NCBI GenBank assembly: GCA_030141605.1
Contig: JAQGDQ010000045.1
Coordinates: 62,001-126,000, forward strand
DNA: 64,000 nucleotides
From: Tubiluchus corallicola
Taxonomy: Eukaryota > Priapulida > Priapulimorpha > Priapulimorphida > Tubiluchidae
Reading direction: 5' to 3'
The translations under genes were made by a program, and so were the position numbers. Shown one piece after another: positions 1 through 64,000 of the stretch. How positions within the stretch are numbered: the first letter of the stretch is position 1; every line of letters starts with the position of its first letter. A model generated the notes under the pieces. It had not been told where the DNA came from, did no database searches, and saw nothing but the letters and a program-made list of their open reading frames with translations.

Positions 1-3000
1 GGCCTTTTTGAAATATGCTTTAGCCTATAAGCTAAAAATTGCCTTTCATTTATTGATAAGAATATTTCAAGAATAAATGAAATGCAATTTTTGCTGCTTG
101 TTTTAACACAATTGTTTGTCATATACTGATACTTGCTTAACTTATTAAAAAATTATTCTAGTTAGATCAAGCAGCTAAAAACTATTAAACACAGGCATTC
201 CACCCTACTCTCCACCCAAAAGGAGACATCAGGTCAACAAACCTGAATCCAAATATTAGTGAAGATCACGGTATTACTTGGGCGGCCCATATCTTAGCGG
301 GAATATGTTTTTAATGAAAACGGCATAATAATTGCTTGCAGTATTAGTCTGTCTGACAGCAGTCACTGTGACTGTCTGGCAGCAGTGAATGTGTGAAGAT
401 ACTGAAGATAGCAAGCAAGGTGGCTAAAATTATGCAGGCTGCTCTACTATTAATCTATAAAGGAGCTAAGTTGTAATAGCTGCGGTTGCAGCAGTAAGAA
501 GACAGGAAATTGAAGGAATGAAGGCTCACTGTACTACAAATAGAATACAGAAAACCAGTTTTTAAGAAAATATTTTAACTAAAAAGACGATATCGGCTCA
601 TATACAAGAGGCCAAATGGATAGACAGCAGAAGCAGAGTGCAGTCGATGTGACTGTGTGATTTGGTAGACAAAACTCAACCCAACTCTACTCGCGATGTA
701 TTTCTTAGACCCGCAACTCATGTAAACAGTCACACAGCCAAGGAGACCACTACGATAGTGGTTTTTGCGCGATTGTCTTCTTTTTGTGGTCTCTTTCCAG
801 GACTAGGATATACACATCCTGTCCTGTATCTTTTCGCTAGCACAGTACAGCCCTGACCAAGCACTTTTCATTGCAATCGGAGTCCCTGACAACGTGTTTT
901 TCATGACACAGAGGCAAAATAAGTTCACATAGCTACATGAAGTGTAAACAGGGGTATAAATAGAACATCATTGAAAGTATGAAGGAATTAGGGGACCCAT
1001 TATGTGTCCTGTATCTTCTCCATAGTGTAAACAGAACTTTGGTCAATAATTTTTGCCTCGACTATATTAGGAGAATCAAGCGTATTTCAATTACAAACAG
1101 CTCATGCAACGCAAAAATGAAAAACTTGTGTAAATTTAAAAAGAACCAGTACAAACCAACCGGTACATTCCGAACTGTCTAATAAAGAAAATCAGTCACG
1201 ACTTTTACATACGAAGCAAGTGCAAACAACCTCTCCAGAGCCGTGAATCAAAGTTAGCCACTTCGGCTGATTAGCAAGGAAATGAAGCCCCACACGCGCA
1301 CACACACCTATAGCAGAATGAACGTATAGCCAGCCGGCCGCGCAAGGTCAAGCAACTTGTGTGGGGAAGCTATTTGTTAATCAATAGCGGTAGAGTGAAT
1401 AGGCGTTTGTGTCAGTCTGAAGCTCTCACACGAGATTATTGATCAGTCGGTAAATGCCATGCGAGTACACTGCCCCACGACGCTGCCGCTGCTACTGCTT
1501 CAGCATGAATATATTAGCAGTTAGCACTTACTACACCGTCAATACTATTTCGTAAAATTTAATGCCGCTCGTATTGACCCACAACCGCCGAGAGATGAAT
1601 CATGTATACAGACATGGCGTGCGAGTAGCGGGAAAAGTTGTGCGCAATCACAGACCACAATAGCTTCACTCGGCAAACAAATTTACGCAAATTTCAATTT
1701 GAAATCTCGGTAAAACAAATGTCAGTTCTAACAGCTACAGACAATATGCGCTACAGATGACAATAGGCACGTTCCTGGACATTTTCAAGCAGTGCACGCT
1801 GCAACGAATCTAGAACCAAAATTAAAAATCTTAAAAGAACAAATTAAAAGAACGACGGAATGAACCTAAAAATTACACTATTGCTGAAGTTTGAAACCAA
1901 ATAAATATATTAATCAAATCAACGTTGGTGGATTTACTCCATCATTAATAATGATCTTGAAATTAAGATTATTAATAATAATTAAGAAATTGAAAAGAAG
2001 TGTACTACATTTCACAAGAAGTGTCTATTTACCACACAATGAAAATAAATGGCCAAACAGACAGGAACACCACCTACATGACAGAATTTTTACAGCACAG
2101 CATTTCCGGTAATCCTGGCTCACAATAACTGACCCATTTTTCCTCGTGAGACGTATAACTTTTCAATTTGACTGTGGTAAAAATAACATATTGATTTCTG
2201 ATAACATCTTACTAAATTATTTTTATAGATTCTCAGAAATATAGTTTGCTTATGTTGGTGATGCAATAACATACGGTATACATTCACCACACGAGTGCGC
2301 TCTATATATATACTGAATGTGCCTGCAAATTGCAGAATGATGTTACTTCCTGTACGAGTCATCAGTCTTGAACTAAAGTTACTAAACTCAAATTAAAAGT
2401 CAGCATTAGCAAATATTAATCACTGAGGAACAACTTTATTTATAATTTTGCTACTTCACAGCAATGCATTCAAGCAGTAGCTTACTCAGGTCATAGATGT
2501 ACGTGCACTCTCACGATTCGTCGTTGAGAAACACCAACAGTAGCTTATAGTTATTTGTTGCATTCAATCAGTTAAGCATATTAAGTCTAATATAGTCTTA
2601 TTTTAACACACGGTCATAACTAATAATCGGGCAAATGCGAAAGATCGAATTACCTACATGAAGTTCATTCTCTGGTTCATAATCCCATATACTATAGCTA
2701 TGCCAAGGATACAACTTCAAAATTATCAAACGGCACAACTCTGTTAAATCAAAAAGTAACAATGAAAGACAAGTATAACATCTACAGTATTACTGTGTCA
2801 CTCTATAAGCATAATACACCACTATGATGTATGCAGCTAGACTATACAGCAAAAAAATTACAGGACTTCCAAATCACTCTGAAAAAACAAAGGCGGATTG
2901 TGATCTTTAATATAACAAATCAAAATCCAAAATGAAAGTCAGACCAGCTCCTATTAATTAATATAGCATGCCATTCACCATCACAGAACTACTGAATCAT

Positions 3001-3971
3001 TAATGCTAACCGCCCGCTAATGTGCAATAATGAGCGCGCTTTCCATGTAGTGTTCTAAACTTCTTATATCAGTTGTATGTACAGTAAACGGTTTGAGTCA
3101 CATATTAGCATATAGCTGCTCACAGTCTCACACCACAAACATACCTGTTCACCTAGTGCCTGCTATCAATAACAAGTACTACTGATTTACTGGGGTAAAT
3201 TTGATAAGACGTAAACGTTTCAGACAGGTCGATATTTTGTCAATGTTGATCGCAGCTACTGTAGATTCCCGACACACAAACTAACAAAAACACAGCCGGT
3301 CATGGGCAGTTAACAATCTATCGAAATTTAAAAACCATTGAGGAACAAAAGTGTAGAACGAGCGTAGTGTACGCACATACAGCAAAAATGTCACTTGTAT
3401 GATCATACCTACAGTTGAATACACGTAGCCAGGAATGTGCGTGGGTGTGGGCGGAATTAACACAGTCTGAGCAGAAGGGCGGAGTTTTTAGGTTGCCTAA
3501 TACAGTAGCTACTACTGTAGAAAGCAAGTATCTTTCTACTGCAGAAAGCAAGCATTTTCCCGTTTCAAAACTACTCACTGCAGCACTGCTAGCTATCCAT
3601 TAGCATCCCAGACTGGGATCTACATTAAAATTTCATCATTGAAAACACGCTACAGACGTCGCACAAATAATTACGGCGTGTACAGCACGCAAATTTCCAT
3701 TATCGACGAACGATTAGTTATCGCTTGTCTGTTCAGATTTCGCGAAAATTGAACATAAACACTCAAAAAGATATGAGTTCAAGGGTGAATCCATCAGAAA
3801 CAAAAATCTTCTGTGGTTTACAACACGCCGCGCTTTGCAAATACATAAGTGCAGAAAATTTACAAGACGATAAGTTAATCTACACAAGGGGGGGGGGCTA
3901 TAGGTCAGAATGATATTCAGAATTAAAATAATTATAATGCACAATCAAATAATTGTGTAATACGTACTAAC
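1..3971. other. intergenic or intronic, no gene recognised
   Basis: I see no exon with both a convincing frame and splice signals here. Open frames stay under 90 codons, which chance explains in AT-rich DNA. A 15-base perfect palindrome (CAGTCACTGTGACTG) lies at 360-374, inside a run of related CTGACAGCAG/CTGGCAGCAG words. A run of nine or ten G lies near 3890. Confidence 0.5.
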
Positions 3972-4240
3972 CTGAAACAGTCTCACATTTAAAAGCCGTG
4001 CCGACGACTGCGACATTCTAATCCAATGTGAAAACAATCTCAGTCTCGTGCACGATTACGAAAATAACGCGTGTTAATGTAACCAAAACCGTGAACTTCG
4101 CGACACATTTAAAACCGTTCAGCGCAATTGAAAAATCCACATAAAAACCTAATGCTCGCAGAATAGATATAAAAACGCACAACCCTGGTTAAGGTGCAGC
4201 TCGATACAGCCGATGCTCGCAGTTCGATGCACTCACTGGG
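3972..4240 (-). other. possible non-coding first exon with CAG|GTTAGT donor
   Basis: Read on the - strand, this CpG-containing stretch ends at 3972 in a good splice donor (TTTCAG|GTTAGT). It has no open frame of note, so it would be a 5' untranslated exon. Nothing identifies the gene. The call rests on one splice site and local composition, so it is weak. Confidence 0.15.
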
Positions 4241-5656
4241 TTGTGATACCTTTGCCTTCCTCTTACACTATACTACGTGCGTGAATGAGAAGTATTATTA
4301 TTGAACCGAATGCTGGCTGCCAGGCATGCATAAGCAATAAAACATCCAATTACTATACAGTCAAGGAAACGTCTCGCGGAACTACGCATCAGTTGTCTAA
4401 GAGGGTACTAAGGTATGTACAGTTTCTAGTGCTGTCAACTTCTAGTATACTGCTGTGACTATTGAAGAAGTGCATGAACACTTTGAGGGCACACAACTTT
4501 CTATAGTTTAATAACATTCTTAATAAATGTCGATAAAAGAACTAATTTGCTAATACTTTATCAGACCGTTCCAATGTTCCAGTCATCAGTCATAATCCAT
4601 TGACAAGAATGAGGAAGCTTATAAGATGGTACACTTTTTAGTAACCGTGGATTTTACTATAAAAATAAATTTAACTATGAATCGTGAGGCATTTTCTAAG
4701 CATGGCTGTAACAGCTAAATATGCCACACCCACACAGTCATACCTAAACTAGAAGCAAACTTTAAACAAAAACTAAGTCAGCTTTTGTAAAGCAGGTTTA
4801 CATGCTTTGTCTTTGAATGGGCGACTATACTTGTTTTAAAACTTTATTACAGTATTCAGTATCGACAAGAGAAAATAAATACGTCTGCTGCCGCAATTTG
4901 AAACTGTTTGTACTAAAGTGAGACCATCAACACGGCCTGGATTCTTTTAGTGCATTTCGCGCCTTTAAAGATTTAGGTACAACTGCACCCAATTAAATTA
5001 GGCCTATACGCTGTGTAAATTCAGTTTCCTTTGTACCATGAAAAATTCTCAATCTAGACTATCTGGTCAGCCACCAACTACAAAAAATGCTTGACAAGTA
5101 CGTCCACGTGTTGCCACTGCTGGCCAAACCAATCAAGCGTTTACAAACGTACTCTTGCTGTGTATTTAGTTCTGTTTTCCTGTCTTGGGTTTGCACTACA
5201 AACAAGCTGTCGATGGTCCTGGAATCGAGGCTTCAAATGCCTTCCGAATTGAGGATCCTCAGACCATATCCCCCGTGTAATCCCGCAAAAAGGCCAGTGT
5301 TGATCTGTTTTTTCTGGCTGGAACATGTTTGCTACATACATCCGAATGTGAAATGCTAATTTGTTTGAACTAATTTTTCAGACTACTTCGCAATAGTGTT
5401 CTCGCATGATCGTCTTTCGCCTGTTTATGCTACGTCAATGTCAAATCTGTTTTATTAGTCAACATTCCGAAAAAATTCTCATTTTGAATGTGTCAATGTC
5501 GGTGCGGCTCTGTGGCATAGTACAAAGGATCAACATCTACAAGTTTAGTTCTAGATCATTGTTCCATTCCAAATGCTCACTCCCACTCACCTAAAATTCT
5601 TTGGTTACAATAGTTTACGGGGTCATAAACTGATCAAACGTTTAAAATTTCCTTAC
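4241..5656. other. no gene recognised
   Basis: Overlapping 66-codon (-) and 90-codon (+) open frames occupy about 5087-5359. Neither resembles a family I know and neither has paired splice sites. I treat the stretch as non-coding or intronic. Confidence 0.4.
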
Positions 5657-5765
5657 TTGCTGGTAGGAAGGCGCAGGCTTGATTTACAACTAGCAAACCA
5701 AACGAACGGCGAGCAGGCGGTGTGAATGCAGTTTGCCCAGTACTTTTTCGGCGCTGTCGCGGCAT
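5657..5765 (-). CDS. candidate first coding exon, basic protein, unknown gene
   Basis: On the - strand an ATG at 5765 opens a 36-codon frame. The peptide is basic (begins MPRQRRKSTG) with Thr/Ser-Pro residues, and it ends at a good donor (AGCAA|GTAAGG), leaving phase 1. The frame is also open upstream to 5915. About 440 bp upstream lie two E2F-like sites, so a cell-cycle-regulated gene is a possible reading. I found no convincing second exon below 5657 and do not recognise the peptide. It could be a chance frame. Confidence 0.25.
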
Positions 5766-6179
5766 GGTGTCGTTATTCTTAGACATTTCAAGCAGTTCAC
5801 AAAGCTCTCTGACAGAAACTGAATATTTGAACTTAATGTGCATCTCCAAGTGGCAAAGATTAAATGCCAAGTGCAGCTGACACCCCTCAGACAGGCCGAG
5901 CAATAAAATCGACAAATTCTTAACCTGGAGAGTTTTTCACTGTTTCTATTTTGAACTCTGTTTACACTTGTTTATGCTGGCTGAGCAGCGAGTCCAAAAG
6001 AGGGCGCATCGGCTCCAGGCATGACTGTTTCGGCTCCATGGTTGCACAACTAGCAGTTTTTACTAAGTTTGTGTACAATACTTTGCCATGGCGTTGGCGT
6101 TGACTACCAGTTAACTTAGCGCCATAACAAGTTCTGCGCCTAGAACCAAAAACCACTGTCTGTGCCCCGTCGAACTCGG

Positions 6180-6235
6180 CCCTGGGCGGCTGCTATCTGC
6201 TGCGGGAAACGGTTTGCTGTTATTCGCCGCTTTTA
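6180..6235. promoter_or_regulatory. possible E2F-type promoter
   Basis: A locally GC-rich stretch carries GCGGGAAA at 6202-6209 and TTCGCCGC at 6223-6230. The first is a perfect match and the second a near match to the E2F core TTTSSCGC. It lies 5' of - strand ATGs at 6039 (a 25-codon frame) and 5765. Direction of transcription is inferred. Confidence 0.3.
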
Positions 6236-9200
6236 TCCAAAGAAAATTTTTCAGCGCAGCTTCAATAACTAGTAGAATGTAAATGAGAGCTTCAACAGAC
6301 CACGCAAAGGGCCAAGTGTCAAAAGGTTGAAGTAAATATCGAAAGCATACTCAAGTAAATGTTTTTGTAACAAACGCAGTTTCTGTCTAGGCATCACTGG
6401 TTTTTGAAAGTATGGAATTATATAAGGGTGGGCATATATCTGGCAAAATAAATTAGTTATTACATGTAGCTACCGCTTTTATTATAAAATTTAAAACGTT
6501 TACAATTTACTTAATTGCGCTTATTTCAACAAGTGCCCTGCTAATGGTTTGGCAATCCACTACAAAACATTTTATCAAAAGTCCACACGAACTTGACTAA
6601 CACGAACTACACCAAGAACTAGTCGGAAACGCCACAGTAACGCGCAGACCGTCCATTTATTCATTCGCAACTGTACTTTCGAAAAACGTAATTTCTTATG
6701 CACGTGGCCAAATTGACAGCTGTGAAAATCATTTAAATATAATGTGACGTTCTCTATTCAGGTTGTCCACACTTGCTATCCATATTATCATATATTAACT
6801 TCCAGCAAGTGACAAAATCTCTACACAGCCTTGTCATTTGACAGCTTTGCAGAATACATGAAATAATAAGTGATTTGTCAGGATCATTATTATAAAGCTC
6901 ATCCCCTAAAATAGATTACATATAGGATTTACATGCTAATCAGTCGTACATGGGATTATTGTTCACAGTGTGCCTCACACATAAAAGTATCATCTTCAAA
7001 AATGACAATGGCAGTAACATTGCTAGACTATATGGAGAAAAAGGATTTAAGAACAGCCTTTCGTAATATTTGGGTAATGTCATGGCATAACCTGAAAACA
7101 CTTTTAACAGACGGGCACTACTATTTATTTTACTACTGATGATAGCGTTGCATACAGCCACACGTCTGCATAATATTGAATAAAAAACTAGTAGCTTTTT
7201 ACTGATATTAAATCAACTATACGGTGGTCAATTGTATAATATTTGCTAAACTAGTTACGAGTACACCGCTATTAAATGTAAAAAGTGCGAACCTGTTACT
7301 AAACTACTACCACAATACCGCATTATAAATGAATTAGCATTTACATTTAATCATCTACATATATGGCCTAGTTTAAACGGGAAGAAAAGGAAATTTTAAA
7401 GTGTATTCCAAAGAGAAGCTTTTGATACGAAGTCAGAATGCCCCTTCAGTCTAAAAAAATTCTTCATTTTTCTTCAGACACTTTCGTCTCTCAGGGACGT
7501 CATTCAACAACTGTACCAAGAGGTACAATACTAAAATTACAAGTAAGACTACTTACAAAATGAAGGTATACAATCATTGAAATAAAAGATACAAAAATCA
7601 TAAATAGCTGCACTAAAAAGCTGAAATAGAAAAAAAGTTACTATACCTAAAAAACAAAATTAAAATTTAACTGACAAACATACCTGAAATCAATTTGATG
7701 TATCTAGATCTTGAAAGGTAACTAAAACTGTATCTATTGACTTTATAAACATTTAGTCCAAGTAATTACTTGTGTTGAACTATTAAAAAGAAAAGATTAG
7801 AGATAACTGTTTGCCGTGTGTTAAAAGACAGGTCACTTTACTGAACACAATGTCGATACAAATGTCTGAGGTGCATTAGCAAAACCTAAACGAATGCTGA
7901 ACAATACTGATATGGAATATAATTGTAAATCCTTCTAAGTTGTTATAAAATTTTATAAGATGTGAAAATGTAAAAATCGCAAAACAAACAGTGGAAAAAT
8001 TAAAAATATATAAAAATATCCATGCACAGTCTATTCACTATTCGTCAAAATCGCATAACAAATTACACTAAATAACTTAAAACAATACCAGCCTCCTGTA
8101 AACCCTGTGTCAGTGAAACTGGCTGTCTGCTTGCTACGACAGTAGCAAATGATATCGTCAGACGACTGAATTCCCAAATGTGATTTCATTCACAGCGATT
8201 AACATAAACATATCAGTCAGAATCTTCAATGGGTACTAACAGTATCACATATATTATTTAACAAGCCATCACACAAAATAACACGTGTCTGAACAAAGTG
8301 ATCGAGCATCTGTTTTCTCAACACACCCACAGTATAGCACCTGTTTCTCCACATATCCACTACATATTATATAGGGCAGTTACACACACGAAAACGTACG
8401 CGACAATTACGCGACTAGACAGACGTAATTTTCACGGAAAATCAAGCATGAACGCGATGAAAATGTACTGACATTTGCGCAGACTGTCGCAAGATGATAA
8501 TACATGACTACACACTGATATTTCTAAAGATTATGATCCTCTGACTGCTCTCTTAAGGAACTACTGTAATCATTGTGAGTCAGTCAGTCCACCAGTAAAC
8601 AATAGCTTTACGGTCTCTATTTTTTTAAGATAATTTACTAACACAAACGGAATTCACATAAGCGGTTCAAACAGGCAAAGGTAATGCTATGTAATACAAC
8701 TTCGAATGGAAAGGAAGTCATTTTGGATATACTTTAAAATTCTCTGTTCTTCCCTTTTAAGCAACACTGAGAGAAATCAGTCAATGGACAGGCAAAGCTG
8801 AGTTACATATATTCGCTGTGGGCGGTTTCATTCGCCATACTGATTCTGACTGTTTACCTGTTGTGGAGGAAAGATGTATTCACATATGAGTATTGCTAGA
8901 CACTTTTGCTGGATCAGTGTCTCATTTTAAAAGATTATCCTTACTAATAAGCTGAATTCGGATCTTGTACCAACCATCCATAATTAAGTAAGCTCTGTTA
9001 CTGATTGGTGGATTCCAACTTGAAAGTGCCGAACTTTTATACATGTATAACAAATAAAACTATATGACAAGGACTGTATTATGTGGATTTCAAAAGAGTC
9101 ACTGCGTCTCTAAGAAAGTAAATAAATATGCAGTTTAATTGCTAATTCTCATATCAACAGCTTTAGAAGACACGAACAGTTATCTTACCAGGCGCTTGGA

Positions 9201-9929
9201 ATTGTTATCAGCGATTTTATGATTTGTTGCTTTTTTGAGAAAACATCGTTATAAATGCAGATAGCGAAAGTGGTTCACTTTATGTCGTTTTCCAAATATG
9301 GACAAAATAAACGTCAGCTTATTTCCAACCACATAATACGAATAGACTAACGTCTGACGACTGCAAAATCTAGTTTATTTTTACAGAAAGAAGCTGGCAA
9401 TATGTAACGTGAGGAGGGGTACTTATTTTAACTGATAACCATGCCATGAAATGGGAAGTTTGGTTCATGAATGAGTACAAGCTACGTCACAGACGTGTGC
9501 ATAACACCATCATCTGAAAAATCTCAAAAATGTTTACATAAGTTTTTGAATTAGCCAACTAATTCTTGTTTATAGTTCATCAGTAAAACTGGAGGAGGGA
9601 AGTACTTGTGAAAAAATCTGTAAGTTATATGACATACTAAAACTGTTAAACGTTTATGCCATTAAAACTGTCTTAAACGTTCAGGCCATAAAAAATGTTT
9701 TAGCCGTGTGAGACAAACTGTGCTGTCTGTTCTCGTTTTAAACTTCCTGAATCGCCACAGTAATGGCCGATCCACCAGAATTGGTACAAATTGTTAATAC
9801 ATATTTTTCACGTTTTCTTTAAAGTGGGAGAAAAGTCAAGAAAAAAGAAGTCAGGTTTGTGAAGCGACCTTATTGTTTTACCAGACCGACGAATGACTTG
9901 AAACGCTACCTGCCCCACGTCTCTAGTAA
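6236..9929. other. no gene recognised
   Basis: AT-rich sequence with open frames below 75 codons on both strands and no recognisable protein similarity. I see no mobile-element ends or extended tandem arrays. A short diverged duplication of an AACTGT..AAACGTT..GCCATAAAA phrase lies near 9640-9695. Confidence 0.5.
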
Positions 9930-9936
9930 ATGGGCG

Positions 9937-10052
9937 TTTGTTGATGATGATCATGATGATAACGATGTTGACGATGACGACGAGGACGACTACAACAACG
10001 GCAAAGACGACGATGATAATGATAATAACAATGATGACGATGAAGATCATTA
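9937..10052. repeat. imperfect GAT/GAC trinucleotide microsatellite
   Basis: About 115 bases consist of GAT and GAC triplets with scattered changes. Read in frame, the + strand gives an Asp-rich stretch and the - strand a Val/Ile-rich stretch. Both are by-products of the repeat and should not be read as an acidic protein or a membrane segment. Confidence 0.85.
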
Positions 10053-13046
10053 GTGTTCTCCGATCAATGATCGAGCGGTCTATAATAAATTATTGCAAGC
10101 GATGGTGTTTAGATAATTCAGTCTTAGGTTCATAACCGACAGATGTAGTTCATAACTGAAAACTACAAGGGCTGTAAAACGGCTGAGTGAGACAAAACAC
10201 GGTCTGGAGAGTTATTTATAAATATGCACCGCCTTTAAGCGCAAGGAGAATAAGTTCACGGTGATAATAGTAATAAAAATGGAAAATTCTGCAATGATTT
10301 GCAGAATCTTAAATAATAAAGCCCCTGCATGATATACCAAATTATCTATATACTAGATCTATGCATAAGGCAAATAATAAAAATAAAATTCATTTAAAAG
10401 TAAAAAAATTAACCGAGTCCAAGATTTACATTAAAATTAAAAATTTGAAAAACTGATCGACCTCCGCAGCACAGGTTAATGGATCCTTTCTTAACCTACG
10501 TCTCATCCCGTTCGGTGAAATTCTTACGTGAGTTTTTACGTAACCGGGTAAATTAGCAAACAAACAAACAAACAAAAACAGCGACGAAATCGTAACCTCC
10601 TCGGTGAAAGTAATAAAACGTATTTAGTATTCAACAACATAATTGCATTAATTTTGAAAGCAAGTTATTTCAAAGCTTCAGAATGCGATTTGAATCAATA
10701 CACCCAAAACTACCACTCTTCACTACTCCTTGTTAGAGTAATAAGGAGAATAAGGGTAAGATTTGTTGTTCGATAGCCAATGTCTTATTTAAAAAATAAA
10801 CGGGACAGCTTCGCATGCATGTTTAAAATAATTTATGAATATTTTGCAAATCATATTATGAGAATAATAATCTATGAAATTCGCGCATGATTTACTGGTT
10901 ATTAGCGATTTTTAAAATTTTGTGGCATACTGCACACTGAAATTAATCAAGAAATTAATATTGATCATTTCAACAATTTCAATAATTTGATTAAACAAAG
11001 CTACACCAAGCAGTCTATATTAAAAGCACCTGTTGAAGTAAATTTTGAGATAAATTTGTTACAAAAACCAAAAGAAGTTTGTAGCACAGTTCACATCTTG
11101 GAATGGTAAATTAAATTTATTCATATAGTTTATGCAAAAAAATTGTGTCCAATAAAAAATTCGAAAACTCAACTTATCTATCAGACAAGAAATTTTATAT
11201 AAATTTAAAATTACAACACAGTTAGTTCTCATAATTTGACATTTGCCGCGTTTTACGATGCCGTTGCTAACGCAACTACAAATGATATAAACTAAATTAG
11301 CAATTCAGCACTTTGCAAAAGAAAAAATTCAAAATTCATAAATGTGCCTGCTAAACTTACATCCTTAATTTTTATCTTAGAAGTAATATTTCAATTCGTT
11401 CATGATTTATCTTAGCCACATCTTACTATTTCGTACTTAAAATAATTTAGGCTGCAACGGTTTCGTAACATGACTTACACATATTCCACAAAATATTAAA
11501 ATAATACTGCGCGGGAAATATGTATATCATATATCATATAGGTATATCATAACACCTCAAATTAGCCGCCGGATTATGCAAATCTAGGAACATATAGTGC
11601 ATAACCTCATGTAGCAGTGTCGTAACAGTGTCGTGCCGTCAACTTAAATATTTTGGTATTTTACTGTAGCAAAGCACAGCACACTAGTTATTAACTCAAA
11701 TTGTACTCTGAGACAAATTCCGTAAAGTTTTCCAAGCAATTTTTGCAAATTATAAATTACATAACCTAAGTGGTCCTAGGACATATCTGCGTCTGGGTTT
11801 CTACGGTATATGTAATGATCTCCTAGTTACATGAAACCGTAAAGATAGTTAATTACTTAATAAGTACATATATGTGTGTTAAAACACACGTTGGCAACTA
11901 CATTTGGCATGAGTTAATAACTATACTTTCTCAGTCGAACTAACAGCCAGCTTAATAAACACGTTTATATGTTTTCTCGTTTATATGCATCTGCATTACT
12001 AACTCTGTGGATAGAAACAGAATTTTCGGAAAAAAGCGCCGTGAAAAGGCAAACTAGCAGATTTGGTGAAGGAAAAAACATGGATTTCGTGATGAATTTT
12101 CCTTCCCATTACGCTTATTAAATTTAATTAGACAAGCAAAGTAACAGCATAATTTTCACACATCACAGAAAGTTTAAGCAGAAAACACAACTTGCTTCTC
12201 GTTCTCCACGTTTTGTGCCCAAATAGAAAGTACATCACTACAAAGTACATTAATTAAGTCCAAAACATTTCAAATTACTAATTTCAAACTACTAATTTAA
12301 TTTTACTTTTCTTAGCTTTTGTAAAAACATAAGCAAATAAAATTAAACAAATTCTACAAATTTGAAGCCAATTTTCCTCATAAGTTTTCTCGCGATTTGA
12401 AGTGCGTAACGGCACTTTAAGTCTCGGGAAAGTTCTAATATTTACATTATTTATACGGTATGTAGGATCAAAACAGACATTTTCTATATACACTTAGTCA
12501 AGGCCCCACAAGATATGTTGTTATGCCAACACTTGCCATATTTAATTATTTATAGGGCGTTTTTACTTTTTTGATGACTGTTGTTGTGGGTATTAATGTT
12601 TTTGTCTTCATACCTTGTCTTAAACATCGTTTTGTGAGTTGTTTGAAATTAAATAATAATATCTTTTTACATCCACTACCAGACGCTAGCTGCTTGCGAG
12701 TGTCAAAAACATTTTTGTTACAAAATTTTTATCATGTAATTTTTTGTAGTGTATCTGTTCTCGGTATTAAGAATTTATTGACATTAAGCGTCATAAAGCT
12801 TACAGGGGGTGGTCGTATAATAATAGACCAGTCAGTAAAATAGGTTAGGATAGTAAGCCGAATAGTCGTGAGAAAACACATGACCTACTCTTAAAAGCGG
12901 TGTAAAATTTTTACGGACAATAATATTTTTTCAAGTTTGTTTTCACGAAGGCGTTATGCCACTTAAAATTAATTCCAATGAGGTGAAATATGAATAAAAT
13001 TAAGTACAACCTGAATATTATTTTTTTAAATACAACAAATTCTTAC
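10053..13046. other. no gene recognised; includes a short (CAAA)n run
   Basis: Low-complexity AT-rich sequence. A (CAAA)n run lies at about 10557-10575. TATATCATATA-type short repeats lie near 11520-11550. I see no coding exon I would defend. Confidence 0.5.
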
Positions 13047-13533
13047 CTCTAACAAAACAAATATAAGCTCGAGAAAGATTTGCTTGAAATCCTTCGTAGG
13101 CACTTTGGAATAAGTATTGTGTTAAGTTGATGAACCACTGCTGTAATATCTATAATCCAAGTTTGTCGTTTAAAAGTATGCCTATGGGCTCTTGAAGTAA
13201 TACAACATAAAACGGACACTTGTTCACGCATTTGTGTCTGATTTTAGTCGAATATTTTAACAAAGTAAACGCATCGATTCTCTCCATACAAGAAGTCATT
13301 TTTAACTTGAAATTAACTCGAATACCATATTTTCTAATTACGTTCACTAAATAATTTACAGTAACTGCTACGACACTGAAATCCTGGGAATAAAATGAAT
13401 GTATAGTAACGTCGTGGAGAACGTGCTTATCCAGCGGGTGGGGCACGCCCACCGATCTGTCAGTCAGCTGCTGCGAACCATTCAGAATGAGGCTCAGGAT
13501 GCGAAATGACGCATACGCCGACAGAATTATCAT
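13047..13533 (-). other. possible exon; contains the longest open frame of the window (127 codons)
   Basis: A - strand frame opens at 13533 and stops at 13150 after 127 codons. About 100 bases further is a consensus donor (TTAGAG|GTAAGA, exon end 13047) that the frame does not reach. I recognise no domain. From approximate base composition I estimate that one frame of this length in 64 kb is expected by chance. The donor makes a 5' untranslated exon possible; a 127-residue protein is not supported. Confidence 0.2.
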
Positions 13534-13560
13534 AATCAGTGGTTCAAACGTAATCGATAC

Positions 13561-14593
13561 CTCCCGAGTTCAAGAAATCTAGGACTCGTGACTTGCTGAA
13601 ACTATACGCAGCGAAAGCAACACAAAATCACACTTCGCAATATTAAGCTGCCGAAAGTTCGCAAATTTTGGATGTCGAAAGCCCATAGTTGAGCTTTTTG
13701 ACCAAGTCGCCAAAATAGAGAGAGAGGGAAACAGAACTGGCAGCAGGCGGAAATTTTAGGCAAAAGCGAAACGAGAAAACAAGTACGTACATCTCACAAA
13801 TAAACAAAATGTGCAAGCCAGAATGAGAGGAGACGAATTTTAGCAGCACCACAAATGCAATGATTAACCTGGCTAGAAGACAGAGCATTTGTGTACATTT
13901 AGGAACTGAAAATGCCAACATTTCACCACAACAGAAGAATTAACCACATACATGCTTTAGTAGAATTGAAAGTTTTCAAAAAATTGTAATAATTAGAATG
14001 AATGCACTCAGTATTGGTGCAGAAGATGAAGTCACTATGTACAAAAATTTATGAAGACATTTTTTGATCTCGACCTTCGATGTTTTAATTCGAAAAGCAA
14101 AGCGTTTTCAGCTCTTGGCCAAACCTATCCTTGTTACAAGTTTGGTACTTTAGTATTTCGGACAGATACACACTCAAACTGAAACAACTAAAGGCTTAAC
14201 CAGCGTTCGACTACCAAATTGTTGCAATAACAACGAGGCATTTGAAGCACAAATGTAGTCTCTCACCTAAAGCCGAAAAATGATTTTAATTAAAATCAGT
14301 AAGCAAAATAACCAAAAGCATACCTCACACCATTCAAAATAATACTGCTAATACTTCTTGTATAATAAGTGTTCCTTTTGATGATTAGCTATAGCGTACA
14401 TTTGATATGGTGTGATGTACAATGTTTTTGCGAAGCGCGCAGGTGTCTTCTTACTTTAATTTCGTCGTATACATGTTTATCCGCACGCATGCCTCCCTGT
14501 ATGGATGAAATTTGATGAAGCTTTGACAAAAGTAAAATCATCGACCAAAAATAAAAAAAATTAATTGTTCTCGTAATACTATTGATGCTATAT
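13561..14593. other. no gene recognised
   Basis: No defensible exon. A GAGAGAGAGGGAAA purine run lies near 13717-13731. A 92-codon - strand frame (13643-13921) has no recognisable content. Confidence 0.45.
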
Positions 14594-14662
14594 CTCGATT
14601 TGCCAATGAAACTGCATAAAAAATTTAATAAATTTTTTATGCAGTTTCATTGGCAAATCGAG
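14594..14662. repeat. perfect inverted repeat: 33-bp arms, 3-nt loop
   Basis: Bases 14594-14626 are the exact reverse complement of 14630-14662, with AAT between them. The arms begin CTCGATTTGCCAATG and end in an A6 tract. No mismatch is visible across 33 pairs, so the structure is recent or kept. It lies about 150 bp beyond the 3' end of the non-LTR element at 14810. It could be a foldback insertion, a replication-made palindrome or a hairpin RNA source. Confidence 0.95.
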
Positions 14663-14809
14663 CACTCATCTGCAAGGCCTCCTTCCTGTAAATATTCGAG
14701 GGATCCGCGTTTACCCTATATTCGGGAATGTATATACCCTTCTTCCCTCATTCAAGGAAATAGCACGAGTACTGGAATTTTGCTAACAAAAAGTTTTCCC
14801 GTTGGTTTG

Positions 14810-16905
14810 CAATTCAATTCAATAGATTTATTTCGCAATAAACAAATACTTATGCATTACAAGTATAATGATAATCAACTTTTGTTAATTTTGTTAACAC
14901 AAAATTAGGATATAACTCATGAATGCTGCGCTAGAGACCTAAGAAGCTAGCTTATATTAGGCCACCAGAATTAGTAACGAGAAAAATAACAACATATTAC
15001 TAATGGTTAGCGTGAGGTACAGTGGGTGTTAGCAGTATTTCATAATTACGATGTAAACTGATGGTCGGTACAGAGAAATGATAAGTGTTTTAACACATTC
15101 GCTAAGCATTTGTGGAGGAGGAAACACTTGAATAGACTATATGGAGGTGTGTATTGCAGAATATATATATACGGGTGGGAACTAATAACTATATTATTAT
15201 CCTAGAGGGAAGTTTTTGAAAATAGAAAACAACAAATCATAATTGAGTGATCAGCTATATGTTTCAAGTAAGAGTAATGTACATACTTTTTTGAATATGG
15301 ACAGCGCGTTGGCATTTTTTGCAGCTGGAGCAATTGAATTCCATATGTAAGGGCCATTGTATTTAATAGAAAATTTTCTAACATTTGTGTTGCACTGTAT
15401 GTAGTGATAGTTAAGTCTATATTATGTATTGTAATTAAGTATTTCTGCATTCAAACAAAAATAATCAGTAAATAAGGGTGGCAATAATTTACGAGAGAAT
15501 TTGTAGATGGAAATGGCGGTTTGGAACTTACTAGTGTCATAAATGTTTAGAAAGTTTAGTCTTTGGTATATGTGCTCCCCAAACAATGTTTGAATTATTA
15601 AGATATGGTAAAAAAGAATTATATAATAATATAAGTACTGATTTAAGCAATATGAGTCTAACTCTGTATATAATACCTATGGCTTTGGTGATTTTACTTT
15701 CAATAGATCTAAGATGTTCTTGCCAAGTTAGGTGTTCATCTATGATGATATCTAAGAACGTAGTATGTTTTACTTTATTTATTGGGACTTCATCGATTTG
15801 TACTGTAATATTACTAAGGATTCCTTTATTTTTATTCGTGAATACAATAAATTTAGTTTTTTCAATATTCAGTGACATTTGCTTTATTTGCTTTAAACGA
15901 GGTGGTGAGGTGTGGAAGTTCTTGGTTTACAGTATTTATCATTGATTCATAGTTTGAGTGACTATAGAATGAGTTAGTATCATCGGCAAGTAAATTGAAG
16001 TCTAGCAGAGTGGAGACATTATGGAGATCATTAATATCGAGAAGAAAAAGCAATGGACCTAAGACTGAGCCTTGAGGGACACCATAATTGATTTGCTTCA
16101 AAGAAGAAAATGTGTTATGTATTAGTACGGGCTGCTTTCTGTTGAGTAAATAACTTGTAAACCACTGTAAAAGCAGACTTCTGACACTACAATTGTTTAA
16201 TTTAGCTAAGGGTATTCTATGGTCAATAGTATCAAAGGCCTTAGATAAATCAACAAAGATACCAATTGTGAATTCATTATTGTCAATTGCATTTGATATT
16301 AGATCAAGAAGTTAAAGTAGAGCCATGTAAGTGGAGTGGTTTTGTCTAAAGCCTAGTTGTTTGTTGTATAATGTTGTTTTTTTATGAAGCTTAATAGTCT
16401 ATTATACATTAGTCTTTCAAGAATTTTGGAAAAACAGGGAAGAATTGAAATGGGTCTAGAATTTTGAAACTTGGATTTATCACTAGTTTTGAAAGATTGA
16501 TTAACATTAGCTATTTTCAGAGAGTCTGGGACTATACCTGTTGAAAATGACTTGTTGAACATATAAAGTAGAGGTTCAGCAATACAGTTGGAGCTTTTAA
16601 GGATAATTTGTGATACATCATCATACCCTGTACCTTATTTTTTAAATTATTGTCACATTAAGCAGCTCCGTTTTGTCAATTGGAAGCAACTGCATTGAAT
16701 TCCTACATGCGTTTGGTAAATATGAAAAATATGACGTATTTGTAGTGGGAATTTTGTCTGCTAGAGATGAGCCTACATTTACAAAATAGTTATTAAAGCC
16801 ATCGGATATTTCTTTGACAGTTGACAAACTGTTTGCTACCCAAGTCCAGTGATGCTTAACTTCGCTGCCAACCACATCATGCCATCGTAATTTGTCGAAC
16901 GCTTT
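14810..16905 (-). mobile_element. CR1/Jockey-type non-LTR retrotransposon, 5'-truncated and decayed
   Basis: On the - strand, broken frames together read as the reverse-transcriptase half of a non-LTR element. From upstream to downstream I see a linker with FNNYFVNVG (about 16.8 kb), RPISILPC of the RT fingers (about 16.47 kb), motif A as VDLSKAFDTIDH (about 16.23 kb), GVPQGSVLGPLLF (about 16.06 kb), motif C as LLADDTN (about 15.98 kb), and a C-terminal domain near 15.33 kb. The catalytic Asp positions of motifs A and C remain, but several stops and frame changes break the frame. No endonuclease lies upstream, so the 5' end is missing. The 3' end carries a short (TTGAA)n tail at 14810-14825, typical of CR1/L2-like elements. 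It is inactive, and clade placement is inferred. Confidence 0.9.
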
Positions 16906-17973
16906 CAAAGATTGAACTGTAGAATGCAGGCAACGGCAAATTATATTAACTAGAATCCATCTACGACTTTGGGTACAAATCTACTACAAAATTTTGGACA
17001 ATATTCATCATCACTCACAAGTTCGCAGATATTAATAAAAATATTATATCAATTTAAAAATCGGGCAAAGATGGCACGCTTCAAGACTAGACAATGATAT
17101 ATTGGTAAATACCAAGTGAAGTTCATCACACACGTATTATTAGTTACTATTTAATATTTATTGAGCGATATATTTGTACGATTACATAGTACAAACGTCA
17201 CTAGTGCTACGTTAAATCATTTATCCTTTGCTGACGGCTTTTGTGTTTTTGCTACTTGTATTCCACAACTTGAATACCTGGCATTACCTGCTCAACATAA
17301 GGGAAAAATTTTGCATTCGGATACGCTGTGTGTTACAACTCTGGTAAGAGCAAATGCTTATTATTGTGCTCTAAATGGTGTTGTGCACTGTAATTCTAAA
17401 TGGTGTTGCCTTTAAGACTGTTAATGACCAGAAAAATTTATGTCATATCTTAATCAGCATATTGCACGATGATCTTAACATTAAGCATCAATGTTTTTTT
17501 ATGTGCAAGAGCCAATATTATTAGGAGGTTTAATATCTGTTGAAATTAAGAGAAGGCTTTTTGTAGCACTTTGTAATAGTAATAGTTTGTAATAGTTTCT
17601 AGTTTAATAATGATAAAGGAACTAATGAAAGAATGCATATTACCTATAATAATGCCATTAGAGGTATGTTAGCTAGAATGTACCAAGGTTTTCCAGCATA
17701 CGAAAAAAAGATGTATTTAGTCTTAGAAGTAGGCTGTTTTTGATTAAAAATATTCTTATTAATAACTTGTTTTGCAATACTGATACAATTTTTAGATCGA
17801 ACATTTTCAGGTCGTGGCACGGAATCTTATAAACCCATTTTAACTAAAATTTTCTTGTAAACAAGATTCCTATATTGTCTGTAAACTAACGCTGTGCGTT
17901 TTTACTTGTGTCTTATTTTTACTTTTGTTATATGGCCTTTAAATGTCTGAAATAATAAATAATAATTACTTTT
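16906..17973. other. no gene recognised
   Basis: An 84-codon + strand frame at 17161-17415 has no recognisable domain or splice context. The rest is AT-rich. Nothing here continues the retrotransposon upstream. Confidence 0.45.
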
Positions 17974-18114
17974 TCATAACCTACGTTCAGCTGAGAATAT
18001 AAAATAAATCGAGACATCACCCTTCCTAAAACGCAGAACAGCTGGTAGATAAGAACACGTTTCAACTTTTAGTATTGGCCATGGTGCGTTGCTGCCACAG
18101 TGCAACTCTTCCAT
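17974..18114 (-). CDS. candidate short exon, unknown
   Basis: An ATG at 18114 on the - strand opens a 46-codon frame starting MEELHCGSNAPW. A possible donor (CTGAAC|GTAGGT) lies near its end, and short CpG-bearing sequence (GCCGCGCG) sits just upstream. It looks like a first exon with its promoter, but I know no matching protein and found no partner exon. Confidence 0.15.
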   Translation of the reverse strand: MEELHCGSNAPWPILKVETCSYLPAVLRFRKGDVSIYFIFSAERRL

Positions 18115-18165
18115 TTTTTCGATTCTTCCAATTAATATCATAATAATAACGCGCGGCACGAGCAA

Positions 18166-19920
18166 CTACGAAGAGGCGAAATTTAATTTTTCTATGCCTT
18201 TACTTATTTATGCACTTATGTACTGACACCTTTTATAATTATAAAGTCATATAATTATATATACCACAACCGACGCGGATATCACTTATTTGAGTGTATG
18301 ATATTATAATCTACAAAGTTATAAATTCCGTATGCTTGGGCTCAACTTTCTTCTTACTATATACTATACTTGACCTTATCAGCGACGCATAATATTAACA
18401 TGAACTTCCTTTCGCAATCTTAATTAAGTTCACATTCTACGTCCGTCTGTACCAGATGTGCGAACGAATTTAAACTGACATTGTAACTACAGTAATGGGC
18501 TAATAACAGGTAGGCCCACACTATAGACGTGGACAGTTTCTAAACAAAATATTTCAAATTTTACAATAATATGCCGAGAAACTGCCCTATTCCATCTATT
18601 CCATTTCTCTATTCCATCTTTTATTTTCTATCATTTTTATCTTATCTATTTAGAGGTAACTACAGCATCGAACTTGCGTATGTACTGTTCATGAAAGCAA
18701 CAACAACAGAAGTGAAATTAAAATTAGATCACACTACATGTGATGTGAAACAGCATTTCGCTTTTGTGACTGAATTAGTAAAATTCGGCAAATGCTCTTA
18801 TAAGATTCATATCTACATATTTCAGTTAACTCATGGTTCGGTATAGCCAGTTGCTTATATATATATGAACAGATTATTGTTGAAAGTACGTATTTTTGAA
18901 CAAGATACACAAAGGAACTTTTGATTGTGACCGAAGATCAGTTCATTTTAAAGCCTGTTTTTAATTTTTGAAAGCCTTCAATAAAATTTTTATGCAACTT
19001 TTATACAATTAGTGCAGTAAAAAGTTTTATTTCTAACTCAAAGAAATAAAGATTCATTGAAATAGTTTTATCTTCTCATTGTTGCTTACATGTGAACAGA
19101 CGATTGTATCGCAGGGAAACAAAAAAGCTACACTGTTGATACGATATATCATGTGAACAAACTCTAAGCTATTGAAATGTTGAAGCTTCTGTCAAAACAA
19201 TGCAGGCACAAAAAAAACAATATAAATGGCTGAACAGCAATTTCTATAACAGGTCAGACGCAAACGACATTTACATATTGACCACGAGCTCCAAATAATA
19301 CATTGAAAGAAACATCTTACTCAGATTGATCTTTCAGCCAATTATGCTAAAGTTTGCAACAGCAGTGAGAAGGAAACGTGTTGCTGCATGCTACTGCCCG
19401 TCAATTTTTGAAGCCACACACGCTAGGCACAGACAGCGTGACGGGGATAAGCTGAAGCCAGCTGCAGGTAGTTTACCTTCTTACCGATTACAGCTCCTTA
19501 TGTTGCGGTGCAGTACCACGAAGGATGATAAAACTTGCAAAACAACCAGAAAACGTGATGTAATCACGGAATTAATTTTATGTGATACTGTAAACTCTTG
19601 TACCTTTAAATGCCAGTATGGATCAATGAGAATTTCATAAAATGCTTAGCAATTACGTTGATAAGGGATGCGATAAATCTCAGTGATACAGCAAGAGACA
19701 TGTTGCTATCACTGATTGTACAAGCTACAAACATGATGTGAGTTGACATGAATGCAGAATACTTTCATTGAGCAACTTTAGTTTTTAGCCAGTTAACATA
19801 TTAAGTGCATTTGTATACTGTCACTCTGTCACATAATTACAAAATTCTTCTTTGATAAACAGCGCAAAAGTATACACCACACCCGTAGCCAAACCTTACG
19901 TACATATGTACAAACCTTAC
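18166..19920. other. no gene recognised
   Basis: A 104-codon + strand frame (19326-19640) is rich in Cys, Arg and Thr but resembles nothing I know and lacks splice context. The rest is plain AT-rich sequence. Confidence 0.4.
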
Positions 19921-20165
19921 GGTTATTTGGAGCCATAGGTCATTCAGACGCTAGGTGTTCTGGACACATACGTCATTTGGATACGAGGTAGATTGGACAC
20001 ACACATTAGTAGAACACATAAGCAGTTGAGACACTAGGTGTTTTGAGCACATGTGGCATTTGAACACATTAAGACAAACTCATTTATCTTACACAATTTT
20101 AGACAAGTAAGTCTTTTACGTACAGGTTATTAGGACAAGTAAGTAATTCAAGCATACATATGCCA
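19921..20165 (+). repeat. left minisatellite arm (GGACACATAGGTCATTT-type unit)
   Basis: At least eight diverged copies lie in 19921-20070, for example TGGACACATACGTCATTTGG near 19961. Weaker traces (AGGACAAGTAAG) run to about 20165. Copies differ at many positions, so the array is old. Confidence 0.7.
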
Positions 20166-20451
20166 TTTACATTAACGTATTTAGATATATTATTATTGCA
20201 GATTAAGGTGTTTATGTATTAATTACGATAAAACGACGAACATTGGGACTTTTCCTAGAAGATTTTTCTTTACAAGTAATTATTAAAATGGGCAATAAGA
20301 AATTTCTTAAGTACATACAGTTTGTCATGTGAAAAGAATTTACCTTACTAACCGCTTCCGTGAACTGGTCAATCCGCAATCATCAATCGATTATAATACA
20401 GTAAACCACTCATTTCGATATTTCTGGAATGAATGCCCTCATATCACTTAA

Positions 20452-20685
20452 GTGTGCGTGAAAGGATCAAAGTCAGGCAACACTTGTCGTAACTCTAGCA
20501 CTGTTTTACAGGTTATGTTGCTTTGTAATTCTTATGGAGTAAATAGTTTCAGTGAACGAAGAAGCTTCAGTGCTTTATTGTTCAAATTATTAAACATAGT
20601 CAGCCATGACATGACTACATTCAGTAGAAATGTGAATCCGGCAAAAAATTGCACAGATTTAGTTAAACATTTAGTTAAAAAATAA
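20452..20685 (+). other. 77-codon open frame in the foldback spacer, probably chance
   Basis: This frame lies between the two inverted arms. It shows no transposase motif and no recognisable domain. A - strand frame of 64 codons overlaps it. The spacer therefore does not encode a visible mobility protein, and the element would be non-autonomous. Confidence 0.15.
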
Positions 20686-20737
20686 AATAGCATTAAGGTA
20701 TCTCCAATGAGAATTTCCAATAGCAAAAAATGAGCTA

Positions 20738-21027
20738 CGCATGTCTAAATGCCTACTTTAGAAGTGTCCAATTTTTGTGCAAAATGCGTATGTGTCCAAA
20801 TGACTATGTGTCGAAATCGTCGTGTGCTAAAAATGACTTGTGTCCAAATAGCCTTGTGGCCTAAATTACCTACGTGTCCAAATATCTTGTATCCAAAGGG
20901 TGCCTATGTGTCCAAAGGAATCTATGTTTAAATTACCTATGTGTTTAAATGACCTATGCGGTCAAAATGCCTTGTGTGCAAATTACCTATGCGTCCAAGA
21001 GCAAATTATCTTGTGTCCAAAAGTTAG
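20738..21027 (-). repeat. right minisatellite arm, inverse of the left arm
   Basis: About fourteen diverged units of TATGTGTCCAAATGACC type run from about 20738 to 21027. Clear copies lie at 20789-20804, 20872-20884 and 20905-20918. The arm is longer and better kept than the left one. Confidence 0.75.
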
Positions 21028-21120
21028 GTGGCGACGCATCCCGTGTCACAATGTCTGTGTTGAAATGTCTGCACACCATTTTTTAAAAATATTAGTAACG
21101 TATTTTCAAGGCAATGAGAG

Positions 21121-21284
21121 CTTTAGACAACAGGTGAACCTCTTAAATAATAAAAACAATAGACAAGCTAACTTTGGATAGCAGGTGACTTCTTAAATAA
21201 TAAAAATAATGGGCAAAGTGCTTTGGATAACAGGTGACCTCTTAAATAATAAAAACAATGGACAAACTAGCTTCGGAGAAACTG
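21121..21284. repeat. tandem repeat, about 50 bp x 3.3
   Basis: Units start at 21121, 21172, 21221 and 21271 (51, 49 and 50 bp, then a partial). All contain CTTAAATAATAAAAA and CAGGTGA. The array starts about 90 bp beyond the foldback right arm, and no 17-bp unit is visible in it. Confidence 0.9.
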
Positions 21285-21499
21285 TGTTAAACTTAACCAG
21301 CAATTCAATAGCAAATTTGGAAGAAACTATAAATTTGTCCCAAATTTCCTTGTGCAAAAGGTGGCCAGTAAAGCCTTACACTTATAGGCAAATACTTTCT
21401 AAGTTTTCAAACGAACTGCTGGATGAATGTCTTCAATGGTTTCAACAGCTACATAGATATCTAAATAATCAATGTGTGCATTCAATTCTACACCTGAAA

Positions 21500-22250
21500 A
21501 GGTGTCAGTGAAAAGATTAGCGAGCCAGCAGCCCATTGGGGTGTCTACCTAGTTCCTAGCTGCGCGCCAAGAACCTTAGCAATAGGTTGGAACAACTGCT
21601 ACACTCCTTGACACAGAACGAGGTGAATCATGGCTCGAAAAACGCCGTGCACATGGGTGTGGACGAGAGACGGCGATACGCGGCTAAAGAGCCACAGGAA
21701 GGTCTTTCCGATGGGGATGGTCTCGTTTCCGTACAGCTGCCTACTTTAGATTGCAATCCCACTCTCACATTACTGCACGCGTAGGATGATAGTGCACCAG
21801 AGGGGCGCAATCCAGACGGCAATGAAAGCTAGCACCCCTAGCACAAGACGCATTATTACAGCGCACGCACACTAAACGCCAGAACGATAATCGGGGGTAA
21901 CTGGACAAATCCGTATTCTGGTTCACTCCGCCAAGACCAAGCAGGTCTGAGTCGGGAGATCACGATCGACGCGCCACGATAACTCCTGGTGACGCCCTGC
22001 GCACGCCATTGCTGAAGCTGGCTGCAGATGTGGCTGACGGAATGCTGGCACGTGCCTGACCTTTAGCAGATGTGACCCGAGCTCGAAGCTATGAAACCAT
22101 ACACCAAAGGCTTCACTTCCTGGCTGCCGGACAGCTGGCCTGACGTAGTCAATCAATCAATCGCACTTCATCAGGCACGCGCTTTCTGACATTTATAATG
22201 CAGGGGAGCTATGGAGCAGAGCAACAGATTAGCCTCTTCCGGTCGAGGGT
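21500..22250. other. GC-rich island with overlapping short frames, unidentified
   Basis: G+C rises to about half, against about a third around it, and CpG is frequent. Overlapping frames of 65-77 codons occur on both strands (21587-21784 +, 21628-21822 -, 21923-22156 -), as GC-rich DNA lacking stop codons will produce. None matches a family I know. Possible readings are an LTR or untranslated part of an unrecognised mobile element, an exon of a lineage-specific gene, or inserted foreign DNA. The composition change is seen directly; identity is unknown. Confidence 0.5.
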
Positions 22251-25200
22251 CAGGCATCATTAATTAAGCAACCATATAGTTATTAGACGACGCAAATCAG
22301 CATTTTGAAAAAAAGCTTATCCTGTATGGAAAGAGTCGGTATAAAAGCTATCTACATGAGATTGTGACATTGTGTTGTTAGTTATGCAGCTGTAGATGAT
22401 TAATAATGATTTTACGCTTAGTCAAGTGACGATTGGTGACTAAAGGGACATTCCTGCAAAATATGTAACAAAACTAAAGCATTAATCATCAATAAACTAC
22501 TGCCTGTTTTTGTTACTTACTAAGCATGTGTGAAACACGGGCAATGCAGAAGCTTTGAGTTCGAGTCTCGAAGAGGAAAATAAATTTTGCACCGTCCTAT
22601 TTTACTTACTCGCATGCATTGTTAAGATTTCAAATAGAGTAGAACCTAGAGATATGCAAAATACACAGCAGAAATAGCCAAAAAAAACTACGCAATGGCA
22701 GATGCACAGATTTGTTGTGCGTAAATTGCTTATAATATGCGACAACCAGCTCACACTAGTGGTTTTATCTCTTTTTAGACTTTATTTCTGTGACGCTTGG
22801 ACTCACATCATTTCGTGACAATGTCACAATCAAATACAGAAAAGATACAGTAGCAGGTGCTAAAAACATTACATCAATGAAATCAACTCTTCCAACTTTC
22901 TCCAGAATTGCTACTCTCTGAACGTCTCTGTTAATACATATACAGTGTAATCGACTTCTACGCCATTTCATTTCAGTACGCACAGAAGCACTTTTATACA
23001 CGTAGAAATATTACAATAGTTGCAAGCATGTTATTACTAATTTATGACCACAAAAAAGTAGTAAGTATAAAACAGAATGTAATTTAAACATACATTAGCT
23101 AGATTTGTTGAAATGGAAGTTCATATGGATGCTTTCACATACCTATGTATGCATGGTATAATCATTCTTCGCGACTCTTTCTTAAAAAGTTGGTTTTCTA
23201 ATACGTAATTTAAAGCTGTTAATCTTAAAACCATCTAAATTTAAAAAAAATGCACGTAAGGCCTCATTATTAGGAATTGTCGAATCTCAACTCTCAGAAT
23301 TGCAAGACAGCATTTCCAACCCCATAAATGCATCGTGATTAATGTAAAAGGGAAAACATTGGGTTTTTATATCTATCCTTCATATCTATTGTCATTACTG
23401 TCTCCATAACTCATACATAAATTAATAGCTACCTTGAGAAAAATTGAAACTAAAAGCAGTACATGAAATCCTACATGTGGGTGCAGGATGCTCTCCACTT
23501 ATCCAATTTTACAACCACGCACCCCAGATTCACCTTATCTATGCACTGGAAGCTCAGGAAACGTACTATATCGATGTACAACCTCATTTTATGATACAAG
23601 ATTGTTATTATGCAAAACACATGCAGCGTAAAACTTCTGCGCGTGTGCACTCACGCCCACGCGCCTAGTGCTATATTTAGAACGGGTACCACTTCACAAT
23701 ATTACAACACTATACACTAACACGAGCCAAATAGTGTATATATATATATATATATTACGCAGCTAACTACAAATACCAGCAGCACCTGATGATTGTACGT
23801 ACCTTTCAGGTAGGACGCCTGCACATGGTTAACTGACACGTGGAAAAATTTGGCAAAATTAACGAGCGCCAGACCTGCTCACAAGTATATACGTACAAGC
23901 GCCAGTATGGGGTCTAGACAGTGAACCTGGTTAGCTAACCACTGCCAGTCTGTACGTCGTGTCAGCCCTAATTAAAATACCACAACAAATTTTTACAAGT
24001 CTGACTCCTGGAAACTGGTGGTTGCGCACTTTCCCAGGGTTCTTCAGTTACCCAACGCTCGAAGCCATTTATAATTGTAAACACCACCTAATATATGACA
24101 CGCTTCATAAAGTTGTTTTTATAGATGCCAAGTAGATGAACGATAAAGTTCTAGTACGTCGAACACGTGGCCGCGGCCGTATCATGCACAAGCTTCTCTA
24201 CGCTCAAGGCCACCGATTTTTCTGGTACCAGAAGGGTGTAAAAGGGCGACTCATCGTGGAACGTAACACACCACAAATAGTTTGGCGAAATAAAATTTCT
24301 GAAATTGACAAATGAACTTGTCCAACTTTAAAGATTATGCAAGGTGGAAGATAAAAAGGTAAAAAAAATAACGATCAGTCTACAAATATGGCAGACTCAG
24401 ATGCAGGGCTTCAACTTTATTACTTTAACATGTTTTTGTGAGATCACAAACTTTTTATTAGGCGGAGTATAGCACTGCGCCTACTGAATGAATTTCAGAC
24501 AAGAATATCATAACTCACAGGCTCTCACTGAATGACTAAGACGAAAAGTGATCCGTGGAGAGCGTGGGAGATTTTTTTATTAACCAAAGGACGCGCCCAG
24601 AAGGCTGCTAGGAATTCATACACAGGCTTCCTTTGATTCACCCGTGCGCGCGTCTCATATGTTGAACATTTTTTAAATAGATTAGAGGGTTCAAGTAATT
24701 CACGAGATCTGGTTCATTCGTTGTTAGTTAATGGTGGTTCGTTCGTTCATCACTGCAACCAACCATTTGCATGACCAGATTTTTATTTTCTTTTAACAGG
24801 CGTTTTTTCTAGCTTTTATAAAGTGTTACTTTTTTTAAAGAAAAATATTCTTCTAAAAGTTATAGTATCAACATGAAAATTCAATGCATCAATAAAACAA
24901 GTAAATAGTTATCATCATCATTTAAAACAATATGATTATAATGGGCAATTAAGCACGGTGACCATAATATATTCATATATTTCAAAAATATTAATTGTGC
25001 GTCTAACGTTCATTATTCAGTTATACTCATTCGTATTGATTATGTTCGGTCAATGAACAGACTGACAGATTGAGTGACTTAGCAAATGAGTGACTGAATA
25101 TCTAAACAACCGACTAATTAATTAACAGTCATTACTAACTGACCTAGATTCTTTACAAGCTTGACCATACTTGAATTTACTAAACATGAAATACTACCAT

Positions 25201-26084
25201 TACAAGAGAAGAAAAAAGAATGTTAAAAAAACTGGAGAACTCAGAAAGATATATAACAGAAACGAAAAATGCTTAAATTAAATTTACAAAAAAAAACAGA
25301 ATGAATTCAAAATCCGTGCACTGACGACGTAAAAACTTCAATCAAGAACTTCTGGCCGTTCCACAAATTCAGTTCATCATCAATTCGATAATTAATTCTT
25401 ATGCAGCTCACTACACCGCCAGCCAATATGAAGCATTAAATGTCGATTCTATGGACGGTCAGCGAACACAACAACAACTACCAACCAATGCTACCTTGTT
25501 GTGGTGGGATCAGAATGTAGCTCATTAGGATAATCCTTAAGATAAAAAACCAAGCTGGCAGTGATGTGCACATTCCTTCAACGAGAAAAATAACATGGCA
25601 GCATGGCAGAGGTAGCATGGCAGATTAAAATTCCCAGAAGCAGTATTACCAGCAGGCAAACATCCATTTACAAGCGAGGCCTAGTGGTACTTAAGTTTGC
25701 ACATGCAATGTCGTTTGACTATATTTACAGACACCAAGTGAACATGGTGACGACCTATCGATGGTATTGGTACGAAAATACGGTAAAGAAGATATGCCTG
25801 AAAGAACCGGTAGCTGGTAACTACTCACACACATCCTAAACCCTCACCCCGGAATCTTGGAATCAAATCACCAAAAAATATTATTTTAAACTATTCATGC
25901 CCCGTGCTCATTTCTCCAATAGCAGCGAGCGTTTTTTCTCGTCTGCAAACTGCCGAGATCAGAAGTTAAATTTAAAAATAGCTGGTTTTTATCTCTGCCG
26001 TTGCATATTATTGCAGGCACGAGTATAAGTGGAGGACGCGTGCGGGGTCGTCCGTGCGCTGCTTTATGGTAGTCCAATTTTTCT
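22251..26084. other. no confirmed gene; tRNA-like B box, TA run and a small ORF
   Basis: Near 22554-22570 GAGTTCGAGTCTC matches a pol III B box within a stem-like TTGAG/CTCGA context, without a credible A box. It is perhaps a relic of a tRNA-derived SINE. A pure TA run lies at 23737-23755. At 24136-24315 a 59-codon + strand frame is rich in Arg and aromatic residues and sits in locally GC-rich DNA; I do not recognise it. A 78-codon + frame at 25603-25839 is likewise anonymous. Confidence 0.4.
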
Positions 26085-26153
26085 ATGTCAGATCGCAGCT
26101 GCCGAATGCAGGAGCTGAAATCTGTCTGTGTTATGTGTGAGAAAGTGTTGCAA
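26085..26153 (+). CDS. candidate first exon with CxxC, unknown gene
   Basis: An ATG at 26085 opens 23 codons ending CVMCEKVLQ at a donor (TTGCAA|GTGAGC), phase 0. The DNA just upstream is CpG-bearing, which suits a promoter. A CTAGAGGGCGCT word follows at 26183-26194. Without a proven second exon this remains a guess. Confidence 0.2.
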
Positions 26154-26182
26154 GTGAGCCATCAGTCAGTAAACCATCTCGT

Positions 26183-26198
26183 CTAGAGGGCGCTGCAG
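26183..26198 (+). promoter_or_regulatory. CTCF-like motif, forward
   Basis: CTAGAGGGC followed by GCTGCAG fits the CYAGRKGGC core of the CTCF motif known from bilaterians. A near copy in the opposite orientation lies at 36076-36090. Binding is inferred from the word alone. Confidence 0.25.
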
Positions 26199-26924
26199 GT
26201 CAGTTGCAGTAGTTAAAATGCGCGTGGGTGTGCGTAGATGTGCGTGTGTATGTGAGGATTTCTTTTGCCTAAAACTCTATTGATGTAGCGCTCTTGTGCA
26301 TGCATATTTGACTCCAATATCCTTATGATATGATGTAAATTTCTTAAAATATACTGGGTTGTATACTTTCCTATTAATCACGGTGAATGTCTTCACGTGG
26401 TTAAACCCAAAACATTCATTTTAATGAAAAAGAACAATAACAAGCCTAGTTTTGAGGTTCATGGGATTTTGTAGTCTCTGTGGCTTCTGGCGTGTTTGCT
26501 TTGCAATTATTTTCCGGCGCGTATAACAGTTTGAGAGCAGTCATATGCATAACGGTCACAGTGGCTTATTCTGCAGTGGTACGTGACTGGGAATCGGGTA
26601 ATTAAAATAATAGCTTTACTTTTAACAACCGCTGTAATTTTAGTGCCACTCTCATAAAAAACTTGCGTTACAACAGTTGCGCGACAATATATATGCACAA
26701 CGACATAATTACGTGACGTCACCTTAAGTCAACCATATAACATAACTTCTCACCTAATTGCATGCATAAAAATCTAAAGATTTAATAAGGGTCAAGGTTG
26801 GCAAGGACAACACAGGCTAAAACGCATCAAAAATGACTGAAAACCATCAAATGATTAAGGCTTTAAAAATACCATGCACTTCTGTCATTTAAACCAACAT
26901 AAAATGAACTAATTAAGCGGCTAT

Positions 26925-27360
26925 AAATAATTAACTTAATTAAGTTAAGAAGTTGCCACAAATATTTTGTTTTGAACCAAGTACAATCCATCAAACCGTC
27001 CTACCAAATTTCTACTCAACTGGATCAACTAAATTTAATTAATTAAACAGGCGAATTAATTAAGTCATAACGGGAATTGCTAAACATTTTTTGTGTTGAA
27101 TCAAGGACAACCTAGCTAGCCAAATTTCAACTCGATTGAGTCATGTGAACATGCAATTTAGATCTTTAAAAATAATTAACGAAAGAGCTTTAATTAATTA
27201 ACTAAATAACGAGTTGCTACAAATTTTTGGTTTTGAACCAAGGACATCCTAACTAATTATCACGCCAAATTTCAACACAGTTGGATGAATGGGAATATAC
27301 AATTTAGATGAATTCATTAATTCATTAAACAGCTAAAATTGATTAACTAACTAAAATTAC
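26925..27360. repeat. degenerate tandem repeat, about 125-136 bp x 3
   Basis: Three diverged copies share a phrase like GTTGCTACAAATTTTTGGTT, then TTGAACCAAGGACAACC, then CCAAATTTCAACTCA, then TTAATTAA-rich DNA. The shared phrase begins near 26952, 27075 and 27211. No frame runs through it. Confidence 0.75.
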
Positions 27361-28758
27361 AGCAGCGATTTCGATAATTAATCATGGATAGGGTGCAGCT
27401 AACGGATATCCGAAAATACGGGAAGATAATTCAGAAGTTGACAATGACATTGAATAAATATTATAAAGGACAAGAATGCCCAACATATAGATTACATATG
27501 GTAATGAGAAATATGTAAAGAGTACTGCGTAAACGGAAATGAAATTCTTCGAGCATATCTTAGTTTGGCTACACTAATGAGACTAATTAAAAGTATGATA
27601 TGCAGTGCTTTTAACAAGAAGAATAGAGTAACCAATATTTATTGGATATACATCTGGTGTCAGAACAGAGTTTGACCTAGTTATTTGCCACTCTAGTTTT
27701 GCTAAGAAATTATTCGTGGCGGGCTGAGGAACAGTTTGCGACGAAAGGTATCTTTCACGCGGGGCGCCCCAAATAACGTCGGGAATGAACGCGAGAATGC
27801 TACTGCACGTAATAATGCGAAATCACATCCGAAAAATTTTCAGTAATGATTTGTTAGTAACAGCCACATTTTTAAACAGGTGAATTTTAATCAACAAAAA
27901 GAACACTTTTCCGGGAAGGATTCTACAAATAAGCGGCCGAAAAACTGTACTTATAAGAAGTAATCTTAGTATAGATCTGAGAATATTCAATGTAAGATTA
28001 TGTGTAGAAACAGCAAAAACAGTACTACGAGCAAACTACTGTGATTAAGAATAACGATTGAGAAAATCTTAAGAGAATCCTCGACCTGAACGTAAAAATA
28101 GCCAAAAAGCCTGAACAGCCTGATGTAACATTAACGCTTAACTAAATACAAAAATGGCTTAATGTGGCATATACCTTTCACTAAGTAAAACGGGTTACCC
28201 CAAATCATTAATTTTAAAATAGTAATTATTTTGTTCTACCTTTTGTTAAAATTTCAGCTACTGTTACAAAAACTTTTCAGAATGGATCTGTATGAATATT
28301 GAACATTTTGCCAAAACTTTTATTTTGGTTTCAGTTTTATTTTAATTTCTGCACTAAAGAGTTTATTGTCATTTTATCTTACTGTCATACTATCCACAAC
28401 CACATTGCTGGTAAGATGAATAGAAGCTTGCTGAATGCATTATAAACTACAGACACACAACAAAGCACAGTTTTTACACCAATGAGATTGTAAAAAGTTC
28501 TAATGTTATTTAACTGTGAATGCAGCATTAACTTCAGTTAAAATTGTCTGCATTTCGTTATTACAGGTGATGAAAAGGTGATTCAAATACCTCTCCATCC
28601 ATGTCTGTATTTAACTTTTTTGACTGGCAAATTGGCAATCTGGGAAATCATTAACAAAATTAAAACATGTGAAAGTCATCGCAGTGAATTTCAGATTTTG
28701 TTCTAAATGAGTGAATAATTAAAGAGAAGTTTGACAAAAACTGGAGTAACACACTTAC
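27361..28758. other. no gene recognised
   Basis: AT-rich sequence 3' of the - strand candidate exon at 28759. I searched it for a continuing exon entering with one base carried over and found none convincing. A potential - strand exon near 28.6 kb is open only in a different phase. Confidence 0.4.
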
Positions 28759-29170
28759 TAGCAGAATGTTGAAATTGGTGTTTATTCCAGCGTCGTTGCT
28801 GCACTGATGCATGCGGTGGTGACTGAACTGGTGCAGGTAGCTGCCTGTTATGGAATGCAGGTAAAGGCTGATGATAACCCAGAACTGGTGCACTCTGGGT
28901 AACCTGTACAGATAGAGGTGACAAAGTCAAGCGCCTAGGTTGGGTAACCTGAGTGCTATCTGGTACAACTTCTCGACCACTAGCAGGTGATTGGCTACTA
29001 TCTGGAGCAATAGTGGTACGTGACTCACGTGATAGGTGGCTACCGTCTGCTGTTCCAATGGCTTCACCTTGAATTTGGCGAATATTAGTCTTGGTTTGCC
29101 AGCGGAATTGTGGGTTGTCTGTGTTGAAATGCTGCAAGTCTGGTCGGCTGGAATCTGCGGTGACACGGAC
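28759..29170 (-). CDS. candidate internal exon, Ser/Pro/Gln-rich protein, unknown gene
   Basis: This 412-base - strand exon is open throughout in one frame (137 codons plus one base). It runs from an acceptor (TTTTATAG|GTCC) to a consensus donor (TGCTA|GTAAGT). It encodes a Ser/Pro/Gln/Arg-rich stretch with short hydrophobic breaks, the composition of a disordered regulatory region. G+C is higher than in the flanks. It starts in phase 0, and the exon at 33507-33581 ends in phase 0, so they join without a frame break. I do not recognise the protein. Both ends of the gene are missing from my model. Confidence 0.5.
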
Positions 29171-31846
29171 CTATAAAAGCAAGCAAGGTTATACAAGGTC
29201 AAGCATTTTCAAAACAACTCACTTTCAACACATTAAGTGCCAAAATAAACAAAGCACTTTCACGTTAAAGAAATTCACTGACATTTAGTTTGTCCGCCAT
29301 CAAACAACTCCCAATATGCCATACTTTAACAGCTTTATTAATATCGCAAACAGTTACTATCGCAAAATGGTCGGATCACAAAGTGCCATAGTTAATCACA
29401 AAACTACATGCTTTGAGTTTGTGAAAATATCACTCCTATGAGGAATGTTTGACATCCATGAGTGGTGAATGTGTGCAAATGTCATATTATCCGATGTCAA
29501 ATGTCAATAAACAGATTCAGGAGACAGTAATGCAGCATATGTGAAAGACACCATTAAGGCAGGGATACTGCTTTCTATCTTGTAAGCTCTAAACTCGTCT
29601 AAGAACTAAATTTTACACGAAAATGTAAATTATAAATTATTGTCTTTGATTCAATGCATTAGTTTTGCTTTCTGATGGTTGAGATAAACCAGGACTGGAT
29701 ACCTTCTGTTTAATTTTGTATACACTTCTGCACAATAAAAGCCGGCCCGGCACTCAACGAGAAAAGCTACTAATTAGGAATAATTGTGACAAGAGTGGAA
29801 CCTAATTCATTATCATGAAGAAAGACGAGACAGTGAACAAGTAGAAATGAGAAAAACGAAAAACCATTTTGTTATAGTTGCATCATGACCCTTTAAACTT
29901 ATAAAAAAAACTAAAATGCTGACAGTTGCAATACGTTTGAGAGACGTCATTATTTTAAGACCAAAGAATTTTAAATGGCAACAAACAGCAGATGAAAATG
30001 TTTTTACCAGAAACAGAAAGTATATGTACGATACCCTTTAACCTGCAACCTTCAACAAAACCTTTAATAAAAAACCGTCTTAGCGCGGCTAACACAATAC
30101 ACGAAGTAAAACAGATGGAAAAAGTCTGTCATCTGCCCGTCATCTTTCATGATTAGATGTTATAGGTTTCTTCATTATGTGCTAACAGGACATCTTTGTC
30201 ACGCAGATGATACTCCCTTAATCCAACGCTCCCCTTGTTTGATAACCGAACTATCTGAATAATCAATTTTTCTCTCTCTCCTGTATATTTTACTTGGAAA
30301 TCTTTGGGCAACGTCTGAGATGGCTCATGATTTAGAGTCTCCTGCATTCTGTTATTACTACTTCGACATGCTGCAAAGCATCGCATTTTGAAGTTGACGA
30401 TCACGTCTCAGATAATCTATGGGTTGTGCATATTGCAATATCATTGTGAGTCTATCTTTTAAAGTAATTAGTAATTAGTTAGTCAAGAAAGAAAATAAGA
30501 CTGCTAGCTCGCTGTTACACATTCATGCCTGTTGCCTTTTTATGCATATCTGTGCAGTAAATATAGTATTGCACAACAGTGGAAAAATGCAGATTGAAAG
30601 ATGTCTATAAGGGTGCAGAGGAGCCGCATGAAAGCATCTGAATTCTTCCAGCTGTTTTTGAGCCCAGACCCACACGATCTCTGGGATAGACAGAGATGAT
30701 AAGAATAGATTTATTTTTTTGCTTTATTTAAAGGGACTATTAGAAAGGAAAATCAGTCGTGCACAACCGACAAAATGAGCTCTATCCAAAGAAACATTTC
30801 ATGAGGAATTAAAAGTATCAGAACACACCATAATCCTTGCAAACAGATATTTTTCACGCAATTTAAAGTTACCAGGTAGCCGACGTATAGAAAGCTCATC
30901 ATGCTAGAAACTGACAACCTAATGAACCTATAATAAGCAACATGCTAATTCCTAGTTCATCTATCAAAATCCAGACTCTGAATTCTAAGACCAGTATGGC
31001 CAAAATCATCAATGTTTCATCAAATTAATACTTCAACCCAAGCTCTTCGTTGGGCAAAACAGTTTTAAAATTATTTCAACATTGTCTGCATAAAACACAA
31101 AACCTTAAATTAGACCCAATACTCAGATCTAAATAATCAGATTTAGAGTCAGATCTAAATGACTTATCTATTTGAACATTGGATGATGATGACTGCTATT
31201 AGGTTCGAAAAGCCAAATGTTTGGCAAAGCCGTGCCAAATTGTCCAATCTAGCAACAAAATTGTAAACCACTCCAACTTAACCAAATATAGCACTGTACG
31301 GCGTTTCTATTCTTTTATGACGGATTTGGTGGTGACATTTTCAGCATCATTTGACAACCAATTAGGATTATCCAGTACGTTAATCACCTACTTGTAAGGT
31401 CATGGTGTAAATTAATGATCTGCTTGCATTACTTCAGCCATCCACGCGAACCACCCACACTTCTCGTGACTGCTAAAACATATACACAAGAACAGACTGG
31501 GCATGCATTTACCTAATATTGCTTTCATCAATGAAGGCTCATGATTAGATTTAGAAGAAATATCACAGCTTTGTTTTTGTTAATGCCAAGGAAAACATGA
31601 GCCAGAGGAAAGCCTGCTCTTGCCCTTATATCTGAAATAGCATATGATTGAAACATAGAAACTTGTAGCTAAATCAGCACTACTTTGTGACAAAAAGAGC
31701 ATCAGTTGGCAACTAAATAAGTTAAATCCTATTTTTTGTTCAGCAGGATCGTGTAATAATTCCATCCCTTAACCAATGACGTTTGAGATTCTATCATTAC
31801 GTGAAATTTTTGCACAGAGTATCCTTGATAGGCACTAGATAATCAA

Positions 31847-32125
31847 TTATAAAGAATATATCAATATTGCATTATATTCAGCGGGAAAATATAAATTAAT
31901 GATCAATATCAAGTTGTCAGTTTCAGATATAGAAAGGATAGTTGCGCAAGTTACAACTTGACGATTGCAGCACAGAAGCCTTGAAACATCATTAGAACTA
32001 TATAAGGGAACATAGTGTTTGTTTGAATTTTGTCGTTCTCTATACCCATGATGTTTTGACATTCTCTGCAAAGAATATTCTTTATAATTTCTAACAACCT
32101 GTATGAAGCGTTTTGACGACATCAC
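31847..32125 (-). pseudogene. possible non-LTR endonuclease fragment
   Basis: A 92-codon - strand frame contains a segment near 31.9 kb (LILIINLYFPAEYNA) that recalls the conserved LLINVYFPC strand of retrotransposon AP-type endonucleases. The catalytic His and Asn/Asp boxes are not visible. The resemblance is short and could be chance. Confidence 0.25.
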
Positions 32126-32678
32126 CAGAATGTCTTCAACTGACTTTCACTAGCTTGAAATTTAACGATTTGATATTGTGCATTTAATGTCATACTGTAC
32201 TTCCCTAACTAGAATTAGTTTATTTATGCAATCACAAAGATTTGACATTTATAAATTACAGCATAAGGATGGGTATAACACAGTATACTAAAGATTATAA
32301 AACACCAGGATAATGAGTTGATAACTATACATGACATATGTATATGACAATGTAAAGTTTTGACTGCTAAGGCCATATTGTGTCAATATTGTGTGTATTT
32401 ATATCATAGCTATGCAAGTGGACAAAGAGAGACTGCAGATGAAGCTAAAGCCACGTCTGTCCACGAATATTATACCAGATGCAGATTGACTGCTAAAATG
32501 GATGTTGATTCTAAAGGCAATCAAATAAATACTGCACACTGAAGTAGGTCAATTATTTGCTTATTAATGTTTGGCTCAATATTAACAAATCATTTTACAA
32601 TTTGTAATCTCCTTGATGAACCAGATGGCCTGTGCCTCTTGGAGTAACAAGAATATTATGATCCTTGTCATTTCTCAG

Positions 32679-32766
32679 ATGAGTTTTAAGCTCTATTCTA
32701 CAGAGAAACTACCAATTACTGAAATTGCATCTGAATGTGTTTTGCCTTGGTTTTGCTGGCACTCCA
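32679..32766 (+). CDS. candidate internal exon, unknown
   Basis: A pyrimidine-rich acceptor (CATTTCTCAG|ATG) and a consensus donor (CTCCA|GTAAGT) bound 88 bases. Only one frame is open (29 codons plus one base). The peptide is hydrophobic and Cys/Trp-bearing. It lies opposite the presumed intron of a - strand gene, which lowers its credit. Confidence 0.25.
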
Positions 32767-33506
32767 GTAAGTTTTGGTTCCTTCAAACAAATCTGCTCTT
32801 CTTTAAACCGCATAACTTTCTCACCTAGGAGCCGTCACGAACTAAGCCCAGAGAGCTAGAAGTGTGAGGCGAATACTTACATGCAGCCCAACATAATTAT
32901 CTTGCTATTCTTGAATAACTATCTTGGCATTACTGATACTCCAAGACTTTTGATACCACAAAAATTAGAATTTCCAAATGAAGAATAGGTTTTCCCCATA
33001 TAAAATGAGAACATGGTAAAGAGGTGTGGCGGGAAAGGATTCCAAGGCGTTTGTTGGTCAACACACAGCACACAAATATACTGTCGAGAGCAAAATACAG
33101 TAATAGTATGTATGCATGTGATCAGCCTATATCTCATTCAATATCACTCTGACAATTTTTAAGGAGTACCAGATTTACAAATATGACAGTCACTGATTGA
33201 CGGCTTAATACTTAAACACTTAGAATCTATATCCAAAATTAAAAGTAATTTACTCTTTACTCAGAAAAAATATTTACTATTAGTCTATAAAATTTTCTTC
33301 CGAAAGTTGAAAGTAAGAATTGAGAAATCTTGGAAAGTCGAACGAAGGCTCGGAATTTTTGGAAATTTGCCTCATCACTTCTTCAGGCTTCAATATACAA
33401 ATAACTCAGACACAATGAGGCAGAAATTGTCAATGCAATGTGAATGACACAACATTATAGTGAAGCAATCAAAAAGTGTACTGTATTATGTAATTAGTAC
33501 ACATAC

Positions 33507-33581
33507 CCGTACAGTTTCTGGTGAATGTCTTTCCAATTCTTTATCTTTACCATCCCCAGGTAAGGATGTGGACATTATGTC
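33507..33581 (-). CDS. candidate exon, 25 codons, same - strand gene
   Basis: An acceptor (TTTTTCTTACAG|GACATAATG) and a donor (GTACGG|GTATGT) bound 75 bases, exactly 25 codons, phase 0 at both ends. The third codon is ATG, so translation may start here, followed by a Gly/Asp/Lys/Glu-rich stretch ending PETVR. The next exon I can propose (29170 downward) continues in frame. No protein family is recognised. Confidence 0.4.
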
Positions 33582-36426
33582 CTGTAAGAAAAAGATGATG
33601 TTACACTGAAAATTTCTTTTGAAAAAATTAGTAAAAATACCGTTTTATCATTTGTTTAATATGCACTCAAAAATGTGAAAATTTTCTGAGCGTTTTTATA
33701 TGAAAGGTGTGGAAATGGAAATTTGTGTACACATAACACTAAGTTCAAGCAGGAAAACCACAAGAATGGCAGAACTTTAACAAACAAAATACTTAAAAAA
33801 TAAGAAGGTTACCTTGCTCTAATTCTAATAAAAGATGATCTTATCTTATTAGTGTCAAATGAGTTAAGGGCCAGATCGGCATGAAGACGTGCCGTGATCA
33901 GATTTATGTTTGGGATGGGACTGTTTTAATGGGGAAATTAAGGCTCCCATACACTAGCACCTTACAGTTCAAAAGACAAGAGAATGCTGATTTCTTTCTG
34001 TTCAAGACTATCAGTTCTAATATGTTATTGTTAGTTTCTTGATGTGTTAGAAAAAACAATCCACTATACGGAGATATAAATACTGACTTTGTAAGGAATG
34101 TTTTTGACACAAAGCTTTCTAGATTGACTATTAAAATATATTGAAGTCGGAGTCAGTATTTTGAATGCTCCTAGAATGGGAAGTGTTGTCGGCAAATTTT
34201 TGATATCACTCCATATTTCTGCACCTAAGCGTTAACGAGTAGCCTTTTTAATGTACATAAAGAAGAGCACTAGTATTTCACATCTCTCGTGTTAATGGAA
34301 TTACTTTTCTCTATGTCGGCGGTATCTGATACCTCACATCAAAGTAATAAGTTTCCTATATGTTGAACGTGCCAGTTATTTAATTCTTAGCCAGAAATTA
34401 CTTAGCTTGATGATCCGTCTCACCTAAATAAGCACAGGAGAAACTGGAAGCCCTTCCTTGCAGCAATGTCGTCCATTCTTACCTGTAATTAACAAAAGTA
34501 CTAAGTTAACGGCGTGAAGTTACAGGTTTTCATATGGATATGTATTTTCTTTCATGATTAGTTTTTTATTTAAAAAACAGCAAATTTTTTACATGGCATG
34601 GTCTTGTAGGCACTGTGAAACTTTTAGAGTGTCTATGTTGTGAGACATCTAAATATTCATCTGCCTATTCCGTGTAAATGTATGCGTGACCTTTGCGATT
34701 TGAAGCAACTACATGATGGTATTTCACCTGCCATATTGCTTCTGGTACTTTATCTCATCGAGGAAGGAAGTCTATGCATCAGAGCGTGCCCGAGACATTT
34801 CTGCTGGTTCAATGGGTCTTACAGAGTTAACCCACTTGCCTCAATCTATTGAACATAATAAACCTTTGCCAAATTTAATGGTTACTGTTTCTAGACTCGA
34901 GACTTTTTGGTAAATCACTTCTATTGAATAATCACTTCTATTGACATACATACAACGAAACATCCAAAGGTAGAAAAGACTTTCAGAAAATATCAGCCAA
35001 CATTTCTGAGGCTGTACCGCTTAAGTGAAAATTAGCTTTGGCTCTGAGGTCGCGACCTCCATGACGACATTTAGACGCATGTGTAAAATCAGTGTGCAGA
35101 AGATCGTGAATACTGATTTTGAAATATGTCTGCACCTCTTCTGTACTGCATGTCCAGCTAACTATAAATTCGAAAGCAGCGAAATTCAGTGCACATGTTA
35201 GCTTCTTGCGGCAGAGCTTAAAATGAAAGCCGAGGTATGGCTATGCCGCGTTTGTTCGTATCAGAAAATAATAATAATACCATTGGATCATATTAAGAAG
35301 CTATTCTAATAATAATTATCCACATAGGACCAGTTCAATGACTCAGGATCGAAGTTGGCGAAGAGAAATTTGCTCAGACCAATCGATAAAGGCAAGCTGG
35401 GTCAGTTGCCTCTGTGCGTACAATATTATACCAGCGGCTATGAAGCCTAACAACCTGATATTAATAGCTCGCTTGCAGAAGTGTATTGTTTGCATTGGTC
35501 AAGCTGGCAGGCAATACAGCTCACGGCTTCGGCTGATCAATGAAGCTTGGACGCTGGGCTGCTGCTGCAGTAGCAGTCTACTGCAAACTACTACGACCTA
35601 TTTAGCTTAACATCAAATGAAACTGCCCGTGAATCGATCAATCAGTATGGCCAAGCAAATAGTTTTTGTACACGTCCGCCATTCAAAGCTGCATTCAAAA
35701 TTGAACAATTTCATTTTGATATTTTCTAACAATTAAGCTACATAAACGATAACTAGCATTTTAGCTTGGCATGCCAGGGATAATAAAAGAAATGGAATCA
35801 TGCAAGGAAACGTTTTGGGACCCTTAATAAACCTGGGTAACATAAGCAGGGCTGTATGTAGTAACTAACCTAGCATTTGCAAACTGCATCTGTAGTACTT
35901 TTCTATTTACACACATTTACTATCAACTAAGCCAGTTTAACGCTTTAATACCTTAAACAAATATAGACGAGTATTTCGCTATGAAATTAACTCACGCAGA
36001 TATATAGCGTTTTTGTGCTTGTTAAGTTGTGTTAGTACACCGCAGAATGGCTTTGTCCATTCTGAAGTGTATGCTACAGCGCCCTCTATCGTTAAATGAG
36101 TGAAACAAAAATTTACTACCCCTAGAACTTCACGAAAGCAAATTTTCGTTCTGTAAACGGTTAACTTTACAGTTTTAAATCGTGTGAATTTACCAGCTAG
36201 CTATAGGAAAGCTGCATAAATTATTATAGACCAGACGAACATAAAAGTCAGCGGTATATATAACCAGTTGCTAGCAAGATGCCAGATTACACTGCCTGCT
36301 GCTGCTTGAGATTCCTACACACTGATTCATCTTCCTGCCCACCCACACTAGCTATCATAGGGTAATCATGCATGAGAATAGGCCTGTGAGACTTAACCCG
36401 CATTGAACGAAGATGCATCCTAAAAT
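33582..36426. other. no confirmed gene; broken CH-like frames near 34.7 kb
   Basis: Two overlapping + strand frames (34640-34852 and 34713-34913) vaguely recall a CAMSAP-type calponin-homology domain split by a frame change. A 90-codon + frame lies at 35338-35610. A CTCF-like word in reverse orientation lies at 36076-36090. None of these is firm. Confidence 0.35.
36076..36090 (-). promoter_or_regulatory. CTCF-like motif, reverse
   Basis: Read on the - strand the bases are ATAGAGGGCGCTGTA, one base off the CYAGRKGGC core. They match 12 of 13 bases of the forward word at 26185-26197. The two words point towards each other over about 10 kb. Confidence 0.2.
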
Positions 36427-36829
36427 GCTCTACGCTACGGACGTGCTCACATTTATGCCGCCATGTGTACACACACAGTGACAGCAATCCACCAATGTGA
36501 AAGTCAACTTAAATCACAAGCTAGAAGTGCATTAATAACAATACGAACTGATAAGGCAAACCACACTGTTCTACAGACAATGGCAATGATACAATCCAAC
36601 TATCCTGTAAACAGCTGGCTGTATTGATGCTCTGTGCTATGGGCGTGCTCACATTTATGCCGCCATGTATACACATACAGTGACAGCAATCCACCAATGT
36701 GAAAGTCAACTTAAATCACAAGCTAGGAGTGCTTTAATAACAATACGAACTGATAAGGCAAAACACACTGTTCTACAGACAATGGCAATGATACAATCCA
36801 ATTATCCTGTAAACAGCAGGCTGTACTGA
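36427..36829. repeat. tandem duplication, about 202 bp x 2
   Basis: The first copy starts near 36427 and the second near 36629. Shared landmarks such as CGTGCTCACATTTATGCCGC (36442 and 36644) are spaced 202 bases apart. The copies are about 93-95% identical by eye, so the duplication is fairly recent. Open frames on the - strand differ between copies, and no coding use is evident. Confidence 0.9.
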
Positions 36830-39800
36830 AAACGTATATAACGAACTCAAATTGAAAGGAAGGAAAAGGAACTGAAAGGACATCAAACCGAAAACAATTC
36901 AATATTCTGAAAGGAAAAAAATGTGAACAACTGGGATTCAGTCTAGATTAAAAAGAACAGACCACTTGATTACAAGACCATCCAGGTCACGCAGTCTCTT
37001 GCGATTTGGCAGGTCTTTTAGTCTTAAATGTTCAATAAAATTTTGGTGGTTTTTGTTCTGTTATTAACTAATAATTTTGAAATTAACATTATAAACATTC
37101 ATCATTGTTTGCAAAGGTGGAATATGTATGACATACTGCAACAGCTGTACTTAAACATAGTACAACCTTTTTTAGGTTTCATTTTTTTTAATTAAAAAAA
37201 ACTAAAGAAATTAAATTACAATCATTCTATATAATATTTATGCAGTCAAACGTCCCACGTTAAAAATAAATAAATACTACAGCAATACCTGCAGCAAATA
37301 TAGTGTAAAATTTTTTAGGACTCAAGTTAGTAACTACATACCTAAATTAAGGCACTAAGTTATAATCATACCATACAATACTGATGCAGGCAACGTATAC
37401 AGTTGTAAAATAATTTTCTGTACTACATGGCCGTGAGAACGCATTCGTATTCTTAACATGCTCAGTGAGTGTGCCTGGAAGCTTGGTATGTATGTATGCA
37501 CGCAATTCGTGTACAAAGGTCACTAACTTGCCAAGAATGCAAGAAAAGTAGGTCTACAATTAACAGAGACCTTTAAAACTGCTACCTCAGAGTTTTAAAT
37601 TTTGAATGGATGAGACGGACGTAGAACTATTTTAATGATTTTCACATTGAACACAGAGGGGGCATGCATCGAATCTTCACCGTGCAGCAGGAGCCGAAAA
37701 AACAGTGTTTGAAAACAAGTCCTCTACATTCCAATACTTATCAAAAAGACAGCAAACCAGAAGAATTACAGAACTCTTCATAGGGCGAGATTACAAGTGA
37801 CACAAAGTGTCATGGACCACGAAGCAGGGCGAGAATATACAGTCAGTTCTGGCTATCTTCACTATAACCCAAAAAGGGAGTTCCACTTATTGCATATCAT
37901 TGAAATTGCATCATTATTTCTAAATGAAGCAGTCAGCAGAATAAAACTAGATCAAAATCGCAATTAGAATCAACTTTTAATTATAATATAGATTTAAGAG
38001 CAAAGCTGACTAGTGCAAAAATTCAATCAAAATTAACCAAACCATGTAAGAAAAACTCCAGCTGGAAGCCTATTGAAAAGAAAGCAGTTTGTAGATTTAA
38101 ATTATAATTATAAACCGTTCCACTCATTGACTATTTTCATCTTATTGATTCATCTTACCATGAACTAAATAGAACAAGTTTTGTTTGCTAAAATTACGAT
38201 GTTATAACCTTTTAGAATTTAGCATTCCTTTATTAATTTAATTGTCAGACAGAACTCCATTAATAAAACAAGTTACTGCCATTGGTATCGCTTCACGAAA
38301 TGGACGGAATGCGATGGAAAAATATGAATGGCATTTTAAAACATTTGAGGTCAGGTAGGTCACGCATGGAAACAATGGTACGATGAGAGGTATCGCGCGG
38401 GGCTGACACTCACAGTCACAGCTCGGGCAAATCAAATTCAAAGACACATGGTGGGTGGCTGGGTGTTCTGCAAAAAAAGCTTGAGCACATTTTCCAATCT
38501 TCCAAAAACTTGCGCGTAATAAAATGGGAAAACAACTGCATCGTGAACTACTGTTACCAATTTCGAGATGACTTCGAGTGATTTATGTTAAATAATTGGA
38601 ATTTATTGGAACACATTATTTTGACGCTATCAGAAAAATGTCCAAGCTTTGCAAGTACTACGACTAGTAGGAAACCGCAGGACTGCACTAAAAATGCGGA
38701 AGTTTCAAGGCAATCATCTAATGATCGGGGAGCCTTTGCCGCCAGCACCTTTCAGTACATTTTAGACACTTCAATGGGATATGTGAACGTTAAATTTATG
38801 GCCTTACTGTCCCATACTATGAATTTAAAGTTCATTTATTTAAATAATTGCCTTTTTGGAAATGGAGTTAAAAATTGAGAAAATGTACAGATTACTGTAA
38901 TTGTTATAACTTGTTATAATTTTAGTTACTTAACGTCCACAAGGCGCATTAATTAACTTGACCATGTGGACATCGTGGAGGTCTTCTTGTATGGAGGTCA
39001 CGTGGTTGCAAGCCCTGGTTGCCCTACCAAGAACCCAGCACTGGGAAACCCACAACTATTGCAAAGCAATATTTTAGAAAGTATGAATGAAAGAATAAAC
39101 ATGTATTGAAAATTGAAATTCTGAGTTTCATAATACATTGCAGAAGCTCTTAAAAGTTCAATTGAACTTGATCAGTTCGTTTCCCTTATGCGCCGAATAT
39201 GTCTATGAAAACGCTCAGCGTTCAACGCCCAGGCAAAACTAGGCACAAGAATGCCATCTGCTACTGTACAACAAAAGAAAAGCGTTTAAAATTCCCCGCT
39301 GACCATTTAAAACTTGTTCTTTTACGAGGAATTTAAAAAAGGAATATCTGTGCTGAACATAACCTCGGGGTTACCAGTTACCGACCTGTCAGTTCCGTAA
39401 TTTGTACATTTTATTAGCCAAGAAAACTACCTTGTTACAGAATGAACAAGACAGTTACATGAACACAGTATGCACAACCCAAGAGATGGATTTTTCAGCA
39501 ATCACGTAATAATTTCGGTCTTTTGTGGAGAAAATTGGGCAAGTTCAGTAAAATGAGAAAAACGGGTTACTGAGAAACATTCGCACAGAATAGTCACTTA
39601 AAAATTTCACTTCATTATTCTAACAGGGCAGAAATCATGGACATGCAAGGTAGTGCTCCATCAATTGCCAGTAATTACAACCTAAAATAATCAGTTTGAT
39701 CACTATTCTAGTGACGTATGTCTACAATAATCAATAACCACTGTTTTCCACTGTGTTCAACGAAAAAGCCCTGGGTTCAATTCCGATCCGGGTAACTGAG

Positions 39801-41794
39801 ACTTAATATTTTTTAAATAAAAGACAACTAAAAGGTACTTGACTAATCAGTACTTGACAAATAATCAACGAAGATGGGGGTTTTTACTGGGATCTTAGTT
39901 TGGGTCTGGAACGGTTAAGTAACAAACAATAATTGAATAATAACAGATATTTCTGCCAACTGTTATGAAGTATTCGGCTTACTCGAGGAGAAGCAGGAAT
40001 GATGTTGGACAACAGAAGCAGCTCTGTCGAACATGCTAAAAAATAAGTCTCTTCGTACTTGCGTTTTACTGCATGTATTTTTTGACTTTTTTATGTGCAC
40101 ACTTAGGTTTAACGTCAGATTTGTCGAAGAAAATAGCCCGTTTAGTGAGAAGAACATGGCAAGTTCCCAGAGAATTAATACAAAGTTCTTAACTGTTGTT
40201 AATCAGCTACCAACATTCTGCCGTTCGATCTTGAATTTGAGCAACTGTTTTCTGAAATCCTAAAAGACAGTATATAGTAATAAGGCAACTGCAGCCCAGT
40301 CCCGCCATTTTAAAAATGCAAACTCAGTCCTTGTGACCCACCCTGCGGGGAAAAATTTGTAGAATTTCTTCAAACATTGTGTTACCTGGGTGTTACCAGT
40401 GAAGGGCATCTAAATAAGATACTGTCATGTCAGTTGCTTTGACAAGTCTGAAAATTGAAAAGCCTAGACACCAACCAGGTACCTGCAATTTTTTTTGAAG
40501 CTCCCACAAAGTAATCCAAGCATATTTAATGGGGAGTAATTACTGAGAGACGGTAGAATAGACAGGGTTTACTCTTGCCCCATGCAGGGTTATTGTAAGT
40601 ACGGGTCCTCTCCCACGTTACTATGAAAAAAATCTGCTGACTAATAACCCGGGGACACAGCCAGAAAAAGATGCTCAACAAAGTTAACAAAAACTCGTGG
40701 AGATGCCCCTCTGACTGTCTGTTCTCAGGTCAGTAGGGAAAATTATCAAGCAAAGTTTCATTAAAAAGAAAAGTAATGTACTTAGGTGTAAACAAGCTTC
40801 AGAAAATATGGACAGCTATGCTAAACATCTTTTCACACTGACTGCTTTTTAAGTTACTGGAAGACACCTACTTTATAAACAAACTTTTAACACCCCAAAG
40901 GCAATAAATGAGACTATAACTTCGGCCATTTTTAGTTGTACATACATCCTTGACTTTTCTGTCACACGTTGTCGTGGAGCTCAGTGTTTTCACTTTACAT
41001 CGTTATTATTGTATTATTTTAAAATAAAGTGATTTTAACATATTCCAAATTAATGCAAAGTTGACTAATCCAGTAATGACTTAAAAGACAAGTTGCTTGT
41101 GGTGGACAGAGACATCCTACAAAAAACGATAGTGAAACTAAGTTGCACACATGAAAATGAGTGTTATATATGAGTCTTAACAGTTCTATGTAATAGTTAT
41201 ATGTATAAATTGTACCTTCTGAATTAATGTTACATGTTATGTTGATTTTGCACGGAACAACATACTTATACAAACAGAGAAAAATTTATTTCAATTAATT
41301 ATCTGAACTCATAACTGAGCTTTTGATTAGAAAATGTAACAAGGCCCTGATAACTGAAAATTTACTCATCTAGATTAGTCAACCAACGATGACATTCTCC
41401 GAAAAGCTAATACATCTGATGTACAGAAAAAAACAAGGCATTGTTCCAAATTGAGCACCGTTACCGCTTTTACGAAACTATTTCTACACTAAACCATCAC
41501 AAAACTGACAATGCCCCATGTGGAAAAATGCAATTATTTTCCAATAAACACAAAATAATATGTAAATCTTAAAGCCAAGTTTCTAAAAAAACGATGTAAC
41601 AAAAAGATAATGCTCTTTCGTAGCATATACGTTAAATGAATACTTTAATATAACGCACTTACATTATACTGCACATTAAAATTGATAATGCAGTATGTGC
41701 TGACTCCTGTCTACCCAGACCTCAATGGGCATACTAGCATTCTTTCGACTTTCAAATAGAATTAAAATGCTTGCTCACACAATTACCTACACAG
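36830..41794. other. no gene recognised
   Basis: About 5 kb without a defensible exon. Frames reach 97 codons (38585-38878 +) without domain or splice support. A B-box-like GGGTTCAATTCC lies at 39775-39786 with no A box. A - strand stretch near 38.95-39.06 kb has a 40-codon frame ending in a stop, preceded by possible acceptors, but nothing links it to a gene. Confidence 0.4.
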
Positions 41795-41955
41795 TCTGCA
41801 CGTTATGTGTGCCAACGTTGTCCAAAGGAAATACCGAAATATGCCCGGCATGCCACTAAGCTAGAACAGCCAGATTTACCTGGCCAACAAATGACTGCTG
41901 AGGTAGCAGGAGGTCACGAGCTGGGAGTTTTTAGACTACAATACAAAAATTACAG
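41795..41955 (+). CDS. candidate internal exon with Cys-x2-Cys, unknown gene
   Basis: An acceptor (ACCTACACAG|TCTGCA) and a consensus donor (ATTACAG|GTAGGT) bound 161 bases, open in one frame for 53 codons plus two bases. The peptide begins SARYVCQRCPKEIPKYARH, which suggests half of a zinc-binding site, then becomes Gln/Glu/Gly-rich. Base use looks more coding than the flanks. The family is unknown. A join to the CxxC exon at 26085-26153 would keep phase 0 and give C-x2-C..C-x2-C, but the 15.6-kb gap makes this speculative. Confidence 0.35.
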
Positions 41956-43686
41956 GTAGGTTAACAAGTCTGTCAACAATAAGACCAGCATAGCTGAGCA
42001 GCCTTTTAAACACACACACAGTACGCTAACATTAAAGCAGACTTAGCCAGTGCCAGACACATTCACCTATATAAAACATGCTCATACATCTGGTTCTAAC
42101 AGACATCACTCGGAGGGGTGAAGGGCTGAAGGTTGAAAAATTATGAAAATTTCTAACAGTTTTTACAAAAATTCTTGCCCCTGTTAAGCCTAAAACTTTT
42201 TAGTACCACTCGTTATGGAAATAATATCATAAATTGGTTCATTTTAGATCAATATATCATAGTCAAATAAACAAGCACACTCGCCCACTTTGAAGGAATG
42301 CCCCTTATTGCATGAAATTTCCATTTCCATTGAAAACCAAGACACGTTGAAAAGGTTTTATTAAGAGCTGAAATGGTGAATAGAGTACGATAATAATGGC
42401 CTCTTTCATGGTTACAACTGATGAATACATGAATGACAGAGCCTCATTGTTGAAAATGTCCCAACTTCAATATTATGCACTTTATTTAAGTTTATAATAA
42501 TCTGCAGATAAAAAGGCTACAAAAATTTAACACGGTTACTATGTATACTGCTGTTTAAGCATTATTCTTCAAATGCACAATTAAAGTGAAAAAATATGCA
42601 TAAAGCTTAATTCTCATGTCAGGTTTTCTATGGTAACACCATGATAACTATGACTTGATCTTAGCAGAGCCTTATAATTTATAAAGTCTGCAACCTAAAA
42701 TTACAACAGCTCTAAATCGAGTTCCAGACTTTGAAATGAACTAATGATAAGTCTATATACCTTCTGAAAAACAACTTACAAATTATTCATATAGCCCCAT
42801 GTATTAATTGATAATCCACTAATCCATTTAAAAAATATTACAGCAAACTGTTAAATTTTTACGTATTGTACCAGCCTAAGCATAGAAAAAGCTTTTTAGA
42901 AAGAAATCTAGCTAAAAATTAATTTTGCTATTTCACATATGGCATGATACATGGCAAACAGAAAAATGCATCATGGATTTATTTACAATGCTTAGCATAG
43001 GCCTATCAAGAACAAGATGTTTTACCATACATAGATCTTCAGTTAAGCACTTATAATTTAGCTGAACGATGAATCCAAGTGAGTTCCGATTACTTATGTT
43101 AAATCTTCACTTAAATGTTTCCTCTCCTTCTTCAAGGATCTTACAGGTTACTCATCATAATGATGCTACTTATGGCAAACGCTATTACTATAAGACATCT
43201 GATTTAAAATGTGGATAACAAACGGATACAGATGTTAAATGGCAATACATCAATACAGAATAAAATTCCACGTGTAAACCTAAAAATGGCTCTTCGATAA
43301 AGCATGTTGAATAGTTCAGGTTATGATGTCTGGCCACAGTATGTGCATGCCACATCTCACCTCGACGTTGACTATTCAACTACTGTATTTTAACTGAACA
43401 CAGATAACAATACTCCACCCCCACAATACCTAGCCTAATGTCAACCCAAACTCTGGCCAAATAAAAATGAAAATTTGAGGGAAACTTCAGATAGAGACTT
43501 TGACAGTTGATGCTTCATGCTGAATTTGCTTGCTCTGAGTTGACCTTTTGCAGTTTTTTCAAGATCATTATTCATCTGGCATGGTTACATTCATTTTCAA
43601 AATAAAACTTTACTTGGGCTGAACAATTTTGCTATATAAACTAGCTGTAATACCTAAACATCACATTTCTTCACCTTTTGAATCAG

Positions 43687-43770
43687 ATTTTTTTACACGA
43701 GAGATGTGATGGCAATGATATTGGAGTGCACCGGATCGAAGCTTGATATCCACATTTGGCCTAATGTCAG
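43687..43770 (+). CDS. candidate internal exon, 28 codons, unknown gene
   Basis: An acceptor (CTTTTGAATCAG|ATTTTTTT) after a pyrimidine-rich tract and a donor (AATGTCAG|GTATCC) bound 84 bases. Entered with the two bases carried from the 41795-41955 exon, the frame is open to the end and again carries two bases over. The peptide contains MILECTGSKLDIHIWPNV. Phase agreement is the main support. Confidence 0.25.
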
Positions 43771-44322
43771 GTATCCGTTAGTGGGCTGTAACTGATCAGC
43801 CTTTTATTGAGTAAACAAATAACAGCGACAAGTCACATTATGTCCTATCTTGGAAAACACTGGCAAAACTTGATAAAGTGGCATTATTTTTACAGTAAAT
43901 TCAAATAATGCCACCCTATTACACTTTTGTCAGTGTTATCCATGCAGTGGTTGCAACCTTTTTAGTAATCCTTGTTCAGATCACTTTCGGAAGAAAATGT
44001 TGTAGATCACACATGGTTTTGGGCAAATATGCATGTTGTACATCTTGGGCAAATGTGTATACATTTTTACAAATATTAAATAAAGGTGAGAAACAAAAGT
44101 TTACCTAGAACGAACTTTTCATTGGAATAAGAATTAAATCACTTTTGTTGTTTGGTAGAACCTTAGAATGAATTCACAATTAAAAAGAATTAAAAATGAA
44201 AAAAGCAGATTATTTTATCAGGCTGCATGGACCACCTAGAAAACAGCCATGATAAACTAGTTGCGATTATTATTTTTAATAAAAATTGTTACTCAGAAAA
44301 TTACAAATTATAATCTGCACAG

Positions 44323-44426
44323 AATCCCTTGGCTTACATTCTGTGGATCCGGAACCATTTAGTATTGAAGATTCAAACCTTTCCAAGACCTTTTTGCACG
44401 ACATACTGCACTATTGCTGTAGTCAA
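44323..44426 (+). CDS. candidate internal exon, unknown
   Basis: An acceptor (ATCTGCACAG|AATCCC) and a donor (TAGTCAA|GTGAGA) bound 104 bases. One frame, entered with one base carried in, is open and reads SLGLHSVDPEPFSIEDSN and onward. It does not join the 43687-43770 exon in phase, so at least one more exon would be needed, or one of the two is false. Confidence 0.25.
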
Positions 44427-45486
44427 GTGAGACAATTCATTGCAATTTGCTGGCCTCATTTTTAGATTTGGTTTCGGATTCGGACCCATCTGATGCACCC
44501 TTACTAAATGATAGGAAATGACACTTAGGATTTATATACATAGAAGAAAGTATACTACAAATGGAATAATGGAGTAAGCCATTCTGAAAGAGGATGTATA
44601 AGGAACAACTTTTTTAAAAAAAATGTCAGTTTTCTTGGACTTGTAAGTAGTAAAACTGGATGTGCTTTGGTAGCCTGCAATATGATCTACAGCAACACAT
44701 TCTGCCATAAATTTAATATTAAGCATTTTCTATGTTGTCAGCATAGGGTACATTACATTGTCATTCAACTAGTAAGTTATGTGTAACTCTTGTTAGAAAA
44801 TATATTGTCAGTCTTTCAAAAACAATGAAGCAGAAATCAATTAATTATTAGGAAAAAGATCATTTTAACTGATTAAACAATTTTTTTTATATAAACTATT
44901 CATTTTGACTGAACACCTGATACCCATCAAAATGTTCTTCTTATTTGCTGCAGTTCAAAATTGGTCGCTTATTTATAAAAACTATGCAGAAGACCAAGTT
45001 TTTAATTTGTGTCTGGACTTAAAAACATTAACAGCATAGAAAATATGAAAAGTAGAAAAACACTTACATACGTGATATTTCATACTTGTGTGTCCCAATA
45101 TCTTTACCAATTACTGAGTCATAGACACAGGGCTATTTTTCACATATTTATTGTAAGGAACAACAAGTATAAATTAAATATGTATAACAGCACACTAAAG
45201 CAGCAGCAGAAGACTGAAACAAATTTTCATCATAAATTTACATACAAAAGTGCTTTCTATGATACTTTGAATTATAACTGAAACCAGCGCTGCATAAAAG
45301 TTTTATTATTTTTACAAAGTAATGTTATTTTTTTCTATGATGTTAGAAACAGGCACAGGAGCAGCAATAAACAATTATAACAACAACAACATTCCACAGT
45401 TAATGATAATAATATGCTAAAATAAATCAAATTTTTTACACCGAACTAACGGAAGTTAATTATAGTACCACTTTTATCAATATAAG
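44427..45486. other. no gene recognised
   Basis: AT-rich, with a 90-codon + frame at 45009-45281 that has no recognisable content and no splice support. Confidence 0.45.
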
Positions 45487-45545
45487 CAGCACCGGATTTA
45501 CCAATTGGTCAAGTAGGCTTTGACCTAGAGCCCACTGAAACAAAT
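45487..45545 (+). mobile_element. hAT-like terminal fragment (CAGCACCGGATTTACC)
   Basis: The bases begin CAGCACCGGATTTACCAATT and continue with an AGTAGGC..GACCTAGAGCCCAC pattern. Elements of hAT type in many animals begin with a related CAG(T/C)GCCGGATTTACC phrase (recalled, not checked). I found no matching right end downstream, so it is at most a broken copy. Confidence 0.35.
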
Positions 45546-45914
45546 TTGTCATGCAGCATGCCAGCATGTAACCTTGTTTCATATTGGATATTGAAATATA
45601 CTGACATTTCTATAAATTCAGAGACAAATTCATGAGTTTGGCCACTAGTAGATAAATTCGGCCCTGATATACATATACACAGTATATCATTGCCATTAAC
45701 ATCACTATCAAATTTCATCATATATCCCATCACATTGAATCAGTTAATTACTCCTTGCCTTGAAGTGAAAATGATACTTAACAATATGTAATGTTGCCAA
45801 TGTATGGAACAGTATAGCCCATAGTTGGCGTAGAGCCAAAACTTTTTTCTTTCTTAATACTTTGATATGATAGTGTGGAAATTGATAAGAGTAAGCGATT
45901 TTATCTATTGCCTA

Positions 45915-45985
45915 CAGGGGCGTATTAACCAATAGGGTAATTAGGCTATAGCTAGGGTGCCAAAGTTTGAGAGGCATCAAAGTTT
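45915..45985 (+). mobile_element. hAT-like terminal fragment (CAGGGGCGTATTAACC)
   Basis: The start, CAGGGGCGTATTAACCAATA, then GGGTAATTAGGC, parallels the fragment at 45487. It also shares the CAGGGGCG start seen at the ends of the complete MITE at 46086. No inverted partner is visible. Confidence 0.35.
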
Positions 45986-46077
45986 AGAAAAAATTCTTAT
46001 TCTCCTCAGAAAACGTGTATACACGTACTTTCATATTCTTGCAAAGGGTGCATTTTATAACACACCACAGGCAGTTA

Positions 46078-46315
46078 CTGAACTCCAGGGCCGGAACTAG
46101 GTGTGGCAAGCAGGGGGGGCGCAAAAATTTTCTGGGGGGGGCGAGGTATCCGAAGTGGTTAAATAATGGTTAATTTTTTACCTAATTCTAATTCATATTG
46201 AAAATGATTACATGCGAACTGCAATTATTTGTCCGATTTTTCAGGGGGCGCAAATTTTGATAAGGGGGGCGTGCGCCCCCCTTCGCTCCCCCCTAGTTCC
46301 GCCCCTGCTGAACTC
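46078..46315. mobile_element. 222-bp hAT-type MITE with 8-bp target duplication
   Basis: The element occupies 46086-46307. Its left end, CAGGGCCGGAACTAGG, and the inverse of its right end, CAGGGGCGGAACTAGG, agree at 15 of 16 bases. It is flanked by a perfect 8-bp direct repeat, CTGAACTC (46078-46085 and 46308-46315). An 8-bp duplication with CAG..CTG ends is the hAT signature. The inside holds G-rich runs beside both ends and no frame, so it is non-autonomous. Confidence 0.92.
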
Positions 46316-47889
46316 AGCTTTTATATAAGTGCCACAGAACGAACAAGTGCAAGGTATTCTACATTGTAGAATCTACAACACGTAATTAATAATGACCATG
46401 TACGAAACCAGGTTAATAGAATTTCTAATACACCACAAGTAATTGTTTAATCTGCTCATAATACTTAACATTACATAAACAACCATAACTTTACAACAGA
46501 GATAGGTGGGACAGAACTATCAGCCTAGGTCATCGTAAAATGTTGATATGCTCCTGATCGCCTATATACAATATTCAATACATGTATCAATATTATTAGT
46601 CTATATAAACGATAAAAGAAGAAGCAAGTAGGACAATGGCATCTTGGGCTGGTAAAACTAAATTTAAAGAACTGCGTTTTACTAACTGGAATAGTAAACT
46701 TACTACTAGTAAATTTACTTACTAAGTGAATAAAGATTAAAATTAGGGGCATTCCAGAGACACCTATATAGAAACTTGCTACTTTTAGGTGGACAAATTA
46801 CATAGATTACAAGTTACACAGTTACAAGGATTTAGCAGCAAAAGCCTTTGCCAACAATACACGGTACTAATAGATAAGCACGTGGAGAGCAGCAAAAGGA
46901 AAAATTTGTGGATAGAGCCTAGTAGAGGTGGTCAAAGCAGTGTCTACAAACAATATGCCATTTAATGAATACCATCGAAAGGCGAATGCCCGTTACATTA
47001 TCGCTGACATGTGGCAGGTAGAACTCTAAAATCATGGAAACCTGCCTTCTCAGACGGGTAAATACAACAGTTAGTACAGCATATAGTTGACATTCCTACG
47101 CCAGAAGCTTGTACTTGTAGTAAGACCATTTCGCTTAGAAAAATAAAATTGGAATTTGAAAATAAAAAAACTCGATGGCGGCCGTTAATTTCGCTAAAAA
47201 TCAAATAAAAATAGGCTTACCTATAATATTTTACTGATAACTTCAGTTTTCTCAAGTTTGGCCAGCAAAAATCAATTTTGCAGCTCATTACAGCATTTCC
47301 GAAGAATTAAGTTTAAGACTTTATGTGTACTGTATAACACGTGTTCGATGTTTACTTGTAGGCTGGGTATTCGCATTATACGATACGAGCAGCTAAAGTA
47401 CGAATTCCCTATGTATGGGTACTTCGTCTTACAACAGGCTAGTCACTAATGTGTCGTCAACCCACAAAACGGTCAGTGTAGTAGCATAATCTTTATTTTG
47501 CATTTTTAAAAACATTGACCATCATAATAAAAAAGACAGACAATCAGTGTTAGTTCACACAAAAACACACTGTTCTGTACAGGCTAAACTATAAGTGCAA
47601 ACTAGAAATTTAAAAATAGAAGATAAACTATAAACAATTAAACACACAATGCACTATGGTAAAACTACACACATTATTTTGTCTCTTCTAATACACACAC
47701 TTTCATGCCTGTGTATATAAAAGGTATAAAACCATGGGATACAAAATGTCACAGTTAAGAAAGTTAATATGTCAACTTTACAGTTCTATGGCTACAGTTT
47801 TGGCCATCGTAATACTGATTTCTGAAGATGCTATATTGTAAAGTTTAAAAATTATAGAAACTTCAGAGGAGAATTGTTATTAATCTTCC
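46316..47889. other. no confirmed gene; possible promoter near 47.18 kb
   Basis: GATGGCGGCCG at 47172-47182 resembles the YY1 core (AAGATGGCGGC), often found at start regions of housekeeping genes. On its - side an ATG at 47132 opens a 43-codon frame with a CCTNCC stretch, ending at 47001. Neither gene nor direction can be settled. Confidence 0.3.
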
Positions 47890-49690
47890 AACTATGTTTG
47901 TAGATTGTACAGGCTGTAACACAAGGAGGGACAACCATAACGATATAATTTATTGCAACAGTTGTATTGCTGAGTCAATGGAGAATCTGTCATGCCCGCA
48001 AATATATAATGTGCAAGCCACGTGTAAGAGTCAAGGTAAAGATCAGACCAGATTGAACTCAATGATTTGGAATTCAGAGCATCAAAGCTATCTGCGTGTC
48101 AGAGCTTCCCAAAAGAGCTTCTCCATCAATTTTCAAAAGAAAAGCTTTTGAAACATCTGCAAGTTGTGTTGAAGGATCTAGAATTCAACTCTTATCTCTT
48201 CAAGTATGCAATACTGGTCTTCTAGATTGTAGCTTGTGCTTGTACACTAAAATTACGTGCATATGATATAACAAACCCAACACACAAGTCGAATGATTCA
48301 AATCATCCATTAAATTACAGAGGGATTGCTCTGCTGTGTACAAATTGCTCTGTAACATTCTTAATAAGCAGCTTTCTACCTGGGCCAGAGGGAGAGAGAG
48401 AGAGCCTTATAGCTGATGAACAAAATGAATTTAGAAAAGACAGATGTTGTTCCGCCAACATTTCCAGCCTTGTTACAATTGTAGATACTTGGACAAAAAA
48501 TTGAGAAAACCAACTTAGTATACTTTAACATACAAGTTAAAAATAGTAAACCAGTATAAGTACTTGGGTATCACTCTTACCAAAGTTTTAAATTTTACTG
48601 TAACTACAAAAGAAGTATCTTGTCACGCAAATAGAGCACTTGGCGCAATAATTACGAAGTCTGAATGTTTTGGTGAATTACCATTTAGCACTTACACTAA
48701 ACTATTTGATTCTGTTATTGTGCAAATCTTTATGTACGGGACTGCCGTTTGGGATTATTGTAGTTGTTCCCATATTAATGCTTTTTTAATCGTGCATGCA
48801 GTTTTTATACAGGTGTAGCAGACTTAGCTGCAAGTTTTTATTAATCTTCTTATAAAATTCTTATGTACGGGCCTCCATCTGTAGCAGTAATGTAAACATT
48901 TTAGTTTCAAGCTAGCTTTCAGGCAGTTACCTGTCAGTCACAGTCATTTGTCTCTTTACTTGGGCTGTAAACAGATAAGTTGATCCACATTTCTGTGCTG
49001 ATTTTTGGTGCACGTGTTTCAGTGGTATTCACTTCTGTTGGAAACGTTTCTGTCATTATAATGGGGTTGGGAAGTATACATCAAATGCAGTTTTGCATGA
49101 AGGGTTCGATTACCATGTGGCAACGTCAATAGTTTTCAGTACAAGACTTTGGTGTTGAATTTTTATGATGAATTGGACAGATTGTGCTAACGTATTTTCT
49201 TGTGGGGTAATGTAGAGAACAATAAGAAAAACTGGATCTTCAATATTTTGTCATGTTTCAAGGATATTGAAATGTCATATTTACGTAATAATAAGTATGC
49301 ATTTGGTATAGAAAAAAGAGCAAAGCTGGTATCAAAAAGTTAACCGGATGTACACACGTAGAGTTCCTAAGAAGTGTCAAGTATATTGATCAAAATCAAG
49401 TGAATTAGTTAATTTAGATGTGGCGTTGCTTCCATATTATGTTAGAAATAGGAAAGTACACCAATACCATCAAATATTGTGCCATTTTTGTGACCAATTA
49501 GCAGTCAAGTTCGAAAAACGTGTTTTATTGCTTGCCCTCTTTATGATGATATTCATACTTTGTTATTCTAGTGCCCAAGTGCAGAAATCAATCATTTTAG
49601 TCAGTTCAACGGTAACAATAAATTATGTCAAATACTATCAATGTGACATTTGTGTTGTGCCGAAGTGTACCATCTAATGTTGGACAGAAT
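47890..49690 (+). mobile_element. non-LTR retrotransposon remnant lacking the RT palm
   Basis: Broken + strand frames resemble an I/Nimb-like non-LTR ORF2. I see PLNYRGIALL (RT fingers, about 48.31 kb), ADEQNEFRKDR (about 48.41 kb), YKYLGITL followed by PFSTYTKLFDS and YGTAVW (thumb and connection, 48.55-48.76 kb), and a C-terminal stretch LLPYYVRNRKVHQYHQILCH followed by FC (about 49.43 kb) that recalls the terminal Cys-rich motif. Only about 80 bases separate the finger and thumb parts where several hundred are expected, so the palm with its catalytic Asp pair has been deleted. Several stops follow. It ends about 550 bp before the SSR1 start codon. Clade naming is inferred. Confidence 0.75.
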
Positions 49691-50099
49691 TAAATAAATA
49701 TAACTGACATAATGATATCGTTTGCTTAATTTAAAAACTATTTTTACTTAACATGTAAATTATTTAGTTTTTAATGATTTTTAAAGTGTCTCATAACTCT
49801 GTCGATAGAGTGTCTTTTATTTTACCATGACGGTGTTTACCTGTGTGTGTTATAAAATTATACAAAGTAAAAGGTGACACTATAATAAACTAACTATACT
49901 ATACCATGATAGAGTTTCTGTTGATTAATCAATATTTTAATCTAATGAATTGTTCTGCATTAATACTCTTTCGTAGTCAAAGGGTATCCCGTGGAGTTAC
50001 TTGAAGCGTTTAATGCATGTTAAATTGTTAATTCCAGTATAATTTCAGTGTAATTTTATAATTATTATAAAGATCAGGAAGTATTGAGGTCATAGATGA
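49691..50099. other. upstream flank of SSR1, nothing recognised
   Basis: AT-rich DNA between the retrotransposon remnant and the SSR1 promoter region. I see no other motif or open frame worth naming. Confidence 0.4.
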
Positions 50100-50244
50100 G
50101 TTTGCACTGTGCAGTGAGCTATTTTCGATCCGTATTATTAATGGCGGATTTTGTGTGTTAGCGTTTGTTGGTGTTTTGTATTTCTGAATCTTAATTTAAT
50201 CGCTTTGTATCTGCAATATTTTTATGCAATCTGGTTAGTTAATC
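50100..50244 (+). promoter_or_regulatory. SSR1 promoter and 5' leader region
   Basis: This precedes the SSR1 start codon. AATGGCGG at 50140-50147 resembles a YY1 site, usual near start sites of TATA-less housekeeping genes. CACTGTGCAGTG at 50105-50116 is a palindrome. Two short upstream frames, ATG at 50141 (six codons and a stop) and ATG at 50224 (four codons and a stop), would lie in the leader if transcription starts before them. The start site itself cannot be seen. Confidence 0.4.
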
Positions 50245-53200
50245 ATGCGATTGCGAGCGTTTTTCTTGGTGTGTTTTTTCACTTGTTCTTTCTTACTGCA
50301 GTCATCGTTTACTGGTATGTATTTTAGGCTTGTGCACACGTGGAAGTACTTGCTTATTTGTGAGCCACATCATCAAATTTAACAGTTAATATTTTAGTAT
50401 ATAAATAACGTAACTGACAGTAACTAATAAATTAGTTACAAACCTCTGTAATATTTATTGCATTTTTTTATTCTATAAATTATAACGGGTATTTTTGTTA
50501 TAATTAATTAAATTATAATTGACATAATAAATTGTAATTCGCTTAACATGATTTGACTAAACAATATTGCATATTTTTGTTTCATTACATTTCGTTTGAT
50601 TTTATCATGCATATTTTGTTTCCTTCACAGATTCATTATTTATGTTTTATTTTTTTCTTTTGGTTTGACTTTTATCTAGTTTGTTTGATGTTTTAATCGG
50701 TTAGTTAAATGCTTTACGTATTTTGTTAATCATTATTTCATATTTTTCATTTTATTTTCATGCTTTTTTGTTGCATGGCCTGTTTACTTATTTCGCTTTC
50801 AAGTTTAATTTCTTCCCCTGTAAATTTATGTTAACAGTTGACTTTCTTAACCTACTTCATAATTATATTACACCTTTCAATTAGCAGTGCTACAAATTTT
50901 TTTACAATTTACCCTAACCTGAAAAGGGTAGCTGACTTGATGACCAATTCGTCCTTCGCTGATGAGATAAATGATGTAGATAAATAAAATGTCTATGTCT
51001 AGTTATTATGTAAATGATGTTCACGACCTATTTTAGTTTAAATCCATTTCTCCGTTTCTCTGTTTCCGACAAACAGGTTAATGTTTTCGAGTTTATTGGC
51101 TCCCTTATTTAAGTTCTTGTTGCGGCTGTAAGGGCAGTAAGGTATCTGTTTAAAAAGTCTATATTGGATAGCTATATTCAGTGTTGCTAAGGGGTGAACA
51201 AATACCACCTTAAATTAAGTTTGAATCGATTTTTTTCTTTCAAGTTCGAATTGCATGGAATTTCAATATTTTGAAACTGACTCTAATTTGAATTCATCGC
51301 TAAAGATATTATAATAAATTTTGAATCAGCCAAAAAATAGTAATACAAGAATCTCAATTTGGTTAAGAAATATCGAAGACTGTACGAAGTTTACATGTAG
51401 TGTGATGCTATTAAGACCATGATGACTGATTTGTGTAGCTAAAAATACTTTGATGCATTTAGTAAATGTGTCTAGTGTTCTTAAGTGACAATGTCTGAGA
51501 TTAGTTATTTTCAATGCCTTAAGTAATGTGTTTTATTGCACATCTTATGACCCACTAAACTTCAAGAAAAAAATAGGCTGAATTTTCATATTCTTTCCCA
51601 TTTTGAAGTACGGTAAAAAGTACAGTTTATAATAGTGTTGAAGTGTTTCTGATAATTAAATAATAGGTTAAAGAAATTAATAGCTGGCAAGCCCAGCTAG
51701 TGTTAACATCACCACTGACCATAGCTTTCTATAGCATCAACGTTCCACTGGCTCTACAGCAAAAATTGAAATACTGTACAACCTTTATAGTGCGGCACAC
51801 AAAAACTCTGTGAATTTTCAGTTTAAACATTTAGATTTCAAGTTTATGGCTGTGCTCATGCATGTATACTCAAATGTATGCTCTAATTCACTTTAAACCA
51901 CTTCTGAACTGAAAGGTACAGCATCTGTTTTTTTAGCAATGCGTTTCCGAGTTTTGATTAATGCATTTCTGAGATGCAGGTGTTAGTGCCCATCTAACTA
52001 GCGACTAGTGAGTTGCATGTAATGCAAAGAATTAGCAGCTCACAAAGATCATGCATATACCTTTTTCTCTACAGTAAAAAGTAGTAATAATTGTTAAAAA
52101 ATGGTGATTGCATGATAACTTAAATGTTCTAATGACAAAAAGTAAAGTAATTAGATGTTGAATTATTCGAATCAAATTGCAACACCCGAATTTGATGCTT
52201 ACCCCTAATCCTCAATGTTTAGTGTACAACATAACTTAACTGGTGTTGACGTTGCAGTTAGTGAATGCTAGCAATTCTAGGGTGTTCTTGAACCGCGTAA
52301 CGTTGTCCAACTATTTTCGGAGCCTAATCACAATATATTAATGGGTAGTGTACAAAATCATGAAAACGATACAATCACGTACAAAAATTACTCTTGGTTT
52401 TCATAAAAAATGTTTGGACATAAAGAGTCTTGTAATAACTGAAATTCTGTTCGTAATTACCAAAGCACTGAAAAACTTGTAACAAAAATTGGAGAGGTCT
52501 TTCTTCGTTTTTTTTCAAAATGTTCATGAAAATTGATTTTCGATTATAATTATTTTTGAAATTTTGTAATAGAATCCTAAATCCAAATTATTACATTAAT
52601 AAGGCCTTTGCTGGTTCACTGTCTCTTTTTATCTGATTATTCTTGTTTATGAACTGCCTGCTAAATTTTGGTTTCTGCCCAAATAACCAAAATAAACATT
52701 AGGTACTTTTACGGTGGACTATTGAATCCTGCTTTGCAAAGTGCAAAACTATATGAATAAGAAATTATATATGTTGAAGTGCAATGTCAGCTGCTGGTCA
52801 AAAAAATTCTAGCATAGTTGGCTAGACCAAAAACTAGACCAAAGTTTCTGTGGTGGAATAAAAATAACTGAAACAGTTTGGTTGAATGCAGATTCATATT
52901 TTTGAAGTTTAGTTGTGGTTATTCAAATATCTTTGCACCAGAACGTTCTGCCTTTATAGTGTAACGATTCAGAAAATCTTTATTTTTCAACATGCTATGT
53001 CGCAGCTTACAACTTGCAGGAGAAGAAATGGGATTGTGTCTAACTATAGTGCTGTATCTAGCACCTTTGTCACTGCTATATCTAAACAAAATGTTTTCAT
53101 ATTTTTGGATTCCTTAGCACACTTTTATTTTTACTATTGAAACATCAGACTTTTACAAGTCGCCAATTTGGCTAGTAGTGCATATACGTCCTCCATTCGT

Positions 53201-56200
53201 TTCTATAAGCAAATGTGAGTATTACAACATTATTTAGAACTTGCTATCAACTCGTCATGCACAATGAGTCGTGAGTTAAAAGTAATGAGATGAGGCAGGG
53301 TTAGGGATCTGAAATTACCAAATCTCACTTTTTCAGCTATTTTTTAAATGGAATGTTATTCAAATATTTTGTAGTTTTTAATCAAATTTTGGTAGATTGA
53401 AAAGGTAGCAGTGATTTTCACGGAAAAAGATCACAGGTGACCTGTCTGAGCCCGTGAGCAGCACGGTTGAGAGTAATTTTATGACCAAGGACATACCTGG
53501 AATACTGTGATTTAGTTCTGCTAAAGTAATGCAAGAAATCTTAGCATTTTTGTTAAAATTAGCAGTCAAATTGTAATGTGGTGCATATTTTCGCGTTGGA
53601 ATTTCATGAGCTGGCACGCACTGAAACTGCATATGGCAACCCTTGCTCATTTCAAGTAGGACAAAATTATCAAAAAAGGCAGCATTTTAAGTATTTTTGG
53701 TAAAAGGGTATATAATTGCTTGCGTAATAAAGCATTGCCGAATTACCTCTGCAGGTGAAACTAAACTGATTTTTCTAAAAAAAAACTGCCGAATCACTAC
53801 TGCAGCCAAAGCTAAAGTGAATTTTTTTAAAAAAACTCTGCATAATCCTTTAGGATCTAAAGTAACATAAAATTTCAGCAAATCGAGTTGAATCAAGCTC
53901 CAATTCGGATTTGGTTTCGAATCTTCGTTTCTGGCTGATATTCGTGACATCCCTAGGCAGGGTCCTAGAGGCTAATGTGTCAAGACATTGATATAAATTA
54001 ATGAACTATACATTTAGAGTACTTGAAAAATTGTTAGCTTGAAATAATTGTTACCATTTATGCAGTTGTGAATATATAGGTTTTCAAAATATGTATACTG
54101 TATGGTGTATGTCTACTTTTTGGTGTTAATCACACAGGTAGAGCATGTGCAGATATTGTTGAGGATGAAATAGATGACGAAGATGTTGCTGTTGAAGATG
54201 AAGGGCCTGCTGGAGGCCAAACTATAGATTCTGATGCTTCTGTTATGGAGACAGATTCTGAAGGGGTATGTCGTTTTTCTCTGTAAGGGTGCAAATTTAA
54301 TGCTGGTCTGCCCGGAAATTCTTTTAAAATTGACTAAGACCGGCAGAAATCATCTGTATACCAGCTTCCTTAGCAGTTAAGCTAAGCTTGCACTGTTTAC
54401 TACGTCACCGTATTAATTAAACTTTATACATTTTCTGAGTCGACATCCACAGTTAGCGGTACCCCGCCTGATAAAATTGTAATGTTTACAGCATTGTTTA
54501 AATTAAACTGATTGTCTAAGAAGCACCTGAACACCAAATCACAAAAGTTTTCACTCGCATGTTAACTACGAATACGCCACGATGTTAATGACTTTCGTGC
54601 TGGTGCATGCTGGATGTGAACCACTTTGCCTGATGCCCTGAACAATACTATTTGAAAAAGACAAAATGTATGCGGTCATGTTATTTTACCAATTTTTAAA
54701 TGTGCATTTCGTGGCATAAGGTGTAGCTAATGTGAATGTAATCGTTGTTTATTATTAGGTTCCTGCTTTGTTTACCATATTTTAAATATATAAACGTCTC
54801 ACAGAAAGATAAGATACCACTAGAACAAATGTAAAAAGGGATTTTACAATTTATCAAATATTAACATCCATATGGCTTCGTAATAAAATAGCATGGTTAG
54901 TCTGCAAAAAGTCGAAAAACTAAATTTATCGTGGATGTAATTATACTCACCTTTCATTTTTGCAGTTTGTGTTTTCCAGCAAGAAGCACTCCTGATATGT
55001 GTAAAAAACACACATTATTTTAGTGATCGAACCGTGACCGATCAGTGATCGGTGATTGGTGAACGAACAGTGGTGTATATTGGCACGATAAAATTATTTA
55101 TGTGCAGTAACCGTATTTCGTTCAATTGTTTTCACATTGAGATCCCATGTCGAAGGGCACCAGCCATACACATGCAGCAGATTAAGCTGTTCACTTCCGC
55201 TGCTGAGTTTTGATCACCACTTATTTCACATCTTTACGGCATAGTTTGTAGTGAATGATATCAGTTTTATTCATTATGTTCCTATGAATAGGTAACTGTT
55301 TGGATTTTAATCGCATTTGCTTTAAATTTATTCAAGTCCTTTTCATATTTACTTGGTCGTTCCTTTGTAGCTGCGTTGGTGTAGGCTCACTATGCTGTAG
55401 TCATCTATCTAGAGTTGAACCTAAGTTTAATTAAATCTTACATATTAATTCTAGTTTCGTCTTTTAGGCTTTATCATCTCTTTCTTGCGATTTGATGTTT
55501 CTCAGCTGGGTCAGCCCCAGCATTTCTCATGTCAATAGTTTGTGAATTTTTCCAATTTGTCAAAACAAGGAAACAAATGCTGCAAGTTCCATTGATACTG
55601 GTTTTTATTACTTTATTGCTTAAATTAATAAAGTCCTGGTAATTGATAAAATAAGTCCCTAAAATCACACGAATGATTCAGTACAAAAAGCCATGTACAA
55701 AAAGTTTTGTGGTACTTTTATTGTCTTTTGATATGTAAAATAACTGACAAGATGGCACAGTTTAAAAATTTTGCAGCAGCAATATTTACGTATTTTGTCC
55801 GACTTGTGATTGATCAGTGAACAGCGAAGTTGATCACCTTGTTGCACAAAAATGCTGATTGGCCCATCACTACATTAGTTGAAGCTTTTGTTTTGATATA
55901 TAGCTGTGATTGCCTATTCTCCTTGAATATAATCTAGTCTAGTGGTAATTTTTGCATGTTATGCTTTTGGAAAGAATTATAAATGAAATATATTTGCATA
56001 TTTGAAGACTGTTGCCATAACTGTACCCGTTTAACCATATGGCTGCGCATGACATTTCCAGGCTTCGTCCTAGCTTCATTCACAATGGGTGAAAACATTG
56101 TGATGCATTTGACAGTTGTGATTGTGAAGACATTTGTAATGTATTGGTGCAGTACTGTTACCTCTATCATTTAACTATTAATTTGCTTAAACCTGATTTC

Positions 56201-59200
56201 CTGGACGTACAAATGATTTTGCAAACATCATATTTACTCTTTTACAGGAAGATGAAGAGGAAGCTGAGGTTGTTTTAAAGCCTCATCCTGATGCTCTAAC
56301 AAAGATTCTCTTCACGAAACCTATCAACCATATGGGTAACTTCAAGCATTGAGATTCGTTTTCAAATTTTGCTTAATCTTTACATTTTAATCAAGTTACT
56401 TCACCCATTAGAATTCGTATTTACAAATAAAAGTGTTCAGACGTCATTTAATGCTTCAGATCTGCAATTGATCAGAACTTAACTATTAACGAAATGCTAC
56501 ACATGCAATGATAATTGTGCACAGTTAGTTGTTTTTTTAACTTTCCTTTAACATTTTATTTTATTCCAGAACTTCCAGCTGGAACCATTGTAAAATTTCT
56601 GGTTGGTTTTGCCAACACCGCAGAACACGATTTTGTGGTGGACAGTGTCGATGCTGCATTTCGTTATCCACAAGACTACAGTTTTTATATTCAAAACGTA
56701 TGTCTTCAGTTTCATTACATGTTACATTGAAAACTGTTTGTGCTGTTGCAATAACTGTAAGCTTTCATTGCTCAGGCGTCTACATTTGATTATTGTAATT
56801 GTTAAAGCTGTTTAACTTTTATGCATTCATCTGTTCTTGTACATTTGTTTATATGTTAATCATTTTAAAAGCAAGGAATCATTGTTTTTGTCATATTTTG
56901 CTAACAGTTTACGGCAGCTTATTATGGGCGACTGGTTGAATCAGGAAAAGAAGCAACTTTCGATTACAGTTTCATGCCGAGTGAAAACTTTAATGCTAGA
57001 CCTTTTGGACTTACAATAAACTTGAATTATAGAGATATTGTGAGTATTTCAGCTTACATGTTTTTTTATTCTTGCAAGTAATGAAAAAGAAGTTAACTTA
57101 GCACCATTATTGTACTGTTTCAATTTATTTTTCGTTGTGTACACTGTATAAAAGTGTCATTGTGGTACTCATTGCAAGTTTTCAAATAAAATGTCACCTG
57201 GATTTAGCTGTGTAGGGACAGTATTGGGTACAAGTTTGTTAAAAACGTAACCAGGTGATGTAATTTGCACTGGAATACTCATTGAGGTTCACTATGTAAT
57301 TTTGGCAAGTTTTTGTTACCTGGAACTTCTCCATCCAAGTTTCTCTAAGTCTGCATTGCTTCATGTGACAGTGTTACTCCAGAAAAGCTGTGACCACCTC
57401 ACTGCATTTGAGAAGTGCAAATTTAAATTTTTGATATTATATAACTAAATTTTTTGTTAGAGACTTAGCAAATGCTTAAGCATACCTTGAAACATAATCA
57501 CAATAGAGATGTCTTGTATCTAAAAGGAGGAAGTGAACCTAGCATAATTAGTAAGGAGAATGTAAATTAATCAGCAGCTACTAATTATTACGAAGCTCCA
57601 GGTGCAACTTTTTTGTAGTTCTATGCCCTCTGCATCAGCAAATTATACAGACTAAGTTTCAAATCATAGTTACTTTGCAGAAATCATTAACACCAGCGGA
57701 TGTTATAATATTAATATGCCTTATAATTAAAGCATGGTGTTCTCTATTTCAGGATGGCAATTTATACCAAGATGCCGTATTTAATGAGACTGTCCAAATA
57801 GTAGAAGTTGATGATGGACTAGATGGCGAAACGTACGTCTATCGAATACTTCAAACAAATTGTTATTAAAGTTTGCAGGAGTTGAGTAGGATATGATAAA
57901 ATCAGTGCTCTGCACTGTACGTCCAGGAGTGTCAAAAATGCATTGATTTGAGCAGAAATTTCAAGATTCTTTGTCTTCTGCTGTAAAAGGAGATTTGCAA
58001 AAGGAGTGCCAAGCTGTGTTGTTAGCTTTAAATTTTTTGTATTAAAATTGAAAATTAGAGTAGGCTAAATCATTAAATTTGTGAGGGTATCAGATTTTGT
58101 TTTAGTTTATTTACAGTTGATTTCGTTTGGCTTTGTATATACGGTAGACTCACGTTGGCAGTGGAAAGTGTTAGCTGTTAGCTGACGGGTGTAGTATTAC
58201 TACTATAGAAGCATAAGTCGTCACTCACCACCCTAGTTTGCGCTGCAAAGACTTTAAATGAACATACTGCACATACTCACGCAAAACACCTATTCACATA
58301 GCACTTGAGCTGCAGTTAGTGATGACAAATGTTTCTTATGTGAAAAGCAAGCCACTCTTAAAATGATTAAGTTTATCTTCCAGAAACAGTCAAGATAACT
58401 GTAGCGGTGGGAGCGAAGGGACGAGCGTGTGACAGATTCAAAGCAAAACCGCTATGCTAGAATATTATCGCATGATAAAGGCACCTGCTTGCAAATAAAG
58501 ATGTTCTTAACGTGACTGTTTCTATATATATTATAGTGCACAAAAGCGACATGCAGATGACATAAAAGTAGTAAAAGCTCTTTGGTCACATACAAATGAC
58601 GTATTTAAGTATCTAAAGCAAAAATATTGAGTCAGTTACTGGTGGTTTTTAGATACATTTGAATAGGAACATATTAGGCGTCTGATTCTATTAACCATGA
58701 GTCTAATAAATGGCACCTACTGTATATCACAGAGATTTAGTTAAAAGTAAGTTACTTAGACTAGATTACTTTACCCGCCTAGAATAGGTAGTAGTATCTA
58801 ATGATAATTTTCATCAACAATCATTTATTAGCTTTTTCATTTACCCAATCTATATTATACCGGCACAAACCTAGACGTTTTGCTTTCATTTACGAGTTGA
58901 AAACACTATGTGCTGTTGCTTTTTGTTTGTTTTGCATATGTAGCATAGGAATTTGGCAAGATCAAGAAGAGCAGATTTATTTGCTAGTTTTGATGTGGTA
59001 ATTGCATTTATTGATAACTTTTATCTGTGATTGTTTACACAAAGCAACATTCTGATATTTTTCTTTTTTCTAGGTTTTTCCTATACTTGTTTTTGGCAGC
59101 ATGTGCGGTGTTGATACTTGTTGCCGGGCAACAATTTCTTGTTTCGTTTACTAAAAAGAAATCCCACCGTAGCAAAACTCCTGTAGAAATGGGAACTGCC

Positions 59201-60492
59201 AATCAGAATGATGTTGATTATGATTGGTTACCAAAGGAAACTCTCAATGATTTAAGTAAGTTTTAGTATTCAGCATCATTTGAGTAGCTTGGTAATTAGG
59301 CACATTAGTAGTTAACATTCAGCAGTTAAAGATTTAGCATTGTTTAATACTTCTGCTGTAATAATTCCTTAATTAAATGCGTATTTTTTATTGTTACTTT
59401 TTTGGTACTATTTGCCTGCTAAGAGTTAGCTAGATTTAAATCATAACAGAGTAAGTGTTTCTGTTTGATATTAAAAGATATGTCGATGAGTATATTAATT
59501 TTCTTGCATTCGTCTGTTTTTCACCAGCAGATGAGGCCAACAATAAAAATACTTTAATCTGATCGCCTGGGTAATATTTTTTGTTGCACACTTGGCAGTT
59601 GTATAAAATTTTATAAATTTTTTTATACGTTCATATGCTGTCGCAGGCATATAAGGGCATATCTTTTTTAATTTAAAATGTAAAACACAATTGTTATTAT
59701 TATAACAATTATTAGTATTTTCTATGAGGATGCTGCCATGTTTTTCTGCGACTAACTCGAGGCCAGCATTGCCGTTTTGCATGATGCCAATTATCATGTT
59801 GGATGCTAAAAAGTATCATATTTTCTGCCAAATCAGTGCATTAGCGATCGAGTAGTGTTGTTGCTTATGCCATAATTATCAGAACATGTTCGCATTGTAC
59901 AAAAAGACACAATCCGGTAATTATATGATAATTTAGTAATATGAAATAAAAAACTAAAAACTAAAGACGTGAAAAAATGTGCATTCAAAAAAATGCATCC
60001 AACATTACTTGCTAACTAATGGGAAATAATCAAACTTTTATTTCAACTGAACTTAATTCCACAATTTAGCTTTACACATTCACAAAGGTTTAAAAAAAAT
60101 TTCTGCCTTTTAAGCTCATGAGGTAAGATGCAAAAAAATTTTTTTGGTCAACCTGACTAAAGTTGTGCTGTTTTTTACCAAAAAGTTTCACCCAAAATAT
60201 GTTAGGTAGATAAAAAAAATAGCTGTTGTAATTTTTCACTGTATAACATTTCTTTGCTTAGCATGTTAGGGAGCTATTGTATTTATTTTTTTCTCGACTT
60301 AATGTTTTACTAATTTCTCTATCATGTTGCTTGCTTACATACATGTATAAATTTCCTGAAGGCATTACATGTCGATGAGTATCTCTTTCTTGTAGAAAAA
60401 TCTTTTCTCTTGCAGAAAAATCCCCTCGTAGGTCACCACGGCAATCACCGGGCAGGCAGCGAAGAACTAAAGGCAGTAGCGGAGACGAGTAA
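50245..60492 (+). CDS. SSR1: SSR1, translocon-associated protein subunit alpha (TRAP-alpha), complete, 8 exons
   Basis: TRAP-alpha is a single-span ER glycoprotein bound to the Sec61 channel that helps secretory and membrane proteins enter the ER. Exons: 50245-50314, 54138-54265, 56248-56335, 56570-56697, 56908-57039, 57753-57832, 59074-59255, 60416-60492. All introns are GT-AG and all phases agree, giving 294 residues (human about 286). I see a signal peptide (about 1-23), an acidic Asp/Glu-rich lumenal segment (about 30-75), and a lumenal domain with VKFLVGF and FRYPQDY. N-glycosylation sequons lie at Asn138 (NFT, split across exons 4 and 5) and Asn193 (NET), matching the two known human sites. 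DGLDGET precedes a membrane span at about 210-232. The cytosolic tail has [12 protein letters not shown], a basic Ser/Pro-Arg stretch and final GDE. The start ATG is the one that begins the signal peptide. No damage is seen. Identification is firm from motif order and length. Confidence 0.97.
53733..53870. repeat. tandem repeat, about 52 bp x 2.7, in SSR1 intron 1
   Basis: Copies begin near 53733, 53786 and 53836 with TGCCGAAT..CTGCAG and end in A-rich runs. The third copy is diverged. It has no visible effect on splicing. Confidence 0.7.
55038..55052. repeat. 15-base palindrome in SSR1 intron 2
   Basis: CCGATCAGTGATCGG is a perfect inverted repeat with a one-base centre, surrounded by further TGATCGGTGATTGGTGA-type words. 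It could be a decayed mobile-element end. No partner was found. Confidence 0.5.
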
Positions 60493-62017
60493 TACAGTAA
60501 AATGACTGCCGTCAACTTAAGTATTAAAAAGGGTGCACGTTTAAATTTAATGGGTGGTAGGTGTGTGCAATGGCCGAATATTGCATTTTGCAATGGGCTC
60601 GACCAGCCTGGTATACCTTCCAAGAAAGATGTTGGGCTACAAAGTACATCAGTTACAAATATGTCCTTTCTCTGAGAATAATGAATTTACTTTGAACTAT
60701 AATAATGACGGCATAATGCAGCCCATCTCACCTAGTAGAGATCTAAATAAAACCAAGCCATATATTTGCGTAAAAATATAAATTTTAGTATAAATTTTTT
60801 CTTAAAAAAATGTATCATGTGGGGCTTACTAATTATACTACGCACTTGGCAATAAGTCGACAAGAGGAGAACATGCGCTTCCTGTACTTGTGGAGTAGAC
60901 ATTATTCAGATCAGCAAGTGATAATGTGTCAATATAATTTTGCAAAGCAACAGAGATTTTTAAAAATGTGAATTTTGTAAATTTTTCAAATTGTAGATTT
61001 TTGTTGTTTAATGGGTAAGAATTTATACATTACCTAAACCGTCGTTTAAAACTTTCCATATGAAAAATTCACATTTGTAGTTTAGGGAGCGCAACACGTT
61101 GTCACGATGCAGATTAATGTACATATAAATACGTTAATGGTACGATTCCAGGGTGTTCAGCTGGGTTATACAAGGTGTAAGTTAAGCGTGTCTTTTACTG
61201 TTATAGTTGATTAAAAGCTGTGTGATTCTGCTGTTGTCACAGTGTAAACTCTGCGACTTGCAATGTAACCCCGCAGTAACACAAATAAAACTCTTAAAGG
61301 GCCTTTAAGCTTTATCCGGATATCAGTATAAGCAGTACTCGCAGCTGGGGGATATTATACTAGAGACGTTACTGTGATTTGAATGTTCTGTATTTGCAGA
61401 AAGGGCCTATCTGTGAATATTTAAATCAAGTGTTAATAGAAATAATTTATTAAAAACCTTTCTTTGCTTGGACTAATTTGTATCACCCATATACATAATT
61501 ACTAAAGTTTGAATCCTTTCACTGTTTTTACTATGTCATCTACTAGTTGAAGAATAATTGCAAGTGTTTTTACCTTCTGTCAAGGTCATTGATTTATTTG
61601 ATAGAAATATAGCGTAAGTTTAACACTGGTGCTGATTATTGGCTAATGTTGGGGGGGGGGGGGAGCATGCCTTGTTTTGTTCTTGTTTATAAATAAATTA
61701 AACAGAAGCAAACCGAACCACCTAGTAACTCCTGCCATTTCTGTGTCAGTATATGCAAGTAATCAAAGCTTCATGACTTGTATCTAAAATTTAGGATTTT
61801 GTTTTTGCTGCTTAGTGTAAAAACAAAATTAGTACAATGAGTGTTTTCTCAATATTAAGAATTATTATCTACTGTGATGTACAGAGTTACTGCAAATCGG
61901 AATTTAAATTGAATTCCAAAATTCAAATGGGAATCCATTTGGGAAGTGATACTTTTGGGAAGCATCTAGCCAAATTGCATGTTCCTAATTACCCCCGTTC
62001 AACAACTAAATTATGTA
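60493..62017 (+). other. SSR1 3' untranslated region and flank, with poly(A) signals
   Basis: After the stop at 60490-60492, AATAAA hexamers occur at 60746-60751 and 61284-61289. Either could end a short SSR1 transcript. A third at 63647-63652 would give a 3.1-kb 3' UTR containing the MITE. An almost pure run of about 13 G lies near 61650. No further coding sequence is seen. Confidence 0.5.
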
Positions 62018-62624
62018 CAGTCTAGCCTCGTTATCTCGCCACTGTCCGTCTAGGGCAAATTTTTGGCGAGAGGCGAGTATGGCGAGATAACGGGAATATA
62101 ACGAAGTTAGTCTATATGTATATACATAATAGTTGATTAACATAGTGTTCCTCTATGTACATATAAAATAGACAAAACAGTTTTCGCTTCAGAGACATCA
62201 TGTAAAGTTGCTCACACTTTGTGGAAACTCAAACTTAAACGCAGCTTTGGTGTAAGGATATCGGTGATGCTTTAGTTTCTCTGCACATTAACCAACCACA
62301 GCACTCCTAATCTAATCCTGGTGAGACACACACTAGATTAATTATGTCTGTCTATCGAGTACAGCAGCATTCTCTAAATACCGCTGTTATATTGATCGAC
62401 ACTCGGTATATGTATTGATCGATTCACCTCTGAGTTTGTCTGTTTGGCGACATAACGAATATAGTTTACATAAGCACTCAGCCTTATGACGTGGCGAGGG
62501 CGAGAAGCGAGGGTGGCGACTTAACGAGGTAAATATCAAAGCAGGAAATCCGTCCTGGTACTTTCTATGGTGAGAGACGAGTTTGGCGGCATAACGAGGG
62601 GCGAGATAACGAGGTTAGACTGTA
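62016..62624. mobile_element. 605-bp pogo/Tigger-type MITE, TA target duplication
   Basis: The element occupies 62018-62622, flanked by TA on both sides (62016-62017, 62623-62624). The left end, CAGTCTAGCCTCGTTATCTC, and the inverse of the right end, CAGTCTAACCTCGTTATCTC, differ at one base, and identity runs 22 of 23. CAGT..CCTCGTTAT ends with a TA duplication are typical of pogo/Tigger Tc1-mariner elements. GCGAGATAACGAGG-like words recur inside near both ends. No transposase frame is present, so it is non-autonomous. Confidence 0.9.
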
Positions 62625-63635
62625 ATTGTAAATAAAACTAACACATGGATTAAAACAATATTCTCTCCCTGCAGAAGAATGACAATTTGCTTTAAATGTT
62701 TAGATTTTTAGTATTGCTGTAGGTGTTGAATCACAAAACCATTGTTCAAAAACACTTGCTGAATCATAATAAGTGACAAAAGTACCCCATTAGTTACTGC
62801 CTTTCATCTGCTGATCACTTGGTACCTAACATGAAATGAGGAGCCAGTAAGCGACTTTATTGCTAGTGTAAGTTATGCTTCTGAAAATAATTGCACAAGG
62901 TGTTTCTCACAATATTTGCAAACAATTTCAGTATGCATTAATTTTGTGATTTATAGTATTTGGGAAACTGAACATGAAGTTAATAAAAGTACATTTAAGT
63001 CAATAGGATGTTCACTTGTAACTCATTTTAAATAGAAATTGAAATGTTTATTGTGTTTTAGGATCTGCTAATTGAACTTAAACCTTTCTGTGAAGTGCAC
63101 AAATATTTTACCAGTTATAAAACCATCTATGGTGTTTATCTTATGGAGTCATTTTATTCTATTTGGTAAATTATGAGCCAACTTTTTGAAAAAAATTGTT
63201 CACAGGCAGTAACATATGTATGTGCAGCTAACTAGTATTATCCATTTTTATTTTCTAATTTTGATGAGTTCACTTATAGTCAACTATTTTAATTTTCCAA
63301 CAGCATTTATTATAAACTTGTAAACATTTAATTTAATTGTAGCTGCTTTATAGTGAAAGTCAAATTTGATCAAAGCCTCTTGTGTACATGCTTTTGAATG
63401 CATGGCTTCATTTCTTAAAAAAAAAGCTAAAAATTTGGTATGCATGTGTTCTGTAATTCCAGTGATTGCCTTAAAGTTAACTGTAAATATAAAAAATAGT
63501 GAAAACTTGAAATATCATTTGCAATTTATTGATGTTGTATATGGTACTGGGGTATTTCTAACTGGTTGTTATATCATGTGTTATGGAGGACTTTTTTTAA
63601 TAAAATAATGAATTTGATACTTTGTTAACATCCTT
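62625..63635. other. intergenic flank between converging genes
   Basis: AT-rich, with no exon. An 80-codon + frame at 63366-63608 has no recognisable domain and lies just before the poly(A) signals, so I treat it as chance. Confidence 0.45.
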
Positions 63636-63652
63636 TTTATTCCAGCAATAAA
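63636..63652. terminator. poly(A) signals for both strands within 17 bases
   Basis: TTTATT at 63636-63641 is AATAAA on the - strand, about 235 bases after the dynein stop codon and well placed to end that transcript. AATAAA at 63647-63652 on the + strand could end a long SSR1 transcript. Use of either is inferred from the hexamer and position. Confidence 0.5.
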
Positions 63653-63875
63653 CATAAAAACAGGCACTGACTATTAAAACAAATCTTGATAGAAAGATAA
63701 AAATATGAGAAAATAAATGTAGATAAATACATTGAGCAGTAAATATAGCTTTGGTACATTACTCAGATTACTGCTGAATGGAATACACGAGATTTTATAC
63801 TTTATAAAAAGAAAAGTCAGTTAGAATACAAAATTTCTGTATGCAGGCAATTTTGTCTTGAACTGGAACTGTCTA
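63653..63875 (-). other. dynein 3' untranslated region
   Basis: The stretch between the dynein stop codon and the - strand poly(A) hexamer is AT-rich and without frames. A second TAG follows the stop directly, so termination is secure. Confidence 0.6.
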
Positions 63876-63998
63876 CTAATTGTCTAACTGGCATAGCAAA
63901 GCCACACCTCTTGCTATCCAATGAGATTCGGGTTTATCTGTGGGGATCTTTATGGGCAACACAAAGTTTGTTGAGTGCCCAGTTGTGGACAAGACACC
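63876..63998 (-). CDS. axonemal dynein heavy chain, last exon (3' partial), DNAH3/7/12-like
   Basis: On the - strand the frame entering at the window edge reads 40 residues and a TAG stop. It contains [18 protein letters not shown] and then [16 protein letters not shown] at the C-terminus. The TTGHSTN block followed by [12 protein letters not shown] as the final residues is the conserved end of axonemal (inner-arm, single-headed) dynein heavy chains, the ATPase motors of motile cilia and flagella. Only the C-terminal tip of a protein of about 4000 residues is here; the AAA motor and stalk lie beyond 64000. The frame is clean. A poly(A) signal follows about 235 bases downstream. The paralogue (DNAH3, 7 or 12) cannot be settled from 40 residues. 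Confidence 0.9.
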
Positions 63999-64000
63999 TT

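Follow-up and report, generated by a model that had tools for sequence, protein, structure and literature searches.

The window, that is, the whole stretch of 64,000 nucleotides of Tubiluchus corallicola DNA that was analysed, carries two arrays of one short tandem unit placed on either side of a non-coding spacer (Table 1). Cores within 2 mismatches of TGTGTCCAAA number six in the left arm, exclusively on the minus strand, and 14 in the right arm, exclusively on the plus strand, which bears out an earlier sequence-only reading of the locus as two arrays facing each other. A chance origin of these arrays was ruled out by comparing the core counts with the rest of the window (0.8 such cores per kb) and by the unit-pair pattern, which occurs 207 times in the genome compared with one occurrence of its reversed control. 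The tandem unit proposed in that reading is real, but instead of a fixed length of 17 bp it has a spacing of 15-17 bp. The arms do differ in length and wear as had been noticed, the left one fading out towards about 20195, and TRF detected the right array and missed the more worn left one. The inverted-repeat search that had been recommended gave arm-to-arm inverted pairs with 70-92% complementarity in the window copy. Taken as single strands, its arms interact at -44.6 kcal/mol versus -22.1 kcal/mol for shuffles (z=-5.0), and the pairing is lost when one arm is flipped.

Table 1. Parts of the foldback-type copy in the window
Feature	Position	Strand	Description and support
Left arm	19921..20069	-	About 9 degenerate units of 15-17 bp; core TGTGTCCAAA on the minus strand, i.e. 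TTTGGACACA on the plus strand; similar inverted arm at genome loci L004, L005, L006, L012 and L015
Inner left arm, strongly degenerate	20070..20195	.	Kept in other copies; 70-80% matches to L006, L009, L015, L023 and L030; units at 3-4 mismatches
Spacer (non-coding element interior)	20196..20762	+	65-85% identity at dozens of genome loci
Right arm	20763..21065	+	About 18 units, 14 of which differ from TGTGTCCAAA at 2 positions or fewer; conserved together with the spacer elsewhere
Right end, conserved	21012..21077	+	Ends in ...GTCTGTGTTGAAATGTCTGCACACC; 89% identity to the 68-nt right-end consensus

The limits of the element had to be moved. Its right border was formerly placed at 21027, but the element runs about 50 bp further, to 21077, where its homology to other copies ends. 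On the left, the end of the window copy was looked for and not found, therefore no target duplication can be shown for this particular copy. The 570 bp between the arrays, described previously as unrelated DNA, indeed form a spacer; it is, however, a conserved part of the element and recurs with the arms elsewhere. In the window copy the spacer is without about 360 bp of the left interior and without a piece near 20355-20362, both of which are present in other copies.

Other features of the window and of the assembly were recorded as well. An unrelated minisatellite (49 bp x 3.2) at 21119-21277 begins 42 bp beyond the right end of the element. The minus strand at 15540-16980 carries a broken non-LTR retrotransposon, of which a 149-aa piece matches the RVT_1 reverse transcriptase (E 1.7e-13), and a second possible non-LTR remnant lies on the plus strand at 48226-48815; the piece of it that was tested matched nothing in Pfam. 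A unit of 202 bp is tandemly duplicated at 36425-36829, its two copies being 94% alike. Locus L094 on contig C1597, the fourth of the transposase loci examined, has a RecJ-like gene beside two near-identical IS256-type transposase frames; this contig looks bacterial, so the assembly carries contamination.

The foldback family occupies well over 100 distinct dispersed places in the 343.5 Mb genome (2344 contigs searched). A search with window positions 19900-21060 gave 83 matches, and in many loci the spacer and the right arm match jointly and in the same order, with inverted left arms at the expected place. Searches in which the best 40 of 67-144 candidates were scored gave at least 40 genome matches for the right-end consensus, at least 52 for the left end and at least 55 for the interior consensus, the last of these from 144 first-look candidates. 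When neighbouring arrays less than 3 kb apart were compared among 68 merged regions, 27 of the 32 adjacent pairs were oriented '<>' as in the window, five pointed the same way and none was '><'. Single arrays with no partner found are also present in the genome. The copy search and alignment for ends and duplications suggested by the sequence-only reading thus yielded many copies, defined ends and 8-bp duplications. Since spacer, arms and outer ends recur together, the genome does not present the picture named there as contrary to a foldback element, namely arrays in a single orientation or the lack of a second copy. A minisatellite confined to a single locus was likewise rejected, as interior and ends recur at other loci.

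The spacer consensus comprises 639 bp built from 24 copies, and fuller copies add 362 bp on its left. The resulting interior consensus of about 1 kb contains no ORF longer than 60 aa in any frame, in agreement with the former remark that the spacer has no transposase. A 27-bp inverted pair (89%, around GCGGATATCCGCATGCGGTGACGG) lies within the interior consensus at positions of about 198-224 and 555-581, which suggests that an older small element was captured there. Copies diverge from the consensus with a median K of 0.18, the window copy having K=0.17; the family is old and the sample gives no sign of recent movement.

The ends of the family are fixed but unequal: the left one begins with GGTTACAGGGGTTTTGGACACA... 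and the right one finishes with ...GTGTCGAAATGTCTGCACACC, after which alignments outside the right arm break off sharply at CACACC. The end motifs are GGTTACAG and CACACC. Read inward, the left end GGTTACAGGGGTTTTGGACACA stands against GGTGTGCAGACATTTCGACACA on the complement of the right end; the outermost 22-75 bp differ between the two ends and the unit is the sole sequence that they share. In many copies the left end GGTTACAGGGGTTTTGGACACA carries one extra unit, and often one base is extra or missing. At loci L062, L063, L067, L070 and L073 the foldback left end sits inside another repeat of more than 1 kb that is followed by a satellite of about 22-bp periodicity; these repeat copies are 77-87% alike, and contig C2191 holds two of them at a distance of 3.4 kb. 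The larger repeat beyond the left ends on C2191, C1711, C1935 and C969 was set aside as another repeat, whose satellite contains the end.

Target duplications were assessed in 14 copies with both ends by comparing the 8 bases that precede the left end, shifted by one base, with the 8 bases that follow the right end. The mean match was 3.79 of 8 versus 2.31 for mismatched pairs, with a permutation p=1.5e-4 to which a factor of about 20 should be applied, because the register was picked after the flanks had been seen and about 20 registers were tried. With offsets 0-2 allowed, the observed sum was reached in 0 of 20000 permutations. The 8-bp duplication is evident in only about half of these 14 pairs of ends: two match at 8/8 (TTGTTTGA and GTAAATAT), three at 6/8, two at 5/8 and seven at 3/8 or less. 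Copy C2:828076, which lies outside the test set, has CATGAAAA/TATGAAAA in this register, provided that a small internal deletion is assumed in its right end.

The repeat unit consists of a conserved 10-bp core, TGTGTCCAAA, and a variable linker of 5-7 bp, and its spacing peaks at 15, 16 and 17 bp (148, 202 and 277 cases, respectively). Conservation was scored in one half of the core with the other half as anchor, which avoids bias: TGTGT is 78-85% conserved beside CCAAA, CCAAA is 67-88% conserved beside TGTGT, and most linker positions are 31-73% conserved. Values for the core come near the identity of spacer copies to their own consensus, which is mostly 80-87%, hence the source elements, when active, carried a nearly fixed core. 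Its variation roughly equals decay after insertion, and the linker was variable already in the source elements. On sequence grounds, this pattern probably reflects repeated protein-binding sites, which are predicted to be sites of the transposase. A precedent is Galileo, in which the tandem repeats of the arms bind the THAP domain of the transposase (PMC3688188); the role of the repeats in Foldback and Phantom elements is called untested in the same paper.

Fixed unequal ends, an interior devoid of ORFs longer than 60 aa and 8-bp duplications together indicate a non-autonomous DNA transposon of foldback architecture. The window copy is very probably a decayed member of this family whose arm arrays would be bound by a transposase. 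A transposase encoded elsewhere would bind the repeated 10-bp core in both arms and bring the two ends of the element together, and the element would then be joined into a new site by an 8-bp staggered cut. The arms may accordingly be seen as arrays of secondary binding sites, an arrangement that would keep the core conserved, leave the linker free to vary and allow the number of units per arm to drift. Amplification appears to be long over, and the window copy, with its left end lost, would be immobile. As no transposase with the family ends was found, movement in trans is something that we infer; dispersal, fixed unequal ends, opposed arrays, a shared non-coding interior, 8-bp duplications and conservation of the core are observed.

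Two other accounts of the arms were weighed against binding-site arrays. The arms might work mainly by folding, with a hairpin (cruciform or dsRNA) driving amplification or silencing instead of site-specific protein binding, and single-strand pairing between the arms of seven copies does exceed that of shuffles by 5-11 sd, in the facing orientation only. Pairing needs both core and linker, whereas the two are unequally conserved; arm length and unit number differ within one copy, and fixed ends with target duplications indicate a transposase, so that a primary role of folding is improbable. The pairing is a consequence of the element plan and may have relevance to silencing or recombination. 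The other account, in which template switching or recombination, and not transposition, dispersed and inverted a minisatellite, draws on the short and variable tandem unit and on the partnerless arrays mentioned above. The common spacer and ends already refute it for the most part: the same interior, ends and arm order recur in dozens of places; moreover, none of the 32 adjacent pairs faces inward and 8-bp duplications are present, which makes such an origin extremely improbable.

Within the preferred reading of a non-autonomous transposon, the origin of the transposase is a separate matter. Genome matches to transposases comprise 7 for MULE, 7 for Merlin, 26 for P and 115 for hAT, and among the matches listed, one P element on contig C2301 is the only one situated less than about 3 kb from a listed array. 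Foldback loci inspected for an autonomous partner contained unrelated ORFs only. For Merlin (DDE_Tnp_IS1595), the one locus examined of the 7 matches was without arms and without matching ends. Assignment to hAT through the CAGGGG motif was ruled out, because a conserved GGTTA stands between CAGGGG and the 8-bp duplication, which consequently does not abut a CAG-type end directly. The duplication length falls in the 8-11 bp range of Mutator, yet it is not specific to Mutator, being compatible with P and other groups too; by analogy with Tm1, Mutator would be the likeliest of the superfamilies.

That the family belongs to the Mutator (MULE) superfamily, like Tm1, Phantom and FB-NOF, and was moved by a MULE transposase has a probability somewhat below even. 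Duplications of 8 bp agree with the MULE range (PMC6446971), Tm1 shares the plan including asymmetric end motifs (PMC3169594) and MULE genes are present in the genome, but in the one animal-like MULE locus examined (L093) neither unit arrays nor matching ends occur within 2.6 kb, and none of five further MULE matches is near a listed array. Membership in the P superfamily, where Galileo shows that foldback arms can evolve (PMC3573991), is rather unlikely. Numerous P matches in the genome have intact frames. P elements make 8-bp target duplications, the length found here. Against this, the one P match examined, an intact element at L091, possesses unrelated ends and no unit arrays. This element (L091 599-3910, contig C2301) is apparently complete, with an 881-aa frame containing THAP and TNP-like RNase H domains and with 65-bp ends that are 91% alike and start near CAAGGACTACTATA; it lies 1.6 kb from a foldback copy, and many other P-type frames in the genome are open too. 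It is unlikely that this family, with its unequal ends and arms of nearly fixed 10-bp sites, was moved by a transposase outside Mutator and P, the groups known to drive foldback elements; if it were, the arrays would let many transposase molecules load per end, in place of a precise terminal inverted repeat.

Structurally, the family shows what characterises foldback (FB/TU-like) elements: its inverted arms consist of short tandem repeats and enclose an unrelated middle, and its copies are scattered, with defined ends and with target duplications. Long inverted repeats that match up to the tip, typical of FB and TU proper, are absent; the proposed foldback identity is supported by architecture, copies, defined ends and 8-bp duplications, with the caveat that the two ends are not identical long inverted repeats. 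In the arms of the sea urchin TU, an outer domain consists of tandem repeats of about 15 bp; the element makes 8-bp target duplications, and its ends are matching inverted repeats. TU would thus resemble the present family in its short-repeat arms and 8-bp duplications and differ from it in its matching ends. Drosophila FB likewise has inverted arms of short tandem repeats and a variable middle, but here the ends are unequal and no NOF/MULE protein was found with the family.

The closest described system is Tm1 of root-knot nematodes (Mutator/Foldback), followed by TU, FB, Tetris and Galileo. Tm1 also has inverted arms of variable length made of a short tandem motif (14 bp versus 15-17 bp here) with one conserved and one variable side, short end motifs beyond the repeats that differ between the two tips, and copies that are mostly non-coding, old and inactive; it differs in its 9-bp target duplications versus 8 bp, in arms that average 93% identity within a copy, the present family being much more worn, and in one copy with a MULE (Phantom) transposase, of which none was found here (PMC3169594). 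The unit sequence of Tm1 is unrelated. Tetris of Drosophila virilis is a non-autonomous foldback element with arm tandem repeats, 8-10 bp duplications and a partner not found, but its unit is about 220 bp and its flanking domains are long and matching (PMC4079207). Galileo of Drosophila has repeats inside its arms that act as secondary transposase-binding sites, a role which here is predicted; unlike the present family it uses a P transposase and has 7-bp flanking duplications and long matching inverted repeats, and one of its subfamilies has tandem units of about 210 bp (PMC3573991, PMC3688188). The opinion that such elements are poorly described outside flies and sea urchins did not hold, as foldback-like elements are known from root-knot nematodes (PMC3169594) and are listed for rye, Arabidopsis and Chironomus (PMC4079207). 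The family is classed as foldback-type by its structure and not as FB or TU by descent; the family is new and the foldback kind already known.

Different transposases have given rise to foldback elements on several occasions, and the cause of the growth of tandem repeats in their arms is still debated. The present analysis contributes a foldback family that has many copies and unequal ends and is otherwise an ordinary extinct repeat. With more than 100 copies and about 1000 units, it constitutes a large natural sample that allows core and linker to be told apart by statistics, and it supports the reading of foldback arms as arrays of binding sites.
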